DNA of 64,000 nt from contig NC_084592.1 in NCBI RefSeq assembly GCF_033807715.1, forward strand, positions 1,346,501-1,410,500, in the 5' to 3' direction. The notes under the pieces were generated by a model. It made no database searches. It saw only the letters and a program-made list of their open reading frames with translations, and was not told where the DNA came from. The translations under genes were made by a program, and so were the position numbers. Position 1 is the stretch's first letter. Every line of letters begins with the position of its first letter. Source of the DNA: Cololabis saira. Lineage: Eukaryota; Chordata; Actinopteri; Beloniformes; Belonidae. Shown in pieces: positions 1 to 64,000 of the stretch.

Positions 1-298
1 GTCTGAATACGTAGTGAATTTATTGAAGTTATTGTTTTTTTTTTGGTTTTCCAAACAAAGTTTCAAGATGCCAGCACACAGTAAACGCTGGTCAAGAGCA
101 GAGACCATTTATTTAATAAAAAGAAATAATTAAAAGAACAGATGGCAGGAAACATAAAAATTGTAAGCTTTTTAAAGTTTTAAAGTTTTTTTCTTCTTTG
201 TTTTCTTTGGACGGGCTGTACTGGAATGAAAGCTCGTTGTCTCTGGAAGCTGGCAAATAAAAAACCTTGAATGAAGAGCTGCTAAACAGTAGCTAGAC

Positions 299-814
299 CA
301 GGGGTCGGCAACCCAACATGTTTTAGAGCCATATTGGACCAAAAACACAAAAACAAATATGTCTGGAGCCGCAAAAAATTAAAAGTCTTGTATCAGCCTT
401 AGAATGAAGGCAACACATGCTACATGTAGCTATATTAGTTAGAACTGGGGGAAGGTTTTTTTTTTCATTATGCACTTCGAGAAAGAGTTGAAATGTCGAG
501 AAAAAAGTCGAAATGTCGAGATTAATGTTGAAATACAATCTCGAAAAAAAAGTCAAAATGTCGAGAAAAAAAGTCAAAATGTCGAGAAAAAAAGTCAAAA
601 TGTCGAGATTAAAAAGAAAAAGGAAAAAGGAAGAAAAAAAAGGAAAAAAAGAAAGAAAAAAAGAGAAAGAAGAAAAAAGAAAAAAAGGAAAAAAGAAAAA
701 AAAAGAAAAGGAAAAAAGGAAAAGAAGGTCAAACATTTTTGAAAAAGCTCCAGGAGCCACTAGAGCCGCTAAAGAGCAGCATGCGGCTCTAGAGCCTCGG
801 GTTGCCGAGCCCTG
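299..814. mobile_element. Non-autonomous hAT-type element, copy 1
   Basis: The ends are inverted repeats starting CAGGGGTCGGCAACCC (299) and closing GGGTTGCCGAGCCCTG (814). The flanking octamers agctagac and atctagag agree at 6 of 8 positions, as expected for an aged hAT target duplication. The centre is a purine-rich run with repeated TCGAGAAAAA/GTCAAAATG motifs (about 480-730). A second copy in opposite orientation is at 60521-60916. ORFs across it are low-complexity Lys/Arg or Phe runs and are not genes. Confidence 0.75.
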
Positions 815-1032
815 ATCTAGAGTATGGATGAAAGAGTGGAGGCAGCACATACTCGCTCGCCATCGTTTATCAAGTCAAATACATGCTTTGTGCACACTTG
901 AGCTCAGTTGGACATCAGTCAGACTTTGTACCAGGGAGTTGCATTAATGTGCATTATGAGATAACTAAAACCCACTTATGAACAAACGAGCTACATGTGA
1001 GTCTGATCCAACACTGACACCAGTGCACTCAC

Positions 1033-1145
1033 CTGGACGCTCTGAGGGTCTGCAGGGTCGATAGCAACAGCAACACTGGATTCTGTGTCAACTATAAGAT
1101 AGCTGTAGTTGTCAGACAGCACTGAGACGGGAATTATTTTAATAC
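1033..1145 (-). CDS. pnkd: pnkd exon 3 (start of metallo-beta-lactamase domain)
   Basis: The acceptor is CTCACAG|G and the donor CAG|GTGAGT. The translation [20 protein letters not shown] continues to DPADPQSVQ. It matches the first beta-strands of the PNKD/HAGH hydrolase fold (family pattern: P.L.DNYSYLI.D followed by AVAVDP.DP). The exon ends in phase 0 after 37 full codons. The next exon, expected to bring the metal ligands, is beyond position 1; bases 1-1032 show no further exon. Confidence 0.93.
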
Positions 1146-2007
1146 CTGTGAGCACACAAGAAATATGCAGATAAAGTATAGACAAACTCATCACAAATAC
1201 AAAACTAATTTGAATTTAGACAGGTATACACAGTAGTACTAAGTTTGGACAAATTAACTCTGTATGCCTCAACAAAGTGAAATAATAGATAGAAATCCGG
1301 AGCATAGAAAAGTTATACTTGACGTCACATGTGCAAAGCAAGAAATTCCTCTACGCGGATACCAGGAAAATGAAGACGGCGGTAATTTCCTTAAGTTGTT
1401 TAAACTGATTTCTAAGCACAAGGCCTACATTCCATCAATGTAAGAGGGACAGACACAGTGGACTTTAAAACCTTAAATGATCTCTGATGGCCGTCCACTC
1501 CAGTGACAGCTGGAACAGGGAATCTTCTGATGATGATTTCAGAGAACAAAAAATGATTATGGGAGATAATAATATTGACTGTTGGGATATATAGTTGCCC
1601 TCCCTAGACACAGGGATATATATATATATATATATATACATACATATATACATACATAGGTCAATGACGTGACGCCTATATTTTCTGAAAAACAATTTTT
1701 TTTTCAATTAAAAAAAAGGTTTAAATTGATAAAATAAAATACCATATATATATGAACTACCTGTCCCACATATGGACTCACTTGAATTTTACCAAAAATT
1801 TGGGATTTTGTTGTCGTTTTAAGTGTCAAAATGTCATGTGGTGCCGTCCGACCAGGTTTTGAAACTCTAAATGTAAACTCTAAGTTTGATCACTCTAAAT
1901 GTTTTTAGATCGATCTTCTTCTATCTGGCATGATTTCCCAAATGTCTTGTAGTTTGTAAGAATGCAACACATTTTTATTTATATTTCCATCATAATATAC
2001 AAACAAA
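1146..2007. other. pnkd intron 2, unique and low-complexity sequence
   Basis: No exon or clear transposon is visible. A short (TA)n run lies at about 1617-1640, with a pyrimidine/A-rich stretch around 1690-1740. Confidence 0.5.
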
Positions 2008-2015
2008 GTTTGACT

Positions 2016-2844
2016 TAGGGCTGCACGATTCTGGACAAAATGAGAATCACGATTTTTTTGCTTAGAATTGAGATCACGATTCTCTCACGATTTTTTTTCC
2101 AATATAAAATGTATTGCACTTATTACTTTAACTTTGCAACAGCTGAACAAAAATATAATAACAATAAACATCTCTTGTCTTCTTTACACAAACCTTTGAA
2201 TAATTTAAACAATAATAACAATTTAACAATATTTGTTCCTCCCTGAGTTGAACACCCTTTCAGAAAGGGGACTTGTAACAGATCCTGTAGTTCTGAGGCA
2301 ACAAATTATTCCTCTGGCTGGGATGAACCCCCCATTGCCTTTTGCTGCTATTAAGAAGCTGCCGATACAAAAGGTAAACGTTACAAAAAATATGATGGTG
2401 CCTGATAAAAGACTGGCATCAACTTTGTAACAGCTGACATTGAACATAAAAACAATAAACATCTCTCTTGTCTTTAAATAATTTAAACAATAATAACACT
2501 TTAACAATATTTGTTCCTCCCTGAGTTGAACACCCTTTCAGAAAGGGGACTTGTAACAGATCCTGTAGTTCTGAGGCAACAAATTATTCCTCTGGCTGCT
2601 TTTTGCTGTAATAGCTGACATTGAACATAAAAACAATAAACATCTCTCTTGTCTTTAAATAATTTTAACAATAGCAATTTTAACAATATTTATGTGCAAT
2701 ATGTGTCAGGTGATGAGAAAGGTAGATGTTTCTCCAAATGTAATCCACAATCATTAACAAAATATAACAAACATGACAGTTGACCATGACAGGACTACAA
2801 CAACCTAGAACATAGGCTTAGTCCTTTTTTTATGCAGCCATCTT

Positions 2845-2880
<36 letters not shown>

Positions 2881-2957
2881 GTCGTCATTTGGAAATGAGA
2901 TCGCGTTCAAGCATGAATCAAGATCGCGATTTTTTAACGATTAATCGTGCAGCCCTA
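2016..2957. mobile_element. hAT-type MITE with perfect 8-bp target duplication
   Basis: Terminal inverted repeats TAGGGCTGCACGATT (2016) and AATCGTGCAGCCCTA (2957) are flanked by the exact octamer gtttgact at 2008-2015 and 2958-2965. Inside, a block of about 80 bp beginning CCTGAGTTGAACACCC is duplicated (about 2242 and 2519). A poly-T tract lies at about 2848-2875. No transposase ORF is visible, so it is non-autonomous. Confidence 0.88.
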
Positions 2958-3018
2958 GTTTGACTGATGTCCATTTAATGAAATATCATGTGGCGCGACC
3001 ATTAAAAAAACAACCATT

Positions 3019-3476
3019 TGTCACAGTTTCACAATGTAGGATAGGTTTTTTTTTTTACTGTTTAACTCACTCCCCTGTTTTTCCAGATCCTGCCACCCTA
3101 ATCAGCCAGTGATCCACTCATTCCCTTCACCTGTGCTTCCCCACCCAGCTCCACACCTGGTTTCCCTCATCAGCAGTTCCCCTCATATACCGGCCCATTT
3201 CCACCTTCTAGTTTGCCAGATTGTCGTGTGCTTTTGCCTCGCTTTCCAGCCTTCCTGATTTCTGTCCTGTTTCTGCCTGCCTGCCTGCCTGTCTTTGACC
3301 CTGCCCGATTCTTGGTTCATGGATTTTTGCCTGCCCGTTTTGGTTTTGTTTGCCTGATCTGCCTGTCTGCCCGGTTTTGACCCCTGCCTGCCTTTTGACA
3401 AAGATTAAAGCCTCTTGGACTCTGATCCTGCCTGGTGTTGTGCATTTGGGTTCTCTGTCCTGTCTGAGCTGTGACA
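3019..3476 (+). repeat. 5' LTR of the proline-rich-ORF element
   Basis: A 458-bp repeat, TGTCACAG...TGTGACA. It differs from the 3' LTR by only a handful of substitutions and one CTGC-type copy change by eye, implying a fairly recent insertion. Confidence 0.85.
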
Positions 3477-3879
3477 GTACAATCTGGCCAAGACTGAACC
3501 CAGCCAACATGGACCTACCACGTAAGGAAGAGGATTTGTGGGATTTTTTTTATGGGGACCAAGTGGCGTTCTACCACCGTACGGTGAAGGGGACGGGGAC
3601 ATGCCCCCAGTTCCGGCCTGTTGCTGTTCCCGAGGTGGTCCCAGACCCACCCCAGTCCCTTCCCCCTTTCTGGGGAACACGCCTGGCTCTGGGTGGGCCC
3701 AGGAGCCTGCAGGCTCAGGGGAGGCAACGACGAAGGCGTCAGCCCCAGCCCCAGCTTGCTCCAGCTCCAGCTCCTGCTCCGGCTCCAGCTCCTGCTCCGG
3801 CTCCTGTTCCAGCTCCAGCTCCAGCTGCTGCTCCGGCTCCTGTTCCAGCTCCAGCTCCTGTTCCGGCTCCCCGCCTCCT

Positions 3880-4290
3880 GGTGCCCCCGGTTCCGGCTCC
3901 CCGCATCCTGTCTGCCCCGGTTCCGGCTCCCTGCATCCTGTCTGCCCCGGTTCCGGCTCCCCGCATCCTGTCTGCCCCGGTTCCGGCTCCCCGCATCCTG
4001 TCTGCCCCTGTTCCGGCTCCCCGCATCCTGTCTGCCCCGGTTCCGGCTCCCCGCATCCTGTCTGCCCCGGTTCTGGCTCCCCGCCTCCTGTCTGCCCCGG
4101 TTCCGGCTCCCCGCCTCCTGTCTGCCCCGGTTCCGGCTCCCCGCCTCCTGTCTGCCCCGGTTCCGGCTCCCCGCATCCTGTCTGCCCCGGTTCCGGCTCC
4201 CCGCATCCTGTCTGCCCCGGTTCCGGCTCCCCGCCTCCTGTCTGCCCCGGTTCCGGCTCCCCGCCTCCTGTCTGCCCCGACTCTTGTTCC
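3880..4290 (+). repeat. 30-bp in-frame minisatellite (ten-residue repeats)
   Basis: About 13 units of GTTCCGGCTCCCCGCATCCT-type sequence, 30 bp each. The period is a multiple of three, so the reading frame survives copy-number change. Variation is mainly CGCATC versus CGCCTC. Confidence 0.9.
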
Positions 4291-4390
4291 TGAGGCGGTC
4301 CCGCAGCCCTCGGTTCCTGAGGCGGTCCCGCCGGTCTCTGTTCTGGAGGTGGTCTCTGTTCCCCTTCCTGAGGCGATCCTGGATGGATCT

Positions 4391-5210
4391 GCCGCAGTCC
4401 CAGACCGACCCCCTGACCAGCCTGCCGCAATCCCAGACCGACCCCCTGACCAGCCTGCCGCAATCCCAGACCGACCCCCTGACCAGTCTGCCGCAGTCCT
4501 AGACCGACCCCCTGACCAGCCTGCCGCAATCCCAGACCGACCCCCTGACCAGTCTGCCGCAGTCCCAGACCGACCCTCTGAGCAGCCTGCCGCAGTCCCA
4601 GACCGACCCCGAGCAGCCTGCCGCAGTCCCAGACCGAACCTCTGACCAGCCTGCCGCAGTCCCAGACCGACCCTCTGACCAGCCTGCTGCAATCCCAGAC
4701 CGACCCCCTGACCAGCCTGCCGCAATCCCAGACCGACCCCCTGACCAGCCTGCCGCAGTCCCAGACCGACCCCCTGACCAGCCTGCCGCAGCCCCAGACC
4801 GACCCCCTGACCAGCCTGCCAAGCTCCCAGACCGACCCCCTGACCAGTCTGCCAAGCCCCCAGACCGACCCCCTGACCAGTCTGCCAAGCCCCCAGACCG
4901 ACCCTCTGACCAGCCTGCCGCAGTCCCAGACCGACCCCCTGACCAGCCTGCCAAGCCCCCAGACCGACCCCCTGACCCGCCTGCCAAGCCCCCAGACCGA
5001 CCCCCTGACCCGCCTGCCAAGCCCCCAGACCGACCCTCTGACCAGCCTGCCAAGCCCCCAGACCGACCCTCTGACCAGCCTGCCAAGCCCCCAGACCGAC
5101 CCTCTGACGAGCCTGCCAAGCCCCCAGACCGACCCCCTGACCCGCCTGCCAAGCCCCCAGACCGACACCCTGACCAGTCTGCCAAGTCCCGAGACCGACC
5201 CCCGGATCCG
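4391..5210 (+). repeat. 33-bp in-frame minisatellite (eleven-residue repeats)
   Basis: About 25 units built on CCCAGACCGACCCCCTGACC, 33 bp each, with variants GCCGCAGTC, GCCGCAATC and GCCAAGCCC. One 31-bp unit near 4605 shifts the frame. Confidence 0.9.
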
Positions 5211-5384
5211 CCTGTTACGCCCCAAGGGCGACCCCCCGAACTGCCTCGTCGGTCTGCCCGGCACCGAGGACGGCCCCCGGAGCCTTGGCCATGTGTTGGC
5301 CGGGGCCCTCCTCCGGGACCCCTCCTCCTGCCCGGGGTGGGGTTTTTTGGGACATCTGGAATCTGTCCCTTGAGGGGGGGGTTC

Positions 5385-5845
5385 TGTCACAGTTCCACAG
5401 TGTAGGATAGGTTTTTTTTTTACTGTTTAACTCACTCCCCTGTTTTTCCAGATCCTGCCACCCTAATCAGCCAGAGATCCACTCATTCCCTTCACCTGTG
5501 CTTCCCCACCCAGCTCCACACCTGGTTTCCCTCATCAGCAGTTCCCCTCATATACCGGCCCATTTCCACCTTCTAGTTTGCCAGATTGTCGTGTGCTTTT
5601 GCCTCGCTTTCCAGCCTTCCTGATTTCTGTCCTGTTTCTGCCTGCCTGCCTGCCTGCCTGTCTTTGACCCTGCCTGATTCTTGGTTCATGGATTTTTGCC
5701 TGCCCGTTTTGGTTTTGTTTGCCTGATCTGCCTGTCTGCCCGGTTTTGACCCCTGCCTGCCTTTTGACAAAGATTAAAGCCTCTTGGACTCTGATCCTGC
5801 CTGGTGTTGTGCATTTGGGTTCTCTGTCCTGTCTGAGCTGTGACA
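5385..5845 (+). repeat. 3' LTR of the proline-rich-ORF element
   Basis: A 461-bp repeat matching 3019-3476, preceded by the polypurine tract and followed by the target duplication ccatt. Confidence 0.85.
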
Positions 5846-5850
5846 CCATT

Positions 5851-6811
5851 TTTGTATAATACTGAAAACTTGTAAAAAAAAAAGATGTCAAGATTTTAAG
5901 GAAATTAATTTATTTTAATATGAATCATGGTTGCACCACATGACCTTTTTTAAGGCTAGTGCCAATTCATCTTGACAAAAAACTCTAAAATTTTTATATG
6001 AATTTTTATGTACACAACATGCTTAATGTTTGAACTACTGCAATATATATTCTTCTTTTTATTATTTTAAAATTGACCTGTTGAAAATCCTTATTCGTCA
6101 TTGACCCCATATATATATATATATATATTTTTTTTTAATGGATACTTGGATTTATCATCGTTCCTACACATGTATATCAATAAAATATCGATATATGGAT
6201 ATTTTTAACCCACCCCTATAGCCTATGGTGCTATTGATTTGTGATTTTTTTTTTTCGGTTAGTGAGGTGTTTGGTTCTGTTTGTTATTCTGTTCTGAGCC
6301 AGTTTTTGTTGTTGTTGTTGTTGTTGTTGTTTATGAGTTATTTTATTAAGAATGCCCTGTTACATGACATATGTCTGGGCATTGAAAATAAATAGGCTAC
6401 GCGAGACTGTAATCCATATTTAGATTTTCCTATGGTATTTGGTATATATAATGGGAAAAGCTGTATTAAGTGTTAACAGGAGAGAGAGCGGCTCGTAGCA
6501 GCAGCTCGTGTCTTAACGGCCCAGGCTATCAGACACTACAGAGACTATCACGTGGGGTTTTCAGCTATAGGTCAGTAGTCAGTTATTAATTAAAGGCCCA
6601 TCCAGATAAGCTAGATACTGTCACCTTCTCTGCCCATCAGAATGAGTTAGATTGGTCCAGCTCTTTGCAGGACTCACCACTGAGAAAGCTGCATGTACTT
6701 ATGCCAAAATTATATTATGATGTTGAATTTAAAATCATAGTTTTGCTGAATAAAGGGACTGTTGGTGGGAAGGGTACAAAACTGACAAACAACCAAAATG
6801 TTGCAAAATGA
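5851..6811. other. pnkd intron 2, AT-rich sequence
   Basis: No exon is seen. Microsatellites: (TA)n at about 6108-6128 and (GTT)n at about 6304-6331. The remainder is AT-rich with no transposon I can delimit. Confidence 0.5.
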
Positions 6812-7591
6812 CAGTGGTAGTAGTAGTAGTAGTAGTAGTAGCAGCAGCAGTAGCAGTAGCAGTAGTAGCAGTAGCAGCGGTGGTAGTAGTGGTAGTAGTA
6901 GTAGCAGTAGCAGTAGCAGTAGTAGCAGTAGCAGTAGTAGCAGTAGTAGCGGTAGTAGTAGTAGTAGCAGTAGTAGCAGTGGTAGTAGTAGTAGCAGTAG
7001 TAGCAGCAGTAGCAGTGGTAGTAGTAGTAGCAGTAGTAGCAGCAGTAGCAGTAGTAGTAATAGTAGTGGTAGTAGTAGTAGTAGTAGTAGTAGCAGCAGT
7101 AGTAGCAGCAGTAGCAGCAGTAATAGTAGTAATAGTAGTAATAGTAGTAGTAGTAGCAATAGTAATAGTAATAGTATAGTAGTAGTAGTAGCAGTAGTAA
7201 TAGTAATAGTATAATAGTAGTAGTAGCAGTAGTAGTAGTAGTAGTAGCAGCAGTAGTGGTAGTAGTGGTAGTAGTAGTAGCAGCAGTAGTAGTAGTAGCA
7301 GCAGTAGCAGTAGTAGTAGTAGCAGTAGTAGCAGTAGTAGTAGTAGCAGTAGTAGTAGCAGTAGCAGCAGTAGTAGTAGCAGTAGCAGTAATAGTAGTAA
7401 TAGTAGTAATAGTAGTAGTAGTAGTAGTAGCAGCAGTAGTAGCAATAGTAGCAATAGTAATAGTAATAGTATAGTAGTAGTAGTAGCAGTAGCAGCAATA
7501 GTAGCAATAGTAGCAATAGTAATAGTATAGTAGCAGTAGTAGCAGTAGCAGCAGTAGCAGCAGTAGTAGCAGTAGCAGTAGTAGCAGTAGT
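6812..7591. repeat. 780-bp (AGT/AGC)n compound trinucleotide array
   Basis: An almost pure run of AGT, AGC and occasional AAT/GGT triplets (CTA/CTG on the pnkd strand). It ends directly at the exon 2 donor. The long poly-Ser, poly-Val and poly-Leu ORFs on both strands are by-products of the repeat, not genes. Confidence 0.95.
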
Positions 7592-7595
7592 ATAC

Positions 7596-7711
7596 CATTG
7601 AATGCCATAGGAATAGATGTGGAATGTCCAGCAGGGTAATGTTCCCGGGCTCTTCTCATCTGCCTCTTGTAGAACATGTAGCCCAGTCTGGTCCTGGTGT
7701 AGAGCGTGTAC
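7596..7711 (-). CDS. pnkd: pnkd exon 2
   Basis: The exon has a CAG acceptor (minus strand, just right of 7711) and a GT donor at 7595-7594. The translation reads [20 protein letters not shown] and then a segment ending PMAFNG. The family has a closely matching [20 protein letters not shown] segment here, followed by (L)FNG and the hydrolase fold. The length (1 + 38 codons + 1) fits the phases of exons 1 and 3 exactly. The intron starts GTATAC and turns into a (CTA/CTG)n array four bases after the donor dinucleotide ends, leaving almost no unique sequence at the 5' splice site. Confidence 0.92.
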
Positions 7712-8098
7712 CTGGGGGGAAACCAGAGAGTCTAAAACTGTTGTTGTATGGCTCAAGTCTAACCCCAGCACAAGTATAACTGACTGAAACAAACACCAAA
7801 TATATATATATTATATATATACATACATACATACACACATCCACTAGGGATGGGCGGTACGGACTAAAAGATGTATCACGATCATTTCTGGCATTTATCC
7901 CGATAACGATAAAAATGACGATAAAAAAAATACCAATTCAACTCAATCTTTTTAACTATAAATCTATCACCACATTCAGTCTTTGGAGCCCCCAAAACTC
8001 TGCTCTAAAAGAACACTAAATGCTACTAAACTACACCAATTATTACACCACTCTGGTGGAGACCTCAGCAGCAGCTGTTATATATAATAATATGTCAT

Positions 8099-8145
<47 letters not shown>

Positions 8146-8160
8146 CATACATACATACAT

Positions 8161-8632
8161 TGTTGTAGCCATTTCTTCATTTCTTATGCCTTAGTTTAGA
8201 AAAAAGTTTAGTTCAGGATGTTTATGAAGTTGATCTGTTACTTTGAATTATCTTGACTTGGTAATTAGTTTATGTTAAACAGTACCTGAGTTTATTTATT
8301 GTTGGATGGGTGGGGCCGGGACACACCCCTCATGATTGGGACCGGTGTGGTGTGTGGGTGTGTGTGCGTCAGTCAGGCGGAAATGTCAGACAGGAGGCGG
8401 CTGTGGTTAAATGCCAATTTTGACCATTTCACGCTGTTTTAGTTACTTTTCTATATAGTTTTCGTTTCGTTGGATTTTTCCCTAATTGTGGAGCCGCATG
8501 GATTTATGATTGTAAGCCCCTTTTATGGAAATAAATATTGGAAAAAAGGAAAAAGTCGCAACAGTGAAGTGTGTAAAATCACCACGGTTTTGCTTCCCGT
8601 CAATGGCATCGTGTTCCTCGGATGCCAGGACA
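8161..8632 (+). repeat. 5' LTR of the BEL/Pao element
   Basis: 472 bp, starting TGTTGTAGCCATTTC and ending GCCAGGACA; nearly identical to 13617-14088. Confidence 0.92.
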
Positions 8633-8867
8633 TAAGTCAAAATTGCTTTGTTACTGGACTGACTGATACTGGATTAAAAAACATCACACAAAGAAGAGGA
8701 TGGATTTCGCTTGTGGAGAGAGGAAAGAGACGGACGCGTGAGTAAAATACGGGCCGCCGCGTCCGCATGCTGGCTTTGTTTGCTTGCACTGGCGTTTGAA
8801 GTGACTGTCAACTCCTTGATCCTCTGTTTAATTTAATTATACAATATATAACATATCGTGGTGGAAA

Positions 8868-9644
8868 ATGGCAAGCACTTCTGAAGAAGCTTTGGCGGAG
8901 GAAAGGAGATTGACGCAAACAATTAAAATGCGCCGAGGAAAGTTGTGCGCATTAACAAGGAAGAAAAATGAAGTTCTGGGCATGATAAAAATGAATGAAA
9001 ATAAAGAGATTGTCAAGAAATGTATGGACTCGTTTAATGAACTGCTGTCCTCCTTCATGGAGCTGCAGGTGACTGTTCAATCCCAGCTCGACCCGGACGA
9101 GAGGGAGGCTGATCACTCTTACTGGTATGAGCCGAAGTTAATTGAATTCAAAGAATTCCTGCACACAGCTGAGGCATGGATGCGCAAGGATGATGATGGT
9201 ACTGCTGCTGATAAAAATGATGATGATGATGATGATGACGATGATGATGTTAGTGGTGGTGTTGATGATGGTGAAATGGCAGACACTGAGATTGGACCCA
9301 GTGCATCTCAAGTGTCTGGATCCTCCAGAATATCAGCTGCCTGTTTAGAGGCTGAAGCTGAGCGTGCTGCTCTAAGTGTGAAGGTCCAAACTTTGAAAGA
9401 GAAGCATGTGTTGGATATGGAGGAAACTTTGTTAAAGGCCAAGCAAGAAAGGCTTGCATTAGCAGCTGAATTGGCAGCTGCAGAAGCCAAAGCAAAGGTG
9501 CTGAAACGATCTGAAACAGGTTCAGTGCATATACCACCATTCACTATTCTGCTTCATCTGTGTCCTCCTCCTCCTCTTCCTCCTCTTCCACTGGAAAAGG
9601 CAAAACAAAGACACCAGTGCCAGATAAGACCCAACCACCTCTGA
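8868..9644 (+). pseudogene. BEL/Pao gag-like N-terminal region
   Basis: The ORF starts MASTSEEALAEERRLTQTIK. It resembles the N-terminal region of BEL gag-pol proteins: a basic helical start, an acidic run of about ten Asp encoded by GATGATGAT, then an Ala/Glu/Lys-rich coiled coil (about residues 155-215). After residue 220 the frame turns into low-complexity proline, while another frame (9560-9742) becomes serine- and then lysine/proline-rich, suggesting a frameshift near 9540. No CCHC knuckle follows. The downstream reverse transcriptase is in a third frame. Confidence 0.65.
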
Positions 9645-9738
9645 AAGCATCTGCTAAAAGAAAACATTTAATGAAAAAGGAACCCCGTACTGCCCCAATC
9701 ACCAGCCATTTGCAGGAAAAACCAGCTGCTGTCCCAAC

Positions 9739-11424
9739 TTGAAGCTGCCTTTCCGCAACTCGAATGTGTGCCTGCCCAACAACAAAGCCGTAGCCCTGCA
9801 AAGAGCACATCACCTCATAAAAAGGTTCAAGAAAGACCTGAAGTTCTTTAGTGAGTACAAGGACTTCATGAGCGATGTTATCTCAAAAGGATATGCAGAA
9901 GTGATTCCACAAGATCAGCTGGGACATGAATATGGGAAAGTGTGGTTTGTACCACATCATGGAGTCTATCACCCACTTAAGAAAACCTTACGTGTTGTGT
10001 TTGATTGTGCATCAGCATATGGTGGAACCTCCCTGAACAAGGAACTTTTGCAAGGTCCCGACTTGACAAACTCACTCTTGGGTGTGTTGCATCGATTCCG
10101 CCAGGGCCCCATAGCATTCATGACCGACATCGAAGGAATGTTCCACCAGGTGAAGGTGGCTAGTGAGGATGTCAACTTCCTGCGCTTTCTCTGGTGGCCA
10201 GATGGGGACATCACCAAAGATCTGGTTGAGCACAGAATGACTGTCCACATCTTCGGAGCTGTGTCATCTCCAAGCTGTGCCACATTTGCCCTGTTGAAAA
10301 CAGCTGATGACCACCAAAATGAATACCCACCTGAGGTAGCGAACACCGTTCGACAGAATTTCTACGTTGATGACTGCTTAAAATCTGTCAACACAGTAGA
10401 CCAGGCAACATCACTGTACCAACACCTCACAGAGCTGTGCGCTAAAGGAGGATTCCGCCTCAACAAGTGGGTAAGCAACCATCGGTCTGTCCTGGCTGCC
10501 ATCCCTGAAGATCAACGGGCTAAAGGCGTAAAAACATTGGACCTTGACAAAAACCAGCTTCCCATGGAGAGAGCACTTGGAGCTCAGTGGAACGTGGAAC
10601 AGGACACATTTACCTTCAGCATAGAGGTAAAATCACACTCAGTCACCCGACGTGGTGTCTTGTCCATCGTTAGCTCGGTGTATGACCCTCTAGGTTTCTT
10701 GGCACCGGTTGTACTCCCTGCAAAACAACTCCTGCAAGGCCTGTGCAAGACAAAGCTGGGATGGGACGACCCAGTACCACAAGAAACGGCTCAAGTATGG
10801 CAGAAATGGCTGGACGAGTTACCGCTACTGGATGCATTCAGTATCAACAGAAGCTTTGCACCAAAAGACTTTGGACAAATAATGGCAGCACAGTTGCACC
10901 GTTTCTGTGATGCTAGTGAATCTGGGTATGGTTTGGTGTCTTACCTCCGGCTATCGAACACCAGGGGAGAAGTGAGCGTCGCCTTTGTCACTGGAAAGGC
11001 CAGGGTAGCACCACTGAAGCAAACAACCATACCCAGGTTGGAACTTGCAGCAGCAGTCTTAGCTGCACGCATGGACAAGATGCTGAAAACAGAATTAGAA
11101 CTTTGCAGGGAAAAGTCAGTCTTCTGGACAGACAGCAAGACAGTTCTTCAGTATATTGGCAGCAACACAAAGAGATTCAAAACATACGTGGCAAACAGAG
11201 TCTCCATAATCCGAGAGCTGTCAGAAGTGGAGCAATGGCGGCACATCAGTACCAAACTCAATCCAGCGGATACAGCATCACGTGGTGTGCGGGCGGAAGT
11301 TTTCCTTCGAACCTTGTCGTGGATCAATGGACCATGTTTTCTCTCCAAACCTCAATCACACTGGCCAGGAATACCGAAGTGGATGGTGTTCCTGATGATG
11401 ACCCGGAAGTTAAGGGTGAGATAA
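9739..11424 (+). pseudogene. BEL/Pao pol, part 1: reverse transcriptase and RNase H
   Basis: The frame opens without its own ATG, directly after a stop, and begins LPFRNSN, which is near the start of the BEL reverse transcriptase. Visible landmarks are YHPLKKTLRVVFDCASAYGG, the palm segment FMTDIEGMFHQV, the catalytic box YVDD in QNFYVDDCLKS, and the RNase H motifs RFCDASESGYG and FWTDSKTVLQYI. The upstream aspartic protease is absent. Near 11370-11385 the homologous reading moves to the next frame (…WPGIPK then EVDGVPDDDPEVKG), so a one-base indel breaks the polyprotein. Confidence 0.85.
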
Positions 11425-12986
11425 TTGCCTGTGCTGTGGCGCTGGACGAGAAGGAAAGTCCCACAGGCAAACTCTTGGCCTACTTCTCCAAGTGGACAGA
11501 CCTCACAAGAGCTGTGGCCTGGATACTGAAGTATAGGGAGCTACTGCATCAGCGAAGCAAGCAAAGAAAGCAGACTTCCCCCGAACTCAAAGTAAACCAG
11601 AGAAGTAGCACTTCAAGATTGTCTGTGGATGATCTGAGTGGAGCTGTAAAGGCCATCGTTTGTTTTGTGCAGCGGCAGACGTATCCAGAGGAAATTGAAG
11701 CTTTACAGAAGGGCACTTTGAAGAAAACCAGCCATCTGTTTAGGCTTGACCCTGTGTTGGTCGATGCAGTTTTGAGAGTCGGCGGTAGGTTGAGCAGGTC
11801 TGCTCTTCCTGAAGAGACAAAGCACCCGATGATTCTGCCAAAGAACAGTCATGTCACAAAACTCATTCTGCGTCACATCCATCAGAAGGTTGGTCATGGC
11901 GGCAGAAATCACATGCTGTCTACTCTTCGTCGTCGGTACTGGATACCGCATGCCAACACTGCTGCCAGAGCTGTCATCAGGGAATGTTTGGATTGCCAAC
12001 GACAACGGCAGAAACCTGGTGAGCAAAAGATGTCGGACCTCCCTGTAGACAGAATCACAGCAGACCTCCCACCATTTACATGCGTCGGAGTGGACTACTT
12101 CGGTCCGATGGAAGTGAAAAGAGGCCGAAGCACTGTGAAGAGGTATGGTGTCCTGTTTACATGTTTGACATCTCGTGCAATCCATCTTGAGGTGGCTCAC
12201 ACGTTAAACACTGATTCATGCATAAACGCCATACGGAGGTTTGTCTGTCGCAGGGGTCAGGTCAAAGAGATAAGATCCGACAACGGAACAAACTTTGTCA
12301 GCTCTGACCGTGAACTGAAGCAAGCCGTCAGAGAGTTTAATTTAGACAAGATGCAAGACTCTCTCATGCAAGACGGTATCAAGTGGACCTTCAATCCCCC
12401 ACATGGAGCACACCATGGGGGAGTTTGGGAGCGATTAGTGCAGCAGGTCAAAAGAGTTCTTTGCACAGTGGTAAGGCAGCAAGTGCTGGATGACGAGGCC
12501 TTACATACTGCTTTGTGTGAAGTGGAGGCAGTCTTGAATGACCGCCCTATTACGCCGTCTACCGACGACCCTAATGATCTTGAGGCACTAACCCCAAACC
12601 ACCTTTTGCAGCTAAAAGCAAGACCTCTGATGCCACCTGGCTTGTTTGTAAAGGAAGACCAATACACCCGCAGACGGTGGAGGCAGGTCCAATATATAGC
12701 GGACCTATTTTGGAAAAGGTGGATAATAGAGTACCTTCCGCTCATGCAATCCCGTCAGAAGTGGAACAAGACACGAAGGAGCTTTGCAGTAGGAGACCTG
12801 GTACTTGTCATGGATGAGTCGGCACCCAGGAATTCATGGCCGCTGGGACGGGTCATAGAAACCATCGCAGACTCAAAGGGACTTGTTCGTTGCGTCCGTC
12901 TAAGGACGCAAACAACGGAGCTGGAACGACCCATCACCAAGCTATGTCTTCTGTTGGAAGGGGTGCCTGCTGACGGAGCCTGCTGA
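11385..12986 (+). pseudogene. BEL/Pao pol, part 2: integrase
   Basis: This continues pol in the shifted frame. The integrase zinc-binding motif is visible as HIHQKVGHGG followed by CLDCQRQRQ. The catalytic triad residues are D in CVGVDYFGPM, D in IRSDNGTNF and E in CEVEAVLNDRP. The C-terminal segment (WPLGRVIE..DSKGLVRCVRLRT) matches the BEL integrase tail. The reading ends in the 13-bp array at 12984-12986. Apart from the upstream frameshift this half looks intact. Confidence 0.85.
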
Positions 12987-13238
12987 TGGAGCCTGCTGTT
13001 GGAGCCTGCTGATGGAGCATGCTGTTGGAGCCTGCTGTTGGAGCCTGCTGTTGGAGCCTGCTGATGGAGCCTGCTGATGGAGCCTGCTGATGGAGCCTGC
13101 TGATGGAGCCTGCTGTTGGAGCCTGCTGGTGGAGCCTGCTGATGGAGCCTGCTGATGGAGCCTGCTGATGGAGCCTGCTGGTGGAGCCTGCTGGTGGAGC
13201 CTGCTGATGGAGCCTGCTGATGGAGCCTGCTGGGGTCT
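12962..13238. repeat. 13-bp minisatellite in the BEL element
   Basis: About 20 units of GCCTGCTGATGGA / GCCTGCTGTTGGA overlap the last pol codons. Because the period is 13, every third unit returns to frame, which gives the Gln/Pro/Ser/Gly ORFs on the opposite strand; these are not genes. Confidence 0.9.
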
Positions 13239-13616
13239 GAAGTCTACAGCTACATGTACACTGACAAACACGCCTCATCATACTTGCATTCAGTACACTA
13301 ATGCACGATACAGTTTCTCATAATGCACATACCCTTTGCACACATGCATGCATTTCATTATGCATGTCATTTTTGTTTTATTTTTGAGTCCTATGGAAGA
13401 GGAACGAAGACCTCGGTTTGCCTTCTTTAAGGCTTATGGACTAATGTAAAGACATTTAGTAGTAAAAAGAAAAAAAAAGGTTGCAAAATACTGCACATAA
13501 TGGATGTAAAACATGCTATGTTTAGGACTCACTCCATCCTGGTAAGGCTACTTTGTGTGTTATGGCTATTCAATTTAGTTTGTAATTAATCGCTAAGCAA
13601 TAATTAGGGGCCGGAA

Positions 13617-14085
13617 TGTTGTAGCCATTTCTTCATTTCTTATGCCTTAGTTTAGAAAAAAGTTTAGTTCAGGATGTTTATGAAGTTGATCTGTTACTTT
13701 GAATTATCTTGACTTGGTAATTAGTTTATGTTAAACAGTACCTGAGTTTATTTATTGTTGGATGGGTGGGGCCGGGACACACCCCTCATGATTGGGACCG
13801 GTGTGGTGTGTGGGTGTGTGTGCGTCAGTCAGGCGGAAATGTCAGACAGGAGGCGGCTGTGGTTAAATGCCAATTTTGACCATTTCACGCTGTTTTAGTT
13901 ACTTTTCTAAATAGTTTTCGTTTCGTTGGATTTTTCCCTAATTGTGGAGCCGCATGGATTTATGATTGTAAGCCCCTTTTATGGAAATAAATATTGGAAA
14001 AAAGGAAAAAGTCGCAACAGTGAAGTGTGTAAAATCACCACGGTTTTGCTTCCCGTCAATGGCATCGTGTTCCTCGGATGCCAGG

Positions 14086-14088
<3 letters not shown>
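13617..14088 (+). repeat. 3' LTR of the BEL/Pao element
   Basis: 472 bp, preceded by a purine-rich tract (AGGGGCCGGAA) consistent with the polypurine tract. One visible mismatch to the 5' LTR. Confidence 0.92.
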
Positions 14089-14178
<90 letters not shown>

Positions 14179-14284
14179 GGCTTTACACAAAAACGTTTTT
14201 ACCGCAAGATGACTAATTCTTACCGTGGGGAATTTTTCTGACGGTATATCGTGAACGGTAAAATATCGCCCATTCCTACCATCC

Positions 14285-14885
14285 ACCCATTTTTCGTCGC
14301 TTATCCGTTCCCGGGTCGCGGGGGCAGCAGCCTCAACAGAGATGTCCAGACTTCTTTCACCCCAGACTCTTCCTCCAGACTCTTCCTCCAGACTCTTCCT
14401 CCAGACTCTTCCTCCAGACTCTTCCTCCAGACACTTCCTCCAGACACTCCCTCCAGACACTTCCTCCCTCCAGACACTTCCTCCCTCCAGACACTTCCTC
14501 CCTCCAGACACTTCCTCCCTCCAGACACTTCCTCCCTCCAGACACCTCCTCCCTCCAGTTCTTCCTCCATCTCTTCCTCCAGACTCTTCCTCCCTCCAGA
14601 CTCTTCCTCCCTCCAGACACTTCCTCCCTCCAGACACTTCCTCCCTCCAGACACTTCCTCCCTCCAGACACCTCCTCCCTCCAGACACCTCCTCCCTCCA
14701 GACACCTCCTCCCTCCAGACACCTCCTCCCTCCAGTTCTTCCTCCATCTCTTCCTCCATCTCTTCCTCCAGACACTTCCTCCAGACACTTCCTCCAGACA
14801 CCTCCTCCCTCCAGCTCTTCCTCCAGCTCTTCCGAGGGGAGTCCGAGACGTTCCCAGACGGTGGAGGAGATCTGGTCTGCGTTGG
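14285..14885 (-). mobile_element. Rex3/RTE-type LINE 3' end with internal array
   Basis: Read on the minus strand, the ends match the C-terminus and tail of the LINE at 47970-50385: WERLGLPSEELEE on one side, and the terminal CCCCCGCGACCCGGGAACGG followed by GGATAAGCG on the other. Between them the codons for the GGAAGTGTCTGG segment are expanded about 30-fold. The fragment abuts the right end of the hAT element at 14278. Confidence 0.8.
14352..14830. repeat. 15/19-bp minisatellite inside the LINE 3' end
   Basis: Units are CTCCAGACTCTTCCT, CTCCAGACACTTCCT and longer CTCCCTCCAGACACTTCCT forms. The core is the reverse complement of the AGGAAGTGTCTGG stretch that occurs once in the LINE at about 50281-50293. 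Confidence 0.88.
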
Positions 14886-14935
14886 GTCTGCGTCGCCTCA
14901 ACGTGTAGTTCCTTTTTTTGTGCGGTGCAGGTCAG

Positions 14936-15020
14936 GCTACGGAGTAGGCTACGGAGAGACTCCCGCGTAGCTGCGTACCCCACGGCGTAGGTTTAACGCA
15001 GAACCAGAATTCAGCCTTAA
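14936..15020. mobile_element. Remnant of a short palindromic (Harbinger-like) MITE
   Basis: It contains CGTACCCCACGGCGTAGG and AACGCAGAACCAGAATTCAG, the degraded right half of the same palindromic family seen at 16487, 34841, 62066 and 62314. Confidence 0.5.
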
Positions 15021-15528
15021 AGGGGAGTTTTCCTTGCCAGTGTTTGGCAGGAGCATGAGGCAGGATTTATGAAAAAAATGTGTATACGTTTTAAGTTTTC
15101 TAGTAATAATGTCAGATGAAGCGTTCCAAACCAAAAAGAATGATCCCTCTAGCGTATCTCTCTGTTGCCTTGAACAGGCTGTGTGCTGCAAAATGTGCTG
15201 CAATTGTGCCCGGATTTCCCGCGCTGTCCTGCAGATGTGACGTCACATGACGCTGCTGCATGCACGTTCTCCCCGTTCTCCCGTGCCGTCTTGGCTGTTG
15301 GCTGCAGTAGCCCCGACGGCCGTCGTGGCGGAGGGTGGCGGTAATGAGTCTCATTTCTTAAAAGGAGCCTCATGCTCCTTTAAGGTTTTTCACCCACTAG
15401 GGGAGTTTTTACCTGCCACTGTTTATGTAATAATTGCTTGGGTGTCATGTTCTGGTCTCTGGAAAGATCCTAGAGACAACTTCTGTCGGAATAAACGCTA
15501 TATAAATAAAATGTATTTGAATTGAATT
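15014..15528 (+). mobile_element. L2/Maui-type LINE 3' tail, interrupted
   Basis: The left part (CCTTAAAGGGGAGTTTTCCT, TGCCAGTGTTTGGC) and right part (TAAGGTTTTTCACCCACTAG to ATAAAATGTATTTGAATTGA) match the tail at 20578-20848. A MITE at 15049-15379 separates them. Confidence 0.7.
15049..15379. mobile_element. 331-bp MITE with AGGAGCATGAGGC inverted repeats
   Basis: AGGAGCATGAGGC (15049) and GCCTCATGCTCCT (15379) are perfect 13-bp inverted repeats. The host L2 tail reads across the insertion. The superfamily is not assignable from the ends alone. Confidence 0.7.
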
Positions 15529-16095
15529 TGTGGGAAAATCAGATGAAAATTTGACTTACAAGTACAAATGTTTTCCACGTGGTCTTACATGATCTATCTA
15601 TCTTCTTCTGTAACGTCAAATTCAATTCACGTGTGTGCCATATATCTTTGCAGCAGAACATTTTAACATTAAATTCAGATGTTTGTTGCGCAAGTTGTCA
15701 CATTGTCTTCCACAAGTTTCTAAATCTACGAGCTTGTGGATTTTGGCACATACTGTACATTCATTCATTCATCCAATCTGAGCGCGCACGTCCGAGGGCT
15801 GACGCAGCAGCACGAGAGCTGGGGGAAATCGCTCGCTTTACTTGCAATCATACGCTATATATAGGCTCGCCCCGAATTCAGCAGCGCAGGCGCCAGAAAA
15901 AAGGAGACATCCCCAAAACTTCAAAAATGCATAGAAATGCATTTATTTTATATGTAAAACAAAATGCTTTGATTTAAAGTTTAATGTGCTTTAATTGCAT
16001 TGAACTTGCATGACTGTACAGACAGCCAACCATATAGCAAGTGAAATGCTATGTATGTCCACATCAGCCCAGATGTACATGCAAGTAAATATAGC

Positions 16096-16430
16096 TACAG
16101 GTGAAGGTCGGAAAATTAAAATATGGTGTAAAAGTTCATTTATTTCAATCATTCAACTTAAAAGGTACATAGTCTCATTACATGCAAAGCAAGATATATC
16201 AAGTCTTTATCTGTTATCATTTAAAAAAATGAATTGTTCATTGTTTTCGTAAAATATTCTAATTTTTTTAGATTTTTTTATTTGGGGTTTTATAAACTGT
16301 GAGTCATAATCATCAAAATTATAACAAATAAAGGCTTGAAATATCTCACTTTGCATGTAGTGGGAAATAATTGAATATATTTGTTTCACCTTAGTTGAAT
16401 TTACTGAAAGGAAAGTGACATGAATAAAGA
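16096..16430. mobile_element. Degraded Tc1/mariner-type MITE
   Basis: The two halves are imperfect inverted copies: AAGTTCATTTATTTCAATCA, TTCAACTTAAAAGGT and ATTACATGCAAAG on the left, with TTTGCATGTAGTG, CACCTTAGTTGAA and GTGAGTCATAATCATC on the right. This resembles a common fish non-autonomous Tc1-like family. Terminal TA duplications are not clear. Confidence 0.55.
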
Positions 16431-16486
16431 GAGAGAGGAACCAACACATGCTGCTGTCTGTGTGACAGACGAGCATGGGACAGTAA

Positions 16487-16603
16487 AGCCTGATTTATGG
16501 TACTGCGTTAATTCCACGCAGAGCCTACGGCGTAGGGACGCGTCTCCGCGTACCCCGACGCCGTAGGCTCTGCGTCGGTGTAACGCGGACCATAAATCAG
16601 CCT
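16487..16603. mobile_element. 117-bp palindromic MITE with TAA target duplications
   Basis: AGCCTGATTTATGG and CCATAAATCAG form the arms, with the core CGCAGAGCCTACGGCGTAGG mirrored by CGCCGTAGGCTCTGCG, so almost the whole element folds on itself. TAA flanks both sides, suggesting a PIF/Harbinger-type MITE. Confidence 0.75.
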
Positions 16604-16860
16604 TAACAATTCCGTATTTCAAGGGACGGGTGGCAACCCTGGCTATATAAAAGTTGATGAATCTAAAAAACTAACCGAATAAAAGCAGTTCCATTATGGG
16701 TCCTCGACACTGACATTTTTATTGACAATGACTGCATGTTTAAACTGAGCTGGGATCCATCCCTTACAAAAACAAACTGCGGTTTAGCTCTAGAATCGCC
16801 AGGAACACACAAAAATACGTGTTTTCAGTGGTAACGGTGCTGTAGTAGTGCTCTACTCAC

Positions 16861-17006
16861 GCGATTCTGAACAAGGGCTTCTCCGTACGAGCCATAATCT
16901 TGATGGACAACCTTCTCCAGATTGCTCGCCTGTAACAAACACAGAAGAAGCAGCAGCAGAGCAGGGACGCGCTGGACGCCAGCGTGATCCAGGGAGGGAG
17001 CGCCAT
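16861..17006 (-). CDS. pnkd: pnkd exon 1 (start codon, N-terminal hydrophobic segment)
   Basis: The exon starts at the ATG at 17006-17004 and runs 48 codons plus 2 nt to a consensus donor (GTGAGT, minus strand, at 16860). It begins MALPPWITL, continues with a hydrophobic cysteine-rich stretch (about residues 5-25) that could be a membrane anchor, then a basic segment, and ends KPLFRI. The mammalian long isoform likewise has FRI just before YSLYTRT, so this exon fits the brain-type long form. This ATG is chosen because it opens the frame that splices in phase to exon 2 and lies just below a CpG-rich promoter-like block. A different frame across the same bases is also open but does not match the family. 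Confidence 0.85.
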
Positions 17007-17009
17007 GGC

Positions 17010-17115
17010 TGCGTCCAGCACCACGTGATTACGTCACAGGCGGAGCTCCAATCAGGAGCTCCGTCTCCCGGAACGTGATGGCGTTTACGGCGGAGCTCCG
17101 TCTCCCGGAAGTCAG
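17010..17115 (-). promoter_or_regulatory. Putative pnkd promoter: CRE, E-box, CCAAT and ETS-like sites
   Basis: The CpG-rich block just upstream of the pnkd start codon contains CACGTG (17022-17027), a CRE-like TTACGTCA (17029-17036), CCAAT on the plus strand (17048-17052) and an ETS-like CCGGAAGT (17105-17112). A GGCGGAGCTCC / GTCTCCCGGAA module occurs twice. There is no obvious TATA box. The motifs are seen directly; promoter activity and start site are inference. Confidence 0.5.
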
Positions 17116-17423
17116 CGTTCAGCAAACATCACAGTACAGGATAATGATCATAATGATCCATGTAATGGACTCATATCAATTTAAATTCAATATGAAAAGA
17201 AAGGAAAATAAAAATAAAAAAGGGGATTCTTGTAAGGAATACAAAAAACAAGTCGCTCTAAGGTGCATATGAATAACAAAATAAATTAAGCATTTAAATT
17301 CACATAATGGAGCATAGAAAATGAGAGGAATTATTAAATTAGAATAACAAATAACGAGCAATGTCTAGACTTATTTGACTTGCATTTTAATTTTCTACTC
17401 TTTTGAGACACGTGAAAAAAATC

Positions 17424-17620
17424 TTCCATCCATCCATTATCTATACCCGCTTTATCCTTTGCAGGGTCACGGGGGTCTGCTGGAGCCTATCCTAGCTATT
17501 TTCAGGTGAGAGGCAGGAGTTACACCCTGGACAGGTCACCAGTGCATCACAGGGCCAAATATAAACACACAACCAGACACACTCACACTCACACCTACGG
17601 GCAATTTAGAATCACCAATT
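17424..17620. mobile_element. Fish interspersed repeat with (ATCC)n terminus
   Basis: It begins TCCATCCATCCATTATC and continues with CCGCTTTATCC, GGGTCACGGGGGTCTGCTGG and CACCCTGGACAGGTCACCAG, a pattern I recognise as a widespread fish repeat terminus. The family is not assigned. Confidence 0.6.
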
Positions 17621-17969
17621 TACCTAGCAAAAAGAAAAAGATCTTAAAATCGTTAATAAAACCCCGGAAGGAGGGTTTACAATTTCTCCATTTGGCACAA
17701 TGAATATGGTACTTACCCAGTAATAAAATGATATTTATATCATCAGAAACAGAAAATTCCAAATCATCCATGAAGAAAAACATGGAACATTATTAATTTT
17801 AAGATATTTTTTTAAAACTTTATTTAACACAAAGAATGTACAGATCAAGGCAGAGTAAAAAAAAAGGTATAAAATTAGGAAATAATTACAGAAACAATGG
17901 TGAAGATAACAGATTCACACAAGAAACAAAAACAAACAAAACAAACAAAAAGCACAAGGACAGCATACA

Positions 17970-18292
17970 GTATACTATAGCCTACTACTATACTATAGTA
18001 TACTATACTATACTACTATACCATAGTATACTATACTACTATACTATAGTATACTATACTATACTACTATACTATACTATAGTATACTATACTACTATAC
18101 TATAGTATACTATACTACTATACTATACTATAGTATACTATACTACTATACTATACTATAGTATACTATACTACTATACTATAGTATACTATACTATACT
18201 ATACTACTATACTATAGTATACTATACTATAGTATACTATACTACTATACTACTATACTATACTATACTACTATACTATAGTATACTATACT
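17970..18292. repeat. ATACT/ATAGT satellite, segment 1
   Basis: A dense array of TATAC and TATAG pentamers; local TATAGTATA blocks are self-complementary. It is interrupted at 18293 by a hAT element whose target duplication lies in the array. Confidence 0.92.
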
Positions 18293-19309
18293 CAGTGCTT
18301 AATTTGTCAATGAAGAGGTCCCGGAACATTGCGCGGGTCCCGGGGGGGGGGGGGGAATTTTTTGAGCATAATGCATTTAAATGCATCAATCTGGTGCACT
18401 TTGGAAAGCTAGAATAACAATAATAGGGTGTCTGCTGCCCTTAATTTACCTTGGAAACATATCCTCTCCGGAGCTTCGCTCCCCGGGTAAACTTATTATC
18501 CCCTCTGTTTGTGTGAGACAGCGCATGCACAGCCTTCACTGCTGATTGGCTGTTTCCCGTGCCCGTCTCTGTGTGTAACCAATCAGATGGTGCTGTGGGC
18601 GGGACATTGCTGGACACAGTGCAGTGACGGCAGGCAGAGATGCGGCTGCATCAACCCCAAAATAACGCCGTTTTAAATTGTACAAACACAATATTGGTAT
18701 CGTTGGAAAGGGAAAAATGTCCTCTTAATTTTGGGGGGGCTGAGATCAAATTGGGGGGGCTTCAGCCCGTTTTTTTATTTGTAGTGAGAACATAATCCAC
18801 AGCAACCGACACACATCCATTCATGTGTATGTGCTCCGCGGCACATTGATTGTGCTGCAGCTGCCCTCATCGCCGCTTGTTGCTTTTCTGATTCGTTTTG
18901 AAGAATCATGCAACTCTTCCTTCTTTTTGAAAAAAGACAGTAAATTCAGCTGTCTTTTTGACATGTTTGCGTTGCTCGCTGTTGGCTCCCCAGATCCAGC
19001 AAATTTCCAAAGTTTTTTTGGTCGGGGGCGTGGTTTGCTGGCCCATCTTTTCATTGCATCAACAAATCTCCGACTCTTTCAAATGACGTTAAATCTTTAT
19101 AAACAACATGAAATGCTTGGGATTTGTTCTGTAAATGAATTTATGCATATTATTATTTTTTATACATTAAAAAAAAACTTTTTTATATTATTATTGTTTT
19201 ATATACGAGAGGTGCCGGATCTGCCCAAATAAGTCCCGGAACACAGGGAGGCCAAAATCGAGAGGTGCCGGATCTTGTTCCGGCAGGATCCGGCACAAAT
19301 TAACCCCTG
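18293..19309 (-). mobile_element. hAT element inserted in the satellite
   Basis: The ends CAGTGCTTAATTTGT and ACAAATTAACCCCTG are inverted repeats. Exact octamers actatact flank the element (18285-18292 and 19310-19317), the 8-bp duplication of hAT transposons. A short ORF with transposase-like N-terminal character lies on the minus strand; the remainder of a transposase is missing. Confidence 0.88.
18821..19054 (-). pseudogene. hAT transposase N-terminal fragment
   Basis: This 77-residue ORF includes MSKRQLNLLSFFKKKEELHD, similar in style to the N-terminal RQ..L..FF(K) segment of many hAT transposases preceding the TTF-type zinc finger. It ends long before any catalytic domain, so it is a remnant. 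Confidence 0.5.
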
Positions 19310-20577
19310 ACTATACTATAGTATACTATACTATACTACTATACTATACTATAGTAGTATAGTATAGTATACTATAGTATACTATACTACTATACTATAC
19401 TATACTACTATACTATACTATACTATAGAATAGTATACTATAGTATACTATACTAGTATACTATAGTATACTATACTACTATACTATACTATAGTAGTAT
19501 AGTATACTATAGTATACTATACTACTATACTATACTATACTACTATACTATAGTAGTATAGTATACTATAGTATACTATACTACTATACTATACTATACT
19601 ACTATACTATAGTATACTATACTACTATACTATACTATAGAATAGTATACTATAGTATACTATTCTATAGTATACTATAGTATACTACTATACTATAGTA
19701 TACTATAGTATACTATAGTATAATATACTATAGTATAGTATAGTATAGTAGTATAGTATACTATAGTATAGTAGTATAGTATAGTATAGTAGTATAGTAT
19801 AGTATACTATAGTATAGTATACTATAGTATAGTAGTATAGTAGTATACTATACTATAGTATAGTATACTATACTATAGTATACTATACTATACTACTATA
19901 CTATACTACTATACTATAGTATACTATACTACTATACTATAGTATACTATACTATACTATAGTATACTATACTACTATACTATAGTATACTATACTATAG
20001 TATACTATACTACTATACTATAGAATAGTATACTATAGTATACTATACTACTATACTATAGTATACTATAGTATAGTAGTATAGTATATTATACTATAGT
20101 ATAGTAGTATAGTATAGTAGTATAGTATAGCATAGACTACTATACTATAGTATACTATACTATACTACTATACTATAGTATACTATACTATACTATAGTA
20201 TACTATACTATACTACTATACTATAGTATACTATACTATACTATACTACTATACTATAGTATACTATACTATAGTATACTATACTACTATACTACTATAC
20301 TATAGTATACTATACTATAGTATACTATACTATACTACTATATTATACTATAGTAGTATAGTATACTATAGTATACTATACTACTATACTATACTACTAT
20401 ACTATAGTAGGCTATACTATACTATACTACTATACTATAGAATAGTATACTATACTACTATACTATATTATTATACTATAGTAGTCTATACTATACTATA
20501 CTATAGTATACTATACTACTATACTAGGCTATACTATACTATAGTATACTATACTATACTACTATACTATACTATAG
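19310..20577. repeat. ATACT/ATAGT satellite, segment 2
   Basis: About 1.27 kb of the same pentamer array. The strand bias alternates between TATAC-rich and TATAG-rich stretches, with occasional GAATAG or GGCTATAC variants. No gene. Confidence 0.92.
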
Positions 20578-20848
20578 TCTGGCCTTCGGCAGGAGGGTCC
20601 CCCCTTATGAGCCTGGTCCTGCTCAAGGTTTCTTCCCTCCTAAAGGGGAGTTTTTCTTGCCACTGTTTGGCTTAAGGCTTTTCTCCCACTATGGGAGTTT
20701 TTACCTGCCATTGTTATATAATATAATATAATAATTGCTCGGGGGTTTATGTTTATGTTTATGTTTATGTTCATGTTCTGGATCTCTGGAAAGCGTCTAG
20801 AGACAACATCTGTTGTATTAGACGCTATACAAATGAAATTGAATTGAA
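20578..20848 (+). mobile_element. L2/Maui-type LINE 3' tail in the satellite
   Basis: It contains CTTCGGCAGGAGGGTCCCCC, AAGGGGAGTTTTTCTTGCCA, TGGGAGTTTTTACCTGCC, CTAGAGACAACATCTG and the terminal AAATTGAATTGAA. Satellite resumes on its right, so this is a 5'-truncated insertion into the array. Confidence 0.8.
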
Positions 20849-20882
20849 TATAGAATTGTATACTATACTATACTATACTATA
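20849..20882. repeat. ATACT satellite, short segment between insertions
   Basis: A few TATAC pentamers between the L2 tail and the 20883 insert. Confidence 0.75.
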
Positions 20883-21756
20883 GACCCAGCAGTCGACACA
20901 GGGACACAGACTCAAAAGGTTTATCAAAAATAGTTAAATTTATTTTCTTTAACAAAACTCAAAAATATAACAAGATTTAGGGCCTTTTAAAGTTTGCCAA
21001 AACCAAAAAGACAGGACATAAAACCAAACACTCTCAACCTCTCTTCTCTCTAAATGAGACAAAGAAACTGCCTTATATACAAACAGACCAAACCAAAATA
21101 AATTACAGGATAATTACGAAATCAATTAAGCTTACAAAGGAACAAAACTTGTGGAAAAGACAAACTAAATATTTCTACAGAAATAACGTATTCAAACTAA
21201 TATTTACATATATACACAAACTTATCCAACTTAAATTAAACTTAACAAAACCCCAACAAAATCTTAAATCCCCCCCACGACTGGAGAGCAGATGGATCAT
21301 GCCAACAGGTCTTAAACAGGAGGAACCTTTCTGCCCCTCCTTTGCGGTTTCCGCCCGGACACCAGTCGCTGACGCACACCTCACTGGGATGCCGAGTTAG
21401 CCAGACTCAGGACCCCGACAGCGGGCATGGTAAATAAACACAAACAGAAATAATTAACGTAAAGCAAACCCATAGTCAACACAAATGTGTGCACTAGCAA
21501 ATGCGTGACCATGTGCTTAAAATAAAGTCTATATGACGTATGAAATCAAAACTATGTGTCATGTGTTTATTTGTTTGATGTTCATGTTGTGATGTGTGCA
21601 GGTCCTAATAATACTAATAATGTGCAAAAGTAAACTTAAATGTTAAACTATACTAATAAATAAAGCAAACTGAATGAGTGTGAAGGGGAGGGGTTACCGA
21701 CAGGCAGACAGTGTTGGTGGTTGCCGTGGTGTGGGCGCGTCTGCGACCATCACAAC
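20883..21756. mobile_element. Unclassified 874-bp insert in the satellite
   Basis: A non-repetitive block (CCCAGCAGTCGACACAGGGA ... GCGACCATCACAA) with the satellite on both sides. I see no clear terminal repeats, no duplication separable from the array, and no coding motif. It could be an LTR or a truncated element. Confidence 0.4.
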
Positions 21757-21913
21757 TATACTATACTATACTACTATACTATACTATAGAATAGTATACT
21801 ATACTATAGTATACTATACTACTATACTATACTATAGTACTATACTATACTATAGTATACTATACTATAGTATACTATACTATACTACTATACTATAGAA
21901 TAGTATACTATAG
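21757..21913. repeat. ATACT/ATAGT satellite, segment 3
   Basis: The last segment of the pentamer array, ending where a hAT element begins. Confidence 0.9.
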
Positions 21914-22759
21914 CAGTGATTCTTAACCATAGGGCCGCGGCCCACACTAGGGCCGCGAGCGCCACCTAGTGGGCCACAAAAAGAATTCTGTTTTGTACGT
22001 GTGGACGGCGGGGGCCGCGGGACTGCATAGCAACTCCCGACCAAATGAGGAGAAGGAGACACTCAGGGATCGATTACTTGGGTCTGCGCCCGGAGCGAGC
22101 AAGCGCGGCGTGATCATTTATCCTGACGGAGGGGAGGTCGGTGCCGCTCAGGCGGCGCCGGCAGGCTCCGTCGTTACTGCTGAAGGATTGTAGTTGTAGC
22201 TGCAGGGCTGACGTGTCTGCTGGACTGGACTGTTCGGGCTCGCAAAAGTGTTTGGAAAGTGACTGCTGCAGCGGCCAGAGCTGCGGGCTCTGGCCGCTGC
22301 AGCTGATCAGGCTCGGATGAAACCCAACACACTGAGTCCTGACAACTTATTAATGTAAATAACTTAAAGCAAAATCAAACTAAGTTTTGTTCCCGCTCTA
22401 TTTTTAAATATCAAAACTGTGGGTGCTCTTTCCACACGGCGCTGCATGGTCGTCAAAATACAGTAATTAGCTTGACTGTATATACAGAGATGAGAAGCGT
22501 AACAGGTGAAAGGGAAGTTCAAAGATGTGTTTATATTAATTTATTATAAAAATGTGTTGAGGCAATTAACAAAGAAAAGGGGAAATTCAAACTGCTGGTA
22601 AAGAAATAAAATAAGATAGCGTTTGAAAAATAAAATAAAATCTATTTTATTTTTAAGAGAAAAAAATATGTGTAATTGAAGTTACACATGTTAATTGGCA
22701 AATATGTACTTTTTTAATATAACAGTCAGATGCAGATGTTGATACAACTATGAGGCTAC

Positions 22760-22843
<84 letters not shown>

Positions 22844-22977
22844 GGACCTTTCTCTAAATGGACCTCTTAAAGTTTTAGTTGAATACCCCTGCTATACAGT
22901 GTTAATATTTAATGGATCCCGGGCCACTCTGTACTGAAAACATTGGGCCCCAAAGTCAGAAAGGTTAAGAACCCCTG
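21914..22977. mobile_element. hAT-type non-autonomous element
   Basis: The ends CAGTGATTCTTAACC and GGTTAAGAACCCCTG are inverted repeats of the common hAT form. Flanking octamers tactatag and ttctattc agree at 5 of 8, so the duplication is eroded. The interior has GC-rich sequence, a (TA)n tract and no transposase. Confidence 0.75.
22764..22841. repeat. (TA)n microsatellite
   Basis: About 39 uninterrupted TA dinucleotides within the hAT element. Confidence 0.97.
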
Positions 22978-22984
22978 TTCTATT

Positions 22985-23202
22985 CCCCGTGCTGCTGGTT
23001 CACCACACACCAGCAGGACGTTCCTCCTCTCTTCAAATCATCTGTTCCTTTCCAGCCACTCTTCTTCACTTCAGCTCATCTCTCTGTCTTCAGCTGAATT
23101 TCTTCTTTTCACCTGATCCTCCTGCCGTGAAGTTTCTCTTCTCTGTTGTTTTGGGAGAAATCTCACTTAGGGTTCTAGAGTGGTCGGCTGCGCAAAAATG
23201 AA

Positions 23203-23258
<56 letters not shown>

Positions 23259-24043
23259 CCATTTGCTAGGATAACTGTGTCAGGTTGTCCCCCGCAAATG
23301 GCAGAGCAACAAACAATTACACAGGGGCTAGGCCTTGATAACTCTTACCTCGACACACAAAGGACTGGAGAGCCGGACAGTCCTGGCAGAGCAGCCATAA
23401 ACCCGCTGGGCGTCCGTGCACTAGACCCGCAGCTGACTCTGACTTTAACTTCCGGCTGTCCCGTCTTTATAACTTTCCTAGCTGGTGGGGGCGGGAAAAG
23501 GCCCCTTCACCCCATACGCGAGCTCCCACACCAAGTCGCTTCCCACGGGAACCCAGCCCCGTGTGAACAAGCCACACATCACAGCTACATTTGTTGACAA
23601 ACAGCAGGTGCAGACTGTGTCTTGGGAATTCAGGGCATTTCAGGACACAAAACATATTTTTTCTCCCTTCATCTGTTCAGACTATATTTTCTTCTTCAGC
23701 GCATTTTCTTCTTTTCAGCTAATCTCCCTCTTTTCAATGTTTTCTTGTATCTTCTATTACACTGTCTTTTCTTCTATAATGTGAAAAGTTCAGGTGTCTG
23801 AGCGACGTTTTACAATTCTCTTCACGTTTTCACCTGCTTTCAGCCATTTCTTCTTTCTCCATGTCTGCTTGTATTTTCACTTCTGTCAGTCTACCTGACT
23901 TCCTTCAAGAGTATTTTCTGTCTACAATTCCTTCCTATTCTTGCTCCTTCTTTGCTCCATTTTACTTTATCATCTCCTCCCCTTCATTCCCCCTTCTGCA
24001 TCTTCTTCTTTCTTTTCATTTCACCTTCTTATTTTGGGTAATT
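22985..24043. other. CT-rich degenerate repeat region, no gene
   Basis: Pyrimidine-rich sequence with recurring TTCAGCTNATCT / CTGTCTTCA motifs. About 23860-24020 is paralogous to about 28860-29040 (shared CACTTCTGTCAGTCT, TCCTTCNNGAGTATTT, CTGCTCCTTCTTTGCTC-like blocks). No exon is supported. Confidence 0.5.
23204..23257. repeat. (CA)n microsatellite
   Basis: About 27 CA dinucleotides. Confidence 0.97.
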
Positions 24044-25924
24044 AGGGCCCGAGCACCTTCAGTGCGAAGGCCCTATTGTATCTGTAGGAATTTTTCTTTC
24101 TTTTTTCTTTCTTTTTTCTTCTGACGAAAGGAGGGCCTTTTTGCCCCCCTAAACGTGCCCAAAAAGTCACCAAATTTTGCATGCAAGTCAGGCCTGGCGA
24201 AAAATTTGATATTTAATGGTTTACATTAATGGGCGTGGCAAAATGGCTCAACAGCGCCCCCTAGAAAACTTTGTGCCTCAAGCCCCACAATACGGTTTGA
24301 CGTACATGCACAAAAATCGCTACACACCTGTATCAGTACACAACTTAAAGAAAAGTCTCTTGGCGACATGGCCGAAACCGAACAGGAAGTCAGCCATTTT
24401 GAATTAATCGTGTCACTTTGGCGCAATTTATGCCATTCCTTCGGCAGTTAATACGGCCCGAACCGTAACGTGCACCCAGGTGTGTTATACATCAAAATGT
24501 GCGTCTCCATCCTGCGACCACGCGCATTACTTTTCTCTTTCAAAAGCGTTACCGTGGCGACGCTAGATGCCAAAAAGCGCGCCCACCCGTCATCTGGTTG
24601 GTTCAGACAGAAAAAACTTTGCGCCTCAAGCCCCATAATACGGTTTGACGTACATGAACGAAAATCGGTACACACCTGTATCATGTCGCAACTTAAAGAA
24701 AAGTCTCTTGGCACCATGGCCGAAACCGAACAGGAAGTCGGCCATTTTGAACATTCTGAATTAATCGCGTAATTTTGGAGCAATATGAGCCATTCCTTCG
24801 AGAATTAATACGGCCCGAACCGTAACATGCACCCAGGTGTGTTATACATCAAAATGTGCGTCTCCATCCTGCGACTACGCGCATTACTTTTCTCTTTCAA
24901 AAGTGTTACCGTGGCGATGCTAGACGCCAACAAGCGCACCCCCCCTTCATCTGATTGGTCCATATTTGATAGTTCCCCAAAAGTCACCAAATTTTGCATG
25001 CAAGGCAGGCCTGGCGATAAATTTGATATTTCATGGTTTGTATTAATGGGCGTGGAAAAATGGCTCAACAGCGCCCCCCGGAAAACTTTGTGCCTCAAGC
25101 CCCACAATACGGTTTGACGTACATGCACGAAAATCGGTACACACCTGTATCATGTCGCAACTTAAAGAAAAGTTTCTTGGCGCCATGGCCAAAACCGAAC
25201 AGGAAGTCGGCCATTTTGAATTAATTGTGTAATTTTGGTGCAATTTATGCCATTCTTTCAGCAATTAATACGGCCCGAACCGTAACGTGCACCCAGGTGT
25301 GTTATACATCAAAATGTGCGTCTTCATCTTGCGACTACGCGCATTACTTTTCTCTTTCAAAAGTGTTACCGTGGCGACGCTAGACGCCAAAAAGCGTGCC
25401 CCCCTTCATCTGATTGGTCCATATTTGATAGTTCTCCAAAAGTCACCAAATTTTGCACGCAAGCCAGGCCTGGCGATAAATTTGATATTTCATGGTTTGC
25501 ATTAATGGGCGTGGCCTAACGGCTCAACAGCGCCCCCTAGAATAATTTTCTCTGCCATAACTTTTGAAAGGTTTGACATAAAGAGTCGTGGGTGGTGTCA
25601 TGGGACTCGGTATTGAGTCCTTGACCATAATTGGTGAAAATTAGCCCCGCCCCTTCTTCGGATTGGTTGTCCCGATTTTCTGCTATAACTTTTGAATGGT
25701 TTGACATAGAGAGTCGTGGGTGGTGTCATCAGATTCTGTATGGAGTCCTTGACCTTCATTGGCCTGAATTAGCCCCGCCCCTTCTTCTGATTGGTTGTCC
25801 CTTTTTTCTGCTATAACTTTTTAATGGTTTGACATAGGAAGTCGTGGGTGGTGTCATTTCTGATATGCTTATGGGGGCGGTGGCCGTGAGTGCGAGGGCC
25901 CGTTCATCGCTGCTTGCAGCTTTA
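24044..25924 (+). mobile_element. Unclassified composite repeat element, copy 1
   Basis: It begins AGGGCCCGAGCACCTTCAGT and ends GAGGGCCCGTTCATCGCTGC followed by TTGCAGCTTTAA. The sequence attttgggtaatt borders both ends (24031-24043 and 25925-25937 approximately), a possible 13-bp target duplication. The interior is tiled with two kinds of tandem unit: long units starting ACGGCCCGAACCGTAACGTG (at about 24451, 24810, 25269), then shorter units of about 125 bp containing AGCCCCGCCCCTTCTTCTGA. No ORF extends beyond a unit. The family is unassigned. Confidence 0.7.
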
Positions 25925-26182
25925 ATTTTGGGTAATTCTGCTAGTTTTGGCTAAATGATTCAACTCATCTTCCTCTCTTCAACTTGTCTTCCTGTCTTAA
26001 GCCCATCTTTTTCTCTTTAGCAAATATTCCTCTTTAAGTGTGTTCTCCTGTCTTCAACTCCTGTCTTCTTTCATCTACAGAGATTTTAAATGTTTGAGCT
26101 ATGTTTTGCCATTTTCTTCATTTTTTTTTTTTTGGCAGCATTCAACCCTGCATTTTCAAAGGAAATGCAGCGTTTTCTAGTT
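25925..26182. other. CT-rich spacer between composite elements
   Basis: Degenerate TTCAACTCATCTTCCTNTCTT-type motifs. The right end (about 26140-26182) resembles 31468-31515, which lacks the element. Confidence 0.5.
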
Positions 26183-28308
26183 AGGGCCCGAGCACTTGCA
26201 GTGCGAAGGCCCTATTGTATCTGTAGGAATTCTTCTTCTTCTTCTTCTTATTGTTCTGACAAAAGGAAGGCCTTTTTGCCCCCCTAAACGTGCCCAAAAA
26301 GTCACCAAATTTTGCATGCAAGTCAGGCCTGGCGAAAAATTTGATATTTAATGGTTTGGATTAATGGGCGTGGCAAAATGGCTCAACAGCGCCCCCCGGA
26401 AAACTTTGTGCCTCAAGCCCCACAATGCGGTTTGTCGTACATGCACGAAAATCGGTACACACCTGTATCATGGGGCAACTTAAAGAAAAGTCTCTGGGCG
26501 TCATGTCGAGAAACCGAACAGGAAGTCGGCCATTTTGAATTAATCGTGTCATTTTGGCGAAATTTATGCCTTCCTTCGGCAGTTAATACAGCCCGAACCG
26601 TAACGTGTACCCAGGTGTGTTATACATCAAAATGTGCGTCTCCATCATGCGACAACACGCATTACTTTTCTCTTGCAAAAGCGTTACCGTGGCGACGCTA
26701 GACGCCAAAAAGCGCGCCCCCCCTTCATCTGATTGGTTCAGACAGAAAAAACTTTGTGCCTCAAGCCCCATAATACGGTTTGACGTACATGAACGAAAAT
26801 CGGTACACAACTGTATCATGTTGCAACTTAAAGAAAAGTCTCTTGGCGCCATGGCCGAAACCGAACAGGAAGTCGGCCATTTTGAACATTCTGAATTAAT
26901 CGTGTAATTTTGGAGCAATATATGCCATTCCTTCAAGAATTAATACGGCCCGAACCGTATCGTGAACCCAGATGTGTTGTACATCAAAATGTGCGTCTCC
27001 GTCCTGCGACTACACGCATTACTTTTCTCTTTCAAAAGTGTTACCGTGGCGACGCTAGACGCCAACAAGCGCACCCACCCTTCATCTGATTGGTCCATAT
27101 TTGATAGTTCCCCAAAAGGCACCAAATTTGGCATGCAAGCCAGGCCTGGCGATAAATTTGATATTTCATGGTTTGCATTAATGGGCGTGGCAAAATGGCT
27201 CAACAGCGCCCCCCGGAAAACTTTGTGCCTCAAGCTCCACAATGCGGTTTGTCGTACATGCACGAAAATCGGTACACACCTGTATCATGGCACAACTTAA
27301 AGAAAAGTCTCTTGGAGCCATGGCCGAAACCGAACAGGAAGTCGGCCATTTTGAATTAATTGTGTAATTTTGGCGCAATTCATGCCATTCCTTCGGCAAT
27401 TAATACGGCCCGAACCGTAATGTGCACCCAGGTGTGTTATACATCAAAATGTGCGTCTCCATCCTGCGACTACGCGCATTACTTTTCTCTTTCAAAAGTG
27501 TTACCGTGGCGACGCTAGACGCCAAAAGGCGCGCCCCCCCTTCATCTGATTGGTCCATATTTGATAGTCACCCAATTTTGCATGCAAGCCAGGCCTGGCG
27601 ATACATTTGATATTTCATGGTTTGCATTAATGGGCGTGGCCTAACGGCTCAACAGCGCCCCCTAGAATACTTTTCTCTGCCATAACTTTTGAATGGTTTG
27701 ACATAGAGAGTTGTGGGTGGTGTCATTGGACTCAATATTGAGTCCTTGACCATAATTGGTGAAAATTAGCTCCGCCCCTTCTTCTGATTGGTTGTCCATA
27801 TTTCCTGCTATAAATTTTGAATGTTTTGACATAGAGAGTCGTTGGATGATGTCACCTGAATCGGTATTGAGTCCTTGAGCTTCATTGGCCTGAATTAGCC
27901 CCGCCCCTTCTTCTGATTGGTTGTCCCGATTTTCTACTATAACTTTTGAATGGTTTGACATAGAAAGTCGTGGGTGGTGTCATTGGACGCTGTATTGAGT
28001 CCTTGACCTTCTTTGGCTTGAATTAGCCCCGCCCCTTCTTCTGATTGGTTGTCCCGATTTTCTACTATAACTTTTGAATGGTTTGACATAGAGAGTCGTG
28101 GGTGGTGTCATCAGATTCTGTATGGAGTCCTTGACCTTCATTGGCCTGAATTAGCCCCGCCCCTTCTTCTGATTGGTTGTCCCGATTTTCTACTATAACT
28201 TTTGAATAGTTTAACATAGGAAGTCGTGGGTGGTGTCATTTCTGATATGCTTATGGGGGGCGGTGGCCGTGTGTGCGAGGGCCCGTTCATCGCTGCTTGC
28301 AGCTTTAA
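26183..28308 (+). mobile_element. Unclassified composite repeat element, copy 2
   Basis: Same ends as copy 1 (AGGGCCCGAGCACTTGCAGT at the start; GAGGGCCCGTTCATCGCTGC then GCTTTAA at the end). It has three long units (about 26588, 26943, 27404) and more of the 125-bp units (about five versus three). Overall identity to copy 1 looks high. No convincing coding sequence. Confidence 0.7.
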
Positions 28309-29190
<882 letters not shown>

Positions 29191-29204
29191 GTCCAGCACC
29201 ACAA

Positions 29205-30395
29205 ATACAACCAGAACCAGAACCACCGGAACAGAACCAGACCTGTCTGAAATCAGAACCAGACCCATCTCAAATCAGAACCAGACCCACCGGAACAGAA
29301 CCAGACCCATCTCAAATCAGAACCAGACCCATCTGAAATCAGAACCAGACCCGTCTCAAATCAGAACCAGACCCATCTGAAATCAGAACCAGACCCGTCT
29401 CAAATCAGAACCAGAACCACCGGATCAGAACCAGACCCGTCTGAAATCAGAACCAGACCCATCTGAACTCAGAACCAGACCCGTCTGAAATCAGAACCAG
29501 ACTCGTCTCAAATCAGAACCAGACCCGTCTGAAATCAGAACCAGACCCGTCTCAAATCTGAACCAGACCCGTCTCAAATCAGAACCAGACCCGTCTCAAA
29601 TCAGAACCAGACCCGTCTCAAATCTGAACCAGACCCATCTGAAATCAGAACCAGACCCGTCTGAAATCAGAACCAGACTCGTCTCAAATCAGAACCAGAC
29701 CCGTCTGAAATCAGAACCAGACCCGTCTCAAATCAGAACCAGACCCGTCTGAAATCAGAACCAGACCCGTCTCAAATCAGAACCAGACCCGTCTCAAATC
29801 TGAACCAGACCCATCTGAAATCAGAACCAGACCCGTCTCAAATCAGAACCAGACCCGTCTGAAATCAGAACCAGACTCGTCTCAAATCAGAACCAGACCC
29901 GTCTGAAATCAGAACCAGACTCGTCTCAAATCAGAACCAGACCCGTCTGAAATCAGAACCAGACTCGTCTCAAATCAGAACCAGACCCGTCTGAAATCAG
30001 AACCAGACCCGTCTCAAATCAGAACCAGACCCGTCTCAAATCAGAACCAGACCCGTCTGAAATCAGAACCAGACCCGTCTGAAATCAGAACCAGACCCGT
30101 CTCAAATCAGAACCAGACCCGTCTCAAATCAGAACCAGACCCGTCTCAAATCAGAACCAGACCCGTCTCAAATCAGAACCAGACCCGTCTCAAATCAGAA
30201 CCAGAACCACCGGAACAGAATCAGACCCGTCTGAAATCAGAACCAGACCCGTCTCAAATCTGAACCAGACCCGTCTCAAATCAGAACCAGACCCATCTCA
30301 AATCTGAACCAGACCCGTCTCAAATCAGAACCAGACCCGTCTCAAATCAGAACCAGACCCGTCTCAAATCGGACCCGAACTAGACCTGAAAAACC
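29205..30395. repeat. 22-bp minisatellite
   Basis: About 54 units of AATCAGAACCAGACCCGTCT plus CA/GA, with variants CCATCT, CTCGTCT and occasional AACCACCGGAACAG units. It merges on the right into the hexamer array. Confidence 0.93.
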
Positions 30396-30574
30396 AGATC
30401 TACTCCAAACAGAACCAGGACCACCTCGGACAGAACCAGAACCAGACCCACCTTAGACAGAACCAGAACCAGAACCACCCTAAACTGAACCCAACAGACC
30501 CAGACTGAACCTGAACCATCCGGTCTAAACCGGAACCACGCCAGGAAGAACCCAGAACCAGATCCTTCCAAAAC

Positions 30575-30643
30575 AGAACCAGGACCAGAACCAGGACCAG
30601 AACCAGGACCAGAACCAGGACCAGAACCAGGACCAGAACCAGG

Positions 30644-30678
<35 letters not shown>

Positions 30679-31372
30679 GACCAGGACCACAACCAGGACC
30701 AGAACCAGGACCAGAACCAGAACCAGATCCAGGACCAGAACCAGGACCAGAACCAGAACCAGAACCAGAACCAGGACCAGGACCACAACCAGGACCACAA
30801 CCAGGACCAGAACCAGAACCAGAACCAGAACCAGATCCAGGACCAGAACCAGGACCAGGACCACAACCAGGACCAGAACCAGGACCAGAACCAGAACCAG
30901 ATCCAGGACCAGAACCAGGACCAGAACCAGAACCAGAACCAGAACCAGGACCAGGACCACAACCAGGACCAGAACCAGAACCAGAACCAGAACCAGATCC
31001 AGGACCAGAACCAGGACCAGGACCACAACCAGGACCAGAACCAGGACCAGAACCAGAACCAGATCCAGGACCAGAACCAGGACCAGGACCACAACCAGGA
31101 CCAGAACCAGAACCAGAACCAGAACCAGGACCAGGACCACAACCAGGACCAGAACCAGAACCAGAACCAGAACCAGATCCAGGACCAGAACCAGGACCAG
31201 GACCACAACCAGGACCAGAACCAGAACCAGAACCAGAACCAGATCCAGGACCAGAACCAGGACCAGGACCACAACCAGGACCAGAACCAGGACCAGAACC
31301 AGAACCAGATCCAGGACCAGAACCAGGACCAGGACCAGAACCAGGACCAGAACCAGAACCACCACACACAAG
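30575..31372. repeat. 6-bp-based array of CCAGAA/CCAGGA units
   Basis: About 800 bp of ACCAGA and ACCAGG hexamers in higher-order order with CCACAA and CCAGAT variants. The long Gly-Ser, Leu-Val and Trp-Phe ORFs on the minus strand are products of the repeat. Confidence 0.93.
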
Positions 31373-31582
31373 CACATTTCTTTAACTATCTGAAGCGTTC
31401 TGGTATGAAGATCAGGTAAAGAGAGAAAGACTTGGTGATTTAAATGTAAATCCTCCAACTGTTTAAGTTATTCATTCATTCAACCTGCACTTTCAAAGGA
31501 GATCCTGCCTTTTCTAGTTAAGACTAAAACTGTCACAGTAGAATCAAACCAAGGCAGGCCGGAGGTAAGAGAGGTTAAAACA

Positions 31583-31704
31583 CACCGTTATTCACCGTTA
31601 TTCACCGTTATTCACCGTTATTCACCGTTATTCACCGTTATTCACCGTTATTCACCGTTATTCACCGTTATTCACCGTTATTCACCGTTATTCACCGTTA
31701 TTCA
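31583..31704. repeat. 10-bp tandem repeat, 12 copies
   Basis: Twelve near-perfect copies of CACCGTTATT. Confidence 0.95.
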
Positions 31705-32479
31705 ACATTCTACAGCCTCGTCTTACACGTCTGGAACTATTTCAAGGTTTTATTTTCACTCCAATTGAGGCAACGCACCAAAACACCTTCATTCATTATA
31801 TTTAACATATATTGATAATCATGGAACATGAAAAATGGATTTAATTCATTTGAATCACATGTATGTGTCTTTTACAGCTGATATAAAACCAAAGCCGTGT
31901 TTGTTGCCGTGGGAATAATTGCAGTAGTTTGTAAAGCAGTGACAAAGCGAGGGAGACGGAAATGGAACCGGTCTGACTGCAGATCAGTAGCTTACGGCTC
32001 GTCTTTGTTGTCAGTGGAAAAGAACTCCTTTGTCTCATATTACAATAGGGCTCTGAGTTCCTATAAATATTTGAAACATTTTGGGATGTGAATCCAACCT
32101 CTTTGTCTGATGCAACTTCAGGTACTTTATGTGAAATATTCTGTTGCTGGTGCATGGCATGTCCAGCCAACATTGCTACTATTATTCCATTTCAAATGTT
32201 TCACACTGCGTCTTCTGGCTGGAAGCAAGTTACGTTTCCCTTTCATCTGTAAATGGGTTGTTTTTCATTACAGGTAGACTTCACTTCCTGTGGGGGATTT
32301 CACCGGATCTGTGCTGTTTCTCCTGATCGTCGCCATGGTTACAGCCATGCTGCTCTCCATTAAGTTTAGTTTAGTTTCTTTTATTGGTCCTTTCAATTTA
32401 CACAACACAAATAACACAAATAACCCCAGTACAGGTGTAAATCATCCTTGTTATACAAAAAATATATATATAATTTTTG

Positions 32480-32531
<52 letters not shown>

Positions 32532-32574
32532 CTGTCAAAGTATATATATATATATATATATATCAAAAATTATA

Positions 32575-32646
<72 letters not shown>

Positions 32647-33069
32647 CAATTTTATACAATTTTAACTAAAAACCAAGGACCAAAAGGTGTAGACTGAAGC
32701 CTAAGCTTAACGCGTAACCTTTCCACAAGAAAAAATGTTAGCTTTTATAAACTAGTGCAATGTCATTAATAAGTATCATTCCATACAGTATTTATATAAG
32801 CAATAATACAATAGTACATACACATACATACACACACACATACGTACGCATATATACATACATATATACACACATGTCCATAGCTACAGGCCTATGTGTA
32901 TTCTACCTTTGTTTTATATGTATTAATCATTTTGTATTTATAGGTGCTTTTGAATTGCAGTAACGTGCTACACATTTTCATTTCTGTATCTAAGCTGTTC
33001 CACAGATTAACTCCTGTCTATATGTCTGGAATATCCTGTCATTTATTCTCTCTCTTCTCATTTCTTAGT
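31705..33069. other. Intergenic sequence with (TA)n tracts and exon-like ORFs
   Basis: Long (TA)n runs lie at about 32487-32530 and 32578-32641. Short plus-strand ORFs with a hydrophobic segment occur at 31897-32091 and about 32290-32375, each preceded by a splice-acceptor-like TTACAG. The rest has the look of degraded LINE sequence. No host gene can be named. Confidence 0.35.
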
Positions 33070-33282
33070 ATGAGCGGCAGCAGCAGCTTAGAAGGGGAAG
33101 TTTCTCTCCCAATTTCACATCCAGACGCTTTTTCTTATCACACTCAACAGGTTCCTTGGCTGCATATGCTCTATGTTGCAGTTGGAGCCATCGTTTACAC
33201 TCTGGTGGCTCTGTTTTCACACACATTTAAAGACAGCATTTCAGCTTGGCATTACAGGGGTGTTGAAAAACAAAGGGCATAA
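33070..33282 (+). CDS. Hypothetical 70-residue ORF with one membrane segment
   Basis: The ORF runs from ATG 33070 to TAA 33282. It begins MSGSSSLEGEVSLPISHPDA and has one strongly hydrophobic stretch, HMLYVAVGAIVYTLVALF (about residues 31-48). A pyrimidine-rich tract ending TTCTTAG lies directly before the ATG, as in a splice acceptor. I do not recognise the protein. It could be a terminal exon of an unknown gene, a retroelement remnant or chance; no upstream exon or polyadenylation signal is convincing. Confidence 0.25.
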   Translation: MSGSSSLEGEVSLPISHPDAFSYHTQQVPWLHMLYVAVGAIVYTLVALFSHTFKDSISAWHYRGVEKQRA

Positions 33283-34245
33283 ATATATTGAATAGAGTAA
33301 TTTGCAATATGTTAATGCACAGCATGTAAGATACGATTAGATGAGATAAATCTTGTTGTCTTGAAGGGAAAATTGTCCTGGGTGCTCAGTCTTCACATTG
33401 GATGGGTCAAATGCTAATTACTTATCACACTAAAACTATTCAATTCAATTTAAATTGTATCGATTTATAGTCTATTACAACACAAGTTGTCTCTAGGTGT
33501 TTTCCAGAGACTCAGACATGACAGCTGAGGAATTATTACATAAACATAAACATAAAGAATGACAGTTAAAAACTCCCCTAGTGGGAAAAAAAACTTAAAC
33601 CAAACAGTGGCAAGAAAAACTCCCCTTTAGGAGGAAGAAACCTGGACCAGGACCTGGACCATAAGGGGAGAAGAAACCTGGACCAGGACCTGACTCAAAG
33701 GGGGACCCCCCTGCCGAAGACCAGCAGAGCAGGAAAAGAGAGAACAGACAGAGAGAATGAATAACAGAGAAAGGAGAGACACAGACACAATGGCTAACTG
33801 GTGCACTACAGGGCCTGCAAACATGCACAAAAGAGAAAAAAGGGGGAAGGGGGGGCAGACCAGCACAACAAACTACAAGAACGATGGAGAACAGTGATGG
33901 TGATGACATACTTCTAATTAAAGGGGACCTATTATGAAAACCAGGTTTTTTCTTGCTTTAACATATATAAAGTGGTCTCCCCTCAGCCTGACAACTCAGA
34001 GAAGGAGGAAAGAAACCAAATTCTGCAGTGTCTGTACAGCCGCCCGGATGATCCTGCCAGTGTCATGTGACTTCTACGAGCCATTCAGAATCTGCACCTA
34101 TAGTGACGTCACGATCGGCAGATCGGCAGAGGTTTGGCCTCCGCTGCTGAAACCACGCCCACAACCAACTCCGCCGGCTGGAGCGTCCGCCATTGTTTAG
34201 AAGCGGTGAATCGTGTGGCTGTTTGAACAACGAGGGACAGTAAAA

Positions 34246-34643
34246 ATGAGGTTTTGCATCGACATTTACCCTCATAAAAGGATCAGTACCAACAGTACGG
34301 ACCCGGTAACTGCACACGAGTCAGCGGTAAGTGACGTTATTTTTTTATGTTTGTTTACAAGTATGATCTTTGCATGGGCTAAGTATTTAGCTCCGGAGCA
34401 CCGGAGCCACTCACCGGACCGGTGAGCAGCTCTGGTGGCTCCAGTGTTCCCTAACGGAGCCACTCACTCGTTAGGTAACACCGGAGCTCTATTAGTAACA
34501 CATTTTTCTTCTGTTTGTGGTTTCAGATCTTCCAAGCACCTGAAGCTTCAACGACACCTTCAGAAGACGCACGGTCCTTCCTTGAGCCAGAAATAGTCCA
34601 TAAATGTTATTTATATACAACTTATGTTCTTTTATTTTTTTAA
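34246..34643 (+). CDS. Possible two-exon mini-gene inside the TTAA element
   Basis: ATG 34246 opens 27 codons (MRFCIDIYPHKRISTNS...) to a consensus donor GCG|GTAAGT at 34327. A TTTCAG acceptor precedes 34527, where the frame continues 38 codons to TAA 34641-34643, and AATAAA follows at 34645-34650. The result would be a 65-residue product. In another frame the second exon reads SSKHLKLQRHLQKTHG, which resembles the end of a BED-type transposase zinc finger, so the exon may be a transposase relic. Expression is untested. Confidence 0.35.
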
Positions 34644-34840
34644 CAATAAAGTTGCCATTTGTGAAAATTCAGTGTTGTGATTTCTTTACAGTTCATTGAT
34701 TGATGATTGATGATTCGTTTGTCTTGTAACATAAGAAATCAGAGTAAATAACTGTGGTGTAACTGTTTAGAATTCACTTAAATCTTCCTGTGTGAATTAG
34801 TGTGAAGACGAGGTGACCCGTTCCCTCTTCAGGGAACTAA

Positions 34841-34928
34841 AGGCTGATTTATGGTTCCGCGCTTCACCAACACAGAGCCTACGGCGTAGGGTACGCGCCG
34901 ATTTAACGCAGAACCGTAAACCAGGCTT
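34841..34928. mobile_element. Palindromic MITE nested in the TTAA element
   Basis: AGGCTGATTTATGGTTCCGC and AACGCAGAACCGTAAACCAG arms around the GCCTACGGCGTAGG core, flanked by TAA; same family as 16487-16603. Confidence 0.7.
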
Positions 34929-35001
34929 TAAGATCCGTTTACACCGTGTCATAACTGCATGCGAGCATCCGACTATCGCGTCGAGCTGCGTGACATCGGA
35001 C

Positions 35002-35524
35002 GCTCTCTGTCCACACTGAAACCATTAAACTCTCTCTGTCCACACTGAAACTGTTAAACTCTCTCTGTCCACACTGAAACCGTTAAACTCTCTCTGTCCA
35101 CAATGAAACCGTTAAACTCTCTCTGTCCACACTGAAACCATTAAACTCTCTCTGTCCACACTGAAACTGTTAAACTCTCTCTGTCCACACTGAAACCGTT
35201 AAACTCTCTCTGTCCACACTGAAACCGTTAAACTCTCTCTGTCCACACTGAAACCGTTAAACTCTCTCTGTCCACACTGAAACCGTTAAACTCTCTCTGT
35301 CCACACTGAAACCGTTAAACTCTCTCTGTCCACACTGAAACCGTTAAACTCTCTCTGTCCACACTGAAACCGTTAAACTCTCTCTGTCCACACTGAAACC
35401 GTTAAACTCTCTCTGTCCACACTGAAACCGTTAAACTCTCTCTGTCCACACTGAAACCATTAAACTCTCTCTGTCCACACTGAAACCATTAAACTCTCTC
35501 TGTCCACACTGAAACCATTAAACT
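35002..35524. repeat. 29-bp minisatellite
   Basis: About 18 near-identical units built on CTCTCTGTCCACACTGAAAC with CGTTAAA or CATTAAA, inside the TTAA element. Confidence 0.93.
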
Positions 35525-36059
35525 CACGGCCAGTTAGGACAGTCCAATAGAAAATAAATAAAGCAATGGAATTGATTTTTTTCGCCGACAATCCCTCGCA
35601 TGGGACACGTTTTGTGTACGCAGCCGGATGCTCTTCTGGCCGGAGAGGCTTTGTTCCCTCCCCTGCTACACCTCATTCAAGCAGCCAATCAGCACAGAGC
35701 TTCATTATCATAGCCCCGCCCCCTCAGGATCACTCATAGAGAAGGAGGTTAGAAGCGGTAAAACTACAGACATGGCCCAGAGGCTGAATTTCTGTTTTAT
35801 GTAGAAAAAACAAGATTTTGATTGTTTTTAAGACATTCAAGGCCTGTTTAAAATATACATTAAATGCCATAATAGGTCCCCTTTAATAACTGAGAAAGGA
35901 AAAAGAAGAAGGGTGAGAGGCACCGCCCAGTGGATCATGTCGGTGCCCCCCTGCAGCATAGGCCTATAGCAGCATATCTACCACCAAGCTATATTTGAGA
36001 CTAACTATTATAGTCTTGTTCTATAGCTGCAACTATGACTACTGACTCTAACACACTAG

Positions 36060-38104
36060 AGTTTACACTACATAGAGATTTACCAACACCAGCTAGAGGT
36101 TTACTAAACACTAACTATAGGCTTTACTAAACACTAATTAGAGATTTACTAAACACTAACTAGAGGTTTACTAACACTAACTAGAGGTTTACTAAACACT
36201 AACTAGAGGTTTACTAAACACTAACTAGAGGTTTACTAACACTAACTAGAGGTTTACTAAACACTAACTAGAGGTTTACTAACACTAACTAGAGGTTTAC
36301 TAACACTAACTAGAGGTTTACTAACACTAACTAGAGGTTTACTAAACACTAACTAGAGGTTTACTAAACACCAACTAGAGGTTAACTAACACTAACTAGA
36401 GGTTTACTAACACTAACTAGAGGTTTACTAACACTAACTAGAGGTTTACTAACACTAACTAGAGGTTTACTAAATGCTAACTAGAGGTTTACTAAACACC
36501 AACTAGAGGTTTACTAACACTAACTAGAGGTTTACTAACACTAACTAGAGGTTTACTAAATGCTAACTAGAGGTTTACTAACACTAACTAGAGGTTTACT
36601 AACACTAACTAGAGGTTTACTAACACTAACTAGAGGTTTACTAAACACTAACTAGAGGTTTACTAAACACTAACTAGAGGTTTACTAACACTAACTAGAG
36701 GTTTACTAAACACTAACTAGAGGTTTACTAAACACTAACTAGAGGTTTACTAACACTAACTAGAGGTTTACTAAACACTAGAGGTTTACTAACACTAACT
36801 AGAGGTTTACTAACACTAACTAGAGGTTTACTAAACACTAACTAGAGGTTTACTAAACACTAACTAGAGGTTTACTAAACACTAACTAGAGGTTTACTGA
36901 CACTAACTAGAGGTTTACTAAACACTAACTAGAGGTTTACTAAACACTAACTAGAGGTTTACTAACACTAACTAGAGGTTTACTAAACACTAACTAGAGG
37001 TTTACTAAACACTAACTAGAGGTTTACTAACACTAACTAGAGGTTTACTAACACTAACTACAGGTTTACTAACACTAACTAGAGGTTTACTAACACTAAC
37101 TAGAGGTTTACTAAACACTAGAGGTTTACTAACACTAACTAGAGGTTTACTAACACTAACTAGAGGTTTACTAACACTAACTAGAGGTTTACTAAATGCT
37201 AACTAGAGGTTTACTAACACTAACTAGAGGTTTACTAACACTAACTAGAGGTTTACTAACACTAACTAGAGGTTTACTAAATGCTAACTAGAGGTTTACT
37301 AAACACCAACTAGAGGTTTACTAACACTAACTAGAGGTTTACTAACACTAACTAGAGGTTTACTAAATGCTAACTAGAGGTTTACTAACACTAACTAGAG
37401 GTTTACTAACACTAACTAGAGGTTTACTAACACTAACTAGAGGTTTACTAAACACTAACTAGAGGTTTACTAACACTAACTAGAGGTTAACTAACACTAA
37501 CTAGAGGTTTACTAACACTAACTAGAGGTTTACTAAACACTAACTAGAGGTTTACTAACACTAACTAGAGGTTTACTAACACCAACTAGAGGTTTACTAA
37601 ACACCAACTAGAGGTTTACTAACACTAACTAGAGGTTTACTAACACTAACTAGAGGTTAACTAAACACTAACTAGAGGTTTACTAACACTAACTAGAGGT
37701 TTACTAACACTAACTAGAGGTTTACTAACACTAACTAGAGGTTAACTAAACACTAACTAGAGGTTTACTAACACTAACTAGAGGTTTACTAAATGCTAAC
37801 TAGAGGTTTACTAAACACTAACTAGAGGTTTACTAACACTAACTAGAGGTTTACTAACACCAGCTAGAGGTTTACTAAATGCTAACTAGAGGTTAACTAA
37901 ACACTAACTAGAGGTTTACTAACACTAACTAGAGGTTTACTAAATGCTAACTAGAGGTTTACTAACACTAACTAGAGGTTTACTAAATGCTAACTAGAGG
38001 TTAACTAAACACTAACTAGAGGTTTACTAACACTAACTAGAGGTTTACTAAATGCTAACTAGAGGTTTACTAAACACTAACTAGAGGTTTACTAACACTA
38101 ACTG
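36060..38104. repeat. 2-kb minisatellite of 21-23-bp units
   Basis: About 95 units of AACTAGAGGTTTACTAACAC plus T, with AAACACT, AAATGCT and TTAACT variants. The core is derived from the surrounding L2/Maui sequence: related ACACTAACTATAGGCTTTACT occurs singly at both borders (about 36110 and 38475). Confidence 0.93.
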
Positions 38105-38460
38105 TAGCGACCATTTGCTTATCAAACAGCCACTGCCTGGCTGTGATTAGAGTTCAGTATGACCCGTGCAAATACGAGCCTTTTCCAATGTTCCAATGTT
38201 TCCAATATAATTTTAATCCTTACAGTGTTCAACCAGGTATTGCCACTTGTCATCTTTGTAAACATAAAAAAAACAAACATAAATATCCACCTGCTATTTC
38301 TTACTTGTTCCATTCGCCCGAACGCATGGTCAAAAAACCTTTGTCTCCACACTGCCCCCTGTGTGTGATTACACCCTGATTAAATAGACCGTGCTCAATT
38401 GACGGTATCACTGCTCCCCCTAGTGGGCAGATAGGCTAAAAACAAGATAAACACATTTGA
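38105..38460. other. Unassigned insert in the L2/Maui remnant
   Basis: Unique-looking sequence between the array and the resumed LINE remnant. It includes CTGCTCCCCCTAGTGGGCAG near its right end. No terminal repeats or ORF of note. Confidence 0.35.
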
Positions 38461-39149
38461 TAGAACAACACACTTACACTAACTATAGGCTTTACTAAAC
38501 AGGTTTTAAAGGTGGAGGTGGTGTCAGCCTCCTTAACCCAGATTGGAAGTTGTTTCCATAGTAAAAGTGCCTGATAGCACTAGAACACCCCCCCCCCCCC
38601 CCCCCAATCTACATTTGGATACTCTAGGAACTACGAGTAAACCAAGTGGTCCTTGTCTCTTGCCAGGCCGTCATTGTAAATAAGAATGTGTTAATAATGA
38701 GAGCTCTGCCAGGAACATAAGGCACTATCAGGTCTTGCAAATATTGTGGAGCTAAGCCGTTTTGGGTTTTATACTCAAGTATAATAATAATAATAATTTT
38801 ACTTATATAATTTAAATTTAAATTTTGAATTGGATTCTGAGTTTTACGCGTAGCAAATGAAGCGAAGCTAACCTTTCTGATTCCTGTCAGCACTCTGCCG
38901 CTGCATTTTGGATCAGCTGGAGCCTATTCAGAGAATTACATCCTGCAAATATTACATTACACTAATCTACCCTAGGAGATACAAACGCGTGAATTGGTTT
39001 TTCAGCATCACTCTGGGAGACGATGTTCCTAATCTTGGCGATATTAAACTATGTTCTGCCCAGGGAATTTCATAACAGGAGTTCTCTGGTTTGATGCAAT
39101 ACTGATTTTTGGCCTGAACTTTCCGGTAACCCTTTATTTTACAGTACAG

Positions 39150-40143
39150 TAGGGGTGTAACGATACACTAATCTCACGATACGGTACGATACACGATATT
39201 GAGGTCACGATAACGATACGATACGATATTATAGCAGTATTTTTTTAACAACCTTGAATGAGGAACATATGACTGGAAAAAATTGTCTTTTATTTGAAAG
39301 ACACAAAGTACAAAACAATACTGTGTGTTTGCCCTATTGTTCCAGTTTGTAACGCTTTATAACTGTTTAAGTTTTAAAGAGAAAGCCAGGCCAACCATTT
39401 TCCACAAACTGAACTAAAAGTAAATGTCAGGTTTGCATTATGCCTCTTCAGTTTCATATAAGTACAAATATTTAGCCACAAACTGAATAGTTTCTCATGT
39501 ATGATTTGACTTTATTTTCCAGAAATGTAACAACTAAAATTAAATAAATAAATACAAGTAAATAATTACATACAATTTTACATCATAAAAAAGATTGATT
39601 CATGCTCACCTTATAAGTGTAAGAGGAGATTTATTTTTGTTAAGAAGGTTATTTTGGTAATTCAGGGTTGATTATTTTATAAATATATTCTTTATATTCT
39701 GTAAATCAGGGACTATAATTACACTAGTCAGTATATCAGTTGTTAGTATGTTTTAGATTGGGCGGAGTGATACGGCACTAGATCCTACGCTGTTGAGGGA
39801 CATTGAAGTACACGCAAACTCACGCAGAAGTTGTCCCGTGTTTATCCTACTCATGACCCGAAAAAGGTTTAATTTAATAAGGTAAGGCTTAACTCTACAC
39901 CATACTTAAATAAATAAAGGTTCAGAGCTCAAAACGGGACCGCAAAACGGGACTACTTTCTCCTGAGCGCAGTAAGATTTTGGTCCGCGCGGTCGCGGTC
40001 CCGGTTGGATGCGCGTTTCTAGTCAACACAATAGATTAATATTAATAACACAATATCGCGATACACTTTGTCACCTCCACGACACGTTTCGTGACGTTTT
40101 TGTATCGCGAAATTTCGTGGCACGATATATTGTTACACCCCTA
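39150..40143. mobile_element. hAT-type element with perfect 8-bp target duplication
   Basis: The ends TAGGGGTGTAACGATACAC and TATATTGTTACACCCCTA are inverted repeats; exact cagtacag flanks both sides (39142-39149 and 40144-40151). No intact transposase. A truncated relative is at 42588-43180 in the opposite orientation. Confidence 0.88.
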
Positions 40144-40524
40144 CAGTACAGTAATAACCAGGTAATACCATGGTAATTACACTGTAATTACCTAGTAGTA
40201 CCTTGTATTTACAAGGTAATTACATGGTAACTACCGGGTAATTTACCCAGTAAGTACTAGGTAATTATTACGTATTTTCTTGTACCATGTAATTATGTGT
40301 ATTTACCGTGTAATAACATGGTAAATACCTGGTTGTTTAAACTAAACATTACTAGGTAATTACAAAGACATTAGATGGGAACTATGAGGGAAATTACAGG
40401 TATTTACTAGGTTAATATTGGTAACTACCAGTCAATTTACCATGTTATTACTCTGAAATTACATTAATTATTTATAAGTACCAGGTAATTACTAAGTATT
40501 TTTCTGCAAACTACCAGGACATTA

Positions 40525-41175
40525 TAACCTATATTAGAGGTAGTTACCAGCTAATTACACTTCAATGACCATGTAGTTACCTTGTATTTACTATACATTT
40601 CATGGATAACTACCGGGTATTTACCCATTCATTATTGATTTATGTATTATCAATGGATTGGTGCATGTTCCCCCGAGGGTGTAAATGACTCTATTGACCT
40701 TGTAATTAACCTCATAGTTACCATGTTTTACCTGGTAATTGGCAGGTACTTACCTTGTAGTACTTGCCCAGTAATTCTATTTCCTAAGTATTTACCCAAT
40801 AAGTAAATACATTTTTACCTGGCTTTTACTCAGTAATTAAAGTGAAACTGGACTGTAAAAGAAAGCGTGTGTTGTTTCCATAATATTACATGGTAATTTT
40901 AGATTATGATTTGAACAATTGGCAAAACGTCTGATAATTACCTCCCCTTTACCCCGCAATTAGAAAGTTGGACCACACCCCCTCACATACCCCTTTTCCC
41001 CTTTTAGAATCATTTACACCCCTCGGGGGTACATGCACCAATCCATTGATAATACATAAATCAATAATGAATGGGTAAATACCCGGTAGTTATCCATGAA
41101 ATGTATAGTAAATACAAGGTAACTACATGGTCATTGAAGTGTAATTAGCTGGTAACTACCTCAAATATAGGTTAT
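40525..41175. repeat. Large inverted repeat (arms about 170 bp)
   Basis: The left arm (about 40525-40690) and right arm (about 41003-41175) are close reverse complements: TTGATTTATGTATTATCAAT / ATTGATAATACATAAATCAA, and AGCTAATTACACTTCAATGA / TCATTGAAGTGTAATTAGCT. The spacer of about 310 bp is rich in GGTAATTACC-type palindromes, as is the sequence from 40152. It looks like a foldback element. Confidence 0.82.
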
Positions 41176-41697
41176 ACAGTTAATACGGCCCGAACCGTAA
41201 CGTGCACCCAGGTGTGTTATACATCAAAATATGCTTCTCCATCCTGTGATTACGCGCATTACTTTTCTCTTTCAAAAGAGACGCTAGACGCCAAAATGCA
41301 CGCTCCCCCTTCATCTGATTGGTCCATATTTGATAGTTCGCCAAAAGTCACCAAATTTTGCATTCAAGCCAGGCCTGGCGATACATTTGATATTTCATGG
41401 TTTGCATTAATGGGCGTGGCCTAACGGCTCAACAGCGCCCCCCGGAAAACTTTTCTCTGCCTTAACTTTTGAATGCTTTGACATAAAGACTCGATGGTGT
41501 CATTGGACTCTGTATTGAGTCCTTGACCATAATTGGTGAAACTTAGCCCCACCCCTTCTTCTGATTGGCTGTCCCTATTTTCTGCTATAACTTTTGAATG
41601 GTTTGACATAGAAAGTTGTGGGTGGTTTCATTTCTGATATGCTTATGCGGGCCGGTGGCCGTGAGTGGAGGTCCCGTTCATCGCTGCTTGAAGCTTT
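41176..41697 (+). mobile_element. Composite repeat element, copy 3, 5'-truncated
   Basis: It joins the element directly at a long-unit start (ATACGGCCCGAACCGTAACG), continues through two of the short units and ends TTCATCGCTGC then GAAGCTTTAA. Compared with copies 1 and 2 it lacks the left end. Confidence 0.7.
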
Positions 41698-42022
41698 AAT
41701 CAGTGTTTTAATTAAGAGTAATTGTAAAAGCTTTCTAATGCAACCATTCCCAAAATATGAGGCCAAAGCGATTCACAATGTTCTTTATTGTCAGTGTTTA
41801 TTTGTATTAATTACTTACAAACATTTGGAGTTACAGGATACTCCTGGACACCAGTCATTAGTCCAACCTCTAAGCTTGTGGGAAAAGGGACTTTCATCCA
41901 TATTACAAAGTATTTTTAAAATCTCCACATTGAAAATCTCAAACACTGACTCATTGACAAGAACATGAAGCAAGTGTGTGCAGCATCCCAGAATAATTAG
42001 CCAATCCCCTCTTCATTGGTTG

Positions 42023-42028
42023 TTTATT
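42023..42028 (-). terminator. Candidate dars1 polyadenylation signal
   Basis: AATAAA on the minus strand, about 200 bases after the dars1 stop codon. Other AATAAA hexamers occur at about 41783 and 41796. The choice of site is inference. Confidence 0.4.
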
Positions 42029-42233
42029 GTTGGTGGAAAAGAATACACAAATACACACCACTCAAAGAACTCATTATTACCACGACCTCATTCTTCTCAA
42101 TACTTCACTTTTAGTGGCACATTAGAGTCAGAAGGTGGCACTGTTTCCTGCAGAGCTGGTTGATTAGTTGGAGCCGTCGTTGATTAGTTGGTGGTTTGTC
42201 CCCGCTGGGATCAGGGCGTGAGGCGTTTGGGGT

Positions 42234-42347
<114 letters not shown>

Positions 42348-42457
42348 CTAACTTTGTTTTGTTTTGCAAGACATTTGTAATCATTCTGACTGCACTCTGC
42401 TGTAAAAGTGGGAATAAAAATAATTTTGATAATAAAAAACACGTTAGTATTGCTTAC

Positions 42458-42529
42458 CAATGCCTCCACCACCGTGTGGGGGAGCGCCATAGCGGAAGGA
42501 ATCAATATATGACTTGATCTTCTCCAGAT
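42458..42529 (-). CDS. dars1: dars1 exon i (start of motif 3)
   Basis: [20 protein letters not shown] followed by GGI, with a CTCTAG acceptor and a GTAAGC donor. The last glycines begin class II motif 3 (GGGxGLER), completed by the next exon. 2 nt + 23 codons + 1 nt. Confidence 0.95.
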
Positions 42530-42587
42530 CTAGAGGATTTGAAGATAGGACAACAGTTATTAAGAAAGAAAAAAGGTAGCTTATAAC

Positions 42588-43180
42588 TAGGGGTGGAACA
42601 ATATATGGTGCCACGAGATTTCGCGATACAAAAACGTCACGATACGTGTCGTGGAGGTGACAAACTGTAGCTGATATTGGGTTATTAATATTAATCTATT
42701 GTGTTTACTAGTAACATCCTATTGGTGCAGCGGGATCACGTGACGACCTCGACCCGCGGACCAAAATCTGACTCCGCTCAGAAGAAACTAGTACCGTTTT
42801 GGTCCCGATCACGGGACTCTTGGGGTTTAGAGCTCCAAACTTTTACTTCTAAGGTGAGCATGAATCAATCTTTTTTATGATGTAAAGATTGTGTCGCCCC
42901 CAAAGGTGTGAGGATGAAACGATAACGGGTTCACCTTACGGCCTCAGGCTGGAGCAGGTGAAGCTCTGAGCTCTGTCATAGAGTTTGGGACTTTTCATAG
43001 TTTATTTATTTACTTTAATTTATGTATTTCATTTTAGTTGTTACATTTCTGGAAAAGAAAAAAGTCAAGTCATACATGAGAGAAACTATTCAGTTTGTGA
43101 CAAAATATTATTACTTGTATGAAACTGAAGATTCATAATGCAAACCTGACATTTACTTTTAGTTCAGTTTGTGGAAAATC
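42588..43180. mobile_element. Truncated hAT-type element in dars1
   Basis: It starts TAGGGGTGGAACAATATATG and is the reverse-orientation relative of the element at 39150-40143 (shared TCGTGGAGGTGACAA, TTCATAATGCAAACCTGACA, ACTTTTAGTTCAGTTTGTGG). Its far end is missing, replaced by the array at 43183. Confidence 0.75.
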
Positions 43181-43182
43181 TG

Positions 43183-44279
43183 AGCGGTATCTGAGCGGTA
43201 TCTGAGCGGTATCTGAGCGGTATGTGAGCGGTATGTGAGCGGTATGTGAGCGGTATCTGAGCGGTATCTGAGCGGTATCTGAGCGGTATCTGAGCGGTAT
43301 CTGAGCGGTATCTGAGCGGTATCTGAGCGGTATCTGAGCGGTATGTGAGCGGTATCTGAGCGGTATCTGAGCGGTATGTGAGCGGTATCTGGTATGTGAG
43401 CGGTATGTGAGCGGTATGTGAGCGGTATGTGAGCGGTATGTGAGCGGTATCTGGTATGTGAGCGGTATCTGGTGTCTGGGCGGTATCTGAGCGGTATCTG
43501 AGCGGTATCTGAGCGGTATCTGAGCGGTATGCGAGCGGTATGTGAGCGGTATCTGGTATGTGAGCGGTGTGTGAGCGGTATCTGAGCGGTATGTGAGCGG
43601 TATCTGAGCAGTATCTGAGCGGTATGCGAGCGGTATCTGAGCGGTATGCGAGCGGTATGTGAGCGGTATCTGGTATGTGAGCGGTGTGTGAGCGGTATCT
43701 GAGCGGTATGTGAGCGGTATCTGAGCAGTATCTGAGCGGTATGCGAGCGGTATCTGAGCGGTATGCGAGCGGTATGCGAGCGGTATGCGAGCGGTATGCG
43801 AGCGGTATGCGAGCGGTATCTGAGCGGTATCTGAGCGGTATCTGAGCGGGATCTGAGCGGTATCTGGTATGTGAGCGGTATCTGATGTCTGGGCCGTGTC
43901 TGGGCGGTATCTGAGCGGTATCGGAGCGGTATGTGAGCGGTATCTGGTATCTGAGCGGTATGTGAGCGGTATGTGAGCGGTATGTGAGCGGTATCTGGTA
44001 TCTGAGCGGTATCTGGTGTCTGGGCGGTATCTGAGCAGTATCTGGTATCTGAGCGGTATCTGGTATCTGAGCGGTATCTGGTGTCTGAGCGGTATCTGGT
44101 GTCTGGGCGGGATCTGAGCGGTATCTGAGCGGTATCTGGTATCTGAGCGGTATCTGGTGTCTGGGCGGGATCTGAGCGGTATCTGGTGTCTGGGCGGGAT
44201 CTGAGCGGTATCTGGTGTCTGGGCGGGATCTGAGCGGTATCTGAGCGGTATCTGGTGTCTGGGCGGGATCTGAGCGTAC
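43183..44279. repeat. 11-bp-based array at the dars1 exon h donor
   Basis: About 1.1 kb of TGAGCGGTATC units with TGTGAGCGGTA, TGCGAGCGGTA, GGTGTCTGGGC and GGTATCTGGTA variants, in higher-order blocks. It reaches the splice donor of exon h. On the gene strand the unit CACCAGATACCGCTCAGAT resembles the exon-intron junction CACCAGATCGGTACGCTCAG. The 416-residue minus-strand ORF across it is a by-product. Confidence 0.93.
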
Positions 44280-44391
44280 CGATCTGGTGGTGGACGGCCC
44301 TCTCCGTCAGCAGCTGGGCATCATGGATCCTCTGAGCCCCAGACAGGATCTCCTCGCCCCTCATGAACATGTCGTAAGAATTGGAATATTT
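44280..44391 (-). CDS. dars1: dars1 exon h
   Basis: [20 protein letters not shown] continues [31 protein letters not shown] is the aspartate-site strand conserved in eukaryotic and archaeal enzymes. The donor GATCG|GTACGC opens directly into the 11-bp-based array at about 43183-44275. 37 codons plus 1 nt. Confidence 0.95.
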
Positions 44392-44637
44392 CTGTACAAA
44401 TACAAACAAGCCTAAAGATCAGGTTATCCTCAAGTTGGTTCATGGACGGAAACAAACGTAAAAAAGAGATAAGGCGGCCAAATCTCAATACAACTAGAGC
44501 TTCAACATACAGATTGGACTAAAATACACTTGATTAAAGCAGCTCACAACTATTTAAAAGGCTTACAGTTTCCCAGGACATCATTTAGTTTTAAGTTTGA
44601 AAGTGTGTGTGTGTTGAATGGGTCAGCAGAAACTTAC

Positions 44638-44718
44638 AGGATTGTTTGGATCAGGCATGGTGTAGAAAGGTCTAACGGCCAGTGGGTACTTATCCAGTAC
44701 ATAAAAGTCTGTATCATA
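44638..44718 (-). CDS. dars1: dars1 exon g
   Basis: Twenty-seven codons: [20 protein letters not shown] then MPDPNNP, with a CCCAG acceptor and a GTAAGT donor. Conserved catalytic-core segment of class IIb synthetases (Asp[18 protein letters not shown]). Confidence 0.95.
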
Positions 44719-44982
44719 CTGGGAAAAAAAGAAAAACCATTCAGAAAAACAGTCAATAGCTAAATATTTGTTGAGCAGTGAAGTGAGTGCCAAAATGTGT
44801 AAGCAGGCCTAAAAAATAAAAGACTTCAATCAGCCCCCGAGCTGGTGGAAGTGGTTTCTGCTCGTGGTTTAGGTCAGATGTGAAGAGCCTTAAATCAGTG
44901 AGCTCTACCTTTACCTCTGTTACACATCTGGCAGGACTGCATCATTACACTGCCTTGGTGTTTGTCTTTTAATGCTTTAAAA

Positions 44983-45132
44983 CAGGGGTCTGCGACCCCT
45001 AGGGGGCCACGGAGGTACTGCAGGGGGTCCTCCAACTTAATAAAGGCAATTTAGGCTAAATAATTTGTGAGAGTTAAAATATATATATATATATATTTCC
45101 TGTTAATGGAGTTTTCTCAATCAAATAAATAA

Positions 45133-45178
<46 letters not shown>

Positions 45179-45680
45179 TTGATTGAGAAAACTCCATTAA
45201 CAGGCAATAATAATCTACTTTTGACAATACTATTTAGTCTACAACTCTACATAAATGATTCCCATGAGTCATGTAACTAATGTCAACTTTAGAGCGGAAA
45301 AGCGAGCTAACTAGCTGTTTAAGAAAAGAAAATTAGTTGTGAAATTGACTTGTCTATTTCCTATTTAACGCTAGTTAGACCTGAAGGATAAATTAGTGAC
45401 AATAAGGAAGCCTAAAGCTGGAGATTGTAACGTTCCAGCTCGGCCTAACGTTACTCCTTCCACGTCTGACGAGGACAAAGTTTCATCAACCGTAAACACA
45501 TGTAGCTAATAACCCAGTCAGGAACTGGTTAATAAGGTGATAGAAGCAGAATAAAACACATTCAAAAGTTATTAGAAGCCAAGATTAAAACTTGACAAAA
45601 TCAGAATTCCAGGCGAGGGTCCCTGCTCTGTTTCTCTCTCATCCAAGGGTCCCTGGGATAAGAAAGGTTGAAGACCCCTG
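44983..45680. mobile_element. hAT-type MITE in dars1
   Basis: The ends CAGGGGTCTGCGACCCC and GGTTGAAGACCCCTG are inverted repeats, with flanking octamers ctttaaaa and ctttgaaa (7 of 8). Inside, CCTGTTAATGGAGTTTTCTC (about 45099) and its reverse complement (about 45187) form 29-bp perfect arms around a TA-rich loop. Confidence 0.82.
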
Positions 45681-45794
45681 CTTTGAAAGATTTCTTTAAC
45701 TCAACGGTTTGAAGTGCTGATGCCGTTTCACACAGTGTGTATTCATCAAGCAACATTCATAGTGTGATAAATACTCCAGAACACTGGAACATAC

Positions 45795-45837
45795 CTTTTC
45801 CTTGACGAGACGACCCAGCAGCTTCTCGTTTGGTGTA
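45795..45837 (-). CDS. dars1: dars1 exon f (43-bp micro-exon)
   Basis: Fourteen codons plus 1 nt: TPNEKLLGRLVKEK, with a TTTAG acceptor and a GTATGT donor. It matches the family segment between the GDEDDL and YDTDFY blocks. Confidence 0.93.
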
Positions 45838-45956
45838 CTAAAGAACACAAAAGCAAAAAAATGTATTTGCATATTACTGAATTCATCATACACCCATTCC
45901 AAGTCATTATCCTGTCAGTGCATTGATTGATTTATCTTCTACCACTTTAATTGCAG

Positions 45957-46957
45957 AGTGAAGCCCCTTCACATAGAGGGGGCCGAGCGCAGACGCCGCC
46001 GGCTTTCCCATTCATTAGTTTGTGCTGCCGCAGCGTTGCACCGCCTGCCTGCCCCAGTTCAACAGTTTTTAATTTCACCGTGCCGCGCTGTGACGACATC
46101 TCGGTGCGTCCAATAGGAGAGAAGGTGGTGGAGGGTGAAAAAAACGTGCAGGTTGTAGATCAGAGACGATCAAGATGGAGGAAAGAAGGACCTTGGCTGT
46201 GAGTCTGTGTGGGATACGAGACTGCAGGCCTATCGTCACCTCAATAAACAGGGACAAAAGTGCAGAAAAATCCCACAATTTGGACACACCAGATGTGTTT
46301 AAAAGTGGTACGAGCCTGTATTCCCCCAAATCCTGTCTTAAGAACTAAAGCCAGGGCTTTTAGATACATTTTTCAAACTGAATCAACAAGTACCGTATTT
46401 TCTGGACTATAAGCCACTACTTTTTTCATAGGTTTTCAACCCTGCGGTTTATACAAAGGTGCAGCTATTCTGTGGATTTTTCTTCCACCGCTCGGGGCGC
46501 TCTAACCGGAATTAGAATCAAAACTAATACAAAATAAATGCACAGAAGAATACACTACTTCTTCTTTAGCAGAAAGAAGTAGAAGCAGATTTCAAACAGA
46601 TAAATAGATAAATAAATACCGGTTATTTTCTCTTGGTTCTGTCCAGTGTTAATCAGCAAAGTTGCTGCCGTGTTAAAAGACACTGTTAGGAAAGGATCTA
46701 TTTAGGTACAAACATGAACATCATTTACAGTTCAGAATCCTTCTGTACATGTAGTAAATATCTAATCTAACAACAGAAATATCTGCGGCTGAAATATCTT
46801 TTTTTCTTTTTTTTTTAAATAAAGCGGATGCGGCTTGTATGCAGGTGCGGCTTATAGTCCAGAAAATACGGTATATGTGCGCGATGCGCGCCGTGCTCCG
46901 CGCGACCCGGTGCCCACCCGGCACAAACGGCGCTCTATGTGAAAGCAGCTTTACTGG
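45957..46957. mobile_element. DNA element with TTCACATAGAG ends
   Basis: Left AGTGAAGCCCCTTCACATAG and right CTATGTGAAAGCAGCTTTAC are inverted repeats of about 30 bp with mismatches. It is split by the MITE at 46391-46873. GC-rich inside; no transposase. Superfamily not assigned. Confidence 0.6.
46391..46873. mobile_element. Mariner-like MITE (TACCGTATTTTC ends)
   Basis: The ends TACCGTATTTTCTGGACTAT and ATAGTCCAGAAAATACGGTA are perfect inverted repeats including the TA, a widespread vertebrate MITE form. It is nested in 45957-46957. Confidence 0.8.
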
Positions 46958-47038
46958 GGTGATGTTTGAAAGCCGGGTGTTAAAGGTACTTGTGTTTTCA
47001 GTAAAGTAAAGCGTGTTTGTGATGTGCTGCTCTCGGAC

Positions 47039-47185
47039 CTGAGGTCCTCCTCGTCCCCCATCTCCACCCCGGCCTCCCGCAGCATGGCCACGCCCTCGCT
47101 GAACTCCAGCCTCAGGGTCGGCTCCAGGAACCGGAACGGCTCGCTGGGGAACTGCTTGTTCACCGTCTGGATCTCCGTCTGGAAG
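47039..47185 (-). CDS. dars1: dars1 exon e
   Basis: It starts [20 protein letters not shown], continues [20 protein letters not shown] and ends EMGDEEDL. Both splice sites are poorer than usual: acceptor GTGTGGAG|C, donor CAG|GTCCGA. The phase (1 + 48 codons + 2) and homology leave little alternative. Confidence 0.92.
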
Positions 47186-47311
47186 CTCCACACAAACACA
47201 CAATTTCTTATTTTCATTGCTGCAAGATTAGCATGAATACACATTTCTTTGAATAATAATACACATCTTGCTCTAAACTTAAAGCTAGTCTCAATTATAA
47301 AACATTTAATC

Positions 47312-47573
47312 TACAGGACTGTCTCAGAAAATTTGAATATTGTGATTTTCTTAAGAGCAGCTTAAGAAAACTCAAATATCCTATTTGAATATTGTGGGAA
47401 TCTTAATCTTAAACTGTAAACCATAATCAGCAATATTAAAATATTAAAAGGCTTGCAATATTTCAGTTGATTTGTAATGAATCCAGAATGTATGACATTT
47501 TTGTTTTTTTAATTGCATTACAGAAAATAAAGAACTTTATCACAATATTCTAATTTTCTGAGACAGTCCTGTA
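47312..47573. mobile_element. Tc1/mariner-type MITE
   Basis: TACAGGACTGTCTCAGAAAA and TTTTCTGAGACAGTCCTGTA are inverted repeats of about 35 bp with TA ends. 262 bp, no ORF; in dars1 between exons d and e. Confidence 0.85.
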
Positions 47574-47729
47574 TTCATTCCAGTTCCGACAACACGAGTA
47601 CAACCAGCACATCAACAGCTAGTATCTAAGCTTTTTGGATTTCCTCTCTCAGAGCCGTTTGTCTTAAGAAAAGGAGTCTGTTCACAGAAAAGACCATGTT
47701 TAGTATTCAAGTCCAATCAGTTTTCTTCA

Positions 47730-47969
47730 GATTCTAAATACATATATAGATGTGTTATATGTAGGTATGTATATGGATATATTGAGTTGTATTATACGTA
47801 CAGTATTTATTTATTTATATCTCTGTTAATATATACTGATTTATAGTTATATGTAGATATGTCGATATATAGATTTATAGTAATTTTTATGTCTATAATT
47901 GGGGGTGAATATATGAACCAGTGTATATATAGAATATCTACTCTTATATAGTTATTCAAGTATATTGTT
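47730..47969. repeat. AT-rich repeat, copy 1 (split by the LINE)
   Basis: Contains ATATACTGATTTATAGTTAT and GAACCAGTGTATATATAGAA, near-identical to 53561-53775. The copy resumes at about 50376 after the LINE, with tgttataccatt on both sides. Confidence 0.8.
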
Positions 47970-48344
47970 ATACCATTCCCCTCCTTGAACCGCCACCTTA
48001 CTGTGGTGGAGGGGTTTGTGTGCCCGAGTGATCCTAGGAGCTATGTTGTCGGGGGCACTTATGCCCCTGGTAGGGACTCCCATGGCAAACAGGTCCTGGG
48101 TGACGGGCCAGACTAAGAGCCAGACTAAGAGCGGTTCACAAAGCCACTATGAGAAGAACTAAATCAAGGAGCGTTACGTCGCCCAGATCGGCGTTACCGG
48201 GGCCGCGCCCTGGAGCCAGGCCTGGGGTTGGGGCTCGCTGGCGAGCGCCTGGTGGCCGGGTCTTTGCCCGTGGGACCCGGCCGGGCTCAGCCCGAAACGG
48301 CGACGCGGGTCCGCCGTCCCGTAGGCCCACCACCCGCAGGAAGG

Positions 48345-49004
48345 ACCATGGCAGGCCGTCGCTATGTGGACTGGGTAGCAGTCGTGGCGGGGCCTCGACG
48401 CCCCAACCCCTGGACTAAAACCCTCTCAGTGGGGACATGGAATGTCACCTCGCTGGGGGGGAAGGAGCCGGAGCTTGTGCGTGAGGTTGAGAGATACCGG
48501 CTAGAGATAGTCGGGCTCACCTCCACACATAGCTTGGGCTCTGGAACCCAGCTCCTTGAAAGGGGCTGGACCCTCCACTACTCTGGAGTTGCCCAGGGTG
48601 AGAGGCGGCGGGCTGGTGTGGGCTTGGTTATAGCCCCTCAGCTCAGCCGCCATGTGTTGGAGTTCACCCCGGTGAACGAGAGGGTCGCTTCCCAGCGCCT
48701 TTGGGTCGGGAAAAGGTCTCTTACTGTTGTTTGTGCCTACGGGCCGAACGGCAGTGCGGAGTACCTGGCCTTCTTGGGGTCCCTGGGAGGGGTACTTGAT
48801 AGTGCTTCAACTGGGGACTCCATTGTTCTACTGGGGGACTTCAACGCTCACGTGGGCAATGACAGTGATACCTGGAGAGGCGTGATTGGGAGGAACGGCC
48901 TCCCCGATCTGAACCCGAGCAGTGTTTTGTTGTTGGACTTCTGTGCTAGTCACAGTTTGTCCATCACGAACACCATGTTCAAACATAAGGGTGTCCATCA
49001 GTGA
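48345..49004 (+). pseudogene. LINE apurinic-type endonuclease region
   Basis: The reading contains [30 protein letters not shown] and the catalytic [11 protein letters not shown], the usual endonuclease motifs, then [24 protein letters not shown] replaces the expected cysteine codon before TWHQDTLGRRAMIDFVVVSS, which continues in the same frame. Confidence 0.85.
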
Positions 49005-49037
49005 ACGTGGCACCAGGACACCCTAGGCCGGAGGGCA

Positions 49038-50352
49038 ATGATCGACTTTGTTGTCGTTTCATCTGACCATCGGCCGCATGTCTTGGACACTCGGGTGAAG
49101 AGAGGGGTTGAGCGTCCCGGTTGCGGAACACTGGACCAGCTCTATACCCTCCGCAGGGTGGTCGAGGGTTCATGGGAATTTGCCCAACCAGTCTACATGT
49201 GCTTTGTGGATCTGGAGAAGGCATTAGACCGTGTCCCTCGTGCCGTTCTGTGGAGGGTGCTGAGTGAGTATGGAGTCCGGGGCCCTCTACTAAGGGCTGT
49301 CCGGTCTCTGTATGATCGGAGCAGGAGTTTGGTTCGCATTGCCGGCAGTAAGTCAGATTTGTTCCCGGTGCATGTTGGACTCCGGCAGGGCTGCCCTTTG
49401 TCACCGGTCCTGTTCATAATTTTTATGGACAGGATTTCTAGGCGCAGCCAGGGGCCGGAGGGGTTCCGGTTTGGGAACCACAGGATTTTGTCTCTGCTTT
49501 TTGCGGATGACGTTGTCCTGTTGGCTTCATCGGACCGGGACCTTCAGCATGTGCTGGGGCGGTTTGCGGCCGAGTGTGACGCGGCAGGGATGAGAATCAG
49601 CACCTCCAAGACCGAGGCCATGGTTCTCCACCGGGAAAGGGTGGCGTGCCTTCTCCGGGTGGGTGGAGAAGTCCTGCCTCAGGTGGAGGAGTTCAAGTAT
49701 CTCGGGATCTTGTTCATGAGTGAGGGAACGATGGAGCGGGAGATAGACAGACGGATCGGTGCAGCGTCCGCAGTTATGCGGTCGATGTACCGGACCGTCG
49801 TGGTGAAGAAGGAGCTGAGTCGAATTTTACCGGTCAATCTACGCACCTACCCTCACCTATGGTCATGAAATTTGGGTAGTGACCGAAAGGACAAGGTCGC
49901 GGATACAAGCGGCCGAGATGAGTTTCCTCCGCAGGGTGGCTGGACGCTCCCTTAGAGATGAGTTTCCTCCGCAGGGTGGCTGGACGCTCCCTTAGAGATG
50001 AGTTTCCTCCGCAGGGTGGCTGGACGCTCCCTTAGAGATGGGTGAGGAGTTCGGTCACCCGGGAGGAGCTCGGAGTCGAGCCGCTGCTCCTTCACATTGA
50101 GAGGAGTCAGCTGAGGTGGCTTGGGCATCTGTACCGGATGCCTCCTGGACGCCTCCCTAGGGAGGTGTTCCAGGCATGTCCCACCGGAAGGAGACCCCGG
50201 GGAAGACCCAGGACACGCTGGAGAGACTATGTCTCTCGGCTGGCCTGGGAACGCCTCGGACTCCCCTCGGAGGAGCTGGAGGAAGTGTCTGGGGTGAAGG
50301 AAGTCTGGGCATCCCTGCTGAGGCTGCTGCCCCCGCGACCCGGGAACGGATA
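49038..50352 (+). pseudogene. LINE reverse transcriptase and C-terminal region
   Basis: Motifs: YMCFVDLEKALDRVPRAVLW, GLRQGCPLSPVLF, and the catalytic LLFADDVVLLAS (FADD). Then VEEFKYLGILF. After RTYPHLWS the frame shifts; in the next frame TYGHEIWVVTERTRSRIQAA and the WLGH..RMPPGRLPREVF tail are readable to PPRPGNG and TAA. Between TRVKRG and CGTLDQ several hundred expected residues are missing. Confidence 0.85.
49917..50037 (+). repeat. Tandem triplication of about 40 bp in the LINE
   Basis: GAGATGAGTTTCCTCCGCAG...CTCCCTTA occurs three times in a row. The sequence appears once in related LINEs as remembered (MSFLRRVAGRSLRD). Confidence 0.9.
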
Positions 50353-50415
50353 AGCGGCGGACGATGGATGGATGGATGTTATACCATTGCTGTCTATTAT
50401 ATTGTAGTATTATAA

Positions 50416-51852
50416 ACAACTGGATTCCAGACACCGAAATGTGGATTTGTGGTTCCCATTTTGTATCAGGTAATGTTGGATTTTTGGGTAGTTAACGTTA
50501 AACGGTCAAATCATAAAGTTCGGTGTCCTCATCACTTTAATTTCTACAAAAAATCCTGCCTTGAAGTCGGACCAAGCGTCAAGACTTTTGTAAGCCTTCA
50601 AGCTTTACTTCGTGTATTTCCCCGGCGTAGAAATTAAGTACATATAAATATCAGGAAACTGGATTGGTGTCCAAATATTAATGTCCATGGACCACTGGTT
50701 CTTGGTAACTGTACCAAATATTAATGTCCATGGACCACTGGTTCTTGGTAACTGTACCAAATATGAATGTCCATGGACCACTAGTTCTTGGTAACTGTAC
50801 CAAATATTAATGTCCATGGACCACTGGTTCTTGGTAACTGTACCAAATATTAATGTCCATGGACCACTGGTTCTTGGTAACTGTACCAAATATTAATGTC
50901 TATGGACCACTGGTTCTTGGGGTAACTGTACCAAATATTAATGTCCATGGACCACTGGTTCTTGGGGTAACTGTTCCAAATAGTAATGTCCATGGACTAC
51001 TGGTTCTTGGTAACTGTACCAAATATTAATGTCCATGGACCACTGGTTCTTTGTAACTGTACCAAATATTATTGCCCATGGTCCACTGGTTCTTGGGGTA
51101 ACTGTACCAAATATTAATGTCCATGGACCACTGGTTCTTGGTAACTGTACCAAATATTAATGTCCATGGACCACTGGTTCTTGGTAACTGTACCAAATAT
51201 TAATGTCCATGGACCACTGGTTCTTGGTAACTGTACCAAATATTAATGTCCATGGACCACTGGTTCTTGGGGTAACTGTACCAAATATTAATGTCCATGG
51301 ACCACTGGTTCTTTGGGTAACTGTACCAAATATTAATGTCCATGGACCACTGGTTCTTGGGGTAACTGTACCAAATATTAATGTCCATGGACCACTGGTT
51401 CTTGGTAACTGTACCAAATATAATGTCCATGGACCACTGGTTCTTGGTAACTGTACCAAATATTAATCTCCATGGACCACTGGTTCTTGGTAACTGTACC
51501 AAATATTAATGTCCATGGACCACTGGTTCTTGGTAACTGTACCAAATATTAATGTCCATGGACCACTGGTTCTTGGTAACTGTACCAAATATTAATGTCC
51601 ATGGACCACTGGTTCTTGGTAACTGTACCAAATATTAATGTCCATGGACCACTGGTTCTTGGTAACTGTACCAAATATTAATGTCCATGGTCCACTGGTT
51701 CTTGGGGTAACTGTACGGGTCACTGTCAAGTCCAACTGACGCTAATTTAAGCTGATAATCAGCTGTTATCCCGTCTTCTCCACTAGTTGCAGATGTTTTT
51801 ACCACTCAGAGCAGTAAGGTCCAGGGGGGAAGAGACATCAATGCATTCCCTC
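50416..51852 (+). mobile_element. THAP-containing DNA element, copy A, truncated
   Basis: It begins in a THAP-domain exon (NNWIPDTEMWICGSHFVSG, then a GTAATG donor), continues into unique sequence, then the 43-bp array, and ends CATCAATGCATTCCCTC. It is the reverse orientation of copy B at 57333-58507. The start of the THAP exon is missing, replaced by the AT-rich repeat. Confidence 0.7.
50671..51716. repeat. 43-bp minisatellite, copy A orientation
   Basis: About 24 units of CCAAATATTAATGTCCATGG continuing ACCACTGGTTCTTGGTAACTG; a few units carry extra GG before TAACTG. Confidence 0.95.
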
Positions 51853-51983
51853 AAATTGCATTTGTCATCTTAACTCCAGAAGGATTTGAGTGCAGATACA
51901 CAGCAGCAATTTTTTAAAACAACAAAAGAATGTAGCCAGCTGAATAGTGTTGAGTTTGTTTGTGTGAACGGTGTGTGTATTAC

Positions 51984-52131
51984 TTGTCTCTGAGTCCCTT
52001 GAAGATCTGCACCATGGTGTCGGTGATGGAGCTGATCACTTCATGGTAGTGGTAGTTGAAGGCCATCTCGATGTCCAGACCCACGAACTCCGTCAGGTGA
52101 CGGTGGGTGTTGGAGTCCTCCGCCCGGAACA
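51984..52131 (-). CDS. dars1: dars1 exon d (class II motif 2)
   Basis: [20 protein letters not shown] continues [12 protein letters not shown] and ends at KGLRD. FRAED...RHL is motif 2, whose arginine contacts ATP and the tRNA end. The acceptor is TTTCCAG; the donor AA|GTAATA is weaker than consensus at the last exon base. 148 nt, 2 nt at each edge. Confidence 0.95.
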
Positions 52132-52773
52132 CTGGAAACATTCACGGTTGAAAATCACTCTCAAAATAAAGTACGTTATATATATAGAATAAGAGAGTAT
52201 TCCTAAATTCAAATGTGCTTAAATTCAGAGATTTAGTGGACCTTAAAACAGTGCAGTTTATGTTTAAAATCAACGATAAAACCCTTCCTGACAGCATTCA
52301 GAAGCTCTTCCAAAGCAGAGTTAGAAATATGAACTATGGGGAACATTTATATTTATATAAATTATTTATATTTATTTATTTATGCCAAAAATGATATATA
52401 TTTTTTTGTATAACACTGACGATTTCCACCTGTACTTTGGGTCATTTGTGTTGTGGAAACTGAAAGGACCAATAAACTAAAATAAGAGTTTGTCAAGGGG
52501 CTTCATTGTTATTTTTCAACCTCAGGTAATGAGGTAACATCTCACGCTGAAGATAATTGAGTCTTAAACAAAAGGAAAACATTTATATTTCAGTTTTCGC
52601 ATGCACGTATATAAACATTTAGCGTTGAACCTTCAACCAATTTCACCTAACTCCTTCAAACGCTTCAACAAGGTAGAAATGAATATTACACAACTCAACA
52701 ATAATGGCATAATGATGGGTGAATGGGAAGATTTGTTTATATGTTCAGAAATGGGCAGCTAATTATATGTGTA

Positions 52774-52777
<4 letters not shown>

Positions 52778-52830
<53 letters not shown>
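52778..52830. repeat. (GT)n microsatellite
   Basis: About 26 GT dinucleotides in the dars1 intron between exons c and d. Confidence 0.96.
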
Positions 52831-52832
<2 letters not shown>

Positions 52833-53560
52833 GTAGATATATACATAGATATAGAGCAGATTGAGTTACGGTAATACAGAGATAGTATGGTGTAAATAAG
52901 TATATTTATATAAATATTTATATGGGCATGTGTGTACAAATATATAGAAATATTCAACTATGTGTATGTATAGGTAAGTGTGAGAGTATAATCATAGTCA
53001 TCGTTAGTTATTATAAATACGTGTTAATAAATGATTAGTGAATGTGAGTAGGATTAAATAAGTTTACACTTCTTCCTACTGCTTTTTGCACATGTAAATT
53101 AAGATATTAAGTGTTAAAGTATGAAATTATTTGCTTTTGTTTTCTTAATTGTTGTTTTTTACATGTACAAGATAAAATAAAATAAAAAAAAAGTGTTTGC
53201 ACAAATGAATGGCTTTACGTTCTTTTGCTAGTGGCTATTATCAGTTACCGGTACTAGATTGTAAGTAAAGCCTTTTGATGATCCAGAGCAAATATACAAC
53301 CTCAGTATGTCAGCGCATGATTGCTTTTTTATTTCATCATGGGTGAGAATCCTATAACAACTCTAAATGTGAGACATGTAGCAGTTGCAGATTGGCCGGG
53401 TTAACGTCCTACAGGCTCAAACCATGAAAGAGTTTGCTGAGTTAGTCAGAGGGGGGCAGTGTTTGCTCAGCTAACACCGAGCTCTGCAGGAACTCCAACA
53501 GTACAAGCCTTACAGTCAAGTCTAGACAAGTTAACAACCTTTGCAATACAACCTTATTGA

Positions 53561-53775
53561 ATATGTGTATCTATCTTTATTAATATTAATATATACTGAT
53601 TTATAGTTATATGTAGATATGTCGTTATATATAGATTTATAGTCATTTTTATGTATATAATTGGAGGTAAATAAATATGAACCAGTGTATATAGAATATC
53701 TACTCTTTATAGTTAATCAAGTATATTGTTATACCATTGCTGTCTATTGCTCTCTATTATATTGCCGTATTATAG
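53561..53775. repeat. AT-rich repeat, copy 2 (uninterrupted)
   Basis: Same sequence as 47730-47969 plus 50376-50410, but here TTGTTATACCATTGCTGTCT is continuous: an empty-site paralogue of the LINE target. Confidence 0.8.
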
Positions 53776-53851
53776 TAAAGTAATGATAATGTAATACATT
53801 AGAATTACTTCTATTATTACATACATAGTAGCACAACTTAACGGGCATTTG

Positions 53852-53958
<107 letters not shown>

Positions 53959-54146
53959 ATATAAAAAGAGAGATATAAGAGTTTCAATAAGCTTACTTAT
54001 AAAACACCCATACCTACTTTAACCTACTTACCATACCTACTTTTTTTTTAAAACTTTTTTGTACTCTTTTTTTAATCATGCATGTTCGAAATAAAATCTT
54101 CAGATCCAATTCCAACCGTCATGTGCAGGTGTAATAAGTAAAACCC

Positions 54147-54796
54147 TCAGCTGGACCCACACAGAACACCTGGTCTAAACTCACCTGGACCCACACAGAA
54201 CACCTGGTCTAAACTCACCTGGACCCACACAGAACACCTGGTCTAAACTCACCTGGACCCACACAGAACACCTGGTCTAAACTCACCTGGACCCACACAG
54301 AACACCTGGTCTAAACTCACCTGGACCCACACAGAACACCTGGTCTAAACTCACCTGGACCCACACAGAACACCTGGTCTAAACTCACCTGGACCCACAC
54401 AGAACACCTGGTCTAAACTCACCTGGACCCACACAGAACACCTGGTCTAAACTCACCTGGGCCCACACAGAACACCTGGTCTAAACTCACCTGGACCCAC
54501 ACAGAACACCTGGTCTAAACTCACCTGGACCCACACAGAACACCTGGTCTAAACTCACCTGGACCCACACAGAACACCTGGTCTAAACTCACCTGGGCCC
54601 ACACAGAACACCTGGTCTAAACTCACCTGGGCCCACACAGAACACCTGGTCTAAAGTCACCTGGGCCCACACAGAACACCTGGTCTAAACTCACCTGGAC
54701 CCACACAGAACACCTGGTCTAAACTCACCTGGACCCACACAGAACACCTGGTTAAAGCTCACCTGGACCCACACAGAACACCTGGTTAACCCTCAC
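54147..54796. repeat. 34-bp array copying the dars1 exon c end and donor
   Basis: Nineteen units of CTCACCTGGACCCACACAGA followed by ACACCTGGTCTAAA. On the gene strand each reads GACCAGGTGTTCTGTGTGGG, TCCAG, then GTGAGTTTA: the exon c terminus plus a 5' splice site. The exon itself supplies the twentieth copy (GGCCCAG|GTGAGG). The unit most distant from the exon has lost the GT (CTCAGCTGG). Confidence 0.95.
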
Positions 54797-54931
54797 CTGG
54801 GCCCACACAGAACACCTGGTCGAAGTCGGCGCAGATGCACATCTGCTTGTAGAGCTGGGGGGACTGGGCCAGGTACGCACTGGTCTTGAAGTAGGAGACC
54901 GTGAACACGTTAGCGCCTCCTTCACTGGCAG
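54797..54931 (-). CDS. dars1: dars1 exon c (aspartate-binding region)
   Basis: It starts [20 protein letters not shown], continues [13 protein letters not shown] and ends [11 protein letters not shown]. The QSPQLYKQ segment is the conserved amino-acid recognition strand of aspartyl-tRNA synthetases. The acceptor is TTCCAG and the authentic donor CAG|GTGAGG. The last 26 or so coding bases plus the donor are the founder-like unit of the 34-bp array that fills the adjacent intron. 2 nt + 44 codons + 1 nt. Confidence 0.95.
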
Positions 54932-55439
54932 CTGGAAGAGGACAGGACAGAAGGAAAGGAGATGTTTACAACATCTACTAAACATCTACTTAGCATACTG
55001 CTAAATGACCATCAACAACAACTGGAAAGGAGTCTGACAAACAATTGGATTTAAAAGTTGACGTATCCCACCATATGTTGATGGGTATCATCCGTTTATC
55101 ACATTTTATCAGCGTTTTCATACGGAGTATCTCATACATGGAACACAGTAGCAAATATCATACGAGACAAACCCACCCTCACCTCCTTCATTAAACACTG
55201 AAGAACAAGCTGCTACAGAACCAAGTCTGCACTCACGTTACATCTTAGTGTATTTTATTGTATGTTTGATCTTATATCTTAGTGTATTTTATTGTGTTTT
55301 CTTCTATTGTGTATTTATTACCGGTAGTGTATTTTACTGCTGTGTGTCATCATTTCTTGGACTGTATGTAATGTATGTGTGTGGAACCTTCTTTTACATC
55401 AACCAGGGACTAAAGGTGCAAATTAACCACTGGCTATAA

Positions 55440-56190
55440 TCTAGCATATTTACATGAAAATGTTATTAATATGTACTATCCCTGGTTCTTTTCCTTTAAA
55501 AATAAAATACAAAAATATTTAGGGCTGGCACTGAAGTTTTACTACCTTCTAACAATGATGTTTCTAGTTCAGAAATGACATGTACCAAAGCTAAAATGAT
55601 AACAGGTCATGAATGTGTTTAAAGAGGAATGAATATCTCTCAGTTATATAACAGACAGATGTTTCATAACACGTGTGGTTGAGGGAGTATTCTGGTACAT
55701 GTGGTACGTCAGAAGGGTGGGGGGTCACAGCGTGTACTAACCGCACACCGCTGGTTCCCTGGGTGGTGCCACGCAGGAACATGTGGTTTAGCAGAAAGTA
55801 ACAGTGTTGTTTGGACGTGCCGCCAAAACAGAAGCGCGCCACTTTTGAATCAGTTTTGAATTAGAGAAGTCACAATCATTGGCTCCTTCAAAAAAAAAAG
55901 GGGGAGTGATAGCGGCAAATGTTCCCATCACTTTTTCACACGGGGCCATGTAGGGTTGGATTTTTCTTTCCCCTTAATAATAATAATAATCTTAATTTAA
56001 AAACTGCATTTTGTTTGCTTGTGTTATATTTGTTTAATATTAAAATTTGTTTGATGATCTGACACATTTAAGTGTGACAAACATGCAAAAAAATAAGAAA
56101 TCAGGAAGGGGGGGAAACACAACTGTACATACATATACACACACAAACAACACTATATTATAAACATACATACAGGCCACTTTATTAGGT
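55440..56190. other. dars1 intron, no recognised feature
   Basis: Unique-looking AT-rich sequence; no exon or clear transposon boundary. Confidence 0.4.
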
Positions 56191-56192
56191 AC

Positions 56193-56380
56193 TGTCCAAC
56201 TGCTTGTCAACACACATTTTTAATCAGCCAATCACATGGCAGCAACTCGATGCATGTAGACGTGTAGACGTGGTGAAGACGACCAGGATGAGGAGGAAAG
56301 TGGTTTAAGTTTAACCATGAACGCTGCTGTTGTTGGTGCCAGACGGGCTGGTCTGAGGATTTCACAAACTGCTGATCTAA
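56193..56380 (+). mobile_element. Fish interspersed repeat fragment
   Basis: CAGGCCACTTTATTAGGTAC, CAGCCAATCACATGGCAGCA and TGGTGCCAGACGGGCTGGTC are a widespread fish repeat as I recall it; the family is not assigned. Confidence 0.6.
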
Positions 56381-57018
56381 ACTTAAACTTTATTTATTTA
56401 TATAGCACTCTTCATACAGGTAGAGTGCAACACAAAGTGCTTTACATTAAAAAGTAAAAAGAAACAATCTCCCTTGACCCCCCCACTCCCCGTACCCTCA
56501 TTCATTTATTCACATTATGAGAAACAATTACCTATTTCCTACCATATATGTTACGACTAAGCTGAACATTTTTACTTGATGAATGGCCTCTTCTCATATT
56601 TATATTTATTTCATTCATATTTACAATAGCGTACAACAGAAAAAGACATTGTGGGTCTAATTCCAGGAGAGCCTCTCTAGAAGTGGAAGTAGGGAGTCTC
56701 ATCAGAGAGCTGATAGAGCAAAACCGCCCGTGGAAAATCCTCTCATCTGACACCATTTCCACATGTTACCGTTTGCTTTCACACAATATACATAGCAGTA
56801 TCTGTTTAGAAAAGTGTCTGAGAACATGAACTGAAATGTAATCTCGTGATTTGAATTTGTTGTGTACAAGCACCCGGACAGGAAGTGAGATTTCAACCCG
56901 TCCCATGATGAGTCACAGGCAGCTGGAGGGGACAGAACCTCCACTGAAACGGCTCAGCAGAACATTCTGTCTGCATCGGTTCTGCATGTGTATTCAGTCT
57001 TCCCTGAGTAGCTTTTAC

Positions 57019-57130
57019 CTGAGATGATCTTGGGGGTCTGGATCTCCACGAAGCCCTTCTGGGTGAGGGTGTCTCTGAAGAGCTGGCACACCCCGGACTG
57101 CAGGCGGAACACGGCCTGGCTGGTGGTCGT
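57019..57130 (-). CDS. dars1: dars1 exon b (class II motif 1)
   Basis: [20 protein letters not shown] continues to [13 protein letters not shown], with a CCCCAG acceptor and a GTAAAA donor. [10 protein letters not shown] is class II motif 1 with its invariant proline, part of the dimer interface. 37 codons plus 1 nt. Confidence 0.95.
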
Positions 57131-57494
57131 CTGGGGCGGGAAACACAGAAATAACTATACATTATACAATCATCAAAGAAGTGGGAAACTACACTGACAG
57201 TTGAGGTTAAATAATGACCTGATTGTTCAATCATTCATTCAATTCTCAAAAGGGCAAGAGGACAATGTTAGCTGGACAAGCAGTTACAGACGCCTACTGG
57301 CTAAACCTCCCAGTTCTGTAAAGCTCCTTCACTATAGAGGGTCTGCATTGACGTCACTTCCCCCGTGGACCAGCCCCCTTACTGCACTGAGTGGTAAAAC
57401 ATCAGCAAAAACAGCTGCAACTAGTGGAGAAGACGGGATAACAGCTATTTATCAGCTTAAATTAAAAGGCAGTTGAACTTGACTGTGACCCGTA

Positions 57495-58010
57495 CAGTTA
57501 CCCCAAGAACCAGTGGTCCATGGACATTAATATTTGGTACAGTTACCCCAAGAACCAGTGGTCCATGGACATTAATATTTGGTACAGTTACCAAGAACCA
57601 GTGGTCCATGGACATTAATATTTGGTACAGTTACCCCAAGAACCAGTGGTCCATGGACATTAATATTTGGTACAGTTACCAAGAACCAGTGGTCCATGGA
57701 CATTAATATTTGGTACAGTTACCAAGAACCAGTGGTCCATGGACATTAATATTTGGTACAGTTACCAAGAACCAGTGGTCCATGGACATTAATATTTGGT
57801 ACAGTTACCAAGAACCAGTGGTCCATGGACATTAATATTTGGTACAGTTACCAAGAACCAGTGGTCCATGGACATTAATATTTGGTACAGTTACCAAGAA
57901 CCAGTGGTCCATGGACATTAATATTTGGTACAGTTACCAAGAACCAGTGGTCCATGGACATTAATATTTGGTACAGTTACCAAGAACCAGTGGTCCATGG
58001 ACATTTATAT
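57495..58010. repeat. 43-bp minisatellite, copy B orientation
   Basis: About 12 units, the exact reverse complement of the array at 50671-51716 (CCAAGAACCAGTGGTCCATG continuing GACATTAATATTTGGTACAGT). Confidence 0.95.
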
Positions 58011-58187
58011 TTGACCACCAATCCAGTTTCCTGATATTTATATGTACTTAATTTCTACGTCGGGGAAATTCACGAAGCAAAGCTTGAAGATACAAAAGTC
58101 TTGACGCTTGGTCCGACTTCAAGGCAGGATTTGTTGGTGAAATTAAAGTGATGAGGACACTGAACTTTATGATTTGACCGTTTAACG

Positions 58188-58400
58188 TTAGCTACCCAAA
58201 AATCCAACATTACCTGATATAAAATGGGAACCAAAAATCCACATTTCAGTGTCTGGAATCCAGTTGTTTCTGTGAATTGCAGCGATCCATTTGTCTCTCT
58301 TAAGCTTATTTTTCGGCAGTCTGTAAAACCATAACTCCGATTTCTTACTAAAGATCGCAGAACAGTTCTTTCCCATTTTAGATGTTTTCCAGTTGCTCAA
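58188..58400 (-). pseudogene. THAP-domain exon of the DNA element, copy B
   Basis: The ORF begins MSNWKTSKMGKNCSAIFSKK. THAP landmarks are ELWFYRLPKNKLKRDKWIAA, the NNWIP turn and the C-terminal GSHF. The cysteine expected before GSHF is phenylalanine here (WIFGSHF) but cysteine in copy A (WICGSHF), so zinc binding is lost. The usual exon end (ISG then GTAATG donor) is kept; no transposase follows. Confidence 0.65.
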
Positions 58401-58507
58401 ACTGAAAGTTTACGCTGACACTCAGTCTTTCCGACACTCAGTCTTTCCGACACTCAGTCTTTCCGACACTCAGTCGCATCTGCGACGTCATGAACATTCC
58501 CTCTATA

Positions 58508-59640
58508 CCGGTCTTATGGCTAGAATCCGATGTTTTACCTAAATGTATGTGGTTATTCACATTGTCATCTTAATGTGACCGTCATCACTCCAGTGTGAGC
58601 GGTACTCGGTCCTGGAGTGACACACGTGAGGAAAACGCAGCGGCCTTTACAGGAGGAAATATAGACACTTCGCATGTTTGTCTAGCAGTTTGGAAATATT
58701 TGCACGGACGGAACCAACAGAATTATGCCCAACTTATGGAGGAAAGGAGGAGAAGGAGATGAAAATGAGAGAAAGATGAGAGCAAAAATGTTAACAATGG
58801 CCTTTTGAGCGGCATCTGCTGCTACATCCGTACAGAGGTGTGTGACATCAAAGCTGAATGAAATCTGTGAGCTTTGGGGGAGTCAGTAAAAGGAAACACT
58901 ACAGACACACACACCTTAACTGTCATGCATCATAGCACAAACCTGCTCCAAAACGCTCAAGAACTAACTCAACTGTTAGGCAACAGATCACACTGAAACG
59001 TTAGGAAACACCCTAAAATCCCATGACTCATCTCAAAAGGTCACATGATTTTTACAGTTTACTGGCCTCTAACTACAGTTATTTCATTTATTGTAAAAAC
59101 AGAACTTGGTTCCTCTTGACTGACTGCTGGAGAAAGGAAAAGTGATCATGTTTAAGCATCTCAACGTTGGTGTTGTGCATCAATGCTCTACCTGAAGTCT
59201 CTAAATATTGCACAAAACTAAGTCATGAAAAATACAAAAACTTCCCTGATCAAAACCACTTTCACTAACACCTTTGCAGAAGCTGTGAGCCACAACATCA
59301 GTGATTCACTTGCTTCTCTGTACATTCGTTGTGCGGTGGCCCGTGTCAAAGCTGGGAGAATCTATTTCAACAAGTCTAAGTAAGAACATTGAGAACTTTG
59401 AGAGCACTTCCTGTTAGCGGCACATGTGCAGCGAGGAGGTGGGGTGTGCACGGGCGTGTGCATGGGCACTAACAGGTGGCATCCTGAAACTGGCATCTCT
59501 TTGACGGTCTGGCCCAGAGATGAGAGAACTAACTGCACTGTGTGTCTGAAAGCCGGATTTCAGACTGTGGCTTCGTGTGTTTCCCCACAATGCACTGCAC
59601 AATGTCTATATTCCATCTATTTATAAATATAAAATCTTAA
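58508..59640. other. dars1 intron, no recognised feature
   Basis: Unique-looking intron sequence; no exon. Three copies of ACTCAGTCTTTCCG lie just left of it in the THAP element. Confidence 0.4.
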
Positions 59641-59989
59641 AACCTTGAGTCATTGTCCAAATACAGTGGATGCAACACTTTATAAAATTGAAGGTTTTTA
59701 AAATATGAAGACAGAAACACCACCACAAATGTCAGATTTTGTAAAATTCATGCAACCTTAATTTTCTCTGGATTTTTTCCAGGAAAAAATATGAGTAGGG
59801 ACATTTTAAGTATACAAACTTACAACGCCGTAGCTGCACAAGTCTGCACACCCTTTCAGTCCGTTCTAGCTCGTTATTTTGTCTAATTCTACATTAGGCC
59901 TGTTGGTAAATGGCACCTGCAAGCCATTAAAGTCATTCTGATTAAAACCAAGTCAGCTGTTGCTGTCGTATCGGCTTCAATGTTTGGGA

Positions 59990-60250
59990 TTTCATTCTGC
60001 CGAGAGCCGTGGTTTACAAAGAGCTGCCAAAGAAACTGCAAGAGCGATATAAAAGAATATCCAAAGGCCCTGAACTTACCAGGGAACACAATCAAAATCT
60101 CATCAATAAGTGGAGAAAATGTGGCACCATACACGCTTGGAGCAGAGATCAAGACAAGCTCCGGAGTGGAGGAGAGGATGCCGAAGAAAACCCCCCAACC
60201 TATTAGCCAGGCTACCTAAAGATGACAGCAACACTCGGGCCACGTTTGCA
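59990..60250 (+). pseudogene. Tc1/mariner-like transposase remnant
   Basis: The plus strand reads KELPKKLQERYKRISKGPEL then NLINKWRKCGTIHAW, resembling the helix-turn-helix of Tc1-like transposases (family: YKRISKAL..P..TV..II.KW...GT). It is broken by frame changes and has no catalytic domain. Confidence 0.5.
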
Positions 60251-60520
60251 CAGAGCCGGGTACATACTTATTCACAAAGACTTGACGTAATAAACGCAAA
60301 ATGTGCTTTCGCATAGTCAAGAGGGGTCTCCAGATTTACGCAGTCAAGGTTTTTTAATCTTAATTAAAGATATCCCCAATAAATATTACATTTTTGTCTG
60401 GATTTCTGTTTGTTGGAATATTGCATTAAATATGTAGTAAGTCTGACATTTATGTTGTTATTTTAGTCTTTTTATCCTAAATATCTGCAGTTTCATAAGA
60501 GTCATACACTCTTTCTAGCC

Positions 60521-60916
60521 CAGGGGTCGGCAACCCGCGGCTCTTTAGCGCCGCCCTAGTGGCTCCTGGATCTTTTTCAACAATGTTTGACCTTTTTTTT
60601 CTCTTTATTTCCTTTCCTTTTTAATCTCGACATATCGACTTTTTTCCTCAAAATTTGGATTTTTTTTTCTCAACATTTCGACTTTTTTCTCGACATTTCG
60701 ACTTTTTTCTCGAAATTTCGACTATTTCGACATAATGAAAATGAAATGAAAAAAAAAATCTTCCCCCAGTTCTAACTAATATAGAAACATGCAGCATGTG
60801 TTGCCTTCATTCTAAGGCTGATACAAGACTTTGAATTTTTTGCGGTTCCAGACATATTAGTTTTTTGTGTTTTTGGTCCAATAAGGCTCTAAAACATGTC
60901 GAGTCTCCGACCCCTG
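60521..60916. mobile_element. Non-autonomous hAT-type element, copy 2
   Basis: CAGGGGTCGGCAACCC (60521) to CCGACCCCTG (60916), in the opposite orientation to copy 1 at 299-814 (shared TTCTAAGGCTGATACAAGAC). Flanking octamers ttctagcc and gtctggct agree at 5 of 8. The interior has TTTCGACTTTTTTCTCGACA repeats. Confidence 0.75.
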
Positions 60917-60965
60917 GTCTGGCTACTGTACTTCAGGACCTGACACGACTCTGGGATCCACTTAC

Positions 60966-61025
60966 CCTGAGATCAATAACTCTGTTGTCCAGCTTGGTGT
61001 CCTGGTTCACGGTGGCTCGGCCTTC
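60966..61025 (-). CDS. dars1: dars1 exon a (linker before catalytic domain)
   Basis: Twenty codons, [20 protein letters not shown], with a CCCTCAG acceptor and a GTAAGT donor. The family has nearly the same segment at the hinge between the anticodon-binding and catalytic domains. Phase 0 at both ends. The preceding exon is not found in 61026-64000, so that intron continues past the window. Confidence 0.95.
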
Positions 61026-62065
61026 CTGAGGGAAAACAAACGCATGATCACAAACAAACCCAACACTCAACAGTACTGAGATGAGAACCGGATGTTCTGG
61101 ATGAGCGTCTGTGGCTCAGTGATGTGGGAGGGCCGACACCGTTTCTCTAAACTCATTAAGCAGCAAATGCACAAAAATGTGTTTTCTGCTATTTTTTTTA
61201 CATGTAAACAAGGTACTGAGAGCTTTATTATCAACTTGTAAAAACCCACAGGAGTCACTTCTGCACAACGGCTTGAACGGGGAGAAAAAAGGAAAAAGAA
61301 TGAAAGGAAAGAGTAAATGTTTCAGCGCTGAACGGATCGCTGCTTCCAGGGTCAGGGATGTCAGGCTTCCTCACAGGATCCGCTGGGGTTTCACAAAATA
61401 GCCTGCAGAGCCACATCCTGCTCTGAACAGCCCTGTGAAGATGGAGAGAATGCTAGGGGGGCAGTAACAGACACTCCCGGTCAGTCCCGGGACTCCAGGG
61501 GCCGCAGGTGCGGCTGCAGGTGGAACTCTGCTCTGATAAACGTCTACAGAAACACCTGGGGCTCCGCTGCAGAGCTCAGTTACAGAGAAGCATGTTCACT
61601 AATGCTGCAACATCTACTACATACTCATCTGTTCAGTCCAAGTTATATTATTTTTACGATGGATCTCTTGTTGATAAAGTTGACACATTCAAATATCTTG
61701 GACTTTGGATTGACCCCGAACTTTAACCATTGATTATACTGTTAAAAAAGCTTCGCTTTACCGTTCAATCAACTGTTTCACACTTCCTGTCAGAAAAAGG
61801 TACATTTCTCTACTCATACTACCAACTGTTGAATATGCAGATATTGTTTATCAAAATACTCAGTGGTGTAAAGTAACGAAGTACAAGTACTTCGTTATTG
61901 TACTTAAGATTTTTGAGAATTTGTACTTTTATTGATACTTTCATTTTTCTGTACTTTTACTTTTACTTCGTTACATTTTCAAGGAAAAAAATCTTACTTT
62001 TAATCCGCTATATTTAAAATTGGACACGTCGTTACTCGCTACAAATTAAAGAACAGCAGAGTGGG

Positions 62066-62188
62066 GGCTGATTTATGGTTCCGCGTTACACCGGCGCAGA
62101 GCTACGGCGTAGGGTACGCGGCGACGCACACCTTACGCCGTAGCCTACGCCGTAAGGTGTGCGTCGATTTAACGCGGAACCATAAGGC
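62066..62188. mobile_element. Palindromic MITE, nested copy
   Basis: GGCTGATTTATGGTTCCGCG and ATTTAACGCGGAACCATAA arms with CTACGGCGTAGG core; an extra CCTTACGCCGTAGCCTACGC/CGTAAGG palindrome in the middle. Confidence 0.7.
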
Positions 62189-62313
62189 GGACGAGAAGGA
62201 AGGGGGGCGCGTGAATATACCGAGAAGGAGCCGCAGCTCCCGGGAGAGTTGCGCCGCAGAGGCGGGCTGGACGGCCGGAGGAACCGCCGTCGCGTCGAGT
62301 ACCGAGGAGGACT

Positions 62314-62400
62314 GAAGCCTGAATTATGGTTCCGCGTTAAATCGACGCAGAGCTTCGCCGTAGGGTACGTTGGTGTAACGCGGAACCATAAATCAGCCTT
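62314..62400. mobile_element. Palindromic MITE, second nested copy
   Basis: AAGCCTGAATTATGGTTCCG and GTAACGCGGAACCATAAATC arms around CGCAGAGCTTCGCCGTAGGG. Confidence 0.7.
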
Positions 62401-63660
62401 GAGCGGCAGCCGACGCGTGTCCATGCGCACCATTCTTTGATTCCACCCCTTCTAAGGTGGTTTTGGCATTTAAAAGTTCAAAAGTCTCATCCTTTATCAG
62501 CTGGGGTTCTTAATGTTGTCACTGCATATACAGGCTGGGGGTGGACCTGTCAGCGGGCTGGGGGTGGACCTGTCAGCGGGGCCACTGGGGTACAGCAGCA
62601 GTGATGAGCAAAGGGAGAAATTAAAATGGGGTAATGGAAACAAACGCTAAAGGGGTCAGAATAATATCACCATTATTTAGAGTTGTAAGCAAATTCTTGG
62701 ATTCTTCATTTCTTTGCAATCCTTTTGAAAATAATTTTGTACTTTGAATTTTGTACTTTGTACTTTTTACTTTGTACTTTTTACTTTTGTACTTAAGTAC
62801 ATTTTACACCATGTACTTTTGGTACTTTATTATATTTAAGTTGAGGTACTTTTATACTTTTACTTAAGTAATTTTCTTAATGGGTACTTTTTACTTTTAC
62901 TTAAGTAATTTTCAAGCAGAAAATTTGTACTTTTACTTAAGTACAATATTTTTGTACTTTTTCTCCACCTCTGTATACTCCAGATCCCCATCTTAAACCT
63001 CTGACTGTATTATTTAATTCATTCTGTAGATTTGTGTTACGTTGTCCTTTCAGAACATCATTGTTTTATGTTTGATTCATTCAACTGGTTTCAACCCAAA
63101 TCTAGAGTCAGTTTCACCGGCTTCACTTCCTTTTTAAATGTGTTTATTTTCACTGTCCTCCATATCTAAAAGAACTCATGATTCTATATAACTCTCCATA
63201 CTCACTCAGACATAGGAATTTTCCTTTTTTCTTCCTAGAATTTTAAGAGGTTGGTAAAAGATCATTTTATTTTAAAGCTCCATCAGATTGGAATAATCTT
63301 CCTCTCTTTTTGCGTTCTATTACCTCTTTTAATTGTTTTAAGTTGGCATACTCTCATCTTAAACAAATTGCATGTGTTTTTAATTTATTTATGTATTTTT
63401 TGTCCTTTTTTCTATCTATTTATTCATTTTCAAATGTTTTCTCTCTGTTATGTTACATGTATCTCATTGTTTCGGTTATTCCATTAGTCTACTTTTACTA
63501 GACTCATGTGTGTAGGGTTGTGTGTGGGAGGGTGAGCAAGATGTCTGTGTGTGTTTTATGTGTTGTATGTCTAAACTGTAATGTGATATATTGTAATCTT
63601 GTATGTTTTCTTGGGACCCCTTGAAAATGAGATGTTACATCTCAAGGGGCTAAACTTTAA

Positions 63661-64000
63661 TACATTCTACAAATGATATACATACGTACATATCATTTCA
63701 TTCTAAATATGGCTAAACCAAAGTCAGATGGGACAGACTGGCCAGCTGCAACCCTTAACAAGATATATTTCAGGTAGGTTTGGATTCATTAACTGCATCC
63801 ATTGTCCATTATGAATCAACAGTAACAAGACAAAAAAGGCTGCATTTATAGTGGCAATGCTGACATTACAGCTTAGATGAAACTGTCTCTGCAAGACAAA
63901 GTTGCACTGATTATGAGCACCTTAAGTTCATTTACTTTAAGGCACTGATCTGCACTGATAAACTTAAACAATCCCACATTTCACCAAGCCATTCTGTGTG
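63661..64000. other. dars1 intron, nothing recognised
   Basis: No exon of the upstream dars1 coding region and no clear repeat is visible here. Confidence 0.4.

Follow-up and report, generated by a model that had tools for sequence, protein, structure and literature searches.

How is a 5' splice site chosen when the intron behind it opens with a row of further copies, most of them slightly better? Donor choice among equal neighbours has been studied mostly with two copies; the dars1 gene of Cololabis saira offers seventeen near-perfect donors. The sequence-only reading from which we started left two answers, namely that the spliceosome reliably takes the exon-proximal site or that the array tunes dars1 output through NMD. 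Both were followed up in the window, by which we mean the whole stretch of 64,000 nucleotides analysed here (contig NC_084592.1), and, where stated, in the rest of the genome.

The dars1 gene and its locus

The gene lies on the minus strand, and ten of its exons were found in the window by tblastn with a human DARS1 query. Translation of the central exons gives matches to 6iy6 and 4j15 (E about 1e-111), solved structures of human cytoplasmic Asp-tRNA ligases. Splice sites were placed by hand at GT and AG; with these ends all nine introns in the window are GT-AG, and the joined ten-exon frame, which translates without interruption for 333 codons up to the stop, is thus intact partly by construction. 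Five further stretches 5' of the window match fish DARS1 over residues 53–198. In the 1.146-Gb assembly, dars1 is the single locus found (11 matches, two of them elsewhere at 40% identity, presumably other synthetases). The protein is 96% identical to its best relatives over 333 residues and retains 171 of 172 near-invariant columns, so that similarity and conserved residues both place it within DARS1. dars1 is an essential gene, and a need for correct dosage is assumed. The part of the gene that concerns us is the following.

54797..54931, minus strand: dars1 exon c, 135 nt, ending in phase 1 (..GGC CCA G/) (tblastn with human DARS1, exon map)
52132..54796, minus strand: intron c-d, 2,665 nt, with the array at its 5' end (exon map)
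51984..52131, minus strand: exon d, whose 148 nt are not divisible by 3 (exon map)

Anatomy of the array

Directly after exon c, 34-bp units follow head to tail, each composed of 25 nt of exon edge and 9 nt of intron start.

54151..54796, minus strand: the array, 19 repeats of a 34-bp unit; GT is kept at 18 donors, which read CAG/GTGAGT in 16 cases (unit read-out, TRF, donor scoring)
54797..54821, minus strand: 25-nt exon edge, the exonic part of the 34-bp unit (read-out, matching, translation)
54729..54796, minus strand: the two exon-proximal units, which differ most from the core (AACCAG); GTGAGGGTT opens unit 1 (unit comparison)
54145..54150, minus strand: outermost former donor CTGAGG, followed by GTTTTACTT (read-out, donor scoring)

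An exact 34-bp read-out of the minus strand from 54796 to 54151 bears out the 19 intronic copies first noticed in the sequence alone, and the unit is, as had been claimed, an exon edge joined to its 5' splice site, with the exonic part 25 nt long rather than the "~26" given. TRF reports 19.9 copies of period 34 with 97% matches, the exon's own copy included. The exon ends in ...GGGCCCAG and the intron continues with GTGAGGGTT. Allowing up to three mismatches, the exon edge matches 20 sites in the window, the exon itself and the 19 units, 18 of them perfectly and two with a single mismatch, where 100 shuffles gave an expectation of 0.00; sought in its own intron, the edge of exon c scores 51 against a shuffle maximum of 25 (0/300). 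The 19 units fall into five types: 13 are identical, three are identical to one another with C for one T, and three are singletons. Thus the array starts at the exon end and its units repeat the donor, with GT at 18 of 19 unit ends, as expected of a donor-spanning VNTR. The outer end reads CAG/CTGAGGGTTTTACTT, and the farthest unit has indeed lost its GT, ending in CTGAGG (54150). The GAGGGTT found there is the same as at the authentic donor; the array core has GAGTTTA instead.

The same array in unrelated places would have spoken against a link to the exon. A whole-genome DNA search gave one full match, the window itself, in a search that skips very common words and so leaves uniqueness unproven; of four partial matches (68–76% identity), the three inspected by TRF are different repeats. 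A scan of viral contigs for DNA of relatives gave 0 matches, and a published account of the dars1 array was not met in a literature search beyond whose reach most subscription journals lie.

Strength of the donors

54791..54799, minus strand: authentic donor CAG/GTGAGG, the strongest of the 9 dars1 donors scored (donor scoring)

The 19 intronic units end in 16 GTGAGT, one GTGAGC (54762), one GTGACT (54660), and one dead CTGAGG (54150). Scored with a set of 5'-splice-site frequencies and the U1 5' end, the authentic donor reaches 12.15 bits, the 16 GTGAGT decoys 12.89, GTGAGC 12.08, GTGACT 8.82, and the dead site 1.19, while pairing to U1 amounts to −11.6 kcal/mol for the authentic donor and −11.9 for the decoys. 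The decoys are thus better than the authentic site, as the sequence-only reading had it, but by little (+0.74 bit, −0.3 kcal/mol). The 16 slightly stronger decoys sit 68–612 nt downstream of the authentic donor. In the window, 18 of the 4,464 GT sites on the minus strand reach that of the authentic donor, 17 of them within the stretch formed by the authentic donor and the array, and on the plus strand none of 3,771 does. Secondary structure was considered as a cause of proximal choice and rejected, the predicted accessibility of the authentic 9-mer being lower than that of 13/19 unit ends in one setting and of 19/19 in two others.

Consequences of decoy use

54786..54788, minus strand: TAA reached on read-through of the authentic donor (GGT GAG GGT TAA) (exon map, translation)

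Reading through the authentic donor meets GGT GAG GGT TAA, which translation confirms, and because this stop sits in unit 1, all 18 GT decoys share one end in silico, GEG*. The argument that 34 is 3n+1 is therefore unneeded: the stop in unit 1 also catches those decoys whose extension is a multiple of 3. Among these donors, only the authentic one yields the full-length enzyme. In silico, splicing at the next donor would keep one unit in the transcript and bring a frameshift or stop, the outcome known from ABCA7. For poison-exon autoregulation through NMD, which calls for a conserved junction that brings in a stop, the stop is predicted here from one assembly. Acceptors within the array, and with them recursive splicing, are weak candidates, since its two kinds of AG site have 44–50% pyrimidines upstream, compared with 56–88% for ten true acceptors.

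Probable origin of the array and proposed choice of the first donor

We think it probable that the array is a minisatellite born across the junction of exon c and its intron and that the first donor is chosen by its position. A tandem duplication would have taken in 25 nt of exon and 9 nt of intron and then grown, with the original intron start pushed to the outer end by successive duplications and its GT lost later. This origin is inferred from the anatomy and from the outer end, whose GAGGGTTTTAC context looks ancestral and where GAGGGTT is what an outward-pushed original intron start predicts.

As dars1 is essential and one intact locus was found, the first donor must presumably win often, for a large part of the transcripts, although 16 copies are slightly stronger by the matrix used; this last is the counterpoint to the explanation. 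Neither strength nor predicted accessibility favours the authentic donor, from which we infer that position decides. By exon definition, the upstream acceptor would pair with the first of several near-equal donors, and U1 bound to later copies would be unused surplus. A small fraction of transcripts may retain one or a few units, end in the GEG* stop, and enter NMD, and skipping of exon d (148 nt, frame-shifting) may occur in a length-dependent manner, as in ABCA7. From that analogy we predict unit retention of a few percent, with exon d skipping as the outcome sensitive to array length.

In a designed reporter library (PMC6783452), two consensus donors led to predominant use of the first, and where the strengths were unequal the stronger one dominated; the rule was measured with two donors 2–77 nt apart, as against 17 in dars1. 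By this analogy, first-donor choice in dars1 agrees with the published human systems. Of the two answers initially left standing, reliable proximal choice is the better supported, by a single intact locus, a sole productive donor, PMC6783452, and PMC5954066, and NMD tuning is unsupported. Being essential, found at one locus, and harmless only with its first donor, dars1 would be an extreme case for a first-donor rule.

A substitution within the repeat unit

54816..54818, minus strand: codon CAG (Gln) inside the repeat unit, Lys in 119/119 aligned relatives (alignment; letters checked by translation)

Across the 172 columns with 99% invariance or more, the DARS1 of the window departs at one, where Lys is replaced by Gln (one relative has no letter there); the alignment comprises the best 120 of 7,428 relatives that passed E 1e-60, of 7,994 scored. 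Five solved chains shown at this column have Lys in two cases and Arg in three. When the first 39 of these 120 sequences were compared in turn with all the others, no comparable departure was seen. Four of the 172 near-invariant columns fall in the 25-nt exon edge, and the probability that a single departure lands there by chance is p = 0.023, computed post hoc. The link between the array and this unique amino-acid change is suggestive. All 20 copies, exon and units, carry the CAG codon, and the change would be either older than the array or spread by homogenisation, the sequence being compatible with both. Since the exon edge is itself a minisatellite unit, one can ask here whether repeat homogenisation alters a conserved residue.

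Donor-bearing arrays elsewhere in the genome

A pattern of three closely spaced CAGGTGAGTT has 61+387 matches in the genome, and its reversed form 0+0; these counts are complete, and at least nine distinct arrays are found among the part of the matches listed with their places. By translation, three of the nine start in sense at the donor of an exon. Besides dars1 these are an exon assigned to the AAA-ATPases (Pfam AAA at E 1.2e-6, with PEX6 ranking second in the comparison with solved structures) and one that Pfam places in glycosyl hydrolase 1 at E 4.5e-13. The AAA-ATPase exon edge recurs in its array narrowly (score 22 against a shuffle maximum of 21, 0/300), and recurrence of the glycosyl hydrolase 1 edge is not significant (114/300 shuffles). 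At the AAA-ATPase exon (segment L018, around 1500) the intron starts with three donor copies 26 bp apart, the exon's own included.

Two more of the listed arrays adjoin exon junctions in antisense. One lies at the donor of an LRR-like exon whose Pfam match (E 1.3e-5) falls short of the curated cut-off; homology of the array to the exon is not significant (51/300). The other adjoins the acceptor of an exon that Pfam assigns to a nuclear receptor (E 1.2e-6): the array repeats the last intron bases along with five bases of the exon (0/300), and the exon start alone is not significant there (134/300). For this hormone receptor ligand domain exon (segment L077, around 1850), a minisatellite immediately upstream repeats the acceptor region, polypyrimidine tract included. 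In a further listed array the first donor motif stands, by eye, about 55 nt past a collagen-like reading; the array on C7 has no recognisable exon, that at C2:46.2 Mb lies within a larger repeat block, and the ninth, at C9:1.658 Mb, was left out of the flank inspection.

A pattern of three CAGGTGAGT has 1022+726 overlapping matches, compared with 3+14 reversed. We do not take such raw counts as proof of enrichment, because the off-by-one control CAGCTGAGT is also high (331+45 matches, 376 together, versus 1+10 reversed, coming from few large arrays among the matches listed) and matches are therefore not independent. Nor is adjacency to exons shown to be a special trait of donor arrays: of four distinct control arrays, with flanks partly fetched, two also lie near exon-like readings (by translation), none of the four visibly starting at a junction. 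Minisatellites near exons seem to be common in this genome generally, and what is documented is the recurrence of junction-starting donor arrays, as opposed to their enrichment.

Joined to the substitution, these arrays invite a wider reading in which evolution is concerted between the array and the end of exon c: free of constraint within the intron, the minisatellite would have overwritten or driven the exon edge (Lys to Gln in 20 copies at once), and junctions would seed minisatellites genome-wide. We regard it as rather doubtful; if concerted evolution were true, minisatellites would multiply donor signals and slowly rewrite the ends of exons in this genome.

Alternative explanations for the array

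The array might be a dosage device, in which decoy use diverts transcripts to NMD and array length, or the levels of U1 or SR proteins, set dars1 output. Strong decoys that all lead, where GT is kept, to a premature stop are what such a device would need, and NMD tuning is possible on the sequence. In PMC5954066, total ABCA7 expression drops with VNTR length, but there the unit-retaining isoform is constant with repeat length and the authors exclude it as cause of the drop. Growth of an array, moreover, requires no selection, and the window alone holds many minisatellites; we consider a dosage device unlikely.

Alternatively, the array could leave donor choice unaffected and offer surplus U1 snRNP a place to land, against early polyadenylation or in aid of elongation. 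U1 suppresses intronic polyadenylation, and sixteen CAGGTGAGT sites stand at the head of intron c-d, whose three AATAAA all come after the array, while CAGGTRAGT occurs in 0/8 of the other introns in the window; intron b-c, however, has seven AATAAA yet no such array, and we hold this role to be very unlikely. An assembly artefact, in the array itself or in its length, is highly improbable: 13 identical units of 19 could conceal a wrong copy number, but the flanks are unique, the variant units are graded on the exon side, the contig spans 50.9 Mb, the window has no N, and arrays of similar style occur at other genes.

Other repeats of the window were also noted. An array after exon h (43178–44276) begins at most 4 bases from the exon end and has no GT in 1,099 nt, where 1000 mononucleotide shuffles gave a mean of 27.8 and a minimum of 13. 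This GT-free array, the opposite of that at exon c, may reflect descent rather than selection, its units being non-independent; as to seeding from the junction, its exon part alone is reached by 172/300 shuffles, and a gapped match spans the junction. Two inverted copies of an element with a 43-bp minisatellite lie at 50414–51716 and 57548–58269, in the introns that flank the stretch of dars1 from exon b to exon d; the 25 longest pairs have arms of 156–325 nt that are 96–100% complementary, and by their sequence they could pair so as to favour circular RNA of exons b–d, or editing of dsRNA. About 69 more copies of the 43-bp minisatellite lie upstream in dars1 (segment L016, 3455–6452). Long open frames at 9658–12983 resemble the polymerase and integrase of a retrotransposon, presumably of the Pao/BEL type, and two adjacent long arrays at 3860–5214 have units of 30 bp and 33 bp, both multiples of three.

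Comparison with known systems

The dars1 array is real and mostly explained, with strong decoys and with coding sequence inside its unit. It is a donor-spanning minisatellite of the ABCA7 kind, the VNTR of human ABCA7 intron 18 being its nearest precedent and dars1 the stronger case. That VNTR likewise starts at, and includes, its exon's donor (exon 18), and the reference has 23.7 copies of its 25-bp unit (PMC5954066). Its abnormal products arise from an exon 18 cryptic acceptor, from retention of one unit, and from skipping of exon 19, and only the last increases with VNTR length; the frame-shifting products amount to 14 ± 6 and 2 ± 1%, where we read "respectively" as cryptic acceptor and one-unit retention. 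The unit-retaining isoform is out of frame, and a block of translation raises such transcripts. There are clear differences: the first two bases of the ABCA7 VNTR are the donor GT, and, as far as we saw in the paper, exon sequence is not mentioned as part of its unit, whereas in dars1 coding exon makes up 25 of the 34 bp and the 9-nt donor is perfect in 16 copies. For ABCA7, length polymorphism and splicing were measured (PMC5954066); dars1 is known from the sequence of one assembly.

Three further systems share single traits with dars1. The 8-bp donor duplication rs35854239 of OCT1/SLC22A1 is also a natural duplication of a junction that gives two donors, the new one leading to a frameshift and stop, but with two copies of 8 bp; both donors operate in minigenes, and the alternative form is nearly undetectable in the liver reads of one allele (PMC8137991). 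Where introns are gained by AGGT tandem duplication, one case being a multi-copy 24-bp unit of fission yeast, AGGT-bearing exon copies likewise become intronic, but a new intron arises inside an exon there, whereas in dars1 an existing intron is extended at its donor (cited in PMC4974935). Internal tandem repeats at exon–intron boundaries of human segmental duplications are minisatellites too (mean unit 30 bp) and alter exon–intron structure; unlike dars1, they have a mean of 4 copies, half lie in coding sequence, and some create novel introns (PMC2812944). What is new in dars1 is that the exon edge within the repeat bears the one residue at which the protein, judged from the alignment, differs from its animal relatives among 172 near-invariant positions.
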